Source: an uncultured Clostridia bacterium
Lineage (GTDB): Bacteria; Bacillota; Clostridia; Oscillospirales; Ruminococcaceae
Direction of reading: 5' to 3'
Length of the DNA: 64,000 bases
NCBI GenBank assembly: GCA_944382875.1
Contig: CALWNQ010000013.1
Location: forward strand, 1 to 64,000
Position 1 is the stretch's first letter; each line of letters starts with the position of its first letter. Shown piece after piece: positions 1 through 64,000 of the stretch. The translations under genes were made by a program, and so were the position numbers. The notes under the pieces are model-generated. The model did not search any database and was not told where the DNA came from. It saw only the letters and a program-made list of their open reading frames with translations.

Positions 1-72
1 GATGCGGCTGCCAACAGCATTTTGTTCAATTTCCAGTTTGAGCATGCGCAAGTATGCGCCATCGAGTGCCAT
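1..72 (-). CDS. rqcH: RqcH / NFACT (FbpA-like) protein, 5' end only
   Basis: Only the first 24 codons lie in the window; the gene runs off the left edge. The peptide starts MALDGAYLRMLKLEIEQNAV and continues G-S-R-I, which matches the NFACT-N start (M-x-L-D-G...L...E...GxRIDKI). RqcH is the bacterial ribosome quality-control factor that binds stalled 50S subunits and recruits tRNA-Ala for C-terminal Ala tailing; older annotations call it fibronectin-binding protein A. The ATG at 72 follows an AAAGGAG at 78-84. Immediately upstream are a 25-codon mini-ORF repeating this N-terminus and a T-box leader. The assignment rests on a short stretch, so it is good but not certain. Confidence 0.72.
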   Translation of the reverse strand, partial: MALDGAYLRMLKLEIEQNAVGSRI

Positions 73-85
73 AACGACTCCTTTC

Positions 86-163
86 TTATGCTGGAAAATG
101 CTGTCCAGCATTTTGTCCGATTTCGAGTTTGAGCATGCGGAGATATGCGCCGTCGAGTGCCAT
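86..163 (-). CDS. 25-residue mini-ORF copying the RqcH N-terminus
   Basis: The ATG at 163 is preceded by AAAGGAG (169-175), and the frame closes with TAA at 86-88, 13 bases before the rqcH start. The peptide begins MALDGAYLRMLKLEI and ends GQNAGQHFPA. Eighteen of its first 19 residues equal those of rqcH, although six of those 19 codons differ in DNA; five of the six differences are synonymous and the other is Gly/Glu. It sits between the T-box terminator and rqcH. It could be a translated leader peptide, a regulatory decoy, or the scar of a tandem duplication of the gene's 5' end. Confidence 0.6.
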   Translation of the reverse strand: MALDGAYLRMLKLEIGQNAGQHFPA

Positions 164-180
164 ACAATCTCCTTTCCCGT

Positions 181-470
181 ATGAAAAAACGCCTTCCGGG
201 GAAATCCCCGGAAGACGAGCAATCTCGTGTTACCACTTCCGTTTACTCTGGCCTCACAGTCAGAGCCTCTGCCGGTACATTCTATACCGTTCCGCTGTAA
301 CAGGCGGTCCTGTCGCAGTCTCAGACGCATTCTATGCGCTTCGGTGCGCCGTTCGGGGGCTACCTTCCTCTTTTGCCGCCTGTTTTCCTTCCAGCCCCGG
401 GAAAAATCCCTTAGGAAAACTCTCTGAAAGCCCGGTCAAAAGGCTACTCTCCCCGTCATTACGTTTGTTT
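181..470 (-). ncRNA. T-box leader (tRNA-sensing riboswitch) upstream of rqcH
   Basis: Reading the minus strand: an AGTA motif in GGGGAGAGTAG (about 440-455), a CAGAGAG bulge element (421-427), then the specifier-side GAGGAAGGTAGCCCC (about 357-371). The T-box core AAGTGGTAACACGAG follows at 224-238. The antiterminator pairs GGAAG/CTTCC and ACGAG/CTCGT. The competing terminator CTTCCGGGG-attt-CCCCGGAAG plus a T run (183-213) uses the same CTTCC, giving the usual mutually exclusive pair. The UGGU bulge implies a tRNA with discriminator A. Specifier register is ambiguous: GUA (Val) fits the discriminator best; GGU (Gly) and GCC (Ala) are alternatives. No aminoacyl-tRNA synthetase gene lies downstream in the window. 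Confidence 0.85.
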
Positions 471-475
471 TTCTC

Positions 476-504
476 ATTTTATCACGTTTTTCCGGGAATG
501 TCAA
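476..504 (-). promoter_or_regulatory. Sigma-A promoter for the T-box / rqcH transcript
   Basis: On the minus strand, TTGACA (499-504), a 17-bp spacer, then TAAAAT (476-481). The start site near 469 lies just before stem I of the T-box. Confidence 0.85.
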
Positions 505-536
505 TCATTTTCCGGCAAATCCGAAGCCGCGTTAGC

Positions 537-565
537 TTGACAATTCTGTAACCTGGGATTATACT
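537..565 (+). promoter_or_regulatory. Sigma-A promoter for the sulfatase gene
   Basis: TTGACA (537-542), a 17-bp spacer, then TATACT (560-565). It is divergent from the T-box promoter and lies about 40 bp before the sulfatase start. Confidence 0.85.
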
Positions 566-606
566 GCTTATATCTACAAAAAACTGATTTTTAGAGGAGG
601 ATTTTT

Positions 607-2028
607 ATGCAGAAAAAGCCGAATATCCTTTTCATTCTCACAGATGACCAGCGTTTTGACACCATCCATGCTCTGGGAAATCCGGCGATACAGACGCCGA
701 ATCTGGACCGGCTGGCAGCGCGGGGGACTGCTTTCCGGCGCGCTCATATCCCGAGCGGTACCTGCGGCGCTGTCTGTATGCCCAGCCGTGCGATGCTCAA
801 CACTGGCCGGCATCTGTTCCATCTGGAGGATTTAGGGCAGGATATTCCGGAATCCCACACCACAATGGGGCAGGCATTCCGGCAAAATGACTGGCAGACC
901 ATCGGCATTGGGAAATGGCACAATGGCTGTCCCGCCTATGCCCGCAGCTTTGAAACAGGCGGCTCCATCTTCTTTGGCGGAATGTGGGATCATTGGAATG
1001 TCCCGGTCTGCCGTTACGATCCCTCCGGACAGTATGACAACACCATCAATTTTGTGGTGAATTTCTTTGACAACAATCATATCATCGAGCAGCACTGTGA
1101 CGAGTTTGTACCTGGCAAACATTCCAGCGAACTGCTGACCGATACCGCCATTTCGATGCTGCGGGAGCATGCGGGCGGGGAGAAGCCGGTGTTCCTTTAT
1201 CTTGCTTATCTGGCGCCGCATGATCCCCGGACGATGCCCGAAAAGTTCAAAAAGATGTATGATCCCGAAAAAATCGAGCTGCCTGCCAATTTTCAGGAAA
1301 CCATCTCGATGGAATATCCGCTGATGCTTTTCCGGGATGAACACCTGGCGGCTTATCCGCGGAATCCGGACGAGATCCGCCGCCACATTGCGGAATATTA
1401 CGGGATGATCTCCCACTTGGATTTCGAAATCGGCCGTTTACTGGATGCTCTGGAAGAATCGGGAGAAGCAGACAATACGATCATCGTCTTTACCGGGGAC
1501 AATGGACTTTCGCTGGGACAGCACGGCTTCATGGGTAAGGAGGACATTTTTGACCACAGTGTCCGGGTGCCGCTGATAATGGCAGGTCCTGGAATCCCGA
1601 AAGGGGAACAGACCGACGCTTATGTTTACTTGTACGATATTTTCCCCACACTGTGCAGCCTCTGCGGCATCCCGGTGCCCGAATCGGTGGACGGAAAGAG
1701 CTTTGCTCATCTGTTTTCCGGCGGGGAAAAGCACCGCGACCGGCTCTATCTTGCCTTTGACAACCTGATCCGGGGAATCAAGGAAGAGCGATACAAGCTG
1801 ATTGAATACGCGGTTGGACCGGAAGAAAAGGATTGTTCCACCTTTGTTTTTGATTTGGAGGAAGATCCCTTTGAAACCCACAACCTTGCCGGACTTCCGG
1901 AATATGCACCGATACTTGAACGGCTGCGTGGGGAGCTGCTGGAAGCAAGCGAGGAGTGGGAAGAAAGTAAGCATCCGATGGGGATAAAATTCTGGCAGAA
2001 TTACCGGCATTCTCCCCGGAAACAGTAA
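607..2028 (+). CDS. Type I sulfatase, Cys-type (formylglycine-dependent)
   Basis: A 473-residue alkaline-phosphatase-superfamily sulfatase. The start shows NILFILTDDQRFD (metal-binding Asp pair near residues 13-14). The sulfatase signature C-M-P-S-R-A-M-L-N-T-G begins at Cys57, the residue oxidised to formylglycine. The C-terminal half carries IIVFTGDNGLSLGQHG, the second metal site. Because the motif is Cys-type, maturation in an anaerobe would need a radical-SAM anSME enzyme, not seen here. No signal peptide is visible, so it is probably cytoplasmic and acts on imported sulfated sugars. RBS GAGGAGG precedes the ATG. The substrate is not known; the neighbouring alpha-mannosidase suggests host glycan fragments. 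Confidence 0.9.
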   Translation: MQKKPNILFILTDDQRFDTIHALGNPAIQTPNLDRLAARGTAFRRAHIPSGTCGAVCMPSRAMLNTGRHLFHLEDLGQDIPESHTTMGQAFRQNDWQTIGIGKWHNGCPAYARSFETGGSIFFGGMWDHWNVPVCRYDPSGQYDNTINFVVNFFDNNHIIEQHCDEFVPGKHSSELLTDTAISMLREHAGGEKPVFLYLAYLAPHDPRTMPEKFKKMYDPEKIELPANFQETISMEYPLMLFRDEHLAAYPRNPDEIRRHIAEYYGMISHLDFEIGRLLDALEESGEADNTIIVFTGDNGLSLGQHGFMGKEDIFDHSVRVPLIMAGPGIPKGEQTDAYVYLYDIFPTLCSLCGIPVPESVDGKSFAHLFSGGEKHRDRLYLAFDNLIRGIKEERYKLIEYAVGPEEKDCSTFVFDLEEDPFETHNLAGLPEYAPILERLRGELLEASEEWEESKHPMGIKFWQNYRHSPRKQ

Positions 2029-2035
2029 AAATCTC

Positions 2036-2064
2036 TTGCTTTTTTCTGTTTTTTTCGTTACAAT
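2036..2064 (+). promoter_or_regulatory. Promoter for the GH125 gene
   Basis: TTGCTT (2036-2041), a 17-bp spacer, then TACAAT (2059-2064). It lies in the short gap after the sulfatase stop, so GH125 has its own start site. Confidence 0.7.
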
Positions 2065-2098
2065 ATAGCTGTAATAATTTAAACAGGAGGGGATATTG

Positions 2099-3385
2099 AT
2101 GAGCAAATCCTTACCGCTCGAAGAACTGAATCCCGTGATTGAAGAAGTTTGTGACCGATTGAAAGACCGTCCCAAGCTGGCGCAACTTTTCCGCAACTGC
2201 TATCCGAATACCATGGCAACCACCACCAAATATCTGGAAGATGGTTCCGCTTTTGTCTTTACCGGAGATATTCCGGCAATGTGGCTGCGGGATTCCTCCG
2301 CGCAGGTCCGCCATTATATCGGCGCCGCAAAAAAATCCGCACCGGTTGCCGAACTGATAGAGGCACTGATTGCCCGGCAGATGATTTGCATTCAGATCGA
2401 CCCTTATGCCAACGCGTTTAACGAGACCGACAATAACAAATGCTGGGAACGGGATGATCCGCCGCAGGGCCCCTGGGTATGGGAACGCAAATATGAAATC
2501 GATTCGCTCTGCTATCCGTTCCAGCTTTCCTGGCTGTTCTGGAAAGCGACCGGCCGCACCGGCTGCTTTACCGATTCTTTCCGCAAATCGGCGGAAATTG
2601 TGCTGGATCTGTGGAAAACCGAGCAGGATCACTGCAAAAATTCGCCTTATTACTTCATTCGGAAAAATTGCCCGGTAACTGACACCATCAGCCATGACGG
2701 CAAAGGTGCGCCGGTAGCTGTTACCGGCATGACCTGGTCCGGGTTCCGTCCCAGCGACGATACCTGTGTTTACGGATATCTGGTGCCGTCCAATATGTTT
2801 GCGTCCGTTGTTCTGGGCTATCTGGCGGAAATTTCCCGCGAAGTATGGAAGGATGAAGTGTTTGCGGAAAGAGCACTCGCCATGAAAGCGGAAATCGACG
2901 AGGGTATCCGGAAATACGGTGTGTATGAGCATGAAAAATTTGGCAAAATCTATGCCTATGAAACCGATGGTATGGGCAACTACACGCTGATGGACGATGC
3001 GAATGTTCCCAGCCTGCTCTCCATCCCGTATCTTGGTTGGTGCAGCGCTGACGACGAAATTTACCAGAATACTCGCCGCTATGTTCTGAGTAAGGAAAAT
3101 CCCTTCTACTTTGAAGGAACCGCAATGAAGGGTGTAGGCAGTCCGCATACACCGCCTCGTTATGTGTGGCACATTGCGCTTTCGATGCAGGGGCTCACCT
3201 CCAACGACCGTGCGGAACAGGATGCGCTGATCGATATGTTGGAAAGCACCGACGCGGACACCGGTTATATGCACGAAGGCGTCTTTGTGGACGATCCTAC
3301 ACAGTTTACCCGTCCGTGGTTTGCCTGGTCCAACTCCATTTTCTCGGAGTTCGTGCTGCATTATCTGGGTATCGAAAACGAGTAA
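2099..3385 (+). CDS. GH125 exo-alpha-1,6-mannosidase
   Basis: This 428-residue protein matches glycoside hydrolase family 125, metal-independent inverting exo-alpha-1,6-mannosidases that trim N-glycan or yeast mannan cores. Family hallmarks are MWLRDSSAQV (61-70), QIDPYANAFNETDN (99-112), FRPSDDTCVYGYLVPSN (216-232) and MHEGVFVDD (391-399). Asp220 and Glu393 fall where I recall the general acid and base of characterised members. There is no signal peptide, so action on imported oligosaccharides is likely. The ATG at 2099 sits 8 bases after AGGAGG (2085-2090); a TTG directly before it is less likely. It follows the sulfatase but has its own promoter. Confidence 0.92.
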   Translation: MSKSLPLEELNPVIEEVCDRLKDRPKLAQLFRNCYPNTMATTTKYLEDGSAFVFTGDIPAMWLRDSSAQVRHYIGAAKKSAPVAELIEALIARQMICIQIDPYANAFNETDNNKCWERDDPPQGPWVWERKYEIDSLCYPFQLSWLFWKATGRTGCFTDSFRKSAEIVLDLWKTEQDHCKNSPYYFIRKNCPVTDTISHDGKGAPVAVTGMTWSGFRPSDDTCVYGYLVPSNMFASVVLGYLAEISREVWKDEVFAERALAMKAEIDEGIRKYGVYEHEKFGKIYAYETDGMGNYTLMDDANVPSLLSIPYLGWCSADDEIYQNTRRYVLSKENPFYFEGTAMKGVGSPHTPPRYVWHIALSMQGLTSNDRAEQDALIDMLESTDADTGYMHEGVFVDDPTQFTRPWFAWSNSIFSEFVLHYLGIENE

Positions 3386-3494
3386 TCGGTTTTGCGGAGG
3401 ACCTGCTGAAAGAAAATATCAGACTTCTATGGAAAAAATGATTCCGATATGGTATAATAGAAAGAGAATTTGTTTTTTCCAAAGGAGAATGTGT

Positions 3495-3851
3495 ATGAAG
3501 ATAGAAGACGCGGAGAAGATGCTGGGTTGGAATGTGGAAGAAACCTTGAAGCGTTTTTCGGGGAATCGCGCGCTCTACCGGCGTTTTCTCCAGAAATTCC
3601 CACAGGATCCTACCTTTGAAAAACTTCAGAATGCTGTGAAATCTGATGACTTTTCTGCGGTGGAAACAGCGGCGCATACACTCAAGGGTGTAGCTGGGAA
3701 TCTTGGTTTTTCTGTACTTTTTACAAAAAGCGCAGAGCTGGTCAATGTAGTACGCAGCGGCGAAACCAACCGCATTCATCCGCTGTTTGCGGAAGTGGAA
3801 ACAGAGTATCGGCGTGTTATCAGCGGGATTTCCGCAATAGAATGGGAATAA
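3495..3851 (+). CDS. Stand-alone HPt (histidine phosphotransfer) protein
   Basis: A 118-residue four-helix HPt domain. The phosphoacceptor histidine is in A-A-H-T-L-K-G-V-A-G-N-L-G-F, the classic HxxKG motif, near residue 59. HPt proteins relay phosphate between hybrid sensor kinases and response regulators. No kinase or receiver protein lies nearby, so its partners are elsewhere. The start at 3495 is chosen because AGGAG (3483-3487) is 7 bases upstream; an ATG at 3489 is too close. A TATAAT at 3453-3458 suggests its own promoter. A strong terminator follows, so this is a single-gene unit. Confidence 0.85.
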   Translation: MKIEDAEKMLGWNVEETLKRFSGNRALYRRFLQKFPQDPTFEKLQNAVKSDDFSAVETAAHTLKGVAGNLGFSVLFTKSAELVNVVRSGETNRIHPLFAEVETEYRRVISGISAIEWE

Positions 3852-3861
3852 CAATGTCAAA

Positions 3862-3887
3862 GGGGGAGAGGTTTCTCCCCCTTTTTT
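3862..3887 (+). terminator. Rho-independent terminator after the HPt gene
   Basis: GGGGGAGA stem, GGTT loop, TCTCCCCC, then six T. It lies directly before birA. Confidence 0.9.
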
Positions 3888-3905
3888 ATGGAAAGGGTGT
3901 TTTTC

Positions 3906-4895
3906 ATGTCAATGCCAACCCGATACCGGATTTTGGAACGGCTGCGGGAAAATCCGGGCGCGGTGGTGTCAGGAGGGGAGCTGGCGGCGGAGCTGGGGGT
4001 TTCCCGTACTGCCGTCTGGAAGCAGATTGCAGCTTTGCAGCAGGAAGGGTATCAGATTGAGCCGGCAGCTAACAAAGGCTACTGCCTGTACGAACAGCCG
4101 GTTTTTTCGGCTTATGAGGTAGAACGCCGGCTGAAAACGGACATTTTGGGGAAAAATATCTGTTTTCTGGATACCGTAGACTCCACCAATCTGTATGCGA
4201 AAAAGATTGCTGCAGAGGGGGCGGAAAACGGGACAGTTGTGATCGCAAAGGAACAAACAAGCGGCCGCGGCCGGCTTTCCCGTCCGTTTGTGTCGCCGCC
4301 CGGGACCGGTGTCTATTTGACTATTCTGCTCCGGCCGGAGATTTCGGTTGCTGACCTCAATCTGGTGACATTGCTTTCCGCGCTTGCTGCGGCAGATGCA
4401 ATCGAGGAGCTCTCTGGGGTGCGTCCCGGTATCAAATGGACCAATGACCTCTTCCTGGGCGGACGGAAAATCTGCGGAATTCTCACCGAATGTTCGGTGG
4501 AAGGGGAAAGCGGGCTCGTTTCCTATGCAGTGGTGGGAATCGGAATGAATCTGCTTCATAATCCGGAAGATTTCCCGCCCGAACTGCGGGAAATTGCGGC
4601 ATCGGTAAAAATGCAAACCGGTGTTTCCGTCGACCCGGCCGACTATGCGGCGTCGCTGCTTGACCACTTTGAAAAGTACTTTTACCGTCAGCACTTCCCG
4701 GAAAATCGCGCTTCCTTTCTGGAACAGTATCGCCACGACCTCTTTTTCCTGGGACAGAAGGTGCAAGTCTGCGGCTTGCGGGAAAGTTACCCGGCAATTG
4801 CTCTGGATGTGGATGATTCCGGATGCTTGCTGGTCCGACGGGAAGACGGCAGCATCGCAGCGCTGAACAGCGGGGAAATCAGCATCCGTTTTTAA
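3906..4895 (+). CDS. birA: Bifunctional biotin-protein ligase / biotin operon repressor
   Basis: A 329-residue BirA of the regulatory class. Residues 5-60 form a winged-helix HTH (GELAAELGVSRTAVWKQIAAL). The ligase domain follows with VDSTN (91-95), the biotinyl-AMP loop G-R-G-R at 120-123, and GIKWTNDLFLGGRKICGILTE near 175-195. A small C-terminal SH3-like domain (about 280-329) closes the protein. It activates biotin with ATP and attaches it to carboxylase or decarboxylase carriers, and probably represses biotin genes. The start at 3906 follows GAAAGGGTG (3891-3899); an ATG at 3888 lies inside the preceding terminator and is unlikely. Confidence 0.93.
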   Translation: MSMPTRYRILERLRENPGAVVSGGELAAELGVSRTAVWKQIAALQQEGYQIEPAANKGYCLYEQPVFSAYEVERRLKTDILGKNICFLDTVDSTNLYAKKIAAEGAENGTVVIAKEQTSGRGRLSRPFVSPPGTGVYLTILLRPEISVADLNLVTLLSALAAADAIEELSGVRPGIKWTNDLFLGGRKICGILTECSVEGESGLVSYAVVGIGMNLLHNPEDFPPELREIAASVKMQTGVSVDPADYAASLLDHFEKYFYRQHFPENRASFLEQYRHDLFFLGQKVQVCGLRESYPAIALDVDDSGCLLVRREDGSIAALNSGEISIRF

Positions 4896-4923
4896 TCTTT
4901 CTATCCAAAAATTTGCAAATCCC

Positions 4924-4953
4924 TTGAAAAATATTGCCAAAACGGTGTATAAT
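4924..4953 (+). promoter_or_regulatory. Promoter for the AraC-permease-ppa-GH36 operon
   Basis: TTGAAA (4924-4929), an 18-bp spacer, then TATAAT (4948-4953), about 30 bp before the AraC start. Confidence 0.75.
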
Positions 4954-4983
4954 GAAAGAAAAGGCAATTTTGGGGGTGATTGT

Positions 4984-5832
4984 ATGGAACAGAATGCCAG
5001 AGTGCTGGTTGCGCCTGCTTCGGATGGAGATATCCCCTTTTTGCAGAATGTGGAGGTGCGGCTTGCTGGGTATTTTGACCGTGCAGCCGGACAGTATATG
5101 GAGCAGCCGGCCGGCGACAGCTGTCTGCTGCTTTTTTGTACGGCAGGACAGGGTTTTGCCGAGATCGACGGAAAGGTGATGCTGGTTTCCAGTGGGGAAG
5201 CGGTATTACTGATGCCTGGCTCTGTCCATGTGTATGGCGCTTCGGCGGAGCATCCCTGGTCCCTTTTGTGGATTAGTTTTGCAGGGAAAATGGTTGATTT
5301 TCTGCGGGAAAAACTGGAAATTGAAGGGAACGGCATGATCCTCCGCCAGAATATCCGGGAGAATTTGCCGCTGCTGGAACAGGTGCTGACCGTTCTGGCT
5401 GAGGGGCAGGACCTGATGCGTCTGTTGGAAGCTTCAGCCAGTCTGCAGCTTGCACTCTGCCGGATTGTGTCGGCAAATCTCTGTTATGGAGCGCAGCGGC
5501 AGCATGTGGAGCGTGCAAAGCGATATTTGCTGGAACACATCGAGCGGGAAACTTCGCTGGAAGAGCTTTCCGCTGCAATCGGTGTGTCAAAATTCTATCT
5601 GATCCGCATTTTCAAAGCGCATTTCGGGACCTCTCCGATGGAGTATCTCCGCGGGGTGCGGATGCAGCGCGCCTGTGATCTGCTGCTGGAAACAAACCTT
5701 CCGGTTAAAGAGATCGGCAAGCAGCTTTCCTATAGTTCTTCCTATCATTTTGCGCAGTGCTTCCGTCAGTATGCGGGCTGTAATCCGAGTGTTTTCCGGC
5801 GCTCGATGCGGGCGGGAAAAGATCAATCATAA
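4984..5832 (+). CDS. AraC-family transcriptional regulator
   Basis: A 282-residue regulator with an N-terminal cupin-like sensing domain (about 20-150) and a C-terminal double-HTH AraC domain (about 180-278). The latter contains SLEELSAAIGVSKFYLIRIFK and the second helix pair with SYSSSYHFAQCFRQYAGCNPS. Such regulators usually activate sugar-use genes on binding a carbohydrate. The start at 4984 follows GGGGGTGAT. The genes immediately downstream (permease, pyrophosphatase, GH36-like enzyme) are likely targets, as they follow with almost no gap. The ligand is not known. Confidence 0.9.
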   Translation: MEQNARVLVAPASDGDIPFLQNVEVRLAGYFDRAAGQYMEQPAGDSCLLLFCTAGQGFAEIDGKVMLVSSGEAVLLMPGSVHVYGASAEHPWSLLWISFAGKMVDFLREKLEIEGNGMILRQNIRENLPLLEQVLTVLAEGQDLMRLLEASASLQLALCRIVSANLCYGAQRQHVERAKRYLLEHIERETSLEELSAAIGVSKFYLIRIFKAHFGTSPMEYLRGVRMQRACDLLLETNLPVKEIGKQLSYSSSYHFAQCFRQYAGCNPSVFRRSMRAGKDQS

Positions 5833-5846
5833 AAGAAGGTTACACC

Positions 5847-7034
5847 ATGAATCAACAAAAAGCGGGGCGGAATGGGACCGACCGTCCGCTGGGGAACTGG
5901 CTGCGGAAAGCCGCAGCCCAGTTTGTACCATTTGTTAAAAAAGAACCGGTTTTGGTCATTGCAGGCGTTTTGGCGGTGATATCCATGTTTTTTGTGCCGC
6001 CATCCGCCGAATACATCTCTTACATCGATTTCCGGACGCTCGGCATCCTGTTCTGCCTGATGGCGGCGGTTGCTGGCTTAAACGGCGCCGGGCTGTTCCA
6101 TTCGCTTGCCCACACGCTGGCTCGCAAGGCAGGTACAATCCGACGGCTTTCTTTCTTGCTGGTGACAGCCTGTTTTGTGCTGTCCATGTTTATCACAAAC
6201 GATGTGGCGCTGATTACTTTTGTGCCGCTGACGGTGCTGCTGCTTGAAACGGCGGGGGAACGGACGCTGATCCTCACGGTGGTGATGGAAACCATTGGCG
6301 CCAACCTGGGGAGTGCGCTCACGCCGTTTGGCAACCCACAGAATCTCTATCTGTATTACAGGTATGAAATGGGGGCTGCGGGATTTTTTGCGGTTACGGT
6401 TCCTATATGCCTGATGGGATTTGTTCTGATTGCGGCGGGGATGGCACTCTGCCGGATTCCGGCAAAAACTTCTAATTTTGCGGGAGAGCAGATTGTTTTT
6501 TCCAAAAAACAGGCGCTGTTTTTCGGCGGAATGTTCCTGTTTTGTTTGCTGGCAGTTTTTCATATTCTTTCCTGGCTGCTGGTGTTGGGAGTTGTTCTGC
6601 TTGCTCTGCTTCTTGCGGCGCGTCCGGTTTTCCGCCGGGTGGACTACAGCCTGCTTGTTACCTTTGTTTTCTTTTTCATTCTGGTGGGAAATTTGGGCAA
6701 CATCCCGGCGATCCAGAGCTGGCTTTCCGGATTGATGGACGGGCGGGAGCTGGTGGTTTCCGCATTGGCAAGCCAGGTCATCAGCAATGTTCCGGCGGCG
6801 CTGATGCTTTCCGGTTTTACCGATGAGTGGCGTGGGCTGTTAGCCGGTGTGAATATCGGCGGTTTGGGGACGCTGATTGCCTCAATGGCAAGCCTGATCT
6901 CTTTCCGCCTGTATGCGCGGGCGAAAAATGCAAAACCGGGACGCTTTTTTGGATATTTTACCTTCTTTAATATTTTGTATCTCATCATAATGTTGGCGGT
7001 GGAACCGCTGATTCTGAAAGGAGTAACGATATGA
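5847..7034 (+). CDS. SLC13/ArsB-type anion permease (CitMHS superfamily)
   Basis: A 395-residue polytopic membrane protein with about ten hydrophobic segments. It resembles the citrate/ArsB/NhaD (ion transporter) superfamily: MFITNDVALITFVPLTVLLLE (two-fold hairpin region) and ANLGSALTPFGNPQNLYLY, whose TPFGNPQN motif is a family hallmark, with a second copy-like region at SQVISNVPAALMLSG. It probably moves a dicarboxylate, phosphate-like or other anion. Its stop overlaps the pyrophosphatase start (ATGA), so the two are translationally coupled. The substrate cannot be read from sequence. Confidence 0.85.
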   Translation: MNQQKAGRNGTDRPLGNWLRKAAAQFVPFVKKEPVLVIAGVLAVISMFFVPPSAEYISYIDFRTLGILFCLMAAVAGLNGAGLFHSLAHTLARKAGTIRRLSFLLVTACFVLSMFITNDVALITFVPLTVLLLETAGERTLILTVVMETIGANLGSALTPFGNPQNLYLYYRYEMGAAGFFAVTVPICLMGFVLIAAGMALCRIPAKTSNFAGEQIVFSKKQALFFGGMFLFCLLAVFHILSWLLVLGVVLLALLLAARPVFRRVDYSLLVTFVFFFILVGNLGNIPAIQSWLSGLMDGRELVVSALASQVISNVPAALMLSGFTDEWRGLLAGVNIGGLGTLIASMASLISFRLYARAKNAKPGRFFGYFTFFNILYLIIMLAVEPLILKGVTI

Positions 7035-7591
7035 GCAACATCTGGCATGACATGAACCCGAATCGGATCCATCCAAACGATTTTATCGCGGTGATTGAAA
7101 TCAGCAAAGGCAGCAAGAAGAAATATGAGTTGGACAAGGAAACAGGCTTTATTATTCTGGACCGAATCCTTTACACTTCCACCCACTACCCGGCCAATTA
7201 CGGCCTGATTCCGCGCACCTATGCCGACGATGGGGACCCGCTGGATGTTCTGGTGCTCTGTTCCGAGGAGCTGGAGCCGCTGACACTGGTGCGCTGCTAT
7301 CCGATCGGGATGATTAAAATGATCGATAACGGCCGGGATGACGAAAAAATTATTGCTATCCCGTTCAACGATCCCACCTACAATGTCTACCATGACATCC
7401 GTGAGCTGCCGCCCCATATTTTTGACGAAATGACTCATTTCTTCAAGGTTTACAAGGCGTTGGAACACAAAGAAACCGCAGTGGACGAAGTAAAAAATGC
7501 GGAGGAAGCAGTCAAGGTGGTTTCCAAGTGCATTGACATGTATCTAAAAGGTTTTTGCGGTAAGAACCGCCCGGAGGATGATGAGAAATGA
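7031..7591 (+). CDS. ppa: Inorganic pyrophosphatase, family I
   Basis: A 186-residue soluble pyrophosphatase that hydrolyses PPi to two phosphates and drives biosynthetic reactions. The family I signature D-D-G-D-P-L-D lies near residues 71-77, with HYPANYGLIPRTY just before it and the D-D-EKIIAIP segment after. It overlaps the permease before it and the glycosidase after it by 4 bases each (ATGA), a tightly coupled operon. Placement of a housekeeping enzyme between a permease and a glycosidase is unusual; phosphate release might connect to the permease, but that is speculation. Confidence 0.95.
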   Translation: MSNIWHDMNPNRIHPNDFIAVIEISKGSKKKYELDKETGFIILDRILYTSTHYPANYGLIPRTYADDGDPLDVLVLCSEELEPLTLVRCYPIGMIKMIDNGRDDEKIIAIPFNDPTYNVYHDIRELPPHIFDEMTHFFKVYKALEHKETAVDEVKNAEEAVKVVSKCIDMYLKGFCGKNRPEDDEK

Positions 7592-9132
7592 GAATGGCTG
7601 ATTTTCGGGAAGCGCCTTCGATTGTGCGGGTGCAGACCGGTTCCGGATGGCAGACAATGGAGCTGCACGGGGAAAAATACCGGTATGCCGATATCGCAGT
7701 TTGGCTCCAGAATGATGCGCTCTATGTTTCAGCGGGGCAACCGGTGTTCCGGGTGGAACTGAGCTGGCCACAAGAACTGGACCGGCCGGTGAAAATTCTC
7801 GGCGACCACTGGGAACGCGGCTATGGCGATCTCGAATGGAGGGGGATTGTACCGGAACGAGTTCTGCCGTGGTACACCCTGGTATACGATGGCGAGTTGG
7901 TCTATGGCTACGGTGTAAAAACGGGGCCGAATGCTTTTGTCAGCTTCCGGGAGGAGCAGAAAAAATTGATCCTGAGTGCTGACCTTCGTGCTGGTACCGA
8001 TGGTGTGGAGCTGGATGGAAAAACTCTCTGCGCCTGCGAGTTGGTACAGATGGTCAGTTCCGAGCGTCCGTTTGCGGCAGCGCGGGCTTTCTGCGCCCAA
8101 ATGTGTGAGTATCCGGTGCTTCCTGCGCAGCCTGTATACGGCGGAAATGACTGGTACACTGCCTATGGGCACAATTCGGACGAGCTGATTATGGAACACG
8201 CCAAATGGGTGGCAGACTGGGCTGATGGCAATGAAAACCGCCCCTTTATGGTGGTGGACGACGGTTGGCAGGAATGCCGCTGGGGAAATAACGACTGCAA
8301 TGGCGGTCCTTGGGATTCTTCCAACTATAAGTTCCCCGCCGGAATGGCCGATCTGACTAGTCGGATCAAGGCAGAAGGTGTCAAACCCGGCATTTGGTTC
8401 CGTCCGCTTCTGACCATGCGGGATGTGCCGATGGAGTGGAAGTTAAAAATTGCGGATGGCGGCACCGTGCTGGATCCCAGCCGCGACGATGTGCTGGAGA
8501 TTGTCCGCGCCGATATCCACCGGCTGGCCGAATGGGGCTTTGAGCTGGTCAAGCACGATTTCTCCACCTATGACATCTTTGGCAGATGGGGCGCTTGGAT
8601 GGAGGATGACCTGACCAATGGTGGCTGGCATTTTTCGCGTCGGGACTTGACTACTGCACAGGTGATTCGCCGGCTTTATACGGTTTTACGCGAGGGAGCG
8701 GGGAATATTTCCATCATTGGCTGCAACACGGTTGGTCATCTTGCTGCCGGAATCTTTGACATCCAGCGCTGCGGTGATGATACCAGTGGTCGTGACTGGC
8801 TCCGCACCCGCAAGATGGGCATCAACACGGTTGCGTTTCGGATGCCGCAGCAGGGGACTTTTTTTGCGGCGGACGGCGACTGTGTGGGGCTGACAACTGC
8901 GGTGAGCTGGGAAAAGAACCGTCAGTGGCTCGCTTTGTTGGCTGAAAGCGGAACACCGCTCTTTGTGTCGGCGGAAAAGGCTGCAATCGGTGCAGAACAG
9001 AAAAAGGCGCTGAAAGAGGCGTTTGCCAAGGCAGCACAGCCCATTGAGCCGGGAGAACCGCTGGATTGGCTCTACAATCGCTGTCCGTCCCGATGGATGC
9101 TCAACGGCAAGCTGATGGAATTTGATTGGTAA
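7588..9132 (+). CDS. GH-D clan (GH36/GH27-like) glycosidase, putative alpha-galactosidase
   Basis: A 514-residue protein with a beta-sandwich N-terminal part and a TIM barrel of clan GH-D. Visible motifs are NDWYTAYG, MVVDDGWQE, GIWFRPL, and the nucleophile strand WGFELVKHDFS (KxD as in the KWD of alpha-galactosidases). The late motif Q-R-C-G-D-D-T-S-G-R-D-W holds the likely acid/base Asp. It is shorter than bacterial GH36 tetramers (about 720 residues), closer to GH27-like and plant raffinose-synthase-like subgroups. No signal peptide. It overlaps ppa by 4 bases. Substrate specificity beyond an alpha-glycoside is not resolved. Confidence 0.82.
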   Translation: MRMADFREAPSIVRVQTGSGWQTMELHGEKYRYADIAVWLQNDALYVSAGQPVFRVELSWPQELDRPVKILGDHWERGYGDLEWRGIVPERVLPWYTLVYDGELVYGYGVKTGPNAFVSFREEQKKLILSADLRAGTDGVELDGKTLCACELVQMVSSERPFAAARAFCAQMCEYPVLPAQPVYGGNDWYTAYGHNSDELIMEHAKWVADWADGNENRPFMVVDDGWQECRWGNNDCNGGPWDSSNYKFPAGMADLTSRIKAEGVKPGIWFRPLLTMRDVPMEWKLKIADGGTVLDPSRDDVLEIVRADIHRLAEWGFELVKHDFSTYDIFGRWGAWMEDDLTNGGWHFSRRDLTTAQVIRRLYTVLREGAGNISIIGCNTVGHLAAGIFDIQRCGDDTSGRDWLRTRKMGINTVAFRMPQQGTFFAADGDCVGLTTAVSWEKNRQWLALLAESGTPLFVSAEKAAIGAEQKKALKEAFAKAAQPIEPGEPLDWLYNRCPSRWMLNGKLMEFDW

Positions 9133-9305
9133 ATTTTCGGAATATCCGTCGGAAAGGCGGTGAGTCTCTGTGATGGGAATTATGCGAGATAACTGCTCGG
9201 TGCAGTCGTAAATCTGGCAGCAGATTGTATCGAGCCTATTTTCATCGTGCTGTCAGTTGGCTGCACCTGTTTTGAAAGAAAATAATCAAGACAGGAGTAG
9301 TTATC

Positions 9306-10070
9306 ATGAATGAAAAGGAACTGTTGTATTACTGGAAAGAAGTAGAGCGTGCCGCGCATATCCGGGGATGGGATTTTTCCCCCATCGAAGGCCGGTATAC
9401 CGAAGAAACGGATTTACCGTGGAATTATCGGGATGTCATATGGCATTACCTTCGACCGGAGATGAAGCTATTGGATTTGGATACCGGCGGGGGAGAGTTT
9501 TTGTTGTCGCTTCATCATCCGTATGTTCATACGAGTGCAACCGAAGCGTATCCGCCGAATGTTCAGCTATGCAACAAAACGCTGCTTCCGCTTGGGATTG
9601 ATTTCCGTCCCGGCGATGCAAATGAGGTCCTTCCCTTTGCGGATAGCACCTTTGATATTGTTATCAATCGTCACGGCGATTTTTGTGTGGAAGAAATCCG
9701 CCGTGTACTGAAAAACGGTGGCCTTTTTATTACCGAGCAGGTAGGCGCTGAGAATGACCGGGAACTGGTGGAGCTTTTGCTGGGAAAAATGGAACTCCCG
9801 TTTCCCGAACAATACCTTGAAAAGGTTTGGAAACGGTTTTGTGATGCCGGATTTGAAATTTTGGATGCACAGGAATGTTTCCGTCCCATAAAATTCTTTG
9901 ATGTGGGAGCGCTTGTCTGGTTTGCCCGCATTATCGAGTGGGAGTTTATCGGCTTTTCGGTGGATGACTGTCGGGAAAGATTGCTGGATGCACAGCGTAT
10001 TCTGGAACAGAACGGATGCATCGAAGGCCGGATTCATCGGTATTTGTTGGTGGCTGCAAAAACAGAATAA
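9306..10070 (+). CDS. Class I SAM-dependent methyltransferase
   Basis: A 254-residue Rossmann-fold methyltransferase. Motif I is KLLDLDTGGGEFLLSL, motif II the acidic TSATEAY, and the post-I region reads LPFADSTFDIVINRHGDF; LKNGGLFITEQVG is motif III-like. It is similar to UbiE/COQ5-like enzymes of unknown substrate. RBS ACAGGAG precedes the ATG. It stands alone between the glycosidase (gap 173 bp, with no feature I recognise) and a terminator shared with the convergent cardiolipin synthase gene. Confidence 0.88.
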   Translation: MNEKELLYYWKEVERAAHIRGWDFSPIEGRYTEETDLPWNYRDVIWHYLRPEMKLLDLDTGGGEFLLSLHHPYVHTSATEAYPPNVQLCNKTLLPLGIDFRPGDANEVLPFADSTFDIVINRHGDFCVEEIRRVLKNGGLFITEQVGAENDRELVELLLGKMELPFPEQYLEKVWKRFCDAGFEILDAQECFRPIKFFDVGALVWFARIIEWEFIGFSVDDCRERLLDAQRILEQNGCIEGRIHRYLLVAAKTE

Positions 10071-10076
10071 TAGGAA

Positions 10077-10112
10077 AAAACAGCCGCGACTGTAAAGCCG
10101 TGGCTGTTTTTC
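10077..10112. terminator. Bidirectional terminator between methyltransferase and cls
   Basis: AAAACAGCC...GGCTGTTTT stem between two convergent genes, with A and T runs on both sides. Confidence 0.8.
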
Positions 10113-10124
10113 TATTCTCCTATT

Positions 10125-11645
10125 TTACATCAGGGGGGAGAAGAGCCGCAGGAATCCGCGCACCGGAACCCGATACCAAGGGATTTTGCAATCTTCCAGC
10201 CGGATTTTGGTAGAGACGGCGAGAATCTGTTCAAAGTCTTGTTCCATGCTCTGGATAGCGCTGCACTGGTAGAGCCAGGTTCCACATTCAAAGTGGAGAT
10301 AGAAACTGCGAAAATCAAAGTTAACCGTGCCGATAACCGCATATTTGCCGTCCGCGACGGCGATTTTGGAATGAAGAAAGCCGGGTGTGTATTCATAAAT
10401 TTCTACTCCGGCTTCGATCAGCTGACGGTAGTTCGCGCGCGTTACCTCGTGGACATACCATTTGTCCGGGATGTGCGGAGTGACAATTTGGATCTGAATA
10501 CCGCTTTTTGCGGCAAGGCAAAGGGTTGTCGTCATTTCGTGGTCGAGGATGAGATACGGCGTTTGGATATGAACATTTTCTGTTGCCGACTGGATCAGAT
10601 TGCGGTAGATGTTTTCACCGGTCAGTTCGTCATCGACAGGGTTGTCCGCAAAAGGTTGGACAAAGCCATCCCGGCTGTAGAACTGCCGGGGTGGAGCATA
10701 TCGTTCGTAGGCTTCCTTTTGGCCGGTCAGTGCTTCCCAAACCTGCAGGAACATGACGGTAAGGTTCCATACACCTTCACCTTGAAGCAAAATGGAAGCG
10801 TCTTTCCAATGACCATGGATTTTTTTCACATTGATATATTCATCGGCCAGATTGATGCCGCCGGTAAAGCCGACATTCCCGTCGATGACACAGATTTTCC
10901 GATGGTCGCGGTCGTTCATCAGGATGTCCAAAGCCGGACGGAACGGGTTGAAGACAGCAACTTGGATCCCCATTTCCCGCAGAGTTTGGTCCGAACGAGG
11001 CGGTAAAGTTTGGATGCAGCCCATATCGTCGTAAATCAGCCGGACATCCACCCCTTCTTTTACTTTTTCTGTGAGGATTTTTAAAACCGAATCCCACATG
11101 ATACCCGGTTCAATGATAAAATATTCCAGAAAGATAAATTTCTTTGCTTTTTCAAGCTCCCGGCAGAGTGCTTTGAGTTTTTCTTCGCCAGGGGAAAGAT
11201 AGGTGGTAGCCGTGTTGCCGAAAATGGGATAGTGAGCGGTATTCCGAATGTAATGCGATTGACGTTCGGCAGCGGGATCGGCCGCAATCTCTTCCAAAAC
11301 AGCCGGATTTTGCGCGGAGAGCGGTTGGGAACGATCGATGAGATCCCTTACATCCATCCGGAGTTTGTGGGAAATGTTGTGGTTGCTGAAGATCAGATAA
11401 AGAATACCTCCAAAAACAGGGACCGCAAGAATCGGGATGATCCAGGCGAGTTTGTACATAGGGTTGTCCCGTTTGGAAAGGATGTAAAAGACCAGTATCC
11501 AGCTGAGTGCCACCATTGCGATATAGCAATAAAAAGAGTAATTTTGCAGAAGAGTGAGTAAAAATATTAAGACTGCCAGTTGGAGCAGGATTAGAACACT
11601 GACGACAACCAGTCGGGAGGTCAGAAATTTTAGGATTTTTTTCAT
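10125..11645 (-). CDS. cls: Cardiolipin synthase (phospholipase D family)
   Basis: A 506-residue membrane enzyme that joins two phosphatidylglycerol molecules to cardiolipin plus glycerol. Two N-terminal membrane helices (about 13-33 and 37-56) and a third hydrophobic stretch (67-86) precede two PLD domains. The HKD motifs are H-R-K-I-C-V-I-D (248-255) and H-S-K-I-A-V-A-D (425-432), each followed by the expected Gly-Ser/Asn segment. The start at 11645 gives the usual length; an upstream extension would run through the terminator of the next gene. Confidence 0.95.
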   Translation of the reverse strand: MKKILKFLTSRLVVVSVLILLQLAVLIFLLTLLQNYSFYCYIAMVALSWILVFYILSKRDNPMYKLAWIIPILAVPVFGGILYLIFSNHNISHKLRMDVRDLIDRSQPLSAQNPAVLEEIAADPAAERQSHYIRNTAHYPIFGNTATTYLSPGEEKLKALCRELEKAKKFIFLEYFIIEPGIMWDSVLKILTEKVKEGVDVRLIYDDMGCIQTLPPRSDQTLREMGIQVAVFNPFRPALDILMNDRDHRKICVIDGNVGFTGGINLADEYINVKKIHGHWKDASILLQGEGVWNLTVMFLQVWEALTGQKEAYERYAPPRQFYSRDGFVQPFADNPVDDELTGENIYRNLIQSATENVHIQTPYLILDHEMTTTLCLAAKSGIQIQIVTPHIPDKWYVHEVTRANYRQLIEAGVEIYEYTPGFLHSKIAVADGKYAVIGTVNFDFRSFYLHFECGTWLYQCSAIQSMEQDFEQILAVSTKIRLEDCKIPWYRVPVRGFLRLFSPLM

Positions 11646-11662
11646 AGATGCCTCGCTTTTGG

Positions 11663-11691
11663 AAAAAACCGCCCGGGGTTGGGCGGTTTTT
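11663..11691 (-). terminator. Terminator after the 52-residue gene
   Basis: On the minus strand, AAAAACCGCCC, short loop, GGGCGGTTTTTT. It separates the small gene and trxB from cls. Confidence 0.85.
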
Positions 11692-11703
11692 ACGTTTTTC
11701 CGA

Positions 11704-11862
11704 TTACAGCTTGTTTTCCATCTCATATTCCCGCATACGGATAACATCCCGAAGGGGGAGCTCCAGCTTTTGGGAACCGTTTTGACTGGTAATCCGGTAA
11801 TTTGTCAGGGGATTGGTGATGGATTCCGGTGTGATTGTTCGGCGTTTCTTTTTTGAAGACAT
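11704..11862 (-). CDS. Small basic protein of 52 residues, unknown function
   Basis: The ATG at 11862 lies 5 bases after an excellent AAAGGAGGA, and the frame closes with TAA at 11704-11706 before a terminator. The protein starts MSSKKKRRTITPESITNPL and ends MREYEMENKL: a Lys/Arg-rich head, then a short amphipathic region. No membrane segment and no Cys. I do not recognise it. It follows trxB on the same strand with a small GC hairpin (about 11879-11892) between them. RBS, stop and terminator together make it a likely real gene. Confidence 0.7.
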   Translation of the reverse strand: MSSKKKRRTITPESITNPLTNYRITSQNGSQKLELPLRDVIRMREYEMENKL

Positions 11863-11933
11863 GTGCATCCTCCTTTTGCGGCGTTTGCCGCTTTAACAGG
11901 ATGCCCAACTTGTGGTGGGATACTCCCGGAAAA

Positions 11934-12833
11934 TCAGGCCAGGAATTTTGCCGCCTGAACACCTGCAACCGCACCATCAGCTGCAGCGGTTATGAGCTGA
12001 CGCACTTCCTTGGTGCGGACATCGCCTGCTGCGAAAACGCCCGGAATATTGGTTTTACAATCCTCTCCTGCTTTGATATAGCCATTTTCCAATGTAAGTT
12101 GTCCCTCAAATAGTTCGGTGTTGGGATGGAATCCAATGGCGACAAACAATCCGGAAACTGGGAGAACACGGTCTTCTGCACCGGTTGTACTGGCGAGCAG
12201 AAGATTTTCCACATGATCGCCGCCCTGGATTTCTTTTACAGTGTAATTGAGGACCGGGATAATGTTCTCCCGGGCTTTCATCGCATTGAGATTGGCCGCA
12301 TCAGCCCGAAAGCCTTCTCGTCTGTGAATGAGATAAACTTTTTCACAGTTGTTGGAAAGAAAGAGCGCGTCCTCCAGCGCCGTATTTCCGCCGCCATTGA
12401 CCGCAACGGTTTTTCCGCGGAAAAACATTCCGTCGCAGGTGGCGCAATAGGAAACACCCCGCCCGCTAAACTCCTCTTCGCCGGGACAACCCAGCTTGCG
12501 GTGAGATGCGCCGGTTGCAATGATCACACTGCGGCATTCGATGGTTTCGGTATCTGTAAACAGCTTTTTAACAGGACCGGAAAGATCACAGCCGGTCAGA
12601 GTGACCGTTTCCGGTTCCACATGAAACTTGGATGCGTGCTCAAACATTTTCATGGCAAAATTTGCGCCGGAAATTCCCGGTAATCCGGGATAATTATCTA
12701 CATCGGGCGTATAGACGATTTGTCCGCCGAATATGCTGTTTTCCAGCAATCTTACCGAAAGGCCGGCTCGGACTGCGTAAATTGCGGCGGAAAACCCGGC
12801 TGTTCCGGCACCGATAATGCAGACATCTGTCAT
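11934..12833 (-). CDS. trxB: Thioredoxin reductase (NADPH, FAD)
   Basis: A 299-residue two-dinucleotide-domain flavoprotein that passes electrons from NADPH to thioredoxin. The FAD site is GAGTAGFSAAIYA (8-20). The redox pair is C-A-T-C at 130-133. The NADPH domain has GGGNTALEDA (147-156) and HRREGFRA, whose basic residues favour NADPH. The FAD-binding end is GVFAAGDVR. Its partner thioredoxin gene lies 7 kb away, also on the minus strand, so the pair are not in one operon. Confidence 0.94.
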   Translation of the reverse strand: MTDVCIIGAGTAGFSAAIYAVRAGLSVRLLENSIFGGQIVYTPDVDNYPGLPGISGANFAMKMFEHASKFHVEPETVTLTGCDLSGPVKKLFTDTETIECRSVIIATGASHRKLGCPGEEEFSGRGVSYCATCDGMFFRGKTVAVNGGGNTALEDALFLSNNCEKVYLIHRREGFRADAANLNAMKARENIIPVLNYTVKEIQGGDHVENLLLASTTGAEDRVLPVSGLFVAIGFHPNTELFEGQLTLENGYIKAGEDCKTNIPGVFAAGDVRTKEVRQLITAAADGAVAGVQAAKFLA

Positions 12834-12869
12834 GAAATCATCTCCTTATGGCAATTTACTATCCATATT

Positions 12870-12898
12870 ATGATACCACAAATGCGGCGAAACTACAA
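12870..12898 (-). promoter_or_regulatory. Promoter for trxB
   Basis: Minus strand TTGTAG (12893-12898), a 17-bp spacer, then TATCAT (12870-12875), about 35 bp before the trxB start. Confidence 0.6.
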
Positions 12899-12946
12899 CT
12901 CTGGTTCGGCAAATTTGAAAAAAATCGGAAAAAGTACAAAAAATGC

Positions 12947-12975
12947 ATGACAATTCCTGCAAAAGGTGCTATACT
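12947..12975 (+). promoter_or_regulatory. Promoter for the DUF1015 gene
   Basis: ATGACA (12947-12952), a 17-bp spacer, then TATACT (12970-12975). Confidence 0.65.
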
Positions 12976-13016
12976 ATACCTGTTATTGGCCGTTAGTACC
13001 AGAAAGGACGAATATC

Positions 13017-14276
13017 ATGTCAAACATTGGATTTCAACCGGGCGAAATTCTGCTGCCGGAGTGCGACTTGGGAAAATGGAGCGTTGTTGCGTGCGATCAG
13101 TTCACCTCCCAGCCGGAATATTGGCACCAGGTGGCGGAACAGACAGCCGGACACCCTTCTGCTGCTGATTTGATCTTTCCGGAAGCGTTTCTGGAAAAGA
13201 TAGATTTTAATGAAAAAATCGCGCAGATCAATGCCTTTATGGAAAAGGATTTGAAAAAGAACTTGTTCCGCAGTTATCCGGATTCAATTTTTTATGTGGA
13301 GAGGACACTGCACGATGGTTCAGTGCGAAAAGGGCTTTTGGGACTTTTGGATCTGGAGCAGTATGATTACCGTAAAGGCTCCGGTTCGCTGGTCCGGGCA
13401 ACCGAAGGGACTGTACTGGCTCGAATTCCGGCCAGAGTGAAGATCAGGGAGCACGCCCCGTTGGAGCTTCCGCATGTTCTGGTGTTGCTCGATGATGCGG
13501 AAAAGACTGTAATTGAGCCGATTGCCGGACAAAAAGACAGCTTTCAGAAACTTTATGATTTTGATCTGATGATGGGCGGCGGACATCTGCGCGGATGGCT
13601 GGTGGAAAAGGGCATGTACGCGGTAATCGAGGATGCGCTGCGTTCGCTCGCTGATCCGGCCGCGTTTGCAGAGCGGTATCAGGCGCCGGACGCACCGGTA
13701 CTGCTGTATGCTGTCGGCGATGGCAACCATTCACTGGCAGCGGCGCGGGAATGCTGGGAAAACATCCGGGATTTTCTCTCGCCGGAAGAACAGAAAACCC
13801 ACCCCGCACGGTTCGCGCTGGTCGAACTGAACAATCTCCACGATCCCTCTTTAAAGTTTGAGGCGATCCATCGTGCGGTGTCGGTCCCGGATCCGGATGG
13901 GATGATCGAAGAGCTCAAAGAATATGCCGCTTCCTGCAAGGGAAATGGCAAACCGCAGCGCTTCCGGATTGTGACAGCGGCCGGGGAACGGGAAATCGTC
14001 ATTGAACATCCGAATCGCACCTTGACAGTAGGCAGTGTACAGGAATTCCTGGATGATTATCTGGACAGGTGGCCGGGTAAAGTTGACTATATTCACGGGG
14101 ATGATGTTTTGCGGAGCCTGGCACAGAAAGGCGCGGTTGGGATTCTGCTTCCTGCCATGGAAAAAGAGGATTTGTTCCGCACTGTGATCCACGAAGGCGC
14201 ACTTCCGCGCAAAACATTTTCAATGGGGGACGCCTGCGACAAACGATACTATCTGGAATGCAGAAAAATTCGGTAA
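13017..14276 (+). CDS. DUF1015 family protein
   Basis: A 419-residue protein of the DUF1015 family, common in clostridia and thermophiles. The conserved N-terminus reads GEILLPECDLGKWSVVACDQ (26-residue region), and the central part contains the family's YAVGDGNHSLAAA segment with its invariant GDGNHR/S-like motif, plus ALVELNNLHDPSL. The biochemical role is not established; a link to D-3-phosphoglycerate/serine metabolism has been suggested by annotation only. The start at 13017 follows AGAAAGGAC. It is a single-gene unit with its own promoter and terminator. Confidence 0.88.
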   Translation: MSNIGFQPGEILLPECDLGKWSVVACDQFTSQPEYWHQVAEQTAGHPSAADLIFPEAFLEKIDFNEKIAQINAFMEKDLKKNLFRSYPDSIFYVERTLHDGSVRKGLLGLLDLEQYDYRKGSGSLVRATEGTVLARIPARVKIREHAPLELPHVLVLLDDAEKTVIEPIAGQKDSFQKLYDFDLMMGGGHLRGWLVEKGMYAVIEDALRSLADPAAFAERYQAPDAPVLLYAVGDGNHSLAAARECWENIRDFLSPEEQKTHPARFALVELNNLHDPSLKFEAIHRAVSVPDPDGMIEELKEYAASCKGNGKPQRFRIVTAAGEREIVIEHPNRTLTVGSVQEFLDDYLDRWPGKVDYIHGDDVLRSLAQKGAVGILLPAMEKEDLFRTVIHEGALPRKTFSMGDACDKRYYLECRKIR

Positions 14277-14278
14277 AG

Positions 14279-14316
14279 AAAAACTCCTTTTCAGTTTGCT
14301 GAAAGGGAGTTTTTTT
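14279..14316 (+). terminator. Terminator after DUF1015 gene
   Basis: AAACTCC/CTTTTCAG stem with TTTG loop, then GGGAGTTTTTTT. Confidence 0.9.
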
Positions 14317-14408
14317 GTGGTAAACCGGTAATGATAACAAACCGCGGTTCATAGGATTGTAAATTTGAACAAAATTTGTATAATAATGAATCATTTCGGA
14401 TCTTCAAC

Positions 14409-14437
14409 TTGCAAAACGGCAAAAAATCTGCTATAAT
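14409..14437 (+). promoter_or_regulatory. Promoter for putP
   Basis: TTGCAA (14409-14414), a 17-bp spacer, then TATAAT (14432-14437). A second TATAAT at 14379-14384 with TTGTAA at 14357-14362 could be a tandem promoter. Confidence 0.75.
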
Positions 14438-14479
14438 GAATTTTACATATTATCACTTTACTGTGAAAGAAGGAATTCT

Positions 14480-16009
14480 ATGCCAACTCTGATGTCATTC
14501 TCTGAAATGATCACCGTAATTGTAATTTTTGTTCTGTATCTCGGCGTAATGCTTGGGATTGGTTTTTATTTCTATAATAAAAACAAGAATGTATCCGACT
14601 ATATGCTGGGCGGGCGCAGCTTGAATCCCTGGGTAGCGGCGCTGTCAGCACAGGCTTCGGATATGTCCGGCTGGCTGCTGCTTGGACTTCCCGGAACGGC
14701 ATATCTTCTGTTCCAGGGAACTTCGGAAGCGATTTGGACTGCTATTGGCTTAGCACTCGGCACCTACCTAAACTGGCTGATTGTGGCGAAACGTCTCCGT
14801 AAATATACGATCACTGCTGGGGATTCCATCACATTGCCGGACTTCTTTAAAAATCGTTTCCATGATAAAAGCAACGTCCTGAAAGTGATTTCTGCAATTT
14901 TTGTGTTGATCTTCTTCCTATTTTACACCGCATCTATGTTTTCAGCTGGCGCAAAGCTGTTTACCTCTGTTTTCGGAATGAGCTATGGTTCTGCGCTTCT
15001 TCTGGGTGTTTTCATTATCGTATCGTATACATTCCTGGGAGGATTTCTGGCCGTTTGCTGGACCGATATGATCCAGGGTATCTTGATGTTTGCTGCGCTG
15101 ATTATCGCACCGATTGTGGCGTTTAATCGGATGGGCGGCAGTGAAGGGGTACAAGCTGCGTTAGCCTCAGTGCCGGAAGCATTTCATCTTCTTCCGCAGA
15201 CTGCTGCCGGAACATTGAATGTGGCGCTGCTTGTTTCTTCTCTCGCGTGGGGACTGGGATATTTTGGACAGCCGCATATTCTGCCCCGCTTTATGGCAAT
15301 CCGGAGTGACAAAGAAATCCGTCCAGCCAGAATTATTGCAATGGTTTGGGTACTGATCAGCCTTGCTGCTGCGATTGTTGTGGGTGTAACGGGCGCGCTT
15401 CTTTTCCCGGAACTTGCTGACCCGGAACAGGTTTTTATCCAGATGACTATCTCGCTCTTTCCGCCGATTGTGACCGGTATTCTTCTGACTGCGATTCTGG
15501 CTGCGATTATGTCTACGGCAGACAGTCAGCTGTTGGTAACTTCTTCCGCTGTTGCCAATGATATTTTCAAAGGCGTGATGAAAAAGGACGCTTCCGAAAA
15601 GCAGGTTCTCTGGTTCAGCCGGATTACTGTTATTGTAGTTTCCATTATCGCCGCACTGATGGTCAGTGTTCCAGATGCGGCGGAAGGAACTTTTATGTAT
15701 CTAATTAACCAGTCGGTCTTTAAGCTGGTGGCATTTGCCTGGGCTGGATTTGGCGCGGCATTTGGCCCCATCATTCTGTTCAGCCTTTTCTGGAAGCGAA
15801 CCACCAAACAAGGTGCCCTTTGGGGAATCATTGCAGGCGGAGTATCCTCCTGTCTCTGGTGGGTGATGCAGGGCGGCATTTGGGATATTTACGAAATCCT
15901 GCCGGGTTTTATCATTTCTTCGATTGTAATTGTTGTGGTAAGTCTTTGCACACCGCTGCCAAAAGAGGTTGCAGATGAGTTTGATAAAGTCAAGGAAGTA
16001 AAACTTTAA
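14480..16009 (+). CDS. putP: Sodium/proline symporter
   Basis: A 509-residue member of the sodium:solute symporter family with about 13 membrane helices. The region VSDYMLGGRSLNPWVAALSAQASDMSGWLLLG matches PutP, where the Ser/Asp residues of helix II contribute the sodium and proline sites. A later segment with GYFGQPHILPRFMAI is also PutP-like. It imports proline as nutrient or osmolyte. It is a single-gene unit; RBS AGAAGGAAT precedes the ATG. Confidence 0.93.
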   Translation: MPTLMSFSEMITVIVIFVLYLGVMLGIGFYFYNKNKNVSDYMLGGRSLNPWVAALSAQASDMSGWLLLGLPGTAYLLFQGTSEAIWTAIGLALGTYLNWLIVAKRLRKYTITAGDSITLPDFFKNRFHDKSNVLKVISAIFVLIFFLFYTASMFSAGAKLFTSVFGMSYGSALLLGVFIIVSYTFLGGFLAVCWTDMIQGILMFAALIIAPIVAFNRMGGSEGVQAALASVPEAFHLLPQTAAGTLNVALLVSSLAWGLGYFGQPHILPRFMAIRSDKEIRPARIIAMVWVLISLAAAIVVGVTGALLFPELADPEQVFIQMTISLFPPIVTGILLTAILAAIMSTADSQLLVTSSAVANDIFKGVMKKDASEKQVLWFSRITVIVVSIIAALMVSVPDAAEGTFMYLINQSVFKLVAFAWAGFGAAFGPIILFSLFWKRTTKQGALWGIIAGGVSSCLWWVMQGGIWDIYEILPGFIISSIVIVVVSLCTPLPKEVADEFDKVKEVKL

Positions 16010-16011
16010 GA

Positions 16012-16047
16012 ACAAATCTCCGCAGGAAACTGCGGAGATTTGTTATA
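16012..16047 (+). terminator. Terminator after putP
   Basis: Perfect 14-bp stem ACAAATCTCCGCAG / CTGCGGAGATTTGT with GAAA tetraloop, then a T-rich tail. Confidence 0.85.
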
Positions 16048-16161
16048 TTGCACAAAAAAAATGAATTATAATGTAAAATTCACAATTTACAGCGGATGTT
16101 CTTATTTTCTTCACAAAAACTTTGTATAATGAAAGAAAATTTTGTTTTGGAGGATCTTAAT

Positions 16162-17121
16162 ATGGATATTCCACAGCTGCAGCAATCTGCCGGCACTCTA
16201 TGTGAAAACCTGTCCCGTGTGATTTTTGGCAAAGAGGAACTGATCCGCAAAGTTGTTTTATCTCTTCTTTGCGGCGGACATATCTTACTGGAGGATATGC
16301 CGGGTACCGGAAAAACTACCCTTGCAAAAGCATTGGCAAAATCCATCCGTTGTAATTTTAAGCGGGTGCAGTTTACTCCTGACCTTTTGCCGTCCGATCT
16401 GACTGGGATTAATTTTTACAATCAGAAAGCAGGCGAGTTTGTTTTTAAAGAGGGTTCGGTTTTTACCAACATTCTGTTGGGCGATGAAATCAACCGTGCA
16501 ACGCCGCGCACCCAGTCAAGTCTCTTGGAATGTATGGAGGAACGGCAGGTTTCGGTGGACGGTGTCACCTATCCACTGCCGGCGCCGTATCTGGTGATTG
16601 CAACCCAGAACCCGATTGAGGTACAGGGGACTTTTCCACTTCCGGAAGCACAGCTTGACCGTTTCTTTTTGAAACTCAAAATGGGATATCCGGGCGCTGC
16701 GTTTGAAACAGATATGCTGACGGGATTTGTAAAAGTACACCCTTTGGAAACATTGGAACCTGTATTGGATGCGGAAACGGTGCTGGATATGCAGAAAACG
16801 GTCAAAGAGGTTGCCGTGAGCCGCAGTATTGCGGAATACATCGTTCGTTTGGCGGAGGCGACCCGTTCTCACGAAAAAATCAAATTGGGTGTCAGCCCCC
16901 GCGGTTCGCTTGCGCTGATGCGTGCGGCTCAGGCTCATGCTGCTATGGCCGGACGGGAATTTGTTCTGCCGGATGATGTCAAGGAGATTCTTCCGGATGT
17001 TTGGGGACACCGGATCCTCTGTAAAGGCTATAATCTGGGGCAGACAACCGATGCTCCCCGCGAGATGCTGCAGATCCTGCTCAAGCAGGTGGATGCACCG
17101 ACCGAACAGGCTTCGCTCTAA
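16162..17121 (+). CDS. MoxR-family AAA+ ATPase
   Basis: A 319-residue AAA+ chaperone-like ATPase of the MoxR group. Walker A is EDMPGTGKTT (45-54), Walker B LLGDEINRA with the following TPRTQSSLLECMEER, and sensor 1 VIATQNPIE. MoxR proteins are thought to help mature or assemble partner complexes, usually with a DUF58 protein encoded next door, as here. The start at 16162 follows TTTTGGAGGAT; an in-frame ATG at 16132 has no good RBS. TATAAT at 16125-16130 is the likely -10 box of the operon. Confidence 0.93.
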   Translation: MDIPQLQQSAGTLCENLSRVIFGKEELIRKVVLSLLCGGHILLEDMPGTGKTTLAKALAKSIRCNFKRVQFTPDLLPSDLTGINFYNQKAGEFVFKEGSVFTNILLGDEINRATPRTQSSLLECMEERQVSVDGVTYPLPAPYLVIATQNPIEVQGTFPLPEAQLDRFFLKLKMGYPGAAFETDMLTGFVKVHPLETLEPVLDAETVLDMQKTVKEVAVSRSIAEYIVRLAEATRSHEKIKLGVSPRGSLALMRAAQAHAAMAGREFVLPDDVKEILPDVWGHRILCKGYNLGQTTDAPREMLQILLKQVDAPTEQASL

Positions 17122-17138
17122 CCGGAAAGGGGATTTGT

Positions 17139-18275
17139 ATGCAACTCCTTGCGTTAGCCGCTGTCCTGCTCGTCATTTTGGGCGTGCAGAACTGGCTTTA
17201 CAGCAAATACGCCCTTCGGAATGTTCATTACCGCTGCTATTTAAGCCGGGATCAGGTGTATGAGGGCGAGGAAATTGAATTGATTGAGGAACTGGAAAAC
17301 CGGAAATGGCTTCCGCTTCCGTGGTTTAAAACAGAAATCACCACTTCTCGTTGGCTTGATTTTGCCGGGACACAGTCGCAGCTGACTGATAAAAGCCGCT
17401 TTGTGCCGAGCTTTTTCAGCTTGAAGAGCTATCAAAAGGTCAGCCGGCACTGGAGGGTAGTTTGCCTGAAACGCGGCGAATATACGATTGACCGTGTGGT
17501 TCTGGTAACCAGTGATTTGCTGGGAAATGTGAACAAGTCAATTGGTGCGGAAGTTCATTCCAGTGTGCTGGTTTTGCCGCGCCCGTTGGGGGAGAACGAT
17601 TCGATTACTACCCGTCACCTTACCGGCGATCTTGTGGTCCGGCGCACCTTGATTGAGGATCCATTTTACTTTTCCGGTGTGCGGGAATATATGGATACCG
17701 ATCCGATGAACCGGATCCATTGGCCAGCTACGGCAAGGGAGCAGAAGCTGATGGTTTTCCAAAACGAATCCACTACCCGGCAAAGTGTGACCATCCTGTT
17801 AAATATGCAGTCGCGCCCGCTGGAGCATGGCATTGCCGTGATTGATGCGGACAAAATGGAAACCGCCATCCGTTTGTGCGCGGGACTGTTTGATTCCACT
17901 CTCGCCACTGGGATGCCGCTCCGGTTTGCCGCAAACTGCTGTACAACGGATGACCGTGATACAATTTTCACCGGGGAATTCTGGGGGCATGATTATGTGG
18001 AAGGCCTTTTTCAGCTTCTTGCCAGACTTCAACTCAAAAGCACGGAAGAATTCATCAATTTCTTCAGTGAAAATTATCACAACATTACTTCAACTGATTT
18101 AGTGATTGTTACCGGTTTTTTGGATGAGAAAATCCTGGATCTCATCCGCCGCAAACAATATGACGGGGTTCATGTGCGAACCCTTCTGCTAGGGGAAATT
18201 CCGCCTGAACTGAATGCTGCTGGCTGTGAAATTGTTGAAATTTCCCCGATGGAATTGGAGGAGGCTGCCGGATGA
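17139..18275 (+). CDS. DUF58 protein, partner of MoxR
   Basis: A 378-residue protein with one N-terminal membrane helix (about 2-20), a beta-rich middle, and the DUF58 core DTDPMNRIHWPATAREQKL. DUF58 proteins resemble von Willebrand A domains and occur with MoxR ATPases. It is preceded by GGAAAGGGG and overlaps the next gene by 4 bases (ATGA). The job of MoxR/DUF58 pairs in clostridia is not defined; an envelope-maturation role is a reasonable inference. Confidence 0.88.
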   Translation: MQLLALAAVLLVILGVQNWLYSKYALRNVHYRCYLSRDQVYEGEEIELIEELENRKWLPLPWFKTEITTSRWLDFAGTQSQLTDKSRFVPSFFSLKSYQKVSRHWRVVCLKRGEYTIDRVVLVTSDLLGNVNKSIGAEVHSSVLVLPRPLGENDSITTRHLTGDLVVRRTLIEDPFYFSGVREYMDTDPMNRIHWPATAREQKLMVFQNESTTRQSVTILLNMQSRPLEHGIAVIDADKMETAIRLCAGLFDSTLATGMPLRFAANCCTTDDRDTIFTGEFWGHDYVEGLFQLLARLQLKSTEEFINFFSENYHNITSTDLVIVTGFLDEKILDLIRRKQYDGVHVRTLLLGEIPPELNAAGCEIVEISPMELEEAAG

Positions 18276-19669
18276 AAATACGTTTTCCTTTGATCCCCGT
18301 GATAAAAACTGCGGCTGTTTTATGCTTCCTTTTCCCATTGGTTTCGATTTATGCTATTTTAGCCGGTGTATTTGGAGATGGCGCGTATGATTCTGTGTTA
18401 GTACCCGTACTGGTGGCATTTCTCCTTGCGGGGGGCATCGGTCTTTGCTGCGGGGCTTTTCCGGTTGCACGGCTGCGCAGGAAAAACGGAAGGTTTTCCG
18501 TTCTATTGTCGAATATCTTGTTGCTTTTTGTGGCAATCGCATGTGCGGCCGCAGGTTTCGCAGCAGCTATGTGGCTGCTTCCTTTGCCATCTGGAAATAG
18601 CTATCTGTATATGGGTGCTGTCGCGGTTGGATGCTTTATTTCCGTGCTGCTTTGCTGCCGTATTTGGGAATGGGATTATGACAATATCCTGACTAGGTAT
18701 TATTTGATTTTTCTGATGATTGCCGATGTGCTTTGCTGTTTTTTGTGTTGGATCTTCCGAAAGCCATTGGAATATTCGGTTCTTTCGCTGACTTTTCTGA
18801 CATCTGCCTGTGTGTATGCCGCTGCCAAAAATCAGGGGAATATCGATTATTTGATGACCAACCGCAGCAATCGAAGTACCAGTATCCTGCCGAAACGGAT
18901 GCGGTGGTACAGTTTTTCGCTGGTTGCGCTGATTTTTGTCTGCATCTTTGGTGGATATTTTCTCCGAAAGCCGATTGCAGCGTTGTTCAATGGTATCCTG
19001 CAGCTGTTCAAGACTTTGTTTGTCGGATTGATTCGGCTGCTTCCGTCGGATTCAGGGGAATATACAGAGTCTGACACACCGACACAGATGTCTCCTCAGG
19101 ATATGGGCCTTCCGATGGATGAAGGTGGATCAAGTCCGCTCTGGTCGATTATCGGGGTACTTTTGATTTTTCTAATTATTGGGTTGATTATTTATTACCG
19201 CCGTGAAATTTGGAATGCAATCCGTTCTATAGCCGCCAAAATCCGTGATGCGGCGCTCTCCTTTTTCCTGCACAGTCGTACACCTTCCGCTTTAGCTGAT
19301 GTTAATCAGTATTTTGAGGACAATGTGGAGGAGGTTAGCAGGGATCCGGGTAGTTTTTGGAAACAGCAAAGACCATACGATATCCATCGGTTCAAGAAGG
19401 ATTACCGAGCATTTCGAAAAATGAATGATAGTCCGGAAAAATATCGGGAAGGTTATCGATTGGCTATGCTGCTGCTTTTACTCAAAAAGAAGCCAATTAT
19501 ACCGGCGGATACACCGGTAGAAATTCTTCACAAGGCGGGGAATATTTTGCCGCCGGATTTGTTTGCCTGTGTAACAGAAAGCTATTGTCAGGTGCGGTAT
19601 GGAGATGCTTTTCCATCTGAATCCCAAATGAGTGAGCTTACTTCTCTTCTTTCTGAATATGGAAAATAA
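18272..19669 (+). CDS. Polytopic membrane protein with DUF4129-like C-terminus
   Basis: A 465-residue protein with roughly seven helices in the first 250 residues, an acidic loop (about 265-290), one more helix (about 291-313), and a cytosolic helical tail. The tail resembles the DUF4129 domain found at the end of TgpA-type transglutaminases, but there is no transglutaminase domain here. It completes the moxR-DUF58 operon and is followed by a bidirectional terminator. Function unknown; a membrane scaffold for the MoxR system is inferred. Confidence 0.72.
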   Translation: MKIRFPLIPVIKTAAVLCFLFPLVSIYAILAGVFGDGAYDSVLVPVLVAFLLAGGIGLCCGAFPVARLRRKNGRFSVLLSNILLLFVAIACAAAGFAAAMWLLPLPSGNSYLYMGAVAVGCFISVLLCCRIWEWDYDNILTRYYLIFLMIADVLCCFLCWIFRKPLEYSVLSLTFLTSACVYAAAKNQGNIDYLMTNRSNRSTSILPKRMRWYSFSLVALIFVCIFGGYFLRKPIAALFNGILQLFKTLFVGLIRLLPSDSGEYTESDTPTQMSPQDMGLPMDEGGSSPLWSIIGVLLIFLIIGLIIYYRREIWNAIRSIAAKIRDAALSFFLHSRTPSALADVNQYFEDNVEEVSRDPGSFWKQQRPYDIHRFKKDYRAFRKMNDSPEKYREGYRLAMLLLLLKKKPIIPADTPVEILHKAGNILPPDLFACVTESYCQVRYGDAFPSESQMSELTSLLSEYGK

Positions 19670-19703
19670 AAAAACCGCCGATCCGTTTCGGATCGGCGGT
19701 TTT
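19669..19703. terminator. Bidirectional terminator between the moxR operon and trxA
   Basis: Perfect 15-bp stem AAAACCGCCGATCCG / CGGATCGGCGGTTTT with a TTT loop, between convergent genes. Confidence 0.92.
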
Positions 19704-19710
19704 GAGCAAT

Positions 19711-20019
19711 TTATTCGAACATTGCAAGAATTGCAGCTTTCGGACGGACACCAACAGAGCTCTTCACAGCTTTTCCACCTTGGAATACGATCAGGGTGGG
19801 GATGCTGGAAACGCCGAACTGTTCGGCTAATTCCGGCTGCTCATCCACATTTACTTTTCCGACTTTAATCGAAGTGTTTTCATCGGCAATTTGGTCAACC
19901 ACCGGAGAAAGCATCCGGCAGGGGCCGCACCAGGATGCCCAGAAATCCACCAGCACTGGTTTTTCGGATTCCAGAACTTCCGAACGGAAATTATCTTTTG
20001 TTACAGTAATAACAGACAT
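19711..20019 (-). CDS. trxA: Thioredoxin
   Basis: A 102-residue thioredoxin with active site W-C-G-P-C near residues 30-34, the cis-Pro segment S-I-P-T near 75, and the usual VDFWASWCGPC context. It reduces protein disulfides and ribonucleotide reductase, fed by TrxB. Strong RBS AAGGAGG and its own promoter; a monocistronic unit. Confidence 0.97.
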   Translation of the reverse strand: MSVITVTKDNFRSEVLESEKPVLVDFWASWCGPCRMLSPVVDQIADENTSIKVGKVNVDEQPELAEQFGVSSIPTLIVFQGGKAVKSSVGVRPKAAILAMFE

Positions 20020-20065
20020 GACAAAAACCTCCTTATTTTTCCTTTATTGTTTACCTTTTGAGTAT

Positions 20066-20094
20066 ATTTTACAATGCTTTTTTCCTGTTGTCAA
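20066..20094 (-). promoter_or_regulatory. Promoter for trxA
   Basis: Minus strand TTGACA (20089-20094), a 17-bp spacer, then TAAAAT (20066-20071). Confidence 0.85.
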
Positions 20095-20182
20095 GTGGAA
20101 AATACGGAATTTACAATTATGTCACATATTCTGCCCGGTTTCCGGAAAAACTATTCGCAGCCAGAATAAGGGGGAATCGGTA

Positions 20183-20545
20183 ATGAGTCAGAAAAAACAA
20201 ACGCTATTGTACGGGGTGTTTGGATTGGGAGCAGGCTTATTAAACGGCTTTTTTGGAGCAGGTGGGGGAACATTATTAGTGCCGGCGCTGGAGCATTTCG
20301 GACTGGAGTCGAAAAAGGCACATGCAACTTCCATTGCGATTATTCTGCCGCTGAGTGTTATCAGCGCTCTGGCCTATTTTGGCCAGATTTCAGTGCCGTG
20401 GCAGCAGGCACTGTGGTTTTTACCTGGCGGGGTAATCGGAGCGCTGATTGGGGCAAAATTGCTTCCGCGGGTACGTAATCAGGTGCTTCATAGGATTTTT
20501 GGAGCGATTATTATCGCTTCCGCAGTGAGGCTTTGGATGCGGTGA
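20183..20545 (+). CDS. TSUP (TauE/SafE) permease, N-terminal half
   Basis: A 120-residue hydrophobic protein with about four helices. It carries the first TSUP repeat (GLGAGLLNGFFGAGGGTLLVP and HATSIAIILPLS). Full TSUP permeases for sulfite, sulfonates or related anions have about 250 residues and two such repeats. Here the reading frame stops at TGA 20543-20545 and the second repeat starts at the overlapping ATG 20545. RBS AAGGGGGAA precedes the start at 20183. Either a true two-subunit permease or an ancient split gene. Confidence 0.88.
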   Translation: MSQKKQTLLYGVFGLGAGLLNGFFGAGGGTLLVPALEHFGLESKKAHATSIAIILPLSVISALAYFGQISVPWQQALWFLPGGVIGALIGAKLLPRVRNQVLHRIFGAIIIASAVRLWMR

Positions 20546-20907
20546 TGAACTGGATTGCGATTCTTGTGTCGATTGGTGCTGGGATTGCAGCTTCCATGGG
20601 GCTTGGCGGCGGATTTGTGCTGCTTGTTTATCTCAGTGCGGTTGCAGGTATGGCGCAGATGGAAGCGCAGTGGACCAATCTGCTTTTCTTTCTGCCAATT
20701 GCTGGAATTTCTCTTTGGATACACTGTAAAAACGGTCTGGTAGAAAGAAAAATAATCCTGCCAATGGCGGTCGGCGGTACGATTGGTGCCATTGGCGGGG
20801 TATTTTTAGCTGGAATGTTGGGGGATGTGATTCTTGTTCGGATTTTTGCTGCTTTTTTATTGGTTGTAGGAATCCGGGAATTCTTTTCTGCCAACAAGCA
20901 GGAATAA
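20545..20907 (+). CDS. TSUP (TauE/SafE) permease, C-terminal half
   Basis: Also 120 residues and about four helices, with the second TSUP repeat (SIGAGIAASMGLGGGFVLL, then QWTNLLFFLPIA). It starts in a TGATG overlap with the first half, so it is translated by re-initiation. Both halves have intact hydrophobic patterns and clean codons, which argues against a sequencing frameshift or decay. The pair would form one eight-helix transporter. The gene ends 90 bp before the B12 riboswitch promoter. Confidence 0.86.
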   Translation: MNWIAILVSIGAGIAASMGLGGGFVLLVYLSAVAGMAQMEAQWTNLLFFLPIAGISLWIHCKNGLVERKIILPMAVGGTIGAIGGVFLAGMLGDVILVRIFAAFLLVVGIREFFSANKQE

Positions 20908-20973
20908 ATTGTCCATGTTTTGGAATTATTCGCCTTGTTTTTTGCAAATATTTTCGATATTTGCGGATATCAG

Positions 20974-21002
20974 TTGCGTTTTTGGCGAAATTTCTATATA
21001 AT
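20974..21002 (+). promoter_or_regulatory. Promoter for the cobalamin operon
   Basis: TTGCGT (20974-20979), a 17-bp spacer, then TATAAT (20997-21002), just before the riboswitch. Confidence 0.85.
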
Positions 21003-21009
21003 AAAGACA

Positions 21010-21210
21010 GACATCCGCGGTGCACCAGTGTAATGCTGGTGAGAATAGGGAAGCCGGGTGAAAATCCCGCGCGGGACCGCCGCTGTAACAGGGGAGCCAT
21101 GCACGAACAAGTCACTGTGGTTACACATGGGAAGACGTCGCATGGCATTGATTCTGGAGCCAGAAGACCTGCCGCGTGATGATGGTTGCACAGCCAACGG
21201 ACTATTTGGC
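21010..21210 (+). ncRNA. Cobalamin (B12) riboswitch
   Basis: The aptamer carries the expected landmarks: GGTGCACCAGTG-like P3 region near 21018, the conserved GGGAAGCCGGGTGAAAATCC segment at about 21049-21068, GACCGCCGCTGTAAC at 21075-21089, and the B12 box AGCCAGAAGACCTGCC at about 21160-21175. It is followed by a terminator hairpin (21261-21292) and then cbiM, so bound adenosylcobalamin should stop transcription of the whole operon. Confidence 0.95.
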
Positions 21211-21260
21211 TGGTGCAGCGAAGCCTGTTGCCGCAAAAGTGGCTTATTTGTGTTCGCTGT

Positions 21261-21292
21261 GCCTTCTTCCCGTTGGAAGAAGGCTTTTTTGC
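21261..21292 (+). terminator. Riboswitch expression-platform terminator
   Basis: GCCTTCTTCC, CGTT loop, GGAAGAAGGC, then TTTTTT, 30 bp before the cbiM start. Confidence 0.88.
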
Positions 21293-21325
21293 GTCTGCGG
21301 GACTATTTTAAAAGGAGGAGTTTTG

Positions 21326-22078
21326 ATGACAAAACTCGAAAAGCGCATCACGGCAGTTACCGCGGTGTTGGCTCTGGCTTTTGGTGTAACACAAAATGTC
21401 GGTGCGATGCATATTGCGGAAGGATTTTTGACACCTGGCTGGTGTATCGGATGGGGCGCAATTTGTATCCCGTTTTTGGTAGTGGGTGTCATGCAGATGA
21501 AACGGACTGTTTCCAAACATCGGAAAACGCTGATTTTACTGGCAATGTGCGGAGCGTATGCCTTTGTACTGTCAGCGCTCAAAATCCCGAGCATAAACGG
21601 CTCTTCCAGTCATCCAACCGGAACGGGGCTGGCTGCAATCCTGTTCGGGCCGTTTCTAACGTCTGTTTTGGGCATTATTGTCCTGCTTTTCCAGGCAACA
21701 TTGCTGGCACACGGCGGTTTGACCACTTTGGGCGCCAATACGTTCAGTATGGCGGTTGCGGGGCCGTTGGTCAGCTGGGGAATTTTTGCCCTTTGCAAGA
21801 AATGCCGGCTTAACCGATTGGTGAGCGTTTTTCTGGCGGCGAGCCTGGGCGATTTGTTTACATATTGTGTCACCAGCATCCAGCTTGGTCTGGATCATCC
21901 CAGTGAAGTGGGCGGCATAATGGCCTCGATTGTACGGTTTATGGGGGTATTTGCTGTCACACAGATTCCGCTTGCGATTGTGGAAGGTCTGCTGACCGTT
22001 GTAGTGGTCATGGGACTGGAAGCATATGCAAAACCGGAACTGACCGAAATCGGTTATCTGAAGGAGGCGACAGCATGA
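21326..22078 (+). CDS. cbiM: Cobalt ECF transporter S component CbiM
   Basis: A 250-residue membrane protein, the substrate-binding component of the cobalt energy-coupling-factor transporter. A signal-like first helix (about 8-26) ends before [10 protein letters not shown], whose exposed Met-His forms the cobalt site after processing. A second hallmark, [18 protein letters not shown], is present. The start at 21326 follows AAAGGAGGAG; longer frames would read through the riboswitch. It is the first gene of the riboswitch operon. Confidence 0.95.
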
Positions 22079-22377
22079 GCAAACGAGTAATTTTGGGCAT
22101 TGTATTGCTGGCAATTTGTGCGTTGATTGCGATTTTTCCGCTGATGACCATCAAGGACAGCGAATTTGGCGGCGCAGATGGCGCGGCCGAAGAGGTTGTA
22201 GCCGAGATTGCGCCGGATTATGAGCCTTGGGCAGAAAGCCCGATTGCACCTCCCGGAGGAGAAACCGAGAGCCTGCTTTTCTGCTTGCAGGCTGGGCTTG
22301 GTGCTGCGGTCATCGGCTATTGTTTTGGTTATCTGCGCGCCCGTAAAAAATACGGAGAACCGAAGAAAAAAGACTGA
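22075..22377 (+). CDS. cbiN: Cobalt transporter auxiliary subunit CbiN
   Basis: A 100-residue protein with two membrane helices (about 4-24 and 66-86) and an acidic outside loop including [13 protein letters not shown] and the YEPWAESP segment typical of CbiN. It helps load cobalt onto CbiM. It overlaps cbiM by 4 bases. Confidence 0.93.
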
Positions 22378-22407
22378 CGATCCTTTGATTGGAAAGGAGG
22401 GAATGCT

Positions 22408-23322
22408 GTGCTATTGACGGTGGGTGGTATGCTGTTTGTATGGCTCCTTTTGTGGAAAACTTCTTCCGTCTGGGTGCTTGCAGCAGCAGAAGCGGCTGTA
22501 CTTGCAGCGGGGCTGCTGCTCCGGCGGTGTGCTCACAGCCATGGAAGCAGGCTGCTGATTGACCACGCAGCACAGCATTCCCGTTTTAACAGTTGGAATG
22601 CCGGCGGGAAATTCTTCTTTTCGCTGCTGCTTTTGTTTGGATGTATTGGGGCGGATTCCGCATTTTTGGGGCTTTGGATTCTGGCAGGAATGACGCTGCT
22701 GACTGTGGTCGGCGGAAAAACGCCGCTGCATGACTACATATCCTGCATACTGCTTCCGTTAGGGTTTGTTCTGCTCAGCGGAATTACAATTGCGGTCCAG
22801 GTCACCCCGGACCGCATCGGTGTGTTCAGCATCCCGGTTTTGGGGCAGTATCTTTCGGTGACCGAAGCCGGACGGGAAGAAGCGTTTCGCCTCTGCTGCA
22901 AGGCAGCGGGAGCAGTCAGCTGCCTGTGCTTCCTCAGCTTGTCCACCCCAATGGGGACGCTGATTGCTTTCTTTCGGAAAATCAAGGTTCCCGGCATTGT
23001 GATTGAGCTGATGTATCTGATTTACCGCTATCTGTTTATTCTGCTTTCGCTGCATGCTTCGATGCAGACAGCAGCCGAATCTCGGTTGGGATACCGCAAT
23101 TTTCGCTGCGGATTTCGAACCTTTCCCAAAATTGCGGCAAACCTGCTGGTGGTATCATTCCGGCAGGCTTCCCGCAACTTTGACGCAATGGAAGCGCGCT
23201 GCTATCAGGGGGAAATTCGCTTTTTAACCGCGGAACAGCGGATGACGGCAGGACAGCTTGGCTGTTATGCCGGTATGCTGCTGCTGACATTGGCGGGATA
23301 TTTTGCAGGAGGGATGCTGTGA
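22408..23322 (+). CDS. cbiQ: Cobalt ECF transporter T component CbiQ
   Basis: A 304-residue transmembrane coupling protein. It is a little longer than usual, with two extra N-terminal hydrophobic segments before the typical DHAAQHS...W start region. The C-terminal coupling part (SRLGYRN, SRNFDAMEARCYQGEIRF, with the Ala-Arg-Gly-like motif) would contact the ATPase. The GTG at 22408 follows AAAGGAGG by 7 bases; the ATG at 22403 is in another frame. Confidence 0.92.
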   Translation: MLLTVGGMLFVWLLLWKTSSVWVLAAAEAAVLAAGLLLRRCAHSHGSRLLIDHAAQHSRFNSWNAGGKFFFSLLLLFGCIGADSAFLGLWILAGMTLLTVVGGKTPLHDYISCILLPLGFVLLSGITIAVQVTPDRIGVFSIPVLGQYLSVTEAGREEAFRLCCKAAGAVSCLCFLSLSTPMGTLIAFFRKIKVPGIVIELMYLIYRYLFILLSLHASMQTAAESRLGYRNFRCGFRTFPKIAANLLVVSFRQASRNFDAMEARCYQGEIRFLTAEQRMTAGQLGCYAGMLLLTLAGYFAGGML

Positions 23323-24161
23323 TGGAAGAAATAGTATTGGAATTTCGCGGCGTTTCTTTTGCTTATGAAGGAGAACACGAAGCGCTTCGGAATCTTAGTG
23401 TTTCGGTAAAGCGCGGCGAACGGATTGCGGTGCTGGGGGAAAACGGTGCAGGAAAATCCACCTTTTTCCTACTCTGCAACGGCGTTTTGAAGCCAAACAG
23501 CGGAGAAATTTATTGTAAAGGGAAAAAGCTTGACAGTTCTTCCAGAAGCCGTTTGATGCAGCGGCAGACGGTTGGCATTGTTTTTCAGGAGCCGGACAGC
23601 CAGATTATCGCCTCCACAGTGGCGGAGGAAATTTCATTCGGACCGATGAATCTCGAGCTTTCCCGCGAAGAGGTGGCAAAACGGGTGGAAACGGTGCTGG
23701 AACGGATGAAGCTCACCGGGATGCGGAACCGGCCGCCGCACTATCTGAGCGGCGGGGAGAAAAAACGGGTGACCATTGCCGATATCCTGGCGATGCAGCC
23801 GGAAGTCATGCTTTTTGACGAGCCGGCTTCCTCTCTCGATCCGGGTAACGCGGCGCTGCTGGAACAGACGCTCCGGGAGCTTTCAGAGGAAGGGCTGACC
23901 TTGCTGATTTCTACCCACGATGTCAATTTTGCCTGGCGGTGGGCGGAGCGGGTGCTGGTCTTTTCCCATGGAGAGCTGGTTGCCGACCGGACGCCGGAAC
24001 AGGTGTTTGCAGACGACCGGCTTTTGGCGGAGTCTGGACTCAAAAAACCGCTGCTCTTTGAGATGGGGCAGATTTTACAGCAAACAGGAGTATTTGCCAC
24101 CGGAAAAATTCCGCGGGAGATGAGCGAATTCCGGGAGTGGGCAGAAAGGATGACAAGATGA
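23322..24161 (+). CDS. cbiO: Cobalt ECF transporter ATP-binding subunit CbiO
   Basis: A 279-residue ABC ATPase that powers cobalt uptake with CbiMNQ. Walker A is GENGAGKST, the signature LSGGEKKR, Walker B VMLFDEPAS, and the H-loop STHD. The ATG at 23322 is 8 bases after AGGAGGG; a GTG 3 bases earlier is also possible. Start overlaps the cbiQ stop. Confidence 0.94.
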   Translation: MEEIVLEFRGVSFAYEGEHEALRNLSVSVKRGERIAVLGENGAGKSTFFLLCNGVLKPNSGEIYCKGKKLDSSSRSRLMQRQTVGIVFQEPDSQIIASTVAEEISFGPMNLELSREEVAKRVETVLERMKLTGMRNRPPHYLSGGEKKRVTIADILAMQPEVMLFDEPASSLDPGNAALLEQTLRELSEEGLTLLISTHDVNFAWRWAERVLVFSHGELVADRTPEQVFADDRLLAESGLKKPLLFEMGQILQQTGVFATGKIPREMSEFREWAERMTR

Positions 24162-24937
24162 AGAAACAGGCAATTTTGCTGGCACATTTTGGGACAAGCC
24201 ACGCGGATACAAGAGAAAAAACAATCGGAGCTGTTGAGCGGGAAGTTCGTGCGGCATTTCCGGAATGGGAGGTGCGGGGCGCCTTTACCAGTGGGATGAT
24301 TCTGCGGATTCTGAAAAAACAGGGGATCACATTGCAATCGGTGCCGGAGGCGCTGGAAACTCTGCTGGCAGAAGGCTTTGAACGGATACTGATTCAGCCG
24401 ACCCACATGATCTGCGGAGAAGAATACGACAAACTGCGGTTCCAGGCAGAGCCATTCCGGGATCGCTTTGCGGAATTTTCGGTCGGATTGCCGCTGCTTT
24501 CTTCCACTGAGGATATGCGGGAAGTCTGCCGTTTTTATGACAAGGAATTCCCGCGGGAAGCGGACGAAGCGCTGGTATTGATGGGACACGGAACCACCCA
24601 TTTTGCCAACGCCGTTTATCCGGCGATGAGCTACATCTTTTCCGAGATGGGATTTGAACGGATTCTGGTCGGTGCGGTGGAGGGCTATCCTGACATCGAG
24701 ATTGTACGCAAGGAACTGGGACGGCTGGGCGTCAAAAAGGTGACAGTGACGCCGATGATGCTGGTGGCGGGCGATCATGCGGTCAACGATATGGCCGGGG
24801 AGGAACCGGACAGCTGGAAGTCGCTGCTGGAAGCGGACGGCTATCAGGTGAAACCGGTTGTGCGCGGATTGGGCGAATATGCTGCGGTGCGGGAACTTTA
24901 TCTCTCCCATATCCGCCAGGCAATGGATGCAAAATAG
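24158..24937 (+). CDS. cbiK: Sirohydrochlorin cobaltochelatase CbiK
   Basis: A 259-residue class II chelatase that inserts Co(II) into sirohydrochlorin, the entry to the anaerobic corrin path. The N-terminus LLAHFGTSHADTREKTI and the second half's MGHGTTHFANAVYP carry the metal-site histidines (His of HFGTSH region and HGTTH). Its start overlaps the cbiO stop. It takes substrate made by the cobA domain and the precorrin-2 dehydrogenase encoded downstream. Confidence 0.95.
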   Translation: MKKQAILLAHFGTSHADTREKTIGAVEREVRAAFPEWEVRGAFTSGMILRILKKQGITLQSVPEALETLLAEGFERILIQPTHMICGEEYDKLRFQAEPFRDRFAEFSVGLPLLSSTEDMREVCRFYDKEFPREADEALVLMGHGTTHFANAVYPAMSYIFSEMGFERILVGAVEGYPDIEIVRKELGRLGVKKVTVTPMMLVAGDHAVNDMAGEEPDSWKSLLEADGYQVKPVVRGLGEYAAVRELYLSHIRQAMDAK

Positions 24938-24946
24938 GAGGAAGCT

Positions 24947-25636
24947 ATGGCAAACGGAACTTTTTACGGAATCAGCGTGGGGCCGGGGGATCCGGAACTG
25001 TTGACACGCAAGGCGGTGCGGATAATGGAACTTTGCCCGGTGATCGCTACCCCGCAGACCAAGGGGGAAAATACGCTGGCGCTTGACATTGCGTCGGCGG
25101 CAGTGGATCTGAGTGGGAAAACAATCCTTCCCATCCGGTTTCTGATGACCAAGGACAAGGAAGCGCTGCGCGAAAGCCATGAGCAGGCGGCTGACCAGAT
25201 TGCGGAATATCTCGACCGCGGCGAAGATGTCGGGATGCTCAATCTGGGGGATGTTTCCATCTATTCCACGTTCAGCTACATCCACGAAATCCTCAAAGCG
25301 CGCGGTTACAAAACCGTTGTCATTCCCGGCGTACCGAGCTTCTGCGCGGTGGCAGCTGAACTGAACATGGGACTCACCGAAATGGGCAAACCGCTGCACA
25401 TTATTCCGGCGAGCCACGAGGGATTGGCTGAGAGTTTAGCACTGCCCGGCAGCAAAATTCTCATGAAAACCGGAAAATCCATGCCGGCAGTCAAACAGGC
25501 GCTCAAGGAAGCCGGATTGTATGAGAAAGCGTCGTTGGTGCAGAACTGCGGCTTGCCGGACGAAAAGGTCTGTCATTCGCTCGACGAGGCAGACGATGAT
25601 CCCAGCTATTTTACCACCATTCTGGTCAAGGCATAA
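24947..25636 (+). CDS. cbiL: Cobalt-factor II C20-methyltransferase CbiL
   Basis: A 229-residue tetrapyrrole methylase using SAM to methylate C20 of cobalt-factor II. The GISVGPGDPELLT loop (9-21) binds SAM, with the second motif GDVSIYSTF and the IPGVPSFCAVAA region. Preceded by TAGGAGGAAGCT, 9 bp after cbiK. Confidence 0.94.
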   Translation: MANGTFYGISVGPGDPELLTRKAVRIMELCPVIATPQTKGENTLALDIASAAVDLSGKTILPIRFLMTKDKEALRESHEQAADQIAEYLDRGEDVGMLNLGDVSIYSTFSYIHEILKARGYKTVVIPGVPSFCAVAAELNMGLTEMGKPLHIIPASHEGLAESLALPGSKILMKTGKSMPAVKQALKEAGLYEKASLVQNCGLPDEKVCHSLDEADDDPSYFTTILVKA

Positions 25637-25648
25637 GGAGAGAGTTTT

Positions 25649-26419
25649 ATGGTAACATTTGTCGGCGCCGGCAGCGGCGCGCCCGATCTGATCACAGTGC
25701 GCGGGGCAAAAATGCTCGGCGAAGCGGACGTCATTATTTACGCGGGGAGCCTGGTCAACCCTGCGCTGCTGGATTATAAAAAAGAAGGCTGTGCGGTTTA
25801 TAACAGCGCCAAAATGACGCTGGAAGAAGTTTTCGCAGTGATGCAGGAAGCGGAAGCCGCCGGTAAACACACTGTCCGGCTGCATACCGGCGATCCTTGC
25901 CTGTACGGCGCGATCAAGGAACAGATGGATCTGCTCGATGAAGCGGGGATTTGTTACGAAGTGGTACCGGGAGTGTCAAGCTTTTGCGGTGCGGCGGCTG
26001 CTGTCAAGGCGGAATACACGCTTCCTGAAGTGAGCCAGACTGTTATCATCACCCGGATGGAAGGCCGTACACCGGTTCCGGAACGCGAAAAAATCCGTGC
26101 GCTCGCCTCTCATCAGAGCACGATGGTTATTTTCCTCAGCACCGGCCTGTTGGAAGGGCTTTCCCGGGAACTGATTGCGGGCGGATATTCCGCAGACACA
26201 CCGGCGGCGATTGTCTATAAGGCAACCTGGCCGGATGAGAAAACTTTTCGCTGCACAGTCGGCACATTAGCACAAACTGCTGCCGAAAACCATATCACCA
26301 AGACTGCGCTGATTCTGGTTGGCAATTTCCTGAACGGCACCGTGGAGCGCTCCAAGCTCTATGATCCCGCTTTTACCACCGAATTCCGGCAGGGGACCGA
26401 CACATGCGGATCGAACTGA
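25649..26419 (+). CDS. cbiF: Cobalt-precorrin-4 C11-methyltransferase CbiF
   Basis: A 256-residue tetrapyrrole methylase. The start VTFVGAGSGAPDLITVRG, the HTGDPCLYGAI segment and the VPGVSSFCGAAA loop are diagnostic of CbiF/CobM. It methylates C11 of cobalt-precorrin-4. Its 3' end overlaps cbiG by 16 bases. Confidence 0.95.
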   Translation: MVTFVGAGSGAPDLITVRGAKMLGEADVIIYAGSLVNPALLDYKKEGCAVYNSAKMTLEEVFAVMQEAEAAGKHTVRLHTGDPCLYGAIKEQMDLLDEAGICYEVVPGVSSFCGAAAAVKAEYTLPEVSQTVIITRMEGRTPVPEREKIRALASHQSTMVIFLSTGLLEGLSRELIAGGYSADTPAAIVYKATWPDEKTFRCTVGTLAQTAAENHITKTALILVGNFLNGTVERSKLYDPAFTTEFRQGTDTCGSN

Positions 26420-27402
26420 CCGCTTATACGGCTGACGGCTGTGCGCTGGCGGAAAAACTCTGCGCAGAACTTGCGGCAGAGGGCGAAACAGCCCGTTTTC
26501 GCCCCGGTAAGGGGGAAAACGGCATCAAAGCCCGGGATTGGGCGGCAGAATGTTTCCCGTTTGCCGACGCGCTCATTTTTGTGGGGGCAGCCGGAATCGC
26601 GGTACGCAGTATCGCGCCGCATGTCACCTCCAAGTTGGCCGATCCGGCGGTGCTGGTGATTGACGATCAGGGCAGATTTGTAATTTCGCTGCTATCTGGT
26701 CACGTCGGCGGCGCCAACGTGCTCACCGAACGGATTGCGGCGATGATCGGGGCAACCCCGGTTATTACCACCGCGACCGACGGGCACGGATTGTTTGCAA
26801 TCGACAGCTGGGCAGCAAAACACGGTTTTGCCATTCTGAATCCCGGACAAATCAAGGCGGTGAGCGGAAAACTGCTGGACGGAAAGCCGGTCAAACTCTG
26901 GACGCCGTTTCCGGTTTCGGGGAATCTGCCCAAAGGGTTTGTTCTTTCGGAAGAGCAGCCGGATGCGGCAGTTTCGTTACAAAAACCGCCGGAAGACTGC
27001 CTCTGGATTGTGCCGCCTCTGCTGACAATGGGCGTCGGTTGCCGGAAGAACACGCCGGTTTTCCTGTTGGAACAGGCTTTTACGGAAATGTTAAAACAGA
27101 CCGGTTTCCCGGAACAGGCGTTCCGGCAGGTGTGCAGCATCGACCTCAAAGCGGAAGAACCCGGGCTGCTCGCATTCTGTGAAGCGCACAGGCTTCCATT
27201 TATCACCTATTCAGCCGAAGAACTGGCGGCTCTGCCGGGAGAATTTACCCCGTCAAGCTTTGTCCGCGGCGTTACCGGAGTGGACAACGTCTGCGAACGG
27301 AGTGCAGTGAAAGGAAGCGGCGGAAGGCTGATCCTCCCGAAACAGGCGGGAAACGGTATCACCATGGCCGTTGCCGCCGCAGGTTTGACACTGGAATTTT
27401 AA
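26404..27402 (+). CDS. cbiG: Cobalt-precorrin-5A hydrolase CbiG
   Basis: A 332-residue CbiG that opens the delta-lactone of cobalt-precorrin-5A and releases acetaldehyde. Recognisable are FVGAAGIAVRSIAPHVTSKLADPAVLVIDDQG, the LSGHVGGAN motif and the C-terminal VGCRKNTPV...SFVRGVTGVDNVCERSA region. It overlaps cbiF, so translation is coupled. (Quoted stretches are within the first 120 and last 60 residues.). Confidence 0.93.
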   Translation: MRIELTAYTADGCALAEKLCAELAAEGETARFRPGKGENGIKARDWAAECFPFADALIFVGAAGIAVRSIAPHVTSKLADPAVLVIDDQGRFVISLLSGHVGGANVLTERIAAMIGATPVITTATDGHGLFAIDSWAAKHGFAILNPGQIKAVSGKLLDGKPVKLWTPFPVSGNLPKGFVLSEEQPDAAVSLQKPPEDCLWIVPPLLTMGVGCRKNTPVFLLEQAFTEMLKQTGFPEQAFRQVCSIDLKAEEPGLLAFCEAHRLPFITYSAEELAALPGEFTPSSFVRGVTGVDNVCERSAVKGSGGRLILPKQAGNGITMAVAAAGLTLEF

Positions 27403-27426
27403 ATTAGAATGGAAAGGAATTCATCC

Positions 27427-28164
27427 ATGAAAAAGCTATATGTCGTCGGGCTTGGCCCCGGCAATCGCGAATATATGACCGAACAGGCCCGCAATGCGCT
27501 CGAGGATGCGGAACTTCTCTGCGGCTACACCGTCTACATCGACCTTATCCGGGCGGATTATCCGGACAAAGAAATCCTTACCACTCCTATGACCAAGGAA
27601 ATCGAGCGCTGCCAGATGGCAGTGGAAGCGGCTGCTTCGGGCAAAACCGTTGCAATGGTGTGCAGCGGCGACGCTGGTGTTTACGGCATGGCGGGGCTGA
27701 TTTATGAGATTGCAGGGGAAGATTCCCCGGTGGAAATCGTCATTGTCCCCGGAATTACTGCGGCGCTGAGTGGTGCGGCGGTACTTGGTGCGCCGCTGAT
27801 TCACGACTTTGCCGTGATTTCGCTGAGCGACTTGCTTACCCCCTGGGAAACCATCGAAAAGCGTCTGCGCGCTGCCGGTGAGGCGGACTTCTCCCTCTGC
27901 CTTTACAATCCCTCCAGCAAAAAGCGGGCTGATTACCTCAAACGCGCCTGCGACATTCTGCTGGAAAGCCGGAATCCGGACAACGCCTGTGGATGGGTGA
28001 AAAACATCGGCCGGGACGGCGAGGAATATAAAGTAATGACACTTGCCGAGCTGCGGGATGAGCAGGTGGACATGTTCACTACTGTGTTTATTGGAAATTC
28101 TTCCACCAAAATGCTGGGCGGAAAACTGGTTACACCGCGCGGCTATGAACGCAAAATGAAATAA
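27427..28164 (+). CDS. cbiH: Cobalt-precorrin-3 C17-methyltransferase CbiH
   Basis: A 245-residue tetrapyrrole methylase that methylates C17 and contracts the ring. The start LYVVGLGPGNREYMT, the CSGDAGVYGMAGL motif and VPGITAALSGAAVLGAPL are typical of CbiH/CobJ. The ATG at 27427 follows GAAAGGAAT; an in-frame ATG at 27409 lies before that RBS and is rejected. Confidence 0.94.
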   Translation: MKKLYVVGLGPGNREYMTEQARNALEDAELLCGYTVYIDLIRADYPDKEILTTPMTKEIERCQMAVEAAASGKTVAMVCSGDAGVYGMAGLIYEIAGEDSPVEIVIVPGITAALSGAAVLGAPLIHDFAVISLSDLLTPWETIEKRLRAAGEADFSLCLYNPSSKKRADYLKRACDILLESRNPDNACGWVKNIGRDGEEYKVMTLAELRDEQVDMFTTVFIGNSSTKMLGGKLVTPRGYERKMK

Positions 28165-28185
28165 CTGTGGAAAGGGGGCGGCAGC

Positions 28186-29340
28186 ATGCCGCAGCTTGAT
28201 TATTTCTGCCGGAAAGACGGCAAAGACCTCCGTTTCGGTTATACAACCGGTTCCTGTGCGGCGGCGGCTTCCAAAGCGGCGGCGCAGATGCTGCTGGAGG
28301 GAATCCGTGTTTCACAGGTGGAACTGATGACGCCGAAAGGGATTCTGCTTCATCTTCCGGTGGAGGAGATCACATCTGGGGAAGGCTGGGTTTCCTGCGC
28401 CATCCGAAAGGACAGCGGGGATGACCCCGACATCACCAATGGGATTTTGATTTTTTCCCGAGTGGAGTTTTCCGCTGGCAGCGGGATTTCCATCGAGGGA
28501 GGAATCGGCGTGGGCCGAGTGACCAAACCAGGGCTGGAATGTCCGGTAGGCGCTCCCGCCATCAACCGCGTTCCGCGCGAGATGATTACGGCCGCTGTCC
28601 GTTCCATGCAGGAGGAAAGCGGGAACTTTGCGGGGTTAATTGTCACCATTTCCATCCCGGAGGGCGAGCGCCTTGCAAAACGTACCTTTAATCCCCGGTT
28701 GGGAATCGTCGGCGGGCTTTCGGTTTTGGGAACCTCCGGTATCGTCGAGCCAATGAGCGAAGCGGCGCTGGTCGACACCATCCGGGTGGAGATGAAACAG
28801 CTTGCGGCTTCCGGCAAAAAGCTGGTGGCGGTGACGCCCGGCAACTATGGCGAGGATTTTATGAAGAATGTGCTGGCTGCCGACCTTTCCGGCGCGGTCA
28901 AATGCAGCAACTTTGTCGGGGAAACGCTGGATATGGCGGGAGAATTCGGCTTTGAAGAGGTGCTGCTGATTGGGCACATCGGCAAATTTGTGAAACTCGC
29001 GGCTGGAATTATGAATACCCATTCCCGCTATGCCGACGGACGGATGGAGGTTCTGGGAGTGCACGCCGCCCTCTGCGGTGCGGACCGGGAGCTGGTTGCC
29101 CGGCTCATGGACTGTGTGACGATCGATGATGCGCTGGACATTCTGGAGGCCGCCGGATTGAACGAAGCAGTGCTCGCTTCGGTGATGAACAAGGTCGACT
29201 TTCACATCAAAACCCGCTCTCACGGGGATTATTGTCCGGAAGCGATTCTTTTTTCCAACAAGCATGGTCTGCTTGGAATGACGCCGGGTGCCAAAGAAAT
29301 GCTCACAAAGTATTTGCACGAATTGGAGGGAAAACGATGA
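28186..29340 (+). CDS. cbiD: Cobalt-precorrin-5B C1-methyltransferase CbiD
   Basis: A 384-residue CbiD with the conserved LRFGYTTGSCAAAASKAA near residues 15-32, the GVGRVTKPGL segment, and the late IGHIGKFVKLAAGIMNTHS motif. It methylates C1 in the anaerobic path. RBS AAAGGGGG. Its stop overlaps the start of the PNPOx-like gene. Confidence 0.95.
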   Translation: MPQLDYFCRKDGKDLRFGYTTGSCAAAASKAAAQMLLEGIRVSQVELMTPKGILLHLPVEEITSGEGWVSCAIRKDSGDDPDITNGILIFSRVEFSAGSGISIEGGIGVGRVTKPGLECPVGAPAINRVPREMITAAVRSMQEESGNFAGLIVTISIPEGERLAKRTFNPRLGIVGGLSVLGTSGIVEPMSEAALVDTIRVEMKQLAASGKKLVAVTPGNYGEDFMKNVLAADLSGAVKCSNFVGETLDMAGEFGFEEVLLIGHIGKFVKLAAGIMNTHSRYADGRMEVLGVHAALCGADRELVARLMDCVTIDDALDILEAAGLNEAVLASVMNKVDFHIKTRSHGDYCPEAILFSNKHGLLGMTPGAKEMLTKYLHELEGKR

Positions 29341-29870
29341 GCAAAATGCGCCTATGGAAGCGGGAAGTGACCGATCCCGCACAGATCCGCGGGATTCTGG
29401 AAGATTGTACCGTCATCCGGCTCGGCTGCCAGGATGCGGAAGGGCTGTTCATCGTCCCGGTGAACTACGGTTATGAATTTGCGCCCGGGGAAGCGCTCCG
29501 TTTTTATTTTCATTCGGCAAAAGAGGGGCGCAAAGCAGCGGCGTTTGCTGCACATCCGGAAGTCGCAATCGAGCTGGACTGTCAGGACGGCCTGATCTGC
29601 GGGGACTACGCCTGCGGGTATTCGATGGCTTATCGCAGCATTATGGGAACCGGTACGGTCAAAAAGCTCGAATCGGATGAAGATAAAATCCGGGGACTGA
29701 CACTTTTGATGGAGCACTGTGCGCCGGGCGCATGCACACCGGGTGTGCCGATTGATTTTCATAAGAATGAGCTGGATGCCGCAGACATCTATTGCGTCGA
29801 AGTGCGGGAATTTTCCGCCAAAATGCGGCAGTCGAAAAAGATTTTGACAGAAAGCGGGGAGAGCAGATGA
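29337..29870 (+). CDS. PNPOx-like FMN-binding flavoprotein inside the B12 operon
   Basis: A 177-residue split-barrel protein of the pyridoxamine 5'-phosphate oxidase/NimA-like group. Recognisable features are LEDCTVIRLGCQD, the FMN-site FIVPVNYGYEF, the FHSAKEGRKAAAFAAHP phosphate-binding segment, and YRSIMGTGTVKKL. Four-base ATGA overlaps join it to cbiD before and cbiET after, so it is translated as part of the corrin set. Known anaerobic gene sets do not include it. Possible roles are flavin-dependent cobalt (corrinoid) reduction or reduction of the ring, the latter interesting because the reductase gene cbiJ is not in this operon. It could also be an unrelated PNPOx-fold enzyme. Confidence 0.82.
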   Translation: MSKMRLWKREVTDPAQIRGILEDCTVIRLGCQDAEGLFIVPVNYGYEFAPGEALRFYFHSAKEGRKAAAFAAHPEVAIELDCQDGLICGDYACGYSMAYRSIMGTGTVKKLESDEDKIRGLTLLMEHCAPGACTPGVPIDFHKNELDAADIYCVEVREFSAKMRQSKKILTESGESR

Positions 29871-31084
29871 AAATTACCATAGCCGGGATCGGGATGGGAA
29901 ATCCGGACACCATGACGGCTGAGGTGCGGAAAGCTGTGGAGCATGCGGATGCGCTGGTTGGCGCTTCGCGGATGCTGGAGAGCTTTTCTCACCTGGGGAA
30001 ACCTGCTTTTGCGGCGATTACGCCGGCGGAAATCCGTGCTGTTGCAGAAAATCACCCGGAATTTTTGGAAATCTGCCTCCTGATGTCAGGCGATGTGGGT
30101 TTTTATAGCGGCGCCAAAAAGCTGCCCGAAGCACTTGCCGGTTATGAGCTGCGGTTTCTGCCGGGAATCAGTTCACTCGTCTATTTTTGCGCAAAACTCG
30201 GCACAAGCTGGGATGATGTCCGCTGGGTGAGCGCCCATGGCCGTGAGGATGATATTCTTCCCACAATCCGGACCAGCCGCAAAACTTTTCTCCTCACCGG
30301 AAGTACCCGTCCGGTTTCGGCAATCTGCCGGGAACTCTGTGAGGCAGGGCTGGGAGAGCTGACCGTCCATGCGGGTGAACGGCTCTCCTATCCGGAAGAG
30401 CGAATTGTGACCGGCAAAGCGGCAGAACTGGCAGAACAGTCTTTTGACAGTCTTGCGGTGATGTTGGTCGAGAACCCGCATCCGGTGGAGCCGGCTGCCT
30501 TTACCCATGGGATTCCCGATGAGGAATTTATTCGCGGGAAAGTTCCGATGACCAAATTTGAAGTTCGGTGCGCGGCTGTTTCTCTGCTGCGTACAAAACC
30601 GGGCGGAATACTCTGGGATGTCGGAGCGGGGACAGGCTCTGTTTCGGTGGAAGCAGCTCTTGCCAACCCGGGCGGCGCAGTTTATGCCGTTGAAATGAAG
30701 CCGGAAGCCGTAGAGCTCATCCGGGAAAACCGGGAGAAGTTCCAAGCTTGGAATCTTTTTCCGGTGGAAGGTGCTGCACCCGAAGCGCTTGTCGGACTGT
30801 CGGCGCCGGATGCCGTTTTTATCGGGGGAAGTACCGGCAATATGCTGGAAATTTTTGCCGAGATTCAACGGAGAAATCCTGCTGCAAAAGTAGTGGTCAG
30901 CGCAATTTCGCTGGAAACGCTGGCACAGGCGATTGACTGTTTTGCAAAATTCGGACTGGAAAACACAGAAATCTCTCAGATAATGGCAGCGCGTGCCAAA
31001 GAAGCAGGACGGTATCATCTGATGATGGGGCAGAATCCTGTGTATCTCATCAGCGGACAATTCTCCGCAAATACCAATGAATAA
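29867..31084 (+). CDS. cbiET: CbiE-CbiT fusion (C5,C15-methyltransferase / decarboxylase)
   Basis: A 405-residue fusion, like CobL of the aerobic path. Residues 1-200 are the CbiE tetrapyrrole methylase (ITIAGIGMGNPDTMT, LMSGDVGFYSGAKKL). Residues about 215-395 are CbiT, a Rossmann methyltransferase with FEVRCAAVSLL and the SAM loop LWDVGAGTGSVSVEAA. It methylates C5 and C15 and decarboxylates the C12 side chain of cobalt-precorrin-7 and -6B-stage intermediates. Start overlaps the PNPOx-like gene by 4 bases. Confidence 0.93.
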   Translation: MKITIAGIGMGNPDTMTAEVRKAVEHADALVGASRMLESFSHLGKPAFAAITPAEIRAVAENHPEFLEICLLMSGDVGFYSGAKKLPEALAGYELRFLPGISSLVYFCAKLGTSWDDVRWVSAHGREDDILPTIRTSRKTFLLTGSTRPVSAICRELCEAGLGELTVHAGERLSYPEERIVTGKAAELAEQSFDSLAVMLVENPHPVEPAAFTHGIPDEEFIRGKVPMTKFEVRCAAVSLLRTKPGGILWDVGAGTGSVSVEAALANPGGAVYAVEMKPEAVELIRENREKFQAWNLFPVEGAAPEALVGLSAPDAVFIGGSTGNMLEIFAEIQRRNPAAKVVVSAISLETLAQAIDCFAKFGLENTEISQIMAARAKEAGRYHLMMGQNPVYLISGQFSANTNE

Positions 31085-31100
31085 ACCGGAGGGAACTCTT

Positions 31101-32315
31101 TTGAATATCACAATGGCGGGCATTGACCACAGCAAAGCGGATGTGGAAATCCGCGAGAGGTTTGCCTTTACAAAATCTGCGGCGGAAGCCGGAATGAAGC
31201 GGGTGCGGGAGGAATTCGGCGCAACAGGATGCGTGATTCTTTCCACCTGCAATCGGACCGAGCTTTGGCTGGACGGTGCGGAAAAGTTGGATGCCGCTGC
31301 GATTCTCTGTCAGCTGCGGGACGCGGACTTGGCACAGTATCAGTCCTATCTTGTTGAGCGGCAGGGGAAAGAAGCGGTGGACCACCTGCTAAAAACGGCG
31401 TGCGGAATGAATTCGCGGCTGTTTGGAGAGGATCAGATTATTGCCCAGATCGGGGATGCGGGAGACTTTGCGCGGGAATGTAAAACCGCTGGTCCGGCCT
31501 TGGACAATCTCTTCCGCACCGCAGTGACTGCTGCCAAAAAGGTCAAAACTGAGGTGCGGCTGACCGCTGTACGGCAGGGTGCGGCGGAAAGTGCCGTAGA
31601 GCTCCTGCACCGGGAATGGGGCGATCTGTCATGCAAACGGGCGCTTGTCATCGGGAACGGAGCCATGGGGCAGCTGGCTGCCCGGAACCTTTTGGCCGCT
31701 GGAATGAAAGTCGCAATGATGCTGCGGCAGTATCGGCATGGCGGCGCTTCGGTGCCGGAGGGCTGCACTGCGGTTTCTTATGACCAGCGGTACGCGGTGA
31801 TGGAACTGGCAGATCTGGTTGTCAGCGCAACGGCAAGCCCACATCATACGGTTCATGCGGATCGTGTGCAGGAATTGACGCATCGGCCGGAGATTTTCCT
31901 TGATCTGGCTGTGCCGCGCGATATTGAACCGGAGGTTGGGCAGATTTCCGGTATCAGACTTTGGGATATTGACAGCTTGGGTGTTTCCGGACTGGAAAGC
32001 GCAAATGCCGAAGCCGCCGCACAGGCGGAAAAAATTCTAAAAGAATATTGCGAGGAGTATGAAAAATGGTACCAGTTCCGGGAAGCAGTGCCGCTGATTC
32101 AGCAGATCAGCCGGAAAGCAGCGGAGGATATGTGTGCCCGAATGGAAAAATGCATACACACCTTGCATTTGCCAGATGCTCAAAATGAAAAGCTCTGGGA
32201 TCAGATTGACCATCACGCCGAAAAAACAGTAGCTCGTCTGCTGTTTGGTCTGCGGGATACACTGCCGCCGGAACTCCTGAAGGATTGCCTGCGGGCGCTT
32301 AATATGGTAGAATAA
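31101..32315 (+). CDS. hemA: Glutamyl-tRNA reductase
   Basis: A 404-residue HemA that reduces glutamyl-tRNA to glutamate-1-semialdehyde with NADPH, the first committed tetrapyrrole step. The catalytic Cys is in L-S-T-C-N-R-T-E. The GVEDQI-like segment RLFGEDQIIAQI and the NAD-site ALVIGNGAMGQLAARNL follow. I prefer TTG at 31101 because GGAGGG (31088-31093) sits 8 bases before it and the protein then begins MNITMAGIDHSKA like the family. An in-frame ATG at 31077 overlaps cbiET and would add 8 residues. Confidence 0.93.
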   Translation: MNITMAGIDHSKADVEIRERFAFTKSAAEAGMKRVREEFGATGCVILSTCNRTELWLDGAEKLDAAAILCQLRDADLAQYQSYLVERQGKEAVDHLLKTACGMNSRLFGEDQIIAQIGDAGDFARECKTAGPALDNLFRTAVTAAKKVKTEVRLTAVRQGAAESAVELLHREWGDLSCKRALVIGNGAMGQLAARNLLAAGMKVAMMLRQYRHGGASVPEGCTAVSYDQRYAVMELADLVVSATASPHHTVHADRVQELTHRPEIFLDLAVPRDIEPEVGQISGIRLWDIDSLGVSGLESANAEAAAQAEKILKEYCEEYEKWYQFREAVPLIQQISRKAAEDMCARMEKCIHTLHLPDAQNEKLWDQIDHHAEKTVARLLFGLRDTLPPELLKDCLRALNMVE

Positions 32316-32328
32316 AAGGAGAACCAAA

Positions 32329-32808
32329 ATGGAACCGTATTTTCCGATTTTTATTCCGCTTGCCGGTGTCCGTGTTGTGGTGATCGGAGCTGGAAAAATT
32401 GCGCTGCGCCGGGTGGAAGCACTCCTGCCGTTTGGGGCGGAAATTACAGTGATTGCCCCGGGAGCGTGCGAGGGGATTCAATGGCTCGATGCCGCCGGAA
32501 AAATCCGGTGGGAACGCCGTGGCTATCAAGCCGGCGATCTTGTGGACGCAAGACTTGCGGTATCTGCTGCGGATAAACGTTCTGTTAACTATGCGGTTTT
32601 TTTAGAGGCGGAAAAGCTGCGAATCCCAGTCAGTATTGCGGATTGTAAAGAAGAATCGACCTTTTATTTTCCGGGAATTGCGCGGGAAGGCGCGCTTGTG
32701 GCGGGAGTGACCGCCAGCGGCACCGATCATGCACTTGCAAAAAAAGCCACGGTAGCAGTGCGGGCATGTTTGAAAAAATTGATAGAAAGCAGGGAATCCG
32801 ATGAATAA
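32329..32808 (+). CDS. Precorrin-2 dehydrogenase (Met8p / CysG N-domain type)
   Basis: A 159-residue NAD-dependent dehydrogenase that oxidises precorrin-2 to sirohydrochlorin, the substrate of CbiK. The NAD-binding start VRVVVIGAGKIALRRVEAL and the later STFYFPGIAREGALVAGVTASGTD match the Met8p/CysG-N family. It lacks the C-terminal helical extension of full-length enzymes and has no methyltransferase domain; that activity is in the next gene, which it overlaps by 8 bases. Confidence 0.92.
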   Translation: MEPYFPIFIPLAGVRVVVIGAGKIALRRVEALLPFGAEITVIAPGACEGIQWLDAAGKIRWERRGYQAGDLVDARLAVSAADKRSVNYAVFLEAEKLRIPVSIADCKEESTFYFPGIAREGALVAGVTASGTDHALAKKATVAVRACLKKLIESRESDE

Positions 32809-35155
32809 ACGCGTTGTGCGGGTGGGAAGCCGGGAAAGCGCTCTGGCAGTTGCACAGACCAAATTAGTACTGCGGCAGATTGAGGAAAAACACCCCGAAA
32901 TCACCTTTGAGCTGGTAACGATGAAAACAACCGGCGATAAGATTCTCGACCGGACTTTGGATAAAGTGGGCGGAAAGGGTTTATTTGTCAAAGAGCTCGA
33001 CCGTGCGCTTCGTGCAGGAGAAGTGGATATCACCGTACACAGTCTCAAAGATGTGCCGATGGAGGTGGATGACGACCTGCCGCTGCTGGCCTTTGCAAAG
33101 CGTGGCGATCCGCGGGATGCGCTCATCCTGCGGGAAGGAGCGGCAACACTTCAGCCTGGCATGGTAATCGGCTGTTCCAGTGCCCGGCGTGTTCTCCAAC
33201 TGAAAACACTCTATCCCGGATGCGAAGTCAAACCGGTGCGTGGAAATATTCTGACAAGACTCTCCAAGTTGGATGCTGGAGAGTTTGACGCGCTGATTCT
33301 GGCGGCTGCAGGATTGGATCGGATGGAGCTGTCCGGACGCATCAGCCGGTATTTTGAGCCGGAAGAAATGCTGCCGGCTGCCGGACAGGGGATTCTGGTT
33401 GTGCAGGGACGCAAAGAAGGAGATTATGACTTTCTGGATGCGGTCGATGATCCGGAATCGCGCGCTTGTGCACTGGCGGAGCGAGCCTTTGTCCGGAAAC
33501 TGGATGGTGGATGCAGCTCTCCGGTTGCGGCGTTTTCTTCCATTTCGAAGGGAAAAATTACCATTACCGGTTTTTGCCCGGTTGAGGATACCGGAAGCTT
33601 TGACACAGTTGTGGGAGATGCTGCCGATGCAGAAAAGCTCGGAACCTGGCTTGCCATGAAAATGGCGGGAACGCCCGGCAAGGTCTGGCTAGTGGGGGCA
33701 GGTCCGGGAGATCCGGGACTGTTTACGGTAAAAGGACAGTCTTTGCTGAAACAGGCGGATGTGGTTGTCTACGACCGGTTGGTCGGGCCTGGAATCCTTT
33801 CCCGCATCCCACGGTGGGCTGAGGCGATCGATGTGGGGAAAAAATCCGGCAACCACCCCGTTCCGCAGTGGCGGATCAATGAGATTCTGCTGGAAAAGGT
33901 GCTAGAAGGGAAGCGTGTTGTCCGGCTAAAAGGCGGCGATCCGTTTGTATTCGGACGCGGCGGCGAAGAACTGGAGCTGCTCACCGCCTTTGGAATTCCG
34001 TTTGAGGTGGTGCCGGGCATCACTTCGGCAGTTGCGGTTCCGGCCTACAACGGCATCCCGGTAACCCACCGCGATTGTACATCCTCTTTCCATGTCATCA
34101 CCGGCCACACCCGCAAAGGGGAAGGGCCGTCTGTTGATTTTGCCGCGCTGACCGCATTGAATGCAACCCTGGTGTTCCTGATGGGCCTTTCGGCACTGGG
34201 AGATATTGCAGCCGGTCTGATGAAAGCCGGCATGGACCCGCAGACACCGGCGGCTGTTCTGGAAAAAGGAACGACTGCCCATCAGCGGAAGGTTGTTTCG
34301 GTGCTCAGCAGGATTGAAGAGGATACACGTTCTGCCGGTATTGAATCTCCGGCGATCATCGTTGTGGGAAAGGTGTGCGCTTATTCGGAACAGTTTTCGT
34401 GGGCGGAGAAGCGGCCGCTCGGCGGTGTGCGGGTGTTGGTCACCCGGCCGCAGGAATCTGCCTCTGCATTGACGGCAAAACTCACCGCACTGGGTGCCGA
34501 AGTGACCGAAATTCCCTCGATCGAAACAGTGGCACTGGAGGACAATCGTTTGCTGCAAGAAGTATTCGAGCGGTTCTCCGAATTCCGCTGGTTGGTTTTG
34601 ACAAGTCCGGCTGGTGTGCGGATTTTCTTTGAGGAGCTGCTCACAGCCAGAAAGGATGCACGCGTACTGGCAGGGATGAAGATTGCGGCGGTAGGCGCTG
34701 CGACTGCTTCTGCTCTGGCAGAGCGGGGGATTCGGGTGGATCTGACGCCGAAAACCTATGACGGCGTACATTTGGGTGAAATGCTTGCCAAGGAAAGTGG
34801 AAAAATCCTACTGATCCGGGCAGAAACCGGTTCCCAGGGGCTTCCGGACACCTTGCGGCAGGCAAATCGAGAGTTTGAAGAAATTCCCGCTTACCGCACT
34901 GTTTTTCGGGAAGACGGTGTGCTTTCTCCGGAAGAGTTTTTCACCGGGGAACAGGATTACGCCGCTTTCACCAGTGCTTCAACGGTGGAAGGCTTTATCC
35001 GACGCGCCGGTCAGATGGATTTTTCCAAGGTAAAAGCGCTCTGCATCGGCGGACAGACAGCGCAGAAAGCGCGGGACGCCGGGATGCAGGTCTATGTTTC
35101 GGACACAGCAACCATGGATTCGATGGTACAGAAATTACTAGAACTCAACCGCTGA
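32801..35155 (+). CDS. hemC/cobA/hemD: HemC-CobA-HemD triple fusion
   Basis: A 784-residue protein uniting three consecutive enzymes. Residues 1-290 are porphobilinogen deaminase (VRVGSRESALAVAQT; dipyrromethane cofactor Cys238 in LDGGCSSP). Residues about 293-530 are uroporphyrinogen-III C-methyltransferase (VWLVGAGPGDPGLFTVKG at 295-312, RLKGGDPFVFGRGGEE, VPGITSA). Residues about 540-784 are uroporphyrinogen-III synthase (VRVLVTRPQESA). It turns porphobilinogen into precorrin-2 in one polypeptide and may channel the unstable hydroxymethylbilane. CobA-HemD fusions are well known; the three-way order with HemC first is less common. All key residues look intact. Confidence 0.94.
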   Translation: MNKRVVRVGSRESALAVAQTKLVLRQIEEKHPEITFELVTMKTTGDKILDRTLDKVGGKGLFVKELDRALRAGEVDITVHSLKDVPMEVDDDLPLLAFAKRGDPRDALILREGAATLQPGMVIGCSSARRVLQLKTLYPGCEVKPVRGNILTRLSKLDAGEFDALILAAAGLDRMELSGRISRYFEPEEMLPAAGQGILVVQGRKEGDYDFLDAVDDPESRACALAERAFVRKLDGGCSSPVAAFSSISKGKITITGFCPVEDTGSFDTVVGDAADAEKLGTWLAMKMAGTPGKVWLVGAGPGDPGLFTVKGQSLLKQADVVVYDRLVGPGILSRIPRWAEAIDVGKKSGNHPVPQWRINEILLEKVLEGKRVVRLKGGDPFVFGRGGEELELLTAFGIPFEVVPGITSAVAVPAYNGIPVTHRDCTSSFHVITGHTRKGEGPSVDFAALTALNATLVFLMGLSALGDIAAGLMKAGMDPQTPAAVLEKGTTAHQRKVVSVLSRIEEDTRSAGIESPAIIVVGKVCAYSEQFSWAEKRPLGGVRVLVTRPQESASALTAKLTALGAEVTEIPSIETVALEDNRLLQEVFERFSEFRWLVLTSPAGVRIFFEELLTARKDARVLAGMKIAAVGAATASALAERGIRVDLTPKTYDGVHLGEMLAKESGKILLIRAETGSQGLPDTLRQANREFEEIPAYRTVFREDGVLSPEEFFTGEQDYAAFTSASTVEGFIRRAGQMDFSKVKALCIGGQTAQKARDAGMQVYVSDTATMDSMVQKLLELNR

Positions 35156-35190
35156 TGCGGTTTCTGAAATAAAGAAAAGAGGTCTTTGAA

Positions 35191-36183
35191 ATGGATTTTT
35201 CACAGATGCTGGAGCGTCCCCGTCGACTGCGCGGGAATCCGCTTGTTCGCTCGATGGTGCGGGAAACCAGGGTTTCCAAATCGTCACTGATCTACCCGAT
35301 GTTTGTGCGGGACGGACAGAATATTCTCGAACCGATCCCGTCTTTGGACGGACAGATGCGCTGCTCAGTGGACCGGATGGGCGATATTTTGGAGGATGTA
35401 GCGAAATCGGGAGTCCGGAGTGTGATGCTGTTTGGTATCCCGGACCACAAAGATGAGGTTGGTTCTCAGGCTTATGCCGAAGACGGCGTTGTACAGCGCG
35501 CGCTTCGCTGGGCCAAAGAACGTTTTCCGGAGCTTTATTACATCACCGATGTCTGCATGTGTGAATATACTTCGCACGGACACTGTGGTATCCTCTGTGG
35601 ACATGAGGTGGACAACGATCGCACACTGCCGCTGATTGCCAAAACCGCTCTTTCCCATGTGCAGGCCGGCGCGGATATGGTTGCCCCCTCCGATATGATG
35701 GACGGACGGATTCTGGCCATTCGGCAGGAACTGGACAAAAACGGCTATACCGGCACCCCGATTATGTCCTATGCGGTGAAATATTCATCGGCGTTTTATG
35801 GCCCGTTCCGGGAAGCGGCAGGTTCCGCGCCTTCGTTTGGCGACCGCAAAGGGTATCAGATGGATTTCCACAATCGGAAAGAAGCACTCAAAGAGGCGGC
35901 GCTGGATGTAAAAGAAGGTGCCGACATCCTGATGGTCAAACCGGCGATGAGCTATCTGGATATTGTCCGCGAAGTTGCCGATAGCTTTGATCTGCCGGTG
36001 GCGGCATACAGCGTCAGCGGTGAATACGCCATGATCAAAGCGGCGTCTCAGGCTGGCCTGATTGATGAGGCAGCCATTGCCTGTGAAGTTGCGGCGAGCG
36101 TATTCCGCGCAGGTGCGGGAATCCTCCTCACTTATTACGCCAAGGAACTGGCTCGCTGGATCGATGAAGGGAGAATTGGATGA
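35191..36183 (+). CDS. hemB: Delta-aminolevulinic acid dehydratase (porphobilinogen synthase)
   Basis: A 330-residue HemB joining two aminolevulinate molecules to porphobilinogen. The Zn-type Cys cluster is in VCMCEYTSHGHCGIL. The Schiff-base lysines are in SYAVKYSSAFYGPFR and DILMVKPAMSYLDI. Its stop overlaps the hemL start. Confidence 0.96.
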   Translation: MDFSQMLERPRRLRGNPLVRSMVRETRVSKSSLIYPMFVRDGQNILEPIPSLDGQMRCSVDRMGDILEDVAKSGVRSVMLFGIPDHKDEVGSQAYAEDGVVQRALRWAKERFPELYYITDVCMCEYTSHGHCGILCGHEVDNDRTLPLIAKTALSHVQAGADMVAPSDMMDGRILAIRQELDKNGYTGTPIMSYAVKYSSAFYGPFREAAGSAPSFGDRKGYQMDFHNRKEALKEAALDVKEGADILMVKPAMSYLDIVREVADSFDLPVAAYSVSGEYAMIKAASQAGLIDEAAIACEVAASVFRAGAGILLTYYAKELARWIDEGRIG

Positions 36184-37463
36184 TGACACGTTCGGAACAG
36201 GTTTTCGCGGAAGCACAAAATTACATTCCCGGCGGCGTGAACAGCCCGGTACGGGCTTTTCAGTCGGTGGGGAGCACACCGCGGATGATCGCGCGCGCCG
36301 ATGGTGCAAAGATTTTTGACATTGACGGCAGGGAATACACCGATTATGTTGGTTCCTGGGGACCGATGATTTTGGGGCACAACCATCCCGCAGTCCGGGA
36401 TGCGGTCATTAAGGCAGCTGCAAATGGCTTGAGTTTCGGCGCTGCAACTGAGATTGAGGTAGAAGTTGCGAAACTGATCTGCTCAATGGTGCCGAATATT
36501 GAAATGGTGCGGATGGTCAACTCCGGCACCGAGGCGGTAATGAGCGCTGTTCGTGCCGCGAGAGGCTTTACAGGGCGCAGCCGGATCATTAAATTTGCGG
36601 GCTGTTATCATGGTCACAGCGATGCGATGCTGGTCAAAGCAGGCTCCGGCGTGATGACCAGCGGCATTCCGGACAGTGCCGGTGTGCCAGCTGGCTGTGC
36701 GGCTGATACGCTGACAGCGGTTTATAACGATCTTTCGAGTGTGGAAGAACTCTTTGCCCAGAATCCGGAACAGGTTGCCGCTGTGATTGTCGAGCCGGTT
36801 GCCGCCAATATGGGTGTTGTCGAACCGCAACCTGGGTTCCTTGCCGGACTGCGGGAACTCTGCGACAAAAACGGCGCGCTGCTGATTTTTGATGAAGTCA
36901 TTACCGGGTTCCGGCTGGCGCTTGGCGGTGCGCAGCAGTATTACGGTGTGCGGGCCGACCTGGTGACCTTTGGCAAGATCATCGGTGCAGGCATGCCGGT
37001 GGGTGCATATGGCGGCCGGCGCGATGTCATGAGCATGATTTCTCCCAAAGGCAGTGTTTATCAGGCCGGGACGCTCAGCGGCAACCCAGTTGCAATGGCT
37101 GCCGGCCTCACGCAGCTCACCATTTTGAAAAATACCCCTGCCGTTTATGAAACAGTGAACGAACTTGGCGAATATTTCCGGACCGAGATGCGGAAAGCTG
37201 CTGCTGAGTTGAATGTGCCTGTTACCGTGACCGGTGTTGGTTCCCTTGCTTGCATTTTCTTTACCCCCAATCCGGTACAGAACTATACCGATGCCAAAAC
37301 TTCTGATACTGCCGCATTTGCGAAGTATTTCCTCCATATGCTGGATAAAGGGTTTTACTTTGCCCCGTCCCAGTTTGAAGCGATTTTCTTCTCCGCTGCT
37401 CATACCAAGGCGGATATTGACGCGGTTGTCAGCGAAGCCAAAACATTCTGGAACCAGAAATAA
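36180..37463 (+). CDS. hemL: Glutamate-1-semialdehyde 2,1-aminomutase
   Basis: A 427-residue PLP enzyme converting glutamate-1-semialdehyde to 5-aminolevulinate. N-terminal YIPGGVNSPVRAF, MVNSGTEAVMSAVR, FAGCYHGHSD, and the PLP-lysine region VTFGKIIGAGMPVGAYGG are diagnostic. It is the last gene of the operon and ends at a strong terminator. Two ATG codons (36180 and 36183) are possible starts. Confidence 0.96.
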   Translation: MMTRSEQVFAEAQNYIPGGVNSPVRAFQSVGSTPRMIARADGAKIFDIDGREYTDYVGSWGPMILGHNHPAVRDAVIKAAANGLSFGAATEIEVEVAKLICSMVPNIEMVRMVNSGTEAVMSAVRAARGFTGRSRIIKFAGCYHGHSDAMLVKAGSGVMTSGIPDSAGVPAGCAADTLTAVYNDLSSVEELFAQNPEQVAAVIVEPVAANMGVVEPQPGFLAGLRELCDKNGALLIFDEVITGFRLALGGAQQYYGVRADLVTFGKIIGAGMPVGAYGGRRDVMSMISPKGSVYQAGTLSGNPVAMAAGLTQLTILKNTPAVYETVNELGEYFRTEMRKAAAELNVPVTVTGVGSLACIFFTPNPVQNYTDAKTSDTAAFAKYFLHMLDKGFYFAPSQFEAIFFSAAHTKADIDAVVSEAKTFWNQK

Positions 37464-37468
37464 CAACA

Positions 37469-37506
37469 AAAACCGCACACCAATTGGTGTGCGGTTTCAT
37501 TTTTAT
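37469..37506. terminator. Terminator ending the B12 operon; shared with the convergent oxidoreductase
   Basis: Perfect AAACCGCACACC / GGTGTGCGGTTT stem around AATT, with A and T tracts on both sides. Confidence 0.9.
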
Positions 37507-37517
37507 CATGGAATCAA

Positions 37518-38627
37518 TTAGTCAAGATAAACAGGTTTGCCGGTCTTTGCAGATTCGTAGATTGCTTCCAGAATCTGGGTAACAACAAAAGCCTGTTCCG
37601 GTTTTACGCAGACAGGAGTGCCGTTGATGATGGCGCTGTAATAGATTTCCTGCTCAATATCGGAGGGGGACTTGGAGGTGCCGTCGTAGAACGCAACGCC
37701 GCCGGCTCCCAGCTCGGGGATTTCGGTGTACATATGGTTATTTTTGACGCCGTTGATGCGGACGCCGCCGGGTTTGCCGTCAGCAGTCTTCATGTCAGCA
37801 CCAGCCAGAACACCGCAAAGGGTGGTGGCAGCTTCTTCTACATCCAGGGTGTTCAGTGCCCAGGAGGATTCCAGCACGATAGTAGCACCGTTTTCCATGG
37901 TGATGAAGCCGAAAGCGGAATCTTCCACGGTGAACTCCTTGGGATCCCAGTCGCCCCAGGCGTTTGCGGTTTCGGTCTGGTCGCCCAGTTTCTTATAGAC
38001 ATTGCCGACTACCATCTTGGGTTTGTAGTTATTCATTGTCCACAGGGTGATGTCCAGTGCATGAGTTCCGATGTCGATGAGGGGACCGCCGCCCTGTTCA
38101 TATTCGTTCAGGAATACGCCCCAGGTGGGAACGGCACGTCTGCGGATCGCATGCGCTTTTGCGTAGTACACTTCGCCCAGAGTGCCTTTGTCGCACTCTT
38201 TCTTGATGTACTGAACTTCTGCGCGCTGACGGTTCTGATAGCCGATGGTGAGGATTTTGCCGGTTTCTTTGGCAGCGTCAACCATCTTTTTAGCTTCTTC
38301 GGTGTTGATTGCCATCGGTTTTTCACAGATGACGTTCTTGCCGGCATGGAGGGCGTCCACGGTGATAAAGCTGTGAGAACGGTTCGGGGTGCAAACGTGA
38401 ACAGATACGATGCTCTCGTCTTTGAGCAGTTCCTTATAATCGGTGTATACTTTCGCATCGGGAGTACCGTATTCTTTGGCAGCCTTGACTGCTTTTTCTT
38501 CGATAATATCGCAGAAAGCAACGATTTCCAGTACGCCTTTGTCTGCCAGTTTTTTAATAGCGGGCATATGCTTGCCGTTTGCGATACCGCCGCATCCGAT
38601 GATGCCGACTCTGACTTTCTTGTCCAT
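37518..38627 (-). CDS. Gfo/Idh/MocA family oxidoreductase
   Basis: A 369-residue NAD(P)-dependent sugar or inositol dehydrogenase-like protein. The Rossmann start VRVGIIGCGGIANGKHMPA, the NRSHS and KNVICEKPMAIN motif (with the catalytic-site Lys of EKP), and the C-terminal GFO_IDH_MocA domain with GGGPLIDIGTHALDI are visible. It follows the LacI regulator by 15 bp in the same direction and is probably controlled by it. Substrate unknown; a sugar or sugar acid is likely. Confidence 0.92.
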   Translation of the reverse strand: MDKKVRVGIIGCGGIANGKHMPAIKKLADKGVLEIVAFCDIIEEKAVKAAKEYGTPDAKVYTDYKELLKDESIVSVHVCTPNRSHSFITVDALHAGKNVICEKPMAINTEEAKKMVDAAKETGKILTIGYQNRQRAEVQYIKKECDKGTLGEVYYAKAHAIRRRAVPTWGVFLNEYEQGGGPLIDIGTHALDITLWTMNNYKPKMVVGNVYKKLGDQTETANAWGDWDPKEFTVEDSAFGFITMENGATIVLESSWALNTLDVEEAATTLCGVLAGADMKTADGKPGGVRINGVKNNHMYTEIPELGAGGVAFYDGTSKSPSDIEQEIYYSAIINGTPVCVKPEQAFVVTQILEAIYESAKTGKPVYLD

Positions 38628-38642
38628 GTTTCAATCTTCCTT

Positions 38643-39650
38643 TCATTTGGAGCTTCCGTTTTGTTTTACGGAATTCCGACATTCCAGTTTGTGCGGCAGG
38701 AGAATATGCTGCTCTTCACAGGACTGGTTTTGTATTTTGTTCAACAAAAGCTCAAAGGCTTTGTGACCAATGTCAAACTGCGGCTGGGAGATAGTGGTGA
38801 GGTGCGGAAGATAAAATTCCGCAATTTGGTTGTTGTCAAAGCCCATTACCGAAATGTCGCGGCAAACTTGAATGCCGTGTTCTGCTAAGGCAGAGATTAC
38901 GCCGATAGCGGTGGAATCGGAAGTGGCAAAAACAGCATCCGGAAGCGAGGGCATTGCCAAAATGCGGGCAGCCGCACGTTTTCCCGCATTGAAGGTGAAT
39001 CCTTCGTTGAGGATTAAATGATCTTCTGCTTCAATTCCTGCTTCCCGTAAAGCATGGGCATAGCCCATCCGGCGCCGTCGGGAGGAATCATACAGGTCTC
39101 CCGCGCTGACAAATGCAATCCGTTTGTGCCCGTTATGCAAAAGAAAACGAGTGCCATCCAGCGCTGCACGGTAGTCATCAATGGAAACAGTTGGAATTTT
39201 TGCTCCCTCCACCAGTTCGCAGGCCGAAACAGCAGGGTAATTCTCCGCAAAATCGGAAAAGTCAATTGCATCCATCGTGGTGTGCAGAAAAATGACGCCA
39301 TCCACCAGCTTCCGACGAGCCATATTGATGTGTTCCTGCTCAATTTCAGGATCGGAGCCGGTGATTGCCAACATGGTATGGTAGCCATGTGCTTGAGCGG
39401 CAGTTTGAATGCCTTTGACAACACGGGAATAAAACTGGTTGGAAATAGTGGGAACCATAACCAGAATTTTCATTGTTTCCTGCCGCCGGAGCGTTCTTCC
39501 TAAAAAATTGGGATGATAATCCAGCTCCTGAATTGCGGTCTGTACGGCCTCTATGGTTTCCTGCCGTACATTATCGTAATGATTCAGCACACGGGAAACG
39601 GTCGCTACAGATACGCCTGCTTTTTTGGCAACATCCTTGATGGTAGCCAT
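38643..39650 (-). CDS. LacI-family transcriptional regulator
   Basis: A 335-residue LacI repressor. The HTH reads TIKDVAKKAGVSVATVSRVLN (3-23), followed by the hinge and a periplasmic-binding-like sugar-sensing domain. It heads a two-gene operon with the oxidoreductase. A LacI-type palindrome lies just downstream of its promoter, pointing to autorepression. Confidence 0.94.
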   Translation of the reverse strand: MATIKDVAKKAGVSVATVSRVLNHYDNVRQETIEAVQTAIQELDYHPNFLGRTLRRQETMKILVMVPTISNQFYSRVVKGIQTAAQAHGYHTMLAITGSDPEIEQEHINMARRKLVDGVIFLHTTMDAIDFSDFAENYPAVSACELVEGAKIPTVSIDDYRAALDGTRFLLHNGHKRIAFVSAGDLYDSSRRRRMGYAHALREAGIEAEDHLILNEGFTFNAGKRAAARILAMPSLPDAVFATSDSTAIGVISALAEHGIQVCRDISVMGFDNNQIAEFYLPHLTTISQPQFDIGHKAFELLLNKIQNQSCEEQHILLPHKLECRNSVKQNGSSK

Positions 39651-39693
39651 TGATTTTCTCCCTTCTTTATCACGTTACAAGCTGTAAAACAGG

Positions 39694-39707
39694 TGTAATC
39701 GTTTACA
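39694..39707. promoter_or_regulatory. LacI-type operator
   Basis: TGTAATCGTTTACA, a near-perfect palindrome around a central CG as in LacI/GalR operators. It sits at the expected transcription start of the lacI promoter (-10 box at 39711-39716), where a bound repressor would block transcription. Confidence 0.75.
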
Positions 39708-39710
39708 ACT

Positions 39711-39739
39711 ATCATAATTCATTTATGAACGAAAGTCAA
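39711..39739 (-). promoter_or_regulatory. Promoter for lacI-oxidoreductase operon
   Basis: Minus strand TTGACT (39734-39739), a 17-bp spacer, then TATGAT (39711-39716). Confidence 0.8.
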
Positions 39740-39826
39740 GAGCGTTTGAAGCGTTTTTTTGACGAATTTGCTGTTTCTTTTTTGTGGCTCTATACGAAAA
39801 GAGAAATTCATTATAAAAGAAGATAC

Positions 39827-39855
39827 TTGCGTTTCTTTATGGACTGTGATATAAT
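39827..39855 (+). promoter_or_regulatory. Upstream promoter P1 for rpmE
   Basis: TTGCGT (39827-39832), a 17-bp spacer, then TATAAT (39850-39855). It gives a leader of about 155 bases before rpmE in which I see no clear regulatory structure. Confidence 0.7.
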
Positions 39856-39952
39856 GTAAGAAACGGCAGATGGCTGCGGTTGAAGGAAGCGTGTTTCGTT
39901 GCTGTCAATATTTTGGGAGAGAAGAAAAATTTTGTTTTTTTCAAAATTTCTC

Positions 39953-39981
39953 TTGATTTTTTTCTCGAAATATGCTATGAT
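39953..39981 (+). promoter_or_regulatory. Proximal promoter P2 for rpmE
   Basis: TTGATT (39953-39958), a 17-bp spacer, then TATGAT (39976-39981), about 32 bp before the start codon. Confidence 0.7.
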
Positions 39982-40019
39982 ATTGCTTCGAGAGATGTGT
40001 TTTGAAAGAGGTGAAAATC

Positions 40020-40223
40020 ATGAGAGAAGGAATTCATCCGAAATACGAAAAGGCATTCATCAAATGTGCCTGCGGCAATGTGATTGAAACCCGTTCCACC
40101 AAAGGGGATATCAGCGTCGAAGTTTGCTCCAAGTGCCATCCTTACTTTACCGGCAAACAGAAACTGGTTGACACCGGCGGACGTGTTGACAGATTCAAAA
40201 AACGTTTCGGCCTGGGCAAATAA
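40020..40223 (+). CDS. rpmE: 50S ribosomal protein L31 (zinc-binding form)
   Basis: A 67-residue L31 with four zinc-ligand-type residues: K-C-A-C-G-N-V and E-V-C-S-K-C-H-P-Y. This is the C+ form, which can also store zinc. The start at 40020 ([11 protein letters not shown]) follows GAAAGAGGTG; a longer start is not supported. Its own two promoters and terminator make it monocistronic. Confidence 0.97.
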
Positions 40224-40243
40224 GTCTGGATCGGATCCTGAGA

Positions 40244-40276
40244 GGCGGTGTGTATCTACGCACCGCCTTTTTGTTT
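40244..40276 (+). terminator. Terminator after rpmE
   Basis: GGCGGTG...CACCGCC stem, then TTTTTGTTTT. The tail lies directly before the next gene's RBS. Confidence 0.88.
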
Positions 40277-40295
40277 TGGAAAGGAGAAACAGCGG

Positions 40296-40919
40296 ATGAC
40301 GGATTATATGACGATCAGCGGAGAAGCGCAGGCGGAGTTTGTGGAAAGAAAATCCCGGTTTATCAGTTACTGCCGTCATGTAGAAACGGAGAAGGAAGCA
40401 CTCGCTTTTATAGAAGAGCTGCGGAAAAAGAACTGGGATGCCACACACAACGTTTTTGCGTATGTGCTGCGGGAAGGTCAGCTCAAGCGCTGTTCAGATG
40501 ACGGAGAGCCGCAGGGGACAGCGGGAGTCCCGGTGTTGGATGTTCTCCAGAAAACCGGCGTTGTGGATATTTGCATGGTGGTTACCCGTTATTTCGGCGG
40601 AATCCTTCTGGGAGCCGGAGGGCTGGTGCGAGCTTATTCGCACGGTGCATCGATTGCGTTGGAGGCGGCACAGAAACTGCACATGACACCGTGTACCCGG
40701 CTGGTTGCGGAGATGGATTACAGCTGGTACGGAAAAGTCACCTATATTCTTCCCAATTTTCATGTATTGACCGAACGGTCGGATTTTACCGACAAAGTTA
40801 CCCTTACCTGGCTGATCAAATCATCTCGAAAAGAAAATTTCCTGAAAGAATTGACAGAATTGACCAATGGAACGGTGATTCCAAAGGAAATTTCTGAGGA
40901 ATACGCTGATATGCAATAA
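40296..40919 (+). CDS. YigZ/IMPACT family protein
   Basis: A 207-residue member of the YigZ/UPF0029 family. The N-terminal domain has FVERKSRFISY and DATHNVFAYVL, then CSDDGEPQGTAGVPVL and VVTRYFGGILLGAGGLVRAYS, which are the family's signature blocks; a small C-terminal domain follows. Eukaryotic IMPACT modulates GCN2; the bacterial role is unclear, possibly related to translation stress. RBS GAAAGGAGAAA decides the ATG at 40296. Confidence 0.93.
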   Translation: MTDYMTISGEAQAEFVERKSRFISYCRHVETEKEALAFIEELRKKNWDATHNVFAYVLREGQLKRCSDDGEPQGTAGVPVLDVLQKTGVVDICMVVTRYFGGILLGAGGLVRAYSHGASIALEAAQKLHMTPCTRLVAEMDYSWYGKVTYILPNFHVLTERSDFTDKVTLTWLIKSSRKENFLKELTELTNGTVIPKEISEEYADMQ

Positions 40920-40994
40920 AAATTTTGCGGTTTTGCAGGGAAAAAGCGTCTTTTTCGGTATAATATATATAAAGGCAGAAAAAGGGGGCAAAGT

Positions 40995-42005
40995 ATGAAC
41001 AGCAAAGAGTATCAGATGTTGTATGAAAAAGAGTATTTGTCCCCGCTTGCAGCCCATTCTTATAAAAGCAGAGGACGGCTGCGGCCGGAAGAACCTTGTC
41101 CGTTCCGAAACGACTTCCAGCGGGATCGGGACAGGATTCTTCATTGCAACGCTTTTCGTCGATTAAAGCACAAAACGCAAGTTTTCCTTGCTCCAAAAGG
41201 CGATCATTACCGTACCCGTTTGACACACACGCTGGAGGTTTCGCAGATTGCGCGGACGATTGCGCGAACGCTGCGGCTGCATGAGGATCTGACCGAGGCG
41301 ATTGCGTTGGGGCACGACCTGGGACATCCGCCGTTTGGCCACGCGGGGGAGCGGGCACTCAACCGCATCTCCGAAAGCCCGTTCCGGCATTATCTGCAAA
41401 GCGTCCGCACAGCGGAATTTCTCGAACATGGCGGGAAGGGATTAAACCTTACCTGGGAGGTCAAAAACGGAATTGCCTGTCATTCCCGGGATGGGGGACG
41501 TGTTCCGCTTCCCAAAACACTGGAGGGACAAGCGGTGCGGATTGCCGATAAGGTTGCCTATGTCAACCATGATATTGAGGACGCCATCCGGGCTGGTGTA
41601 ATTACCGAACAGGATCTGCCGTGGGAAGCAGTCTATGTCCTCGGCCGCGGGAAATCCGCCCGTTTGACGACGGTGATTGCTTCGATTACAGAAAATAGCG
41701 GTGAAACACTGCGGATGTCACCGGAATGTCAGCAGGCACAGAATCTGCTGGAACAGTTCCTGTTTGAAAGTGTTTACACCAATCCGGTGGCAAAGGGGGA
41801 GGAATCCAAAGCGGAGATGCTGTTGGAGCAACTGTATACATACTATATCCGACATCCGGAGGCAATGCCGCCGCTTTATCAGAATCTGATGGAACGGTTT
41901 GCGAAAAGCCGGGTGGTCTGCGATTACTTAGCCGGGATGACCGACCAATATGCGGTGGATCTCTATGAAGAGTTGTTTATCCCGCATTTCTGGACCAAAG
42001 AATAG
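40995..42005 (+). CDS. dGTPase-like HD-domain triphosphohydrolase
   Basis: A 336-residue HD phosphohydrolase of the dGTPase family, splitting dNTPs (typically dGTP) into nucleoside and triphosphate. The metal motif H-T-L-E...H-D-L-G-H-P-P-F-G-H is near residues 76-115, preceded by FRNDFQRDRDRILHCNAFRRLKHKTQVF. It heads a replication/transcription operon with dnaG and rpoD, an order seen in many Firmicutes. TATAAT at 40959-40964 is the likely -10 box. Confidence 0.93.
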   Translation: MNSKEYQMLYEKEYLSPLAAHSYKSRGRLRPEEPCPFRNDFQRDRDRILHCNAFRRLKHKTQVFLAPKGDHYRTRLTHTLEVSQIARTIARTLRLHEDLTEAIALGHDLGHPPFGHAGERALNRISESPFRHYLQSVRTAEFLEHGGKGLNLTWEVKNGIACHSRDGGRVPLPKTLEGQAVRIADKVAYVNHDIEDAIRAGVITEQDLPWEAVYVLGRGKSARLTTVIASITENSGETLRMSPECQQAQNLLEQFLFESVYTNPVAKGEESKAEMLLEQLYTYYIRHPEAMPPLYQNLMERFAKSRVVCDYLAGMTDQYAVDLYEELFIPHFWTKE

Positions 42006-42022
42006 AAGAAAGGAGGAAACAG

Positions 42023-43774
<1,752 letters not shown>

Positions 43775-43820
43775 TCAGGGATGCCGCAGTTTGCTCATAA
43801 AAAACAAAAGGAGAATTGCT

Positions 43821-44909
43821 ATGGGAGCAGACAAAAAAAGTGCAGTGACAGACTTGATGGAACAGGGCAAGCTGAAAGGCAAGCTGACCACCAAGGAAAT
43901 TACCGATGCGTTGGAGGAGCTGGACTTTGACGTTGAGCAAATGGATAAACTTTACGATTCTCTGGAAAGTCTGAATATAGAGATTATTGAAGACTATAAT
44001 CCGGAGCAGGATCTGGACCTCGATCTGGATGATGTGTTGGAAGATGTGGAGGACGATTCACTGTATACCGCAGACGGCATCAACATCGATGACCCAGTCA
44101 AGGTATATCTGAAAGAAATCGGTCGAGTACCGCTGCTCACCAATGAAGAGGAACAGGAACTTTCCGAACGGATGGCGGCCGGTGACCTGAGCGCCCGCAA
44201 ACGGTTAAGCGAAGCAAACCTCCGTTTGGTGGTCAGTATTGCAAAACGGTATGTGGGGCGCGGCATGCAGTTCCTCGATCTGATTCAGGAGGGAAATCTC
44301 GGCCTGATTAAGGCTGTGGAGAAATTTGACCACACCAAAGGCTTTAAATTCTCCACCTACGCCACCTGGTGGATCCGGCAGGCAATCACCCGTGCGATCG
44401 CGGATCAGGCACGTACCATCCGAATCCCGGTTCATATGGTAGAAACTATCAACAAGGTGAAAAAGGTGAGTTCGCAGCTGCTCCATCAGAATGGCCACGA
44501 ACCCAGTGCCGAAGAAATCGCCAAAGAACTGGATATGTCGGTAGATAAGGTGCGGGAGATTCTGCGTGTTTCCCAGGAACCGGTTTCTCTTGAAACCCCG
44601 ATCGGGGAAGAGGAAGACAGCCATTTAGGCGACTTTATCCAGGATGAGGAAGCGCCTTCTCCGGCGGAAGCTGCTTCACATACATTGTTGAAAGAGCAGC
44701 TGAGCAGCGTCTTGAGCACTTTGACTCCTCGTGAAGAAGAGGTGCTGCGCCTGCGTTTTGGCTTGAAAGACGGCCGCAGCCGTACACTGGAAGAGGTTGG
44801 CAAGGTCTTCAATGTTACCAGAGAGCGTATTCGCCAGATTGAAGCCAAAGCGCTTCGGAAGCTCCGCCATCCCAGCCGCAGCAAACGGCTGAAAGATTTT
44901 CTCGATTAA
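43821..44909 (+). CDS. rpoD: Primary sigma factor RpoD/SigA
   Basis: A 362-residue housekeeping sigma factor. A short region 1.1 (about 1-60) and acidic linker lead to region 1.2 ([17 protein letters not shown]), region 2 ([26 protein letters not shown], then [17 protein letters not shown]), region 3, and region 4.2 ([22 protein letters not shown]). The start follows AAAAGGAG. Its target consensus is the promoter type seen throughout this window. Confidence 0.97.
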
Positions 44910-44928
44910 GGCAGAAAGGACGGAAAAC

Positions 44929-45348
44929 ATGCACATTACACTCGAATCGGATTACGCGATCCGAATCATTCTCTTTCTGCTGCAACATAAAGATCGTGCG
45001 GACGCCAAAAAAATCTCGGAAAATACCGGGGTTACCTTGCGTTTTTCCCTGAAAATTCTGCGAAAACTGGTGGGAGCCGGGCTGGTTCGTTCCTATAAGG
45101 GGGCGACTGGCGGATATGAAGCGGCACGTGAACCGGAGGAAATCTCTTTGGCGGATGTCATGGAGGTTACCGAGGGAACCTATTGTTTGAGCCGCTGTTT
45201 GGAGGCAACAGCAAGCTGCGCCCACGATGGAACTGGCTGCTGTAAGGTGCGGCAGGTTTTCGGAGAGATTTCCGACACTGTGCGGAAAAAGCTGGAACAA
45301 ACCACTTTTGACCAGCTGATCTGCAGCGATCAGTGCACACATTCTTAA
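44929..45348 (+). CDS. Rrf2-family transcriptional regulator with Cys-rich C-terminus
   Basis: A 139-residue Rrf2 protein. The winged helix covers residues 1-75, with the family's ESDYAIRIIL start and ATGGYEAAREPEEISLADVMEV. Cysteines follow at about 84, 88, 95, 101-103 and two near the end (LICSDQC), enough for an iron-sulfur cluster as in IscR/NsrR or for thiol sensing. No iron-sulfur assembly genes lie next door, so its targets are unknown. It follows rpoD by 19 bp. Confidence 0.9.
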   Translation: MHITLESDYAIRIILFLLQHKDRADAKKISENTGVTLRFSLKILRKLVGAGLVRSYKGATGGYEAAREPEEISLADVMEVTEGTYCLSRCLEATASCAHDGTGCCKVRQVFGEISDTVRKKLEQTTFDQLICSDQCTHS

Positions 45349-45356
45349 TTAAAAAG

Positions 45357-45387
45357 AAAAAGTCCGACAGAAATGCCGGACTTTTTT
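45357..45387. terminator. Bidirectional terminator between the rpoD operon and GH172 gene
   Basis: AAAAAGTCCG...CGGACTTTTTT stem between convergent genes. Confidence 0.88.
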
Positions 45388-45400
45388 GCTATCTGCTGTT

Positions 45401-46486
45401 TCAGATGATTTCGAGATAATCTTCGTCAGGAAGCTGCGGGAACGGGGCTGCGGGGATGGTCTGGTACCAGTACGCAACCGAAGAAATATCATCCTGGAGC
45501 GGGAGATAGCGGCCGCCGCTTCTCCAACCGAGCGCCTGGATGGTGACCTTCAGATCGGATTCAAAACGGATGGGATCGGTGATGTGGAAACGATACATCG
45601 AAAACCGTTGTTGTGTTTTGTAGTGCCCATCACCGCGGATTACCTGGGAAAGCCCTGTATATGGGGTAGTAAATTCGCGATATTGGTCATCCACATCAAA
45701 GTCGTAAGAACCACAGAAATAATCTTCCGTACCGGTTCCGCAGATAGTGGGATATTCACTGTCTCCGTCCATATAGAACTTGATTTCGCCTTCGCCCCAC
45801 CAGCCATTATTGTTGCTGCCCCAGGCCATATAGGTGCCGACATAATGTCCCTGACCTTTAACACCATCCAAAATGGTGTATACATCTTTGTAGGGGAGCG
45901 GATTTACTCGGCGGAACTGTGCGTGGAAATAGGCTGCGTCTTCGGGGATTTCAGTCAAGGTGTAGTCAATCTGATAGTATACGGTTACTCGTTCGGCGCC
46001 GCGGTTTTCCAGTGTGATACGGCAAGATTTGCGGAACGGCATCTGCCAGTAGCAGTTAAAAGCACTTCCCGGATTGACGCAGATGGGGAGTGCGGAAACC
46101 TGGGCATACTGCCCCCAGCCGCAGGCGAAGAAATCGCCGAGCGGGCACTCAACCGAAGGGGTTTCCTGTCCATCCCAGTAAAAGCGGATGATCTGGCTGC
46201 GCCATCTGCCGGTGGGAGTCAGCCAGATGTGCTGGATACAGCCGGGGCCTTCGATTTCGCCGAGTGTAAGCGTTTCGCCGGGCTCAATATGTAAATAGGG
46301 ATTCACTTTCCAGCCTTTGCCAAGGTCACGAGCAGCACCGCGAGCGTTGCCTTCTTCCAGTTCGCACATAGCAGCCATTCCTTTGCCACCGGTACGGTTT
46401 TCGGGGCAGATGGAGCGGGTCTGAGCATGGGAAAGACGGAAAAGGTTATCTAAACCGCTGGTAATGCCGTTGAAATTCTGTGTCAT
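45401..46486 (-). CDS. DUF2961 / GH172 family glycoside hydrolase
   Basis: A 361-residue DUF2961 protein, a family now placed as GH172, whose characterised members act on alpha-D-fructofuranosides or D-arabinofuranosides. Conserved stretches are DLGKGWKVNPYLHIEPGE, GPGCIQHIWLT, the ECPLGDFFACGWG block, and G-T-G-T-E-D-Y-F-C-G-S-Y-D-F (catalytic-region Glu/Asp). No signal peptide. The start at 46486 follows AAGGAAGG; an ATG at 46525 lies inside a palindrome and is less likely. Substrate here is unknown. Confidence 0.9.
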   Translation of the reverse strand: MTQNFNGITSGLDNLFRLSHAQTRSICPENRTGGKGMAAMCELEEGNARGAARDLGKGWKVNPYLHIEPGETLTLGEIEGPGCIQHIWLTPTGRWRSQIIRFYWDGQETPSVECPLGDFFACGWGQYAQVSALPICVNPGSAFNCYWQMPFRKSCRITLENRGAERVTVYYQIDYTLTEIPEDAAYFHAQFRRVNPLPYKDVYTILDGVKGQGHYVGTYMAWGSNNNGWWGEGEIKFYMDGDSEYPTICGTGTEDYFCGSYDFDVDDQYREFTTPYTGLSQVIRGDGHYKTQQRFSMYRFHITDPIRFESDLKVTIQALGWRSGGRYLPLQDDISSVAYWYQTIPAAPFPQLPDEDYLEII

Positions 46487-46508
46487 ATGGAATCCTTCCT
46501 TTCCAGAC

Positions 46509-46523
46509 GGCGATATTATCGCC
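46509..46523. promoter_or_regulatory. 15-bp perfect palindrome in the GH172 leader (operator candidate)
   Basis: GGCGATATTATCGCC reads the same on both strands except its centre. It lies between the GH172 -10 box and its start codon, a place where a bound repressor would block elongation. Confidence 0.6.
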
Positions 46524-46535
46524 ATATTTGAGTAT

Positions 46536-46564
46536 AGTGTACAGGAATTTTAAAAAGAAGTCAA
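46536..46564 (-). promoter_or_regulatory. Promoter for the GH172 gene
   Basis: Minus strand TTGACT (46559-46564), a 17-bp spacer, then TACACT (46536-46541). Confidence 0.7.
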
Positions 46565-46644
46565 GAGATTTTTGCAGTTTTCGGAAAAAATCCAGTGAAT
46601 GTTTATTTTTTGCGCTGATGCGCTAAAATTTCACATTCCGTTCA

Positions 46645-46673
46645 TTGACAGAGAGAAAAAATGCGTTTATAAT
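46645..46673 (+). promoter_or_regulatory. Promoter for the MarR-citrate synthase gene
   Basis: TTGACA (46645-46650), a 17-bp spacer, then TATAAT (46668-46673): a consensus promoter. TCAATCATTGA (46683-46693), a perfect-arm inverted repeat, sits at the expected start site and is a candidate MarR operator. Confidence 0.88.
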
Positions 46674-46711
46674 AAATAGTAATCAATCATTGACGAATTT
46701 GGAGGAGTCAT

Positions 46712-48583
46712 ATGGCTGATCAAAGTTCCGACAGCTTCTCATACCGGAAGAAACGGGAGGAATATCTCCGCTTTTTGCTAACAGTTTATCAGAAGTTCAG
46801 TGCACCGCTTGCTGAGAGTTTTTGCGGGAAGTATACCAGCCATCAGATTCGGGCATTGCATTTTTTGGATGTGCAGGGACCTGCTTCTCTGCAGCGGTTG
46901 GCTGATGCACTTCGTATTCCAAAACAGCAAGCCAGCAGGATGGCGGATGTGTTGGCGGCAGAGGGTTTGATTTTTCGTGGAGTAGATTCCTCGGACCGGC
47001 GGAAATTGCTGATGGCGGTTACCCCCAAAGCGGAAGAGCTGCTTGATTGCGGGTGGAAGCGGTTTGATGCGTATCTGAACAGTTTGACTGCTGATTTCGG
47101 AAATGGACAGATACGGGAAATGGATGATTGTATGCTGACGATCGTCAATATTCTCAATGGAAAAGGCGGCTTGCATGCAGGCCAGACAGGAAAGGCAGGA
47201 ATTGATATGGCAAAGAACAGTGATTTTTTTGAAATTACTCCGGAAATTCAGCGGTTGAGCGATATTTGCCAGGAGAAAGACGCAATCGATCCTTCGCTTT
47301 ATGCCAAATACGATGTGAAACGCGGCCTGCGGGATTTAAATGGAAAAGGCGTTGTTGCCGGCTTGACTGAAATTTCCGATATAATTTCCAGCAAGACGGT
47401 AAATGGTGAAACCGTGCCATGCAAAGGGGAGTTATATTATCGCGGGATTGATATAAAGGAATTAACTGGCGGATTTATCAAGGAAAAGAGATTTGGTTTT
47501 GAGGAAACCGTTTATCTGTTGTTATTCGGTTCGCTGCCAAATCGGGAAGAAAGTGAGAACTTTAAAAAGCTCCTTTCCAAATACCGGACGCTTCCTACCA
47601 ATTTTGTCCGCGATGTTGTGATGAAAGCACCGACCTCTGATATGATGAATACACTGGCTCGGAGTGTCCTTACCCTTTATGCTTATGATGAAAAGAGTCA
47701 GGATACTTCGCTGCCAAATATCCTCCGGCAGTGCATTGAAATGATCGCCCTTTTCCCGCAGCTTGCGGTTTATGGTTACCAGGCATATGCGCATGATGTA
47801 GATCCTGAAAATCACAGTTTCTTTATCCATGCGCCTCGGCCGGAGCTTTCCACTGCGGAGAATATCCTGCATATGCTTCGGATTGACAATAGCTATACCG
47901 AACTGGAAGCGCGGATTCTGGACCTTGCATTGGTCCTGCATGCGGAACACGGCGGCGGTAATAACTCCAGCTTTACCACCCATGTAGTCGCTTCCTCCGG
48001 AACGGATGCTTATTCGGTGATTGCAGCCGCTCTGGGCTCGCTGAAAGGACCGCGTCATGGCGGCGCCAACATCAAAGTCATGCGGATGTTTGAGGATATG
48101 AAGATACATGTCAGCGACTGGAGCGATGAAGATGAGGTGTGCGACTATCTGAAAAAGCTGTTGCATAAAGAAGCGTTTGACCGTTCCGGTTTGATTTACG
48201 GGATGGGGCATGCAGTGTACTCGCTTTCGGATCCCCGTGCCGACATTTTCCGCAGCTTTGTCAAATCCCTTTCAGAAGAAAAGGGATTATCGAAGGAATA
48301 TCAGCTCTATTCTATGGTGGAACGTCTGGCTCCGAAAGTCATTTCGGAAGAACGCCGGATTTACAAGGGCGTCAGCGCCAATATCGACTTTTACAGCGGA
48401 TTTGTTTATCATATGTTGGGCCTCCCAGCTGAATTATTTACTCCAGTATTTGCAATGGCAAGGATTGCGGGATGGAGTGCGCATCTGATGGAAGAAATTA
48501 TCCATGCTGGAAAGATCATTCGTCCCTCTTATGTCAGCATTGGCGAACGGCAGCCCTATGTACCGCTTGACGAAAGAAAATAA
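46712..48583 (+). CDS. MarR-type regulator fused in frame to citrate synthase
   Basis: One continuous frame of 623 residues. Residues about 15-150 are a MarR winged-helix domain (SLQRLADALRIPKQQASRMADVLAAEGL, then SSDRRKLLMAVT). After a linker, a complete clostridial citrate synthase of about 458 residues begins near Met166 (ITPEIQRLSDICQEKDAIDP). The catalytic set is intact: His in GPRHGGAN, His in YGMGHAVY, Asp in NIDFYSG. The first start has GGAGGAG. An internal ATG at 47207 with a weak GAAAGGCAGGA before it could also give free citrate synthase. A good promoter and an inverted repeat at the start site suggest autoregulation. Not known to me as a standard fusion. Confidence 0.9.
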   Translation: MADQSSDSFSYRKKREEYLRFLLTVYQKFSAPLAESFCGKYTSHQIRALHFLDVQGPASLQRLADALRIPKQQASRMADVLAAEGLIFRGVDSSDRRKLLMAVTPKAEELLDCGWKRFDAYLNSLTADFGNGQIREMDDCMLTIVNILNGKGGLHAGQTGKAGIDMAKNSDFFEITPEIQRLSDICQEKDAIDPSLYAKYDVKRGLRDLNGKGVVAGLTEISDIISSKTVNGETVPCKGELYYRGIDIKELTGGFIKEKRFGFEETVYLLLFGSLPNREESENFKKLLSKYRTLPTNFVRDVVMKAPTSDMMNTLARSVLTLYAYDEKSQDTSLPNILRQCIEMIALFPQLAVYGYQAYAHDVDPENHSFFIHAPRPELSTAENILHMLRIDNSYTELEARILDLALVLHAEHGGGNNSSFTTHVVASSGTDAYSVIAAALGSLKGPRHGGANIKVMRMFEDMKIHVSDWSDEDEVCDYLKKLLHKEAFDRSGLIYGMGHAVYSLSDPRADIFRSFVKSLSEEKGLSKEYQLYSMVERLAPKVISEERRIYKGVSANIDFYSGFVYHMLGLPAELFTPVFAMARIAGWSAHLMEEIIHAGKIIRPSYVSIGERQPYVPLDERK

Positions 48584-48587
48584 CTAT

Positions 48588-48621
48588 AAAAAGTCTGCCA
48601 TAGGTCTATGGCAGACTTTTT
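48588..48621 (+). terminator. Terminator after the MarR-citrate synthase gene
   Basis: AAAAGTCTGCCATA / TATGGCAGACTTTTT, a perfect 14-bp stem with GGTC loop. The next 140 bp are very AT-rich and contain nothing else I recognise. Confidence 0.92.
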
Positions 48622-48764
48622 AGTTAGATTTTGAGTATTACTAATCCAAATAATATCGAATATAAATTTTATTTATTCTAATATATTGTTATTAAATTAT
48701 GCAAATATCATAAAAATATAATCATACTGTTGTTTTGAATTGATGAGTTGAAAATGGAAAGATC

Positions 48765-48793
48765 TTGCAAATCCAGATAAATTGTGGTACAAT
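48765..48793 (+). promoter_or_regulatory. Promoter for the SARP-like regulator
   Basis: TTGCAA (48765-48770), a 17-bp spacer, then TACAAT (48788-48793), preceded by about 140 bp of AT-rich DNA that could act as an UP element. Confidence 0.72.
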
Positions 48794-48826
48794 AATACTG
48801 ATAAAGTCTGAAAGGATGGTGAGGGT

Positions 48827-50002
48827 ATGGAACAAAATCAGCGGAATATTATGGCCATCCGTATGTTCGGAGGTTTCTGGATACGGTGGGGAGAATATGA
48901 GATAACTTCCAGTGTTCGAACCAAAAAACTTTGGATGCTGATTGAATTTTTGATCCTTCATCGGGGGCAGGCAGTCACGCAGGATCAGCTATATCTTGCC
49001 TTGTGGAATCAGGAGGAATGTGATAATCCTTCCAGTGCTTTAAAAAATCTGGTATATCGTGCACGTAATTTTTTACAAAAAGAGTTTCATACAAACGAAG
49101 AATTGATTGTGTTTCGGGACGGCGGATACTGGTGGAATCCAGATATTCCCTGTTTAGTAGATTGTGAAGAGATGAAACGCCTTTTGGAAGCTGCACAAAG
49201 CGCTCCGTATGATGAACGGACCATAAATCTACAGCAGGCATTTGCTTTATATAAAGGAATTTTTCTGCCGCGAATGGAATTTGCGGATTGGGTACAGCGT
49301 TATCGAATACGATATCAAAAAATGTATGAATCCTGTGTGGCACAGTTAAGTGATTTTTTACTGCGGGAAAAACATATCGAGAAACTGATAGGATTTATCA
49401 AAAAGGCGATTGAGATTGATCCCGAATCCGAGGATTTTCGGAGGATTTTGTTGCAGGCTTATTTGGAAGCTGGGTATTACCAAAAGGGCTTGGAATATTA
49501 CCAATCCATTACAAATAAGCAAAATAGTACAAAACTTCATGAGCTGTATGAACGGCTGATTCAAAATGTGAATACAGTGGATTTTGATTTGTCTGCGATT
49601 AAAGATGAACTTCGAAAAGCTGAAAACGAAGTTGGCGCATTTTTCTGCGACTACAATGTTTTTAAAAATATTTATCAGATACAAGCACGTTCTCTTTTGC
49701 GAGAAGGCCGTTTCCTGTATGTTGGATTACTTGTTTTGAGCGGTATATCAGGAGGAGAAATAGAACCGGCAATCAAAAGTCAGGTGATTGAAGCAGTGAA
49801 AGAAACTTTGGTTGTAGGGCTGCGCAGGGGAGATGTCGTATCTCAATATGCCGAAAATCAATTTGTAATGCTGTTGCCATTAACAGATTTACAAGCTGGG
49901 CAGATTGTAACCGAACGGCTGGAGAAAAACTACCAGCTTCATTATCCGGAACTTGCTGTTAATTGGAATATCCGTTTCAGCCAGATTGAACCGATTGAAT
50001 AA
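48827..50002 (+). CDS. SARP/BTAD-type transcriptional regulator with GGDEF-like C-terminal domain
   Basis: A 391-residue protein. Residues about 10-105 form an OmpR-like winged helix; about 110-250 a bacterial transcriptional activation (BTAD) helical repeat domain (YKGIFLPRMEFADWV, ALxxDPESEDFRRILLQAYLEAG-like). The last 130 residues (about 260-391) resemble a shortened, degenerate GGDEF fold (a GRRGDVVSQYAENQFVMLLP-like segment: LRRGDVVSQYAENQFVMLLP) without the GGDEF motif, so probably no cyclase activity. It ends 22 bp before the transglutaminase lipoprotein gene, likely an operon. Codon use is more AT-rich than its neighbours. Confidence 0.82.
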   Translation: MEQNQRNIMAIRMFGGFWIRWGEYEITSSVRTKKLWMLIEFLILHRGQAVTQDQLYLALWNQEECDNPSSALKNLVYRARNFLQKEFHTNEELIVFRDGGYWWNPDIPCLVDCEEMKRLLEAAQSAPYDERTINLQQAFALYKGIFLPRMEFADWVQRYRIRYQKMYESCVAQLSDFLLREKHIEKLIGFIKKAIEIDPESEDFRRILLQAYLEAGYYQKGLEYYQSITNKQNSTKLHELYERLIQNVNTVDFDLSAIKDELRKAENEVGAFFCDYNVFKNIYQIQARSLLREGRFLYVGLLVLSGISGGEIEPAIKSQVIEAVKETLVVGLRRGDVVSQYAENQFVMLLPLTDLQAGQIVTERLEKNYQLHYPELAVNWNIRFSQIEPIE

Positions 50003-50024
50003 ATCATAATTAGGGGGAACCAGA

Positions 50025-51026
50025 ATGAAAAGTATGAAATTTACGGCATCGCTAATGGCATGCTTATTGCTTTTGGCATCCTGTGGACAGGATACACAGA
50101 CGATTACCGAACCTTCGGGAGGAGATACTTCAGCTATTATCGAAGAAATCCAGGAAGAAATGGCTCCGGAATATATTGTGGATGAAGAAGTATCGCTTGC
50201 GGAAACGGTGTATGGAGGGACAATCAGCATCACGGAAAATGTAGCTTCTGGAAAAAAGGTTTACCAAAAGAATGGTTCTTCCATTGATGTAAGCAATGCT
50301 TCCCAGGGTTATGTCATGGTAAAGCAGACAGGCGTGAGCAAACGACTCAAAGTGCAGATTGTGAAAGATGATAAGAAATATAATTATGATCTGAATAATA
50401 ATGGCACTTATGAGGCCTTCCCGCTGCAAATGGGAGAAGGCAGTTATAAGATCCGTATTATGCAGAATAAAGAAGGCAATACTTATTTTGAATTGTATTC
50501 CGCAACAATTGATGTGAAATTTGATCAGGTTAATGCGCCGTTTCTCTGCCCCAGCCAGTATGTGAATTATAATTCCAATTCCGCGGCGGTTAAAAAAGCA
50601 TTTGACCTGTGCGTAAATGCAAAAACGGATGTGGAAAAGCTGACGGCAATTTACAGCTGGATCATTTCCAATGTCAAATATGATACACAGAAAGCTGCAA
50701 CTGTCCAGACCAGTTATCTTCCCAATGTGGACGATACATTGAACACCAAAAAAGGAATCTGTTTCGATTATGCGGCACTGATGGCTGCGATGCTGCGTTC
50801 TCAGGGAATTCCAACCAAACTGATTTGCGGAACAGTGTCCGCTGCGGATCTGAATCACGCGTGGAATGAAGTCTATCTGGAAGGACAGGGATGGGTAACA
50901 GTTCGGATTTACTTCAAAGGCTCTGAATGGGAGCGGATGGATGCAACCTTTGCTGCTTCGGGTGGTGCTAATATCGAGCAGTATATCGGTAACGGAAGTA
51001 ACTACACAAGCCTTCGCGTTTATTAA
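50025..51026 (+). CDS. Transglutaminase-like lipoprotein
   Basis: A 333-residue exported protein. The signal peptide ends in a lipobox L-L-A-S-C with Cys20 as lipid-anchor residue, so it is tethered outside the membrane. A beta-rich middle (60-170) leads to a transglutaminase core with the triad Cys246 (KGICFDYAALMAAMLRSQGIP), His278 (NHAWNEVYL) and Asp306 (RMDATFA). Bacterial members act as proteases or amidases or crosslinkers on envelope proteins. RBS TAGGGGGAA. It sits between the SARP-like regulator and the pilus-like operon and may process or stabilise its products; that is inference. Confidence 0.9.
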   Translation: MKSMKFTASLMACLLLLASCGQDTQTITEPSGGDTSAIIEEIQEEMAPEYIVDEEVSLAETVYGGTISITENVASGKKVYQKNGSSIDVSNASQGYVMVKQTGVSKRLKVQIVKDDKKYNYDLNNNGTYEAFPLQMGEGSYKIRIMQNKEGNTYFELYSATIDVKFDQVNAPFLCPSQYVNYNSNSAAVKKAFDLCVNAKTDVEKLTAIYSWIISNVKYDTQKAATVQTSYLPNVDDTLNTKKGICFDYAALMAAMLRSQGIPTKLICGTVSAADLNHAWNEVYLEGQGWVTVRIYFKGSEWERMDATFAASGGANIEQYIGNGSNYTSLRVY

Positions 51027-51035
51027 GCAGAATAC

Positions 51036-51076
51036 AGAAGGGAGGAAACCACGGCTGTAAAACAGCCGTGGTTTGT
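51036..51076 (+). promoter_or_regulatory. Ribosome binding site and start separated by a hairpin (pilC leader)
   Basis: GGAGG at about 51041-51045 is followed by a perfect AAACCACGGCTG / CAGCCGTGGTTT stem, then GTGTGCGT and the pilC ATG (51083). If the hairpin forms, the Shine-Dalgarno comes to about 8 bases from the start. It could instead be a weak terminator of the upstream gene, but there is no T run. Confidence 0.5.
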
Positions 51077-51082
51077 GTGCGT

Positions 51083-52120
51083 ATGAATCAAACAACAAAA
51101 CTGCCATCGGGAGATCTGGCTCTTTTTTGTTCTCAGATTGCCATGCTGCTCCACTCCGGAATTCCACTGGATGACGGCTTGTCTGCCATTGGGGACACTC
51201 TTCCGGAGTCGGGCAAAAAAATAATGGAGAAACTGGAAGAGGATTACCGGGAGACCTTTTCACTGGAGCAAGCCTTGGCGAAAGCGGGTGTGTTTCCCGA
51301 TTATCTGGTTCGGATGACTGGGATTGGAGAACGAGCTGGCAAACTCGAAGATGTTTTCCAGTCGCTCGGTGTCTATTATGACCGGGAGGCCAGAATGAAG
51401 CAGCAGATCCGCCGGTCGGTATTTTATCCGATGATATCGGTTTGTGCAATGGCAATCGTAGTGGCGGTTTTAGTCTGGAAGGTATTGCCGATTTTCCGGG
51501 AGGTGCTGCAGTCACTTGGCTCAGTCAGCGGGACGGCTGCTTTTCTGATGGATTTGGGGCCTGTGCTCGGTGTTGCAGTGTTGGTGATTCTGGGGCTGCT
51601 GATAATTGGAACAGCAGTCTGCTTTCTGTTGTTCCGGAAAGGAAAAGGGGAGAAGATCCGCGTCTTTTTTACTAAAATCGGCCCGGTGCGCCGTACACTC
51701 GAAAAAATATCGGCTTCCCGGTTTGCGTCGGTTCTGGCTATGCTGCTCGCGAGCGGTTATCAGGTGGAGGAGGCTTTGGAATTTCTGCCTTCCATTTTGC
51801 CGGATAAAGGCTCGGCAGAAAAGGTGCAGCGGATTTCGGAGCAGGTGTCCAGCGGTACGCCGCTGCCCGATGCGGTTCAGGAAGAGGGGATTTTTCCAGG
51901 GCTATATTCCCGTATGGTTGGAATTGGCTATCGTACCGGCGCACTGGATTCTGTGATGGAAAAGCTGGCCGACATTTACGAGGAAGAGGCGGACCAGTCG
52001 CTCCAGTCGTTGATTGGACTGCTCGAGCCGATTCTGGTAGGGATTTTATCGGTTGCAGTGGGGGCGATCCTCTTTTCGGTGATGCTGCCGCTGCTCGGCG
52101 TGATGTCTTCCATCGGATAA
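51083..52120 (+). CDS. pilC: Type II secretion / type IV pilus inner-membrane protein (GspF/PilC)
   Basis: A 345-residue platform protein with two T2SSF domains (about 10-130 and 205-330) and three membrane helices (about 122-142, 160-183, 312-336). Each domain has the family pattern GIPLDDGLSAI...VRMTGIGERAGKLEDVF and SGYQVEEALEFL...SRMVGIGYRTGALDSVM. It anchors the motor of a pilus-like machine. First of a run of six genes ending with pilT. Confidence 0.92.
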   Translation: MNQTTKLPSGDLALFCSQIAMLLHSGIPLDDGLSAIGDTLPESGKKIMEKLEEDYRETFSLEQALAKAGVFPDYLVRMTGIGERAGKLEDVFQSLGVYYDREARMKQQIRRSVFYPMISVCAMAIVVAVLVWKVLPIFREVLQSLGSVSGTAAFLMDLGPVLGVAVLVILGLLIIGTAVCFLLFRKGKGEKIRVFFTKIGPVRRTLEKISASRFASVLAMLLASGYQVEEALEFLPSILPDKGSAEKVQRISEQVSSGTPLPDAVQEEGIFPGLYSRMVGIGYRTGALDSVMEKLADIYEEEADQSLQSLIGLLEPILVGILSVAVGAILFSVMLPLLGVMSSIG

Positions 52121-52132
52121 GGAGGGGATCAG

Positions 52133-52483
52133 ATGCGGCTTTATCAGAGGGAATCGGCTTTCAAACGCTTCGGACGGTTTTGGCCGGTTGCAGGAGGGTT
52201 GCTGATTTTGCTGTTTTTCTGGCTGGGGTTCCGGAATATTTCGGGGACAGTATCTGAGGAACAGCTCCGGATGACCGAGGAATCCATCCGGCGCGCGGCA
52301 GTAAACTGTTATGCTACCGAAGGAAGCTATCCCCGGAATGTGGAATATCTGACCGAACATTACGGCATCCAGATCGATACCGACAAATATGTGGTGGAAT
52401 ACAGTATTATGGGCTCTAATACCATGCCGTATATCGAAGTGGTGCCCAAAGGCGGAAGAAGCAGGCTGGAAACAGCGGAATAA
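52133..52483 (+). CDS. Small membrane protein with pilin-like soluble domain
   Basis: A 116-residue protein with one helix (about 17-36) after a basic start, then a short extracytoplasmic domain. The stretch RRAAVNCYATEGSYPRNVEYLTEHYGI resembles the conserved soluble start of type IV pilins (a-V-x-C-Y-A-x-E-G-x-Y-P). A classical G/FTxxE prepilin site is missing. RBS AGGAGGGG. Likely a pilus-associated component. Confidence 0.72.
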   Translation: MRLYQRESAFKRFGRFWPVAGGLLILLFFWLGFRNISGTVSEEQLRMTEESIRRAAVNCYATEGSYPRNVEYLTEHYGIQIDTDKYVVEYSIMGSNTMPYIEVVPKGGRSRLETAE

Positions 52484-52500
52484 CCGGGAGGTGATTTGGA

Positions 52501-52998
52501 ATGCTGCGGCAAAAAGATTATCGTTCAGCGGAAACGCTGCTGATGCTGCTGGTGTTCGGCATCTTTGCCGTGCTGGCTGTTCTGCTTACTCTGATGGGTG
52601 CCAAAGCTTACCGGTCGATTTCCAGACAAATGGATGAAAACAACGCGCTGCGTTCTTCTCTCAGCTATGTTGCCAACAAAGTTCGGGCCGGTGATACAGC
52701 AGGCGGTGTTTCACTGGAAGAGCGTGGTGGGATGCAGGTGTTGTGTCTGTCCGAAACGGTGGACGGGGATACCTATGAAACGCTTTTGTATTTTGCAGAT
52801 GGCTGGCTGCGGGAATATGCGGCGGTTGCTGGGTATGCGGATGAGATTCAACCGGATTCCGGCGAAAAAATTGTGGAGCTGTATGATTTCTCAATGCAGA
52901 TGGAAGAAAATCTGCTGACGCTGACCGCTGCGGCAGAAGAAGGGGATTCCGTGTCATTGAAACTGACGATCCGGAGTGAAGAGGAGGCTTTGCAATGA
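52501..52998 (+). CDS. DUF4860-type one-helix protein (pseudopilin-like)
   Basis: A 165-residue protein with one N-terminal helix (about 14-36) and a beta-rich domain resembling DUF4860, a family found in clostridial pilus-type operons. The start SAETLLMLLVF is reminiscent of a pilin helix with Glu near +5. RBS GGGAGGTGAT. Overlaps the next gene by 4 bases. Confidence 0.7.
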   Translation: MLRQKDYRSAETLLMLLVFGIFAVLAVLLTLMGAKAYRSISRQMDENNALRSSLSYVANKVRAGDTAGGVSLEERGGMQVLCLSETVDGDTYETLLYFADGWLREYAAVAGYADEIQPDSGEKIVELYDFSMQMEENLLTLTAAAEEGDSVSLKLTIRSEEEALQ

Positions 52999-53387
52999 AA
53001 AATATGTCCAGAGTGCAGAGCTTTTTTCTGGAACTTGCGGTGGTCGTTCTGTTCTTTTCGCTTGCAGCGGCGATCGATGTCCGCCTGTTTGCAGCGGGGC
53101 ATACCTTGAGCCGCCAGAGCCGGGAACGGAATGCTGCAGTGCTGATGGCGCAGAGTATTGCGGAAACCATCCGAGCTGGTGCGGATGCTCCGGAAGAGAT
53201 TTATTACGATGAAAACTGGAAACAGTCTGGAACTCCGGCTGCTTATCGTGCTGAAATCGGATCGGAATCAGAAAACACTGCCGCTGGGGAACTGGTGCGG
53301 TACCGGATTGCCATCTGTCTGGAAGAAGGGGAAGAGCTGTACGTTTTGAATCTGACCGATTACAACCGGGAGGAGGATCCTGCATGA
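52995..53387 (+). CDS. Putative minor pseudopilin
   Basis: A 130-residue protein whose N-terminal segment QSFFLELAVVVLFFSLAAA resembles the pilin helix (F-T-L-I-E-L-L-V-V-I), with the Glu in the right place but Ser instead of the usual Gly before the cut. A short soluble domain follows. ATGA overlaps on both sides show tight coupling with neighbours. Confidence 0.68.
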   Translation: MKNMSRVQSFFLELAVVVLFFSLAAAIDVRLFAAGHTLSRQSRERNAAVLMAQSIAETIRAGADAPEEIYYDENWKQSGTPAAYRAEIGSESENTAAGELVRYRIAICLEEGEELYVLNLTDYNREEDPA

Positions 53388-53836
53388 AGCAAAAAGAAAA
53401 CGCTCCGTTTGGAGCGGGAATTTCCTCTCTGTTGATGCTATTTGTGATCCTCTGTTTGACGGTGTTCGGGGTGCTTGCCTATATGACAGCGCGGGCGGAC
53501 AATCGCCTTTCTGCACGTGCGGCGGAAACTGTAACAGCTTATTATCAGGCAGATAGTGCGGCAGAGGAACTTTTAGCTCGGACAGATGAAGCTTTATTTT
53601 CTTTATCGGGTGATCCGGAAGAACTCCGGGCTGCATTGGAAACCCTTGGTTATACAACAGAAAAGACGGATGGAATTCTAACAGCGGCATATATCCTGCC
53701 GGTGGATGAAACGCGGCAATACCGGCTTGAGCTTGTTTTTGACCAGACAGACGGCACTTATCGTGTGGCGGAACGCCGGACTGAAGAAACTGCTGTCTGG
53801 GATGGGGAAGAACTGGATGTTTGGGAAGGAAATTAG
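53384..53836 (+). CDS. One-helix protein of the pilus-like operon
   Basis: A 150-residue protein with one helix (about 14-34; GAGISSLLMLFVILCLTVF) and a mixed soluble domain rich in acidic residues. Similar in layout to PilX-type minor pilins but I cannot name its family. Overlaps the previous gene by 4 bases and is followed by pilT after 15 bp. Confidence 0.65.
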   Translation: MKQKENAPFGAGISSLLMLFVILCLTVFGVLAYMTARADNRLSARAAETVTAYYQADSAAEELLARTDEALFSLSGDPEELRAALETLGYTTEKTDGILTAAYILPVDETRQYRLELVFDQTDGTYRVAERRTEETAVWDGEELDVWEGN

Positions 53837-53851
53837 AAAGGATGGTTCCAT

Positions 53852-54910
53852 ATGACCGATATGCAGCAGGCACTTGCACTTGCCATACAGAAAAAGGCAT
53901 CGGATATCTTTATTGTATCCGGATTTCCGATGGCGTTCAAGATCAATGATGTCATCGAACCGGTGGATGATCAAAAGCTGATGCCGGACATGACAGCCCA
54001 AATGATTGAGCAGATCTATCAGATGGAAGGCATCCGGGATATGGATGCGCTGATCCATCAGGGGGACGACGACTTTTCTTTTTCGATCAAAGGATTAGGC
54101 CGTTTCCGCTGCAACGCGTATAAACAGCGGAATTCGCTGGCGGCGGTGCTTCGGGCAGTGTATTTTGACCTACCGGATTACCGTCAGCTCAACATTCCCG
54201 ATACGGTCATCAATCTTTCATCCCGCAAAAAAGGACTGGTTTTGATTACCGGTTCAGCTGGGAGCGGGAAATCCACCACCCTTGCCTGTATCATTGACCA
54301 GATCAATAAAACGCGGAAAAGCCACATTATTACGATCGAGGATCCCATTGAATTTTTACATTCCCACAACCGCAGTATCGTCAGCCAGCGGGAAGTGGAT
54401 CACGATACCAAAGGATACGCCGAAGCACTCCGGGCAGCACTCCGGCAGTCACCGGATGTCATCCTGCTGGGGGAAATGCGGGATTTTCAAACCATCCAGA
54501 CAGCACTGACAGCGGCGGAAACCGGGCAGCTTGTCCTTTCTACTCTGCACACTATTGGCGCAGCCAAAACTGTGGACCGCATTGTCGATGTTTTCCCCGG
54601 CGATCAACAGCAGCAGGTCCGGGTACAGCTTTCGATGGTACTGGAAGCTGTGGTATCCCAACAGCTGATTCCGACGGTGGACGGTAAACTGGTGCCGGCA
54701 TTTGAGATCATGCTGGTTAACAGCGCAATCCGTAACCTGATCCGGGAAGGAAAAGGCTACCAGATTGATAACGCGCTGTTTACGGGTGCCGCCGAAGGGA
54801 TGCGCACGATGGACGGCGATATTCTGCGGCTTTATAAATCCGGTGTAATCTCCAAAGAAAATGCGTTGCTCTATGCGGTCAATCCCGAAGCGCTTGCCAG
54901 AAAATTATAA
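53852..54910 (+). CDS. pilT: PilT-like twitching ATPase
   Basis: A 352-residue ATPase of the PilT/GspE superfamily, retraction type. Walker A is ITGSAGSGKSTTLA (about 131-144), the Asp box ITIEDPIEFLH, Walker B VILLGEMRD, and the His box LSTLHTIGAAKTVDRI. The late AIRNLIREGK is the PilT AIRNLIRE motif (mostly conserved), diagnostic of PilT over PilB. It is the only motor in this operon; no PilB, PilM or prepilin peptidase is present in the window. Confidence 0.94.
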   Translation: MTDMQQALALAIQKKASDIFIVSGFPMAFKINDVIEPVDDQKLMPDMTAQMIEQIYQMEGIRDMDALIHQGDDDFSFSIKGLGRFRCNAYKQRNSLAAVLRAVYFDLPDYRQLNIPDTVINLSSRKKGLVLITGSAGSGKSTTLACIIDQINKTRKSHIITIEDPIEFLHSHNRSIVSQREVDHDTKGYAEALRAALRQSPDVILLGEMRDFQTIQTALTAAETGQLVLSTLHTIGAAKTVDRIVDVFPGDQQQQVRVQLSMVLEAVVSQQLIPTVDGKLVPAFEIMLVNSAIRNLIREGKGYQIDNALFTGAAEGMRTMDGDILRLYKSGVISKENALLYAVNPEALARKL

Positions 54911-54915
54911 AAATG

Positions 54916-54944
54916 ACCGGCTGTTTCAAACAGCCGGTTTTTTG
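54916..54944. terminator. Terminator after the pilus-like operon
   Basis: ACCGGCTGTTT / AAACAGCCGGT stem with T run, between convergent genes. Confidence 0.9.
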
Positions 54945-54950
54945 TTTATC

Positions 54951-56210
54951 TTATCTTTCAGCAGCGGGCAGGTCAGAAAGTTGAATGGAGCGGGTGTGGT
55001 GAATCTGATCCCAGACAGTTGTCTTTTTAAAGAGGCAAAGCAGATTGATTGGAATCCAGCTCATAATAAATACCCAGTAATAAAGGACTGCTTTCCACAT
55101 TTTTGGGCTGAATTTTTTTTCAGCAACAAGGGTAATCACTGCGGTTGCTACTGTGAGGAGGAAGGAAGCACCGAGCGGTGAGAAGAGTTTCCAGAAAATT
55201 TCTGTCTGAGGGAAGAGGTCTACTTGGAGATAAAAAGCTGCCATAACAGCACTGATAACCATAGAAAGAAAACAGATTACTTGCATAACCGGCGCCAGGA
55301 AAAAGACTGCCTGGTCTGCGGACAGTCTGCTGCGCCCGGAAGCCGCACTGCGGAGTAGCGGGAGAAGATACCGGCGACAGCCTTGCAATAAGCCAGTGGA
55401 CCAGCGTTTCCGCTGTTTCCAGGATTGTGCAAAATCAAGCGGTTGTTCGTCGTAAATTCTTGCTTCGGGAACCCATTCTACGCGAACATCACGAAGGACA
55501 CACTGGGTAGTAAACTCGATATCTTCTGTCATGGTATATGTATGGAACCCGCCCATTTCGCGAATCAATTCGTCACTGACCATGAATCCGCTGCCATTGA
55601 TGATAGCGGTCAGACCAATATTAGAACGCGATCGGTTGTAAAAACGGTTAATCATCCAGTAGTAAATGGAATAACAGCCGGAAATTGCGGTATCATATGG
55701 GTTTTTGCTGTCACGGTAGGCTTGCGCCGCTTTGGCTCCGCCGCAGAGGGCATTGTTCATAGCGGAAAGAAAGCCCGGATCCACCAGATTGTCTGCATCA
55801 AAAATGCAGTAACCGTCGTAACGAATATTCTTCCGGAAGAAATAATCGAAGGCAAAGGTCAAAACTTCTCCTTTGGATTTTACTGGGACAGTGCATTGCA
55901 GAATCTTTGCGCCGGCTCGGGAAGCTGCACCGGCTGTGTCATCGGTGCAGTTGTTTGGGATGACATAAATATCGTAAAGTTCGTGCGGATAATCCTGATG
56001 TACCAAACTTTCCACCAGATTTCCAATTACACATTCCTCGTTGCGCGCTGCGATTAAAATAGCAAACCGTTTTTGAAGAACAGCAGCTTTCCATTTTTTT
56101 TGTTTATGAAAACCGGCTAATGCAATCAAAAGATTGTAAGCTGCATAAATGGTGAAAGCAAAACTGAACCCCCACGCCAGAGTAGCAAGCAGTGACAGTG
56201 TAATTCTCAT
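54951..56210 (-). CDS. Membrane glycosyltransferase, family 2
   Basis: A 419-residue GT2 enzyme. An N-terminal helix (about 5-28) is followed by the catalytic domain with FAILIAARNEE, the D-A-D-N motif, the acceptor Asp of MTEDIEFT, and the Q-R-K-R-W motif of processive GT2 enzymes. At least three C-terminal helices follow. It probably extends or exports a surface polysaccharide; the sugar is not known. The start at 56210 has AAAGGAGA; longer forms run into the promoter region. Confidence 0.9.
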   Translation of the reverse strand: MRITLSLLATLAWGFSFAFTIYAAYNLLIALAGFHKQKKWKAAVLQKRFAILIAARNEECVIGNLVESLVHQDYPHELYDIYVIPNNCTDDTAGAASRAGAKILQCTVPVKSKGEVLTFAFDYFFRKNIRYDGYCIFDADNLVDPGFLSAMNNALCGGAKAAQAYRDSKNPYDTAISGCYSIYYWMINRFYNRSRSNIGLTAIINGSGFMVSDELIREMGGFHTYTMTEDIEFTTQCVLRDVRVEWVPEARIYDEQPLDFAQSWKQRKRWSTGLLQGCRRYLLPLLRSAASGRSRLSADQAVFFLAPVMQVICFLSMVISAVMAAFYLQVDLFPQTEIFWKLFSPLGASFLLTVATAVITLVAEKKFSPKMWKAVLYYWVFIMSWIPINLLCLFKKTTVWDQIHHTRSIQLSDLPAAER

Positions 56211-56386
56211 GTTAGCATCTCCTTTGTTGTCTTTTGCATAGAAAACGGAGTGGAACTTCTTTTCCCTACAAAAATTTCTTCTTTTTGCATCATACCATGT
56301 CGGATATAAGAAAGATGCAAGAAAAGATAAAGAATTCATAAAAAATAGGTAATTCCTCGCATGAAAAAAGGCAGCAGTTGCTGCCT

Positions 56387-57067
56387 TTACGAACAGAATA
56401 GATGGGCGCCGATTCGTTTGATAACGGGACGGGTACGAATCCATTGGTTGCTGGTTTTATCTGGATTGTAGTAATAAATGGCGCCGCCGGATGGATCTGT
56501 TCCGTTCAGTGCATCCCTTGCTGCGCGGTAGGCGGATTCCGCCACGGGTTCATTAAATTGTCCGTCGGTAATGGCGGTAAAAGCGCCAGGCTGGTAGATG
56601 ACACCGGAGAGAGTGTCCGGGAAGGAGGGGTGTTCAATCCGATTTAAGATGACAGCGCCGACCGCAACCTGCCCTTCATAAGGTTCGCCGCGTGCTTCGG
56701 CGGAAATAATCCGGGCGAGAAGATTTACATTTGCTTCGTTGGCCTGAGGGATGCTGCCTACCGTAATACCAAGTTTTTTCAGTGTTTGCGGTCCCGCAAT
56801 TCCATCGACCGAAAGTCCCTGTTGTTTTTGAAAGCGTTTCACCGCTGCCTCGGTTTGGCTGCCATAAATCCCATCCACATTCCCGCTGTACAGCCCACGG
56901 TCTTTTAACTCCTGCTGGATAGCGGAAACCTCGTTCCCGCGGGAACCAAGTTTGGAAAGTGTCTGTTCCGCTGGTTCTGGATATAAGAAAATAACGGCAA
57001 TTACAACAGTAAGATTGACTGCAAGAAATGCGAATACACGACGGATGCTGATTCGATTGATCCGCAT
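56387..57067 (-). CDS. sleB: Spore cortex-lytic enzyme (SleB type)
   Basis: A 226-residue protein: an N-terminal signal-anchor helix (about 11-28), a peptidoglycan-binding domain (about 40-95; GNEVSAIQQELKDRGLYSGNVDGIYG) and a hydrolase_2 domain (about 110-224; LLARIISAEARGEPYEGQVAVGAVILNR). SleB is a lytic transglycosylase that opens the cortex at germination, indicating an endospore former. A sigma-G promoter was not clear by eye. Slightly shorter than the Bacillus protein. Confidence 0.9.
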   Translation of the reverse strand: MRINRISIRRVFAFLAVNLTVVIAVIFLYPEPAEQTLSKLGSRGNEVSAIQQELKDRGLYSGNVDGIYGSQTEAAVKRFQKQQGLSVDGIAGPQTLKKLGITVGSIPQANEANVNLLARIISAEARGEPYEGQVAVGAVILNRIEHPSFPDTLSGVIYQPGAFTAITDGQFNEPVAESAYRAARDALNGTDPSGGAIYYYNPDKTSNQWIRTRPVIKRIGAHLFCS

Positions 57068-57159
57068 TGTATCACCCTTTCGTTTTGATCTGTAAGTAGC
57101 TTTCCCGGCAAATTTCGGAATATACGCCGGTATTTTCCATCACTTTACCACGAATATGG

Positions 57160-57188
57160 TTGAAGCAATGTTGAAATTATGCTATACT
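57160..57188 (+). promoter_or_regulatory. Promoter for the HAD phosphatase gene
   Basis: TTGAAG (57160-57165), a 17-bp spacer, then TATACT (57183-57188). Confidence 0.68.
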
Positions 57189-57218
57189 GAGAGGTGAATG
57201 AATGAAAAGGGGAGTATT

Positions 57219-57881
57219 ATGAAATATCGGGGCATTATATTTGATATGGATGGCACACTGTTGGACAGCATGGGAAACTGGCGAAAAATTGGCACAATTT
57301 GTTTGCAATATTTTGGGAAGAGCACGCAGGATCCGGATTTTGACCATTCGGTTTTTCGGATGAGTGAAGAAGAAGTTTTGCGGCTTTTTGCGCAGTATGG
57401 TATTACTTTTAAAAGCCACAGAGAATATGCAGATGCTTACTATCAGGCAATCAAACCGTATTATGAAACCGTGCAGCCGATTCCAGGAGTACGGGATTTC
57501 TTGGAGCAACAGAAGGCAAAAGGAATTAAAATGTGTGTCGCAACGGCAACCCGTTCGGATGTTTCAAGACCAGTACTGGAACGGCTGGGGCTGATGCAGT
57601 ATTTTGATTTTTTGCTTTGTTGCAGCGATGTCGGAGCAGGAAAAGATAAACCGGATATCTATCTGAAAGCGGCAGAGAAGATGGAGCTTTCTGTGTCGGA
57701 GACGATTGTATTTGAAGATTCAGCGCACTGTATCCGCACTGCCAAACAAGCAGGTTTTTATGTGATAGGTGTTCCGGATCCTGCGGCGCAGCCCGAAGAG
57801 GTTGAAAAAGTGAAGCATCTTTGTAATCGTTTCGTTCCGGATTATTTTTCCCTTTTAAAAGGACAGGTAGAGATATTTTAG
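57219..57881 (+). CDS. HAD-superfamily phosphatase (phosphoglycolate phosphatase / beta-PGM-like)
   Basis: A 220-residue HAD hydrolase, subfamily IA. Motif I FDMDGTLLDS (7-16), motif II VATATRSD, motif III K-P-D-I-Y and motif IV FEDSAHCIRTA are all present. It may act on a sugar phosphate or phosphoglycolate. RBS AAAAGGGGAG before 57219 decides the start. Confidence 0.92.
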   Translation: MKYRGIIFDMDGTLLDSMGNWRKIGTICLQYFGKSTQDPDFDHSVFRMSEEEVLRLFAQYGITFKSHREYADAYYQAIKPYYETVQPIPGVRDFLEQQKAKGIKMCVATATRSDVSRPVLERLGLMQYFDFLLCCSDVGAGKDKPDIYLKAAEKMELSVSETIVFEDSAHCIRTAKQAGFYVIGVPDPAAQPEEVEKVKHLCNRFVPDYFSLLKGQVEIF

Positions 57882-58020
57882 CACGGAACATTTTAAGAAG
57901 AATGATGAAAGGTAGCCTTTCTGGAAAAACAGCGGATGATATGCAAGTTTAACAATCAGTTCTCAGACAAAATAAACAAAAGCGTGTAAAAAAGCTGTGA
58001 AATTTCCTACTCGAATATGT

Positions 58021-58049
58021 TTGCAAATTTTGTCGAAAACAGGTATAAT
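58021..58049 (+). promoter_or_regulatory. Promoter for prs
   Basis: TTGCAA (58021-58026), a 17-bp spacer, then TATAAT (58044-58049). Confidence 0.8.
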
Positions 58050-58110
58050 AAAATTGTATGGCTGGACAGCCTGTTTGCTTGTTTGATTATCGATATAGGA
58101 GGAATTGACT

Positions 58111-59289
58111 GTGCAGGAATCAATCCATGAGATTTCTATTCCCGTTGGCATGATGAGCCTGATCGGAATGAAAGGCTGCGAGGAGATTACCGCAAAAGTG
58201 GACAACTATCTGGTGGAGTGGCGTTCCCAGAGACACGGCGAACTGATGAAAGACGGAGATTTTATTGGTTATTGCCGCGATACCTACCAGCTGAAAGCTG
58301 AGTGTCCCCGTTTTGGAACCGGCGAGGCAAAAGGAACGCTGAAGGAGTCGGTCCGCGGACACGACCTGTATATCTTAAGTGACATGTATAATTATGGTGT
58401 TACTTTTAAGATGTACGGAATGGAAGTTCCGATGAGCCCTGACGACCATTATCAGGATTTGAAACGTATCATTGCTGCGGTCAGCGGCAAAGCTCGCCGA
58501 ATCAATGTGATTATGCCGATGCTGTATGAAGGACGCCAGCACCGTCGTACCTCCCGGGAGTCGCTCGACTGTGCATTGTGCCTGCAGGAATTGGCGGATA
58601 TGGGTGTGGATAACTTAATCACCTTTGATGCACATGATGCTCGTGTGCAAAATGCAATTCCGCTGAAGGGCTTTGAAAACGTAATGCCCAACTATCAATT
58701 TTTGAAAGCAATGGTTAACACCGTTCCGGATATTGAGTTTGATCGAAATAATGTGATGATGATCTCTCCCGATGAAGGTGGTATGTCCAGATGTATGTAT
58801 TATTCATCCGTTTTGGGTGTAGACCTTGGTATGTTCTACAAACGTCGTGATTATTCGGTAATTGTGAATGGCCGCAATCCGATTGTTGCCCATGAATTTT
58901 TGGGTGACAATGTTGCAGGTAAAGATCTGATTATCGCAGACGATATGATTTCTTCTGGTGAATCTGTTTTGGAAATTGCCGCCCAGCTGAAACGGATGGG
59001 TGCTCGCCGTATTTTTGTCTTTGCAACATTTGGGCTGTTCTGTGATGGATTGGATAAATTTGATGCTGCTTTCCAAAAAGGTGATATTACTCGGGTATTC
59101 ACAACAAATTTAATCTATCGCACTCCGGAATTGCTCCAACGCGAATGGTATACCCAAGTGGATTTGTCCAAGTATATTGCATATATTGTGGACAACCTGA
59201 ACCATGACCAGTCGATCAGCAATCTGCTGAATCCTGTTCATCGGATCAATCTGCTGTTGGAACGGAAACGTGCCCAGAAGAATCAGTAA
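58111..59289 (+). CDS. prs: Ribose-phosphate pyrophosphokinase, long form
   Basis: A 392-residue PRPP synthetase, about 75 residues longer than the classical enzyme, as in a clostridial subgroup. The catalytic flexible-loop region (MPMLYEGRQHRRTSRES), the VISPDEGGMSR segment, and the PRPP loop DLIIADDMISSGESVLE near residue 275 are present. It makes PRPP from ribose-5-phosphate and ATP for nucleotides, His and Trp. The GTG at 58111 is 8 bases after AGGAGG (58097-58102); the TTG at 58105 is too close. Confidence 0.92.
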   Translation: MQESIHEISIPVGMMSLIGMKGCEEITAKVDNYLVEWRSQRHGELMKDGDFIGYCRDTYQLKAECPRFGTGEAKGTLKESVRGHDLYILSDMYNYGVTFKMYGMEVPMSPDDHYQDLKRIIAAVSGKARRINVIMPMLYEGRQHRRTSRESLDCALCLQELADMGVDNLITFDAHDARVQNAIPLKGFENVMPNYQFLKAMVNTVPDIEFDRNNVMMISPDEGGMSRCMYYSSVLGVDLGMFYKRRDYSVIVNGRNPIVAHEFLGDNVAGKDLIIADDMISSGESVLEIAAQLKRMGARRIFVFATFGLFCDGLDKFDAAFQKGDITRVFTTNLIYRTPELLQREWYTQVDLSKYIAYIVDNLNHDQSISNLLNPVHRINLLLERKRAQKNQ

Positions 59290-59299
59290 ATAAATGGAA

Positions 59300-59334
59300 T
59301 GAGCCTTCTCTCATAAGGGAGGAGGCTCTAAAAC
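59300..59334 (+). terminator. Probable terminator after prs
   Basis: GAGCCTTCTC...GGAGGAGGCTC stem; the T tail is poor, so termination may be partial. Confidence 0.5.
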
Positions 59335-59382
59335 TGCTATGAACAAGCAGGGAAAAAATATGAAAAAAGTTTTCAAAAAGTG

Positions 59383-59411
59383 TTGACAAATGAAATATGG
59401 TATGGTATAAT
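59383..59411 (+). promoter_or_regulatory. Promoter of the tRNA cluster
   Basis: TTGACA (59383-59388), a 17-bp spacer, then TATAAT (59406-59411): a consensus stable-RNA promoter about 60 bp before the first tRNA. Confidence 0.9.
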
Positions 59412-59472
59412 AACATACGTTGCTGATACAAAAGATCAACAACGGTAAGAGAAAAGGTTCTGTGCTTTTCTT

Positions 59473-59546
<74 letters not shown>

Positions 59547-59564
59547 AACCGCATTGCGGTTGAT

Positions 59565-59641
59565 GCGCTCATAGCTCAGCTGGATAGAGCAACTGCCTTC
59601 TAAGCAGTAGGTCTCAGGTTCGAGTCCTGATGGGCGCGCCA
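59565..59641 (+). tRNA. tRNA-Arg (anticodon TCT)
   Basis: 77 bases, acceptor GCGCTCA/TGGGCGC, anticodon loop CTTCTAA, encoded CCA. Confidence 0.97.
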
Positions 59642-59648
59642 ATAATAT

Positions 59649-59726
59649 GGTGGGTATAGCGCAGTTGGTTAGCGCGTCAGATTGTGGCTCTGAAGGCCGT
59701 GGGTTCGAATCCCACTACCCACCCCA
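59649..59726 (+). tRNA. tRNA-His (anticodon GTG)
   Basis: Acceptor GTGGGTA/TACCCAC with an extra 5' G (59649) opposite C73, the hallmark of tRNA-His. Anticodon loop TTGTGGC, encoded CCA. Confidence 0.97.
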
Positions 59727-59736
59727 TTTTTTACAC

Positions 59737-59812
59737 TGGGCTATCGCCAAGTGGTAAGGCACAGGACTTTGACTCCTGCATTCCGATGGTTCGAATCCAT
59801 CTAGCCCAACCA
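59737..59812 (+). tRNA. tRNA-Gln (anticodon TTG)
   Basis: 76 bases, acceptor TGGGCTA/TAGCCCA, anticodon loop CTTTGAC, encoded CCA. Confidence 0.96.
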
Positions 59813-59827
59813 ATTTTTCTGTGATAC

Positions 59828-59903
59828 TGGGGTGTCGCCAAGCGGTAAGGCATCAGATTCTGGCTCTGACATTCCGAGGGTTCAAGTCCTTCCACCCCAA
59901 CCA
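59828..59903 (+). tRNA. tRNA-Gln (anticodon CTG), copy 1
   Basis: 76 bases, acceptor TGGGGTG/CACCCCA, anticodon loop TTCTGGC, encoded CCA. Followed by a terminator-like hairpin, then a second copy. Confidence 0.96.
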
Positions 59904-59910
59904 GAAAGCG

Positions 59911-59946
59911 ATCTGAACCGTTCCATTTATGGGACGGTTCGGATTT
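59911..59946 (+). terminator. Hairpin/terminator between the two tRNA-Gln(CTG) copies
   Basis: ATCTGAACCGTTCC / GGGACGGTTCGGAT stem, then TTTTC. Confidence 0.7.
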
Positions 59947-59968
59947 TCAAAACAAAATTTCATAATAC

Positions 59969-60044
59969 TGGGGTGTCGCCAAGTGGTAAGGCATCAGATT
60001 CTGGCTCTGACATTCCGAGGGTTCAAGTCCTTCCACCCCAACCA
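59969..60044 (+). tRNA. tRNA-Gln (anticodon CTG), copy 2
   Basis: Identical to copy 1 except one D-loop base (CAAGTGG for CAAGCGG). The identity and shared flank (ATACTGGGG) indicate a recent tandem duplication of about 141 bp. Confidence 0.96.
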
Positions 60045-60046
60045 GT

Positions 60047-60080
60047 AACAGGCTTTGTTTTATTACAAAGCCTGTTTTTT
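60047..60080 (+). terminator. Terminator of the tRNA cluster
   Basis: AACAGGCTTTG / CAAAGCCTGTT stem, then TTTTTT. Confidence 0.9.
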
Positions 60081-60093
60081 ATATAAACAAAAT

Positions 60094-60280
60094 CACTCGT
60101 TAGGTGAGTGGGTTCGGAAAGTCTATGACGAAGCACAAAAACCTGTCTATCTATTTTTAGAAAATTCACCGAAGTTGTCAGTGTCACGATCTATGGATAG
60201 CTAAAGAGGAATAATTAATAAAACGTCAGTATGTCCGTTTGCAAAAAGAATCCTCGGTTTTACCGGGGGTTCCTTTTAAA
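60094..60280 (+). ncRNA. Possible M-box-like structured RNA with terminator hairpin
   Basis: TCGTTAGGTGAG at 60097-60108 equals the conserved 5' core of the M-box magnesium riboswitch. Downstream, GCACAAAAACCTGTC and the closing GATAGCTAAAGAGG loosely resemble later M-box segments. A hairpin at 60244-60278 (CCTCGGT/ACCGGGG with T run) could be an expression platform. But no magnesium transporter follows, and the usual GCTCCT after the core is missing. It could be a diverged or orphan riboswitch or a chance match. Confidence 0.3.
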
Positions 60281-60298
60281 TTTCTGTCATTGGAAAAC

Positions 60299-60327
60299 TT
60301 GTGTTTTTATAGCAATTATGCTATAAT
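60299..60327 (+). promoter_or_regulatory. Promoter for the UroD-like / GH116 operon
   Basis: TTGTGT (60299-60304), a 17-bp spacer, then TATAAT (60322-60327). Confidence 0.68.
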
Positions 60328-60381
60328 ACAGAAAATACTATATGAAATTCTATGATATTGGAATAAAATGAGGTAAATAAA

Positions 60382-61470
60382 ATGATCAATGATAGGGATT
60401 TGCTGAGAGCAACGGCAAAACGAGAAAGACAAGAGCGTCTTTTATATTATGCATCCTTTGCCGGGACTGCATTCAACACTGTATTAAAAGGTTATGGCGC
60501 CAAGAATTATGAGGAGTTTGTCAAAAATACAGGCGTATTTTGTCCCCAATATGTTCAGCCAGTTCGCAAAGCGGATGCGCCTTCTTTTGATTATAGCAAA
60601 TATTTTTCCGACATTGACATTCCGGAAGGCGTGAAAATTGGGGATGATGGCGTTTTGAATCTACCTGGTTCTTCTTTTCATTTCACGCACTTGATTAGTC
60701 CGTTACGAAATGTTTATGAGTTAGAAGAAATTAAAGAATTTCCATATTATAAAAATCCGGATTATTACGATTTTTCTGGACTGCGGGCGCAGGTAGAGCA
60801 AATTCATGCACAGGATAAAGTAGCCGCCGCCTGGGTAGGCCGTTTTTTTGAGACAAGCTGGGCGCTGCGCGGATATGAGAATCTGCTTGCGGATATGATC
60901 GCCGAACCGGAAATTGCCGAATATTTTTTCCAGAATGAACTGCGGTGGAATCTGAAATTTGCGGCAGAAGCCGTAAAGGCAGGGGTAGATGCGCTTTATT
61001 TTGGTGATGATGTTGGCAGTCAAAAATCAATGACCTTTTCCGCAGATCTCTGGCGCAAGTTAATTAAGGAAAAATGGAGAACTGTCTGGAGTGAAGCGAA
61101 GAAGATCAATCCGGATGTGGTAATCTGGTATCATTCCTGTGGCAATGTTTTGGATATTATCGGAGACTTGATCGAAGTTGGATTGGATATTCTCAATCCG
61201 ATTCAGCCGGAATGTATGGATATTTATGAGATTCATAAAAAATATGGAGATAAATTGAGTTTTGACGGTGGATTGAGTACACAGAAGAATTTTCCGTTTG
61301 GTACTCCGCAGTCGGTCATCCATGAAACAGAAATGCTGATTGATACATTCGGGAAAAACGGTGGTATTATTGTAGCGCCAGCCCATGACCTTGAACCTGA
61401 AGTGCCGTTCGAGAATATGAAAGCCTTTTTTGATACCTGTCAAAAAAGATGCCGTGGGCGGAACATTTAA
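60382..61470 (+). CDS. Uroporphyrinogen decarboxylase-family protein, MtaA-like
   Basis: A 362-residue URO-D-fold protein, but not HemE: it has the H-S-C-G-N motif at 251-255, like the zinc site (HxCG) of MtaA/MtbA corrinoid:thiol methyltransferases. HemE uses Arg/Asp residues to hold porphyrin and lacks it. A late Cys pair (CQKRC) could add ligands. Such proteins move methyl groups between a corrinoid protein and a thiol. It is 26 bp upstream of a GH116 gene, probably one operon. No corrinoid protein is encoded nearby; the true substrate is unknown. Confidence 0.85.
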   Translation: MINDRDLLRATAKRERQERLLYYASFAGTAFNTVLKGYGAKNYEEFVKNTGVFCPQYVQPVRKADAPSFDYSKYFSDIDIPEGVKIGDDGVLNLPGSSFHFTHLISPLRNVYELEEIKEFPYYKNPDYYDFSGLRAQVEQIHAQDKVAAAWVGRFFETSWALRGYENLLADMIAEPEIAEYFFQNELRWNLKFAAEAVKAGVDALYFGDDVGSQKSMTFSADLWRKLIKEKWRTVWSEAKKINPDVVIWYHSCGNVLDIIGDLIEVGLDILNPIQPECMDIYEIHKKYGDKLSFDGGLSTQKNFPFGTPQSVIHETEMLIDTFGKNGGIIVAPAHDLEPEVPFENMKAFFDTCQKRCRGRNI

Positions 61471-61496
61471 ACAGAATACTTACAGGAGGAGCCAAA

Positions 61497-64000
61497 ATGA
61501 GAACAGTCATACAGCATACACCGGAATTTTCCGGAATGGCACTTGGTGGAATTGGTACGGGAACAGCTGAAATTTTTCCAACTGGCAGGCTGGAAAATTG
61601 GAGTATCTTTAACCGGGGGAAATGGGCATCCCGTTCCCCAAAAGAGGATGGATTGGAGGATATTCCTGGATTTTCCGGAGAGCCGCTGCGGTTTTACCTT
61701 CGAACATGCGCAGAAGGGGAAGCACCGCTTGTCCGGAAGCTTTCTTACGACAGTTCGGACCGTGAAGGTCAGTTCCGTTCGGCGATGTATTCCTGGGTAA
61801 AATGCGTTCCGGAAATTGCATGGACACCGGATTTCCCGGTTGCAAAGTTGGAATTCCGAGATCCGGATTTGCCTGTGGAGATTTCGGCAGAATATTTGGC
61901 TCCTTTTGTGCCGCACGACAGCCGAGCCAGCGGGACACCGGGATTTGAAATTTGCTATACTGTTCGGAACCGTACGGGAAAGCCGGTGACTGTTTCGTTA
62001 TTGGGGATGCTCGATAATCCTGTTTGCAGGGGGAAAGATGAGCGGAAGCTTTATAACAAGGTGGAAATAGATGATAATACAGCTATGCTCACCATGTATT
62101 CCAGAGAGGAACAGCCGCTTCCGGAAAACGGGAGTATCAGCCTGATGGCGGAAGGAGGCAATCACACTTACCTGCGTGGGGAATTTGAGGCCTATTTCCG
62201 GGCATATGTATTGGGCGGTACTTTTGGTGTTACCGAGGAATCCTGCCTGTTTGATTTTCGGGAAACCGGCGTTCTTCCGAACCTTGGTTGGGAGGAATTG
62301 CCGGATCTGTCCGCTCTGGATGCGGAAAAGTTAAAAACGATGAAGCCGGAACAGATAGAGGAACTGCTAACGATGGTCCTCCAAACTGCGTGGGCGGCGC
62401 ATCCCTGGAAGCGGTTGTCGGCGCTGAATCCATCGCCGGTAGGAGATTTGGATGGAAAACGGAAATTCCTTGCAGTATTGGCGAACCAGTACCGGCGTTT
62501 CCGCACCAAAAACACGCCGGACAGCAGTGAATGGGGCGGTGGTGCTCTGTGCAGTCAAATCACTTTACAGGCTGGAGAAACAGCTGAACTGAAGTTTTTT
62601 GTCGCCTGGCATTTTCCGTATCATATCAGTCCTGCCGGGAATTTTGTGGGACATCAGTATGCCAATTGCTTTGCCGATTCTGCGGAGATTTGCCGGTATC
62701 TTTGCCATCAGAAAAAACTGATTTTTGATAAAGTGCGGGCGTTTTCCCAGCTGCTTTCCGAAACCGATTCTCCAGAAGCGTTTCCAGAGGGATGGACTGC
62801 CCACCTGAATACGATGATCAAATGCTCCTGGTGGGCAAAAAATGGCGATTTTGGTATTTGGGAAGGTTTTGGGAGCTGTGGCTTTCATACAACCGATATT
62901 ACCTATCATGGTTCCTGGGGACTGATTTCGCTCTTCCCAGAGCTGCAATGCCGGCAAATGCGGATGGGTGCAGCTTTCCAGCGGGAAGACGGACGTGTCC
63001 ACCATTTCTTTACGCCTGATTTTTCGGCGGTAGATGAGGGCTTTGACCGGGTAGATATGAACCCGCAGTTTGTCCTGATGGTCTGCCGGGATTATCTGTG
63101 GACCGGTGACCAGGCTTATTTGGATGATATGTGGCCGCATGTAATCCGTGCTATGGAAAGTACAGAGAAGCTGGACAGTGACGGGGATGGCCTTCCGGAT
63201 ACCGATACCGGCAGCAATACCTATGATGCCTGGCGGTTCCAGGGGATACCGGCGTATATCGCGGTGCTGTGGCTTGGCGCGTTGACTGCCGCCATCCGTC
63301 TGGCGGAGGAGAAGAAGGAAGAAACGCTCCGGGAAAAATGGACTGTACTTCTTGAAAAAGGGAAGCAGAGTTTTTCCAAACTTTGGAACGGTTCCTATTA
63401 CAGCCTTTGGATTGATGGGCAGGAAAGGGACGAATGCTGCATGTCCGACCAGTTGGACGGATTATGGTACACGCTGCTGATGGGGCTTCCGTCTTTTTTG
63501 GATGAAAAGCAGGTGTCGCAGGCGCTGGACAGTATCCTCCTCTGGAATTTCAGCAAAGACGGCGGGCTGATGAACGCATCTTATCCGGAAGGAACCTTAC
63601 CCACCCTTTATACCTGGCAGAATGTACAGGCAATGGCAAACTGGTCGGGAGTGGAGTATGCGTTTGCGAGTTTTCTCCTCGAAAACCGGCGTTTTGACGC
63701 AGCCAAAATGCTGGCGGAATCGGTGGAGAAGCGTTACCGGTATGCAGGCCGTACCTTTAATCAGGAAGAATGCGGGGACTATTATTACCGGCCGCTTTCC
63801 AGCTGGACAATGATGCTCTCTCTAAGCGGATTTCGGCTGGATGCCGCAAAGAAAAGGCTTTGCGTATCGCTTTTGCCGGAGGTGCGGGAAATTCCCTGGT
63901 TTTCACCTGCGGGATACGGCAAGATGACAAGGGGTGAGAGAAGCCTGCGGTTGGAATGTCGGGAAGGAACGCTGGAATTGGCTCAGCTGATATGCAGCGA
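61497..64000 (+). CDS. GH116 glucosidase (GBA2-like), 3' end outside the window
   Basis: Open to the window end, 834 codons visible without a stop. The N-terminal GH116N domain has GMALGGIGTGTAEIFPTGRL, then ENWSIFNRGKW. The (alpha/alpha)6 catalytic domain (about 430 on) contains NTYDAWRFQGIPAYIAVLWL, the DQLDGLWY segment and ECGDYYYRPLSSW near residue 760. Characterised GH116 enzymes are retaining beta-glucosidases or xylosidases, including human GBA2. No signal peptide. RBS AGGAGGA precedes 61497. The next residues lie in the adjoining sequence. Confidence 0.88.
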   Translation, partial: MRTVIQHTPEFSGMALGGIGTGTAEIFPTGRLENWSIFNRGKWASRSPKEDGLEDIPGFSGEPLRFYLRTCAEGEAPLVRKLSYDSSDREGQFRSAMYSWVKCVPEIAWTPDFPVAKLEFRDPDLPVEISAEYLAPFVPHDSRASGTPGFEICYTVRNRTGKPVTVSLLGMLDNPVCRGKDERKLYNKVEIDDNTAMLTMYSREEQPLPENGSISLMAEGGNHTYLRGEFEAYFRAYVLGGTFGVTEESCLFDFRETGVLPNLGWEELPDLSALDAEKLKTMKPEQIEELLTMVLQTAWAAHPWKRLSALNPSPVGDLDGKRKFLAVLANQYRRFRTKNTPDSSEWGGGALCSQITLQAGETAELKFFVAWHFPYHISPAGNFVGHQYANCFADSAEICRYLCHQKKLIFDKVRAFSQLLSETDSPEAFPEGWTAHLNTMIKCSWWAKNGDFGIWEGFGSCGFHTTDITYHGSWGLISLFPELQCRQMRMGAAFQREDGRVHHFFTPDFSAVDEGFDRVDMNPQFVLMVCRDYLWTGDQAYLDDMWPHVIRAMESTEKLDSDGDGLPDTDTGSNTYDAWRFQGIPAYIAVLWLGALTAAIRLAEEKKEETLREKWTVLLEKGKQSFSKLWNGSYYSLWIDGQERDECCMSDQLDGLWYTLLMGLPSFLDEKQVSQALDSILLWNFSKDGGLMNASYPEGTLPTLYTWQNVQAMANWSGVEYAFASFLLENRRFDAAKMLAESVEKRYRYAGRTFNQEECGDYYYRPLSSWTMMLSLSGFRLDAAKKRLCVSLLPEVREIPWFSPAGYGKMTRGERSLRLECREGTLELAQLICS

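Follow-up and report, generated by a model that had tools for sequence, protein, structure and literature searches.

A predicted valine T-box leader in front of rqcH and valS in an uncultured Clostridia bacterium

Introduction

A T-box leader is found directly upstream of rqcH at the left end of a 64,000-nt stretch of DNA from an uncultured Clostridia bacterium (Ruminococcaceae). This stretch is hereafter called the window, and coordinates refer to it unless a contig is named. RqcH adds alanine using tRNA-Ala. The locus raises two questions: which tRNA is sensed by the leader, and whether the leader serves the ribosome quality-control gene or a synthetase gene. Anatomy, specifier, tRNA match, gene order and conservation are given below as read from the sequence. 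Switching and co-transcription are given as predictions.

Results

Anatomy of the leader

The features of the leader are the following.

208..468, minus strand: T-box leader (RF00230), full length (66.5 bits, E 3.4e-14).
476..504, minus strand: sigma-70-type promoter, TTGACA-17-TAAAAT (11/12 consensus matches, extended -10 TG).
421..425, minus strand: AGAGA, the first T-loop of the elbow-binding double T-loop motif in Stem I (identified by sequence).
389..393, minus strand: second T-loop UGGAA (identified by sequence).
399..410, minus strand: inserted 4-bp hairpin GGGA-UUUU-UCCC, separating the two T-loops (AGAGA, UGGAA) at the apex of Stem I (comparison of leaders).
210..240, minus strand: antiterminator GGAAG...CUUCC, with the T-box bulge UGGU at 235..232 (fold of 262..208; Rfam alignment).
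190..217, minus strand: intrinsic terminator, 12-bp stem followed by UUUUUU (terminator pattern; folding z).

The match to RF00230 (468..208, cmscan and cmsearch) covers model positions 1-219. The leader is one of the 14 T-boxes detected in this 2.8-Mb genome by covariance search. Its 66.5 bits are below the Rfam gathering score (93), partly because of the insertion at the Stem I apex, and by score alone it would not be listed in Rfam. Despite this score, the T-box in front of rqcH is genuine and anatomically complete. The first-pass annotation, which had described a T-box before rqcH that is complete and has a promoter of its own, was right on these points.

The two T-loops correspond to the consensus of the double T-loop found at the Stem I apex (AGAGA and UGxRA; PMC7583486). 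An S-turn (GAGAGUA/GAA), a specifier loop (GGAAGGUAG) and the T-box sequence (UGGUAACACG) are also present. The folding z relative to shuffled sequences is -2.53 for the whole leader and -4.75 for the terminator. The segment CUUCC (214..210) is common to the terminator and the antiterminator, and the two predicted helices are mutually exclusive. Minimum free energy folding of the whole leader did not give the T-box fold, which rests on the covariance model instead. In relatives, the terminator stem is retained with two-sided changes, the switch helices and the specifier are conserved with compensatory changes, and TTGACA/TAxxAT-like elements are likewise found upstream of the T-box.

Two other features of the window were recorded. 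A sulfatase-family gene (607-2028, plus strand) is divergent from the T-box and has its own promoter-like site (537-565). A cobalamin riboswitch is found at 21001-21190 (plus strand, 107.6 bits).

Specifier and sensed tRNA

361..363, minus strand: specifier codon GUA (Val), in GGAA-G-GUA-G-CCC (Rfam alignment).

GUA lies in the side bulge of Stem I and is followed by the expected purine (GAA-G-GUA-G). The segment GGAAGGUAGCCC is invariant in all eight aligned leaders and is also kept in five more (L096-L100). The specifier had earlier been read as GUA, GGU or GCC depending on the register, and a check against the Rfam T-box model had been proposed. In the family alignment, GUA alone occupies the specifier position, so that the predicted specifier is unambiguous: valine. 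The genome encodes a tRNA-Val(UAC) whose discriminator base is A73. This tRNA is compatible with both the GUA specifier and the UGGU bulge, which pairs with A73. It agrees with the earlier remark that UGGU calls for discriminator A and that Val was possible.

The gene downstream: rqcH across a contig break

1..72, minus strand: first 24 codons of rqcH, the remainder being at contig C33:1-1712 (20-nt overlap; Pfam/NCBIfam).
C33:1785-4478: valS, 897 aa, 72 nt after the rqcH stop (TIGR00422, 1123 bits).

The window starts at base 1 of contig C13; its edge is thus the contig edge. The ends of C13 and C33 share exactly 20 nt, and no other contig end has a matching overlap. The sole NFACT match of the genome begins at the left end of C33. 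The joined protein has NFACT_N (451 bits) and NFACT-R_1 (56 bits) domains. By these domains, the gene downstream of the T-box is RqcH (NFACT), as the earlier reading presupposed; its Ala-tailing activity is predicted.

The only valS of the genome directly follows rqcH. Neither promoter-like sites nor forward terminator-like sites were found in the 72-nt gap. T-box, rqcH and valS are thus read as one operon, whose co-transcription is predicted, and, since valS follows on the next contig, rqcH heads a valine-starvation operon. The statement of the first-pass annotation that the T-box serves rqcH rather than a synthetase holds no further than the contig edge, since valS is the next gene after rqcH. 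The contig edge, the doubled rqcH start and the downstream valS had all escaped that annotation. In this genome, the link to valS spans a contig break joined by 20 nt only; in relatives, T-box, rqcH and valS are found on one contig.

Duplicated rqcH start

86..163, minus strand: 25-codon ORF (MALDGAYLRMLKLEIGQNAGQHFPA and stop), which partly duplicates the start of rqcH and has a GGAAAGGAG site of its own (identified by sequence).

This ORF repeats the start of rqcH (MALDGAYLRMLKLEIGQNA...), so that the first 19 rqcH codons occur twice (the real start is at 72). Over these 19 codons, the copies show five synonymous codon differences and one non-synonymous one. The extra start was found in no examined relative and is specific to this genome. 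Since the two copies differ as two working alleles would, it results either from recombination between diverged alleles or from a chimeric assembly where the contig ends. The duplicated start adjoins a short inverted repeat (AAAATGCTGGACAGCATTTTCCAGCAT) and the contig edge.

Relatives

Among named relatives, Candidatus Merdivicinus intestinigallinarum (L093; Oscillospiraceae in the NCBI taxonomy) is the nearest, with an RqcH that is 92% identical. L093 and L094 seem identical in sequence to G003 and G001, respectively. All seven genomes of the genus (Candidatus Merdivicinus) carry the T-box immediately before rqcH. In five of them (this genome, G001, G003, G004 and G005), valS is found after rqcH, which covers every genome of the genus whose contig extends that far; in G002 and G006, the contig that carries rqcH yielded no valS. 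The order T-box, rqcH, valS is also found in five additional genomes (L096-L100, Candidatus Faecivivens among them). The T-box and rqcH are therefore kept together in relatives, a point on which the first-pass annotation had proposed a check. A synthetase gene between T-box and rqcH, which would have indicated a local deletion, was looked for in relatives and not seen. In G036 (C57, L023), the Val T-box and rqcH are separated by a GNAT acetyltransferase gene, and valS remains downstream.

In several members of the genus, rqcH and valS are separated either by a Y1-transposase-like gene or by a longer gap; an extra promoter may be present between the two genes in such genomes. Between rqcH and valS of L093/G003 (L093:6713-7222), a weak match to an IS200-like Y1 transposase was obtained (PF01797, 19.8 bits, below the cut-off). 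The sequence following rqcH looks similar in G002, G004 and G005. The Y1-transposase-like gene is absent from the genome of the window.

In a sample of 138 genomes from the order, adjacency of rqcH and valS was restricted to this family. Other family members carry rqcH-valS without a nearby T-box. In the other family genomes checked, no T-box was found near rqcH-valS, neither in L095 nor up to about 5 kb upstream of nine loci (G011, G016, G021, G029, G115, G139, G151, G168, G174). The T-box thus belongs to the Merdivicinus/Faecivivens group and G036. Several of the T-box-less pairs follow a nif3-type gene (named by eye from reading frames; L095, G009, G016, G029). In many other relatives (e.g. 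G048, G010, G042, G049, G033), a T-box is found directly before valS. In G047 (C27), from a different family of this order, valS is preceded by a weak T-box (44 bits), and rqcH is found about 1.4 kb after valS, i.e. in the reversed order.

Since relatives have the gene pair without the T-box, the pair is the broader state. In the simplest history, the rqcH-valS pair would have come first, and one branch would then have acquired a Val T-box upstream of it.

Hairpin inserted at the Stem I apex

The hairpin at 399..410 is found in six Merdivicinus genomes (G000, G002-G006). It shows two-sided, covarying pair changes: the outermost pair is G-C or U-A, the innermost A-U, C-G or U-G (read by eye). 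It is absent from G001, G036 and L096-L100.

Discussion

Proposed mechanism

The leader is very probably a tRNA-Val-sensing transcriptional (class I) T-box that drives rqcH-valS. The switching steps are established for the family (PMC7583486) and would apply to this leader as follows. The anticodon of uncharged tRNA-Val(UAC) would pair with the GUA specifier, its elbow would stack against the double T-loop of Stem I, and its 3'-ACCA would pair with the UGGU bulge, which would stabilise the antiterminator. RNA polymerase would then continue into rqcH and next into valS. When tRNA-Val is charged, the terminator (217..190) would form and the expression of both genes would be low. As rqcH is promoter-proximal, RqcH would be co-induced with ValRS on valine limitation. 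The earlier idea that amino-acid shortage raises RqcH would thus survive, for valine, as a consequence of the operon structure.

Alternative readings

Other registers are available within GGAAGGUAGCCC, and the leader could in principle sense tRNA-Ala (GCC) or tRNA-Gly (GGU) instead of tRNA-Val. This is extremely improbable: the Rfam alignment sets GUA at the specifier position with a purine after it, GCC belongs to the 3' side of the helix at the base of Stem I, the tRNA-Gly(GCC) of this genome has U73, which mismatches UGGU, and the synthetase of the operon is ValRS. Both registers were rejected on the alignment position, on U73 and on the presence of valS downstream. An equally negligible chance is given to a functionless relic of a lost synthetase gene, which the first-pass annotation had suggested. 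Such a relic would fit what is seen up to the contig edge, where the view is truncated, but valS directly follows rqcH, and compensatory changes preserve the switch helices, with the specifier likewise conserved.

A T-box dedicated to rqcH, selected to link amino-acid starvation with ribosome quality control and with valS as a passenger, deserves more weight and is still very unlikely. It would agree with the promoter-proximal position of rqcH in all Merdivicinus-type loci and with the adjacency of T-box and rqcH, which is kept in at least 12 genomes. However, the specifier calls for Val and valS lies downstream, whereas RqcH uses tRNA-Ala and therefore has no direct tRNA match to a Val T-box. 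Furthermore, a T-box lies directly before valS in many related genomes, and no rqcH T-box without a downstream valS was found among the loci whose contig could show it. The leader is therefore an ordinary T-box of a Val synthetase operon in which rqcH is the first gene. It is neither a stand-alone rqcH T-box nor a relic.

Comparison with known systems

Like the T-boxes of Bacillota valS operons (RF00230, class I, Val), this leader has a Stem I with GUA, a double T-loop, a Stem III, an antiterminator/terminator, a matching tRNA-Val and valS downstream. It differs from them in that rqcH precedes valS and in that the Stem I apex of G000 and G002-G006 contains the additional 4-bp hairpin next to its second T-loop. 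Wels et al. 2008 (PMC2494555) described operons whose T-box matches the specificity of their synthetase while the synthetase gene comes after the first gene. The same work lists two streptococcal genes (spr0489, str0474) behind Val T-boxes as 'Val-tRNA ligase related hypothetical'. The present operon resembles those of PMC2494555 in its T-box of matching specificity and in its synthetase not being first; it differs in that its first gene is rqcH, which encodes a known ribosome quality-control factor. RqcH itself is like other Bacillota RqcH/NFACT proteins (NFACT_N and NFACT-R_1, full-length protein), but is here under a Val T-box. In a literature search with limited coverage of subscription journals, no paper placing rqcH behind a T-box and no relevant paper on rqcH/valS were found.

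Meaning of the arrangement

The tempting reading of a T-box serving a ribosome-rescue gene alone is corrected by a synthetase gene located one contig away. That rqcH leads this Val T-box operon for an adaptive reason appears rather unlikely, with some chance of being true. If it were, valine shortage would both stall ribosomes at Val codons and release the T-box, and the tagging factor would be made when it is needed. The operon is a naturally occurring example where RqcH levels should track tRNA-Val charging, which makes a link between starvation and ribosome quality control testable.
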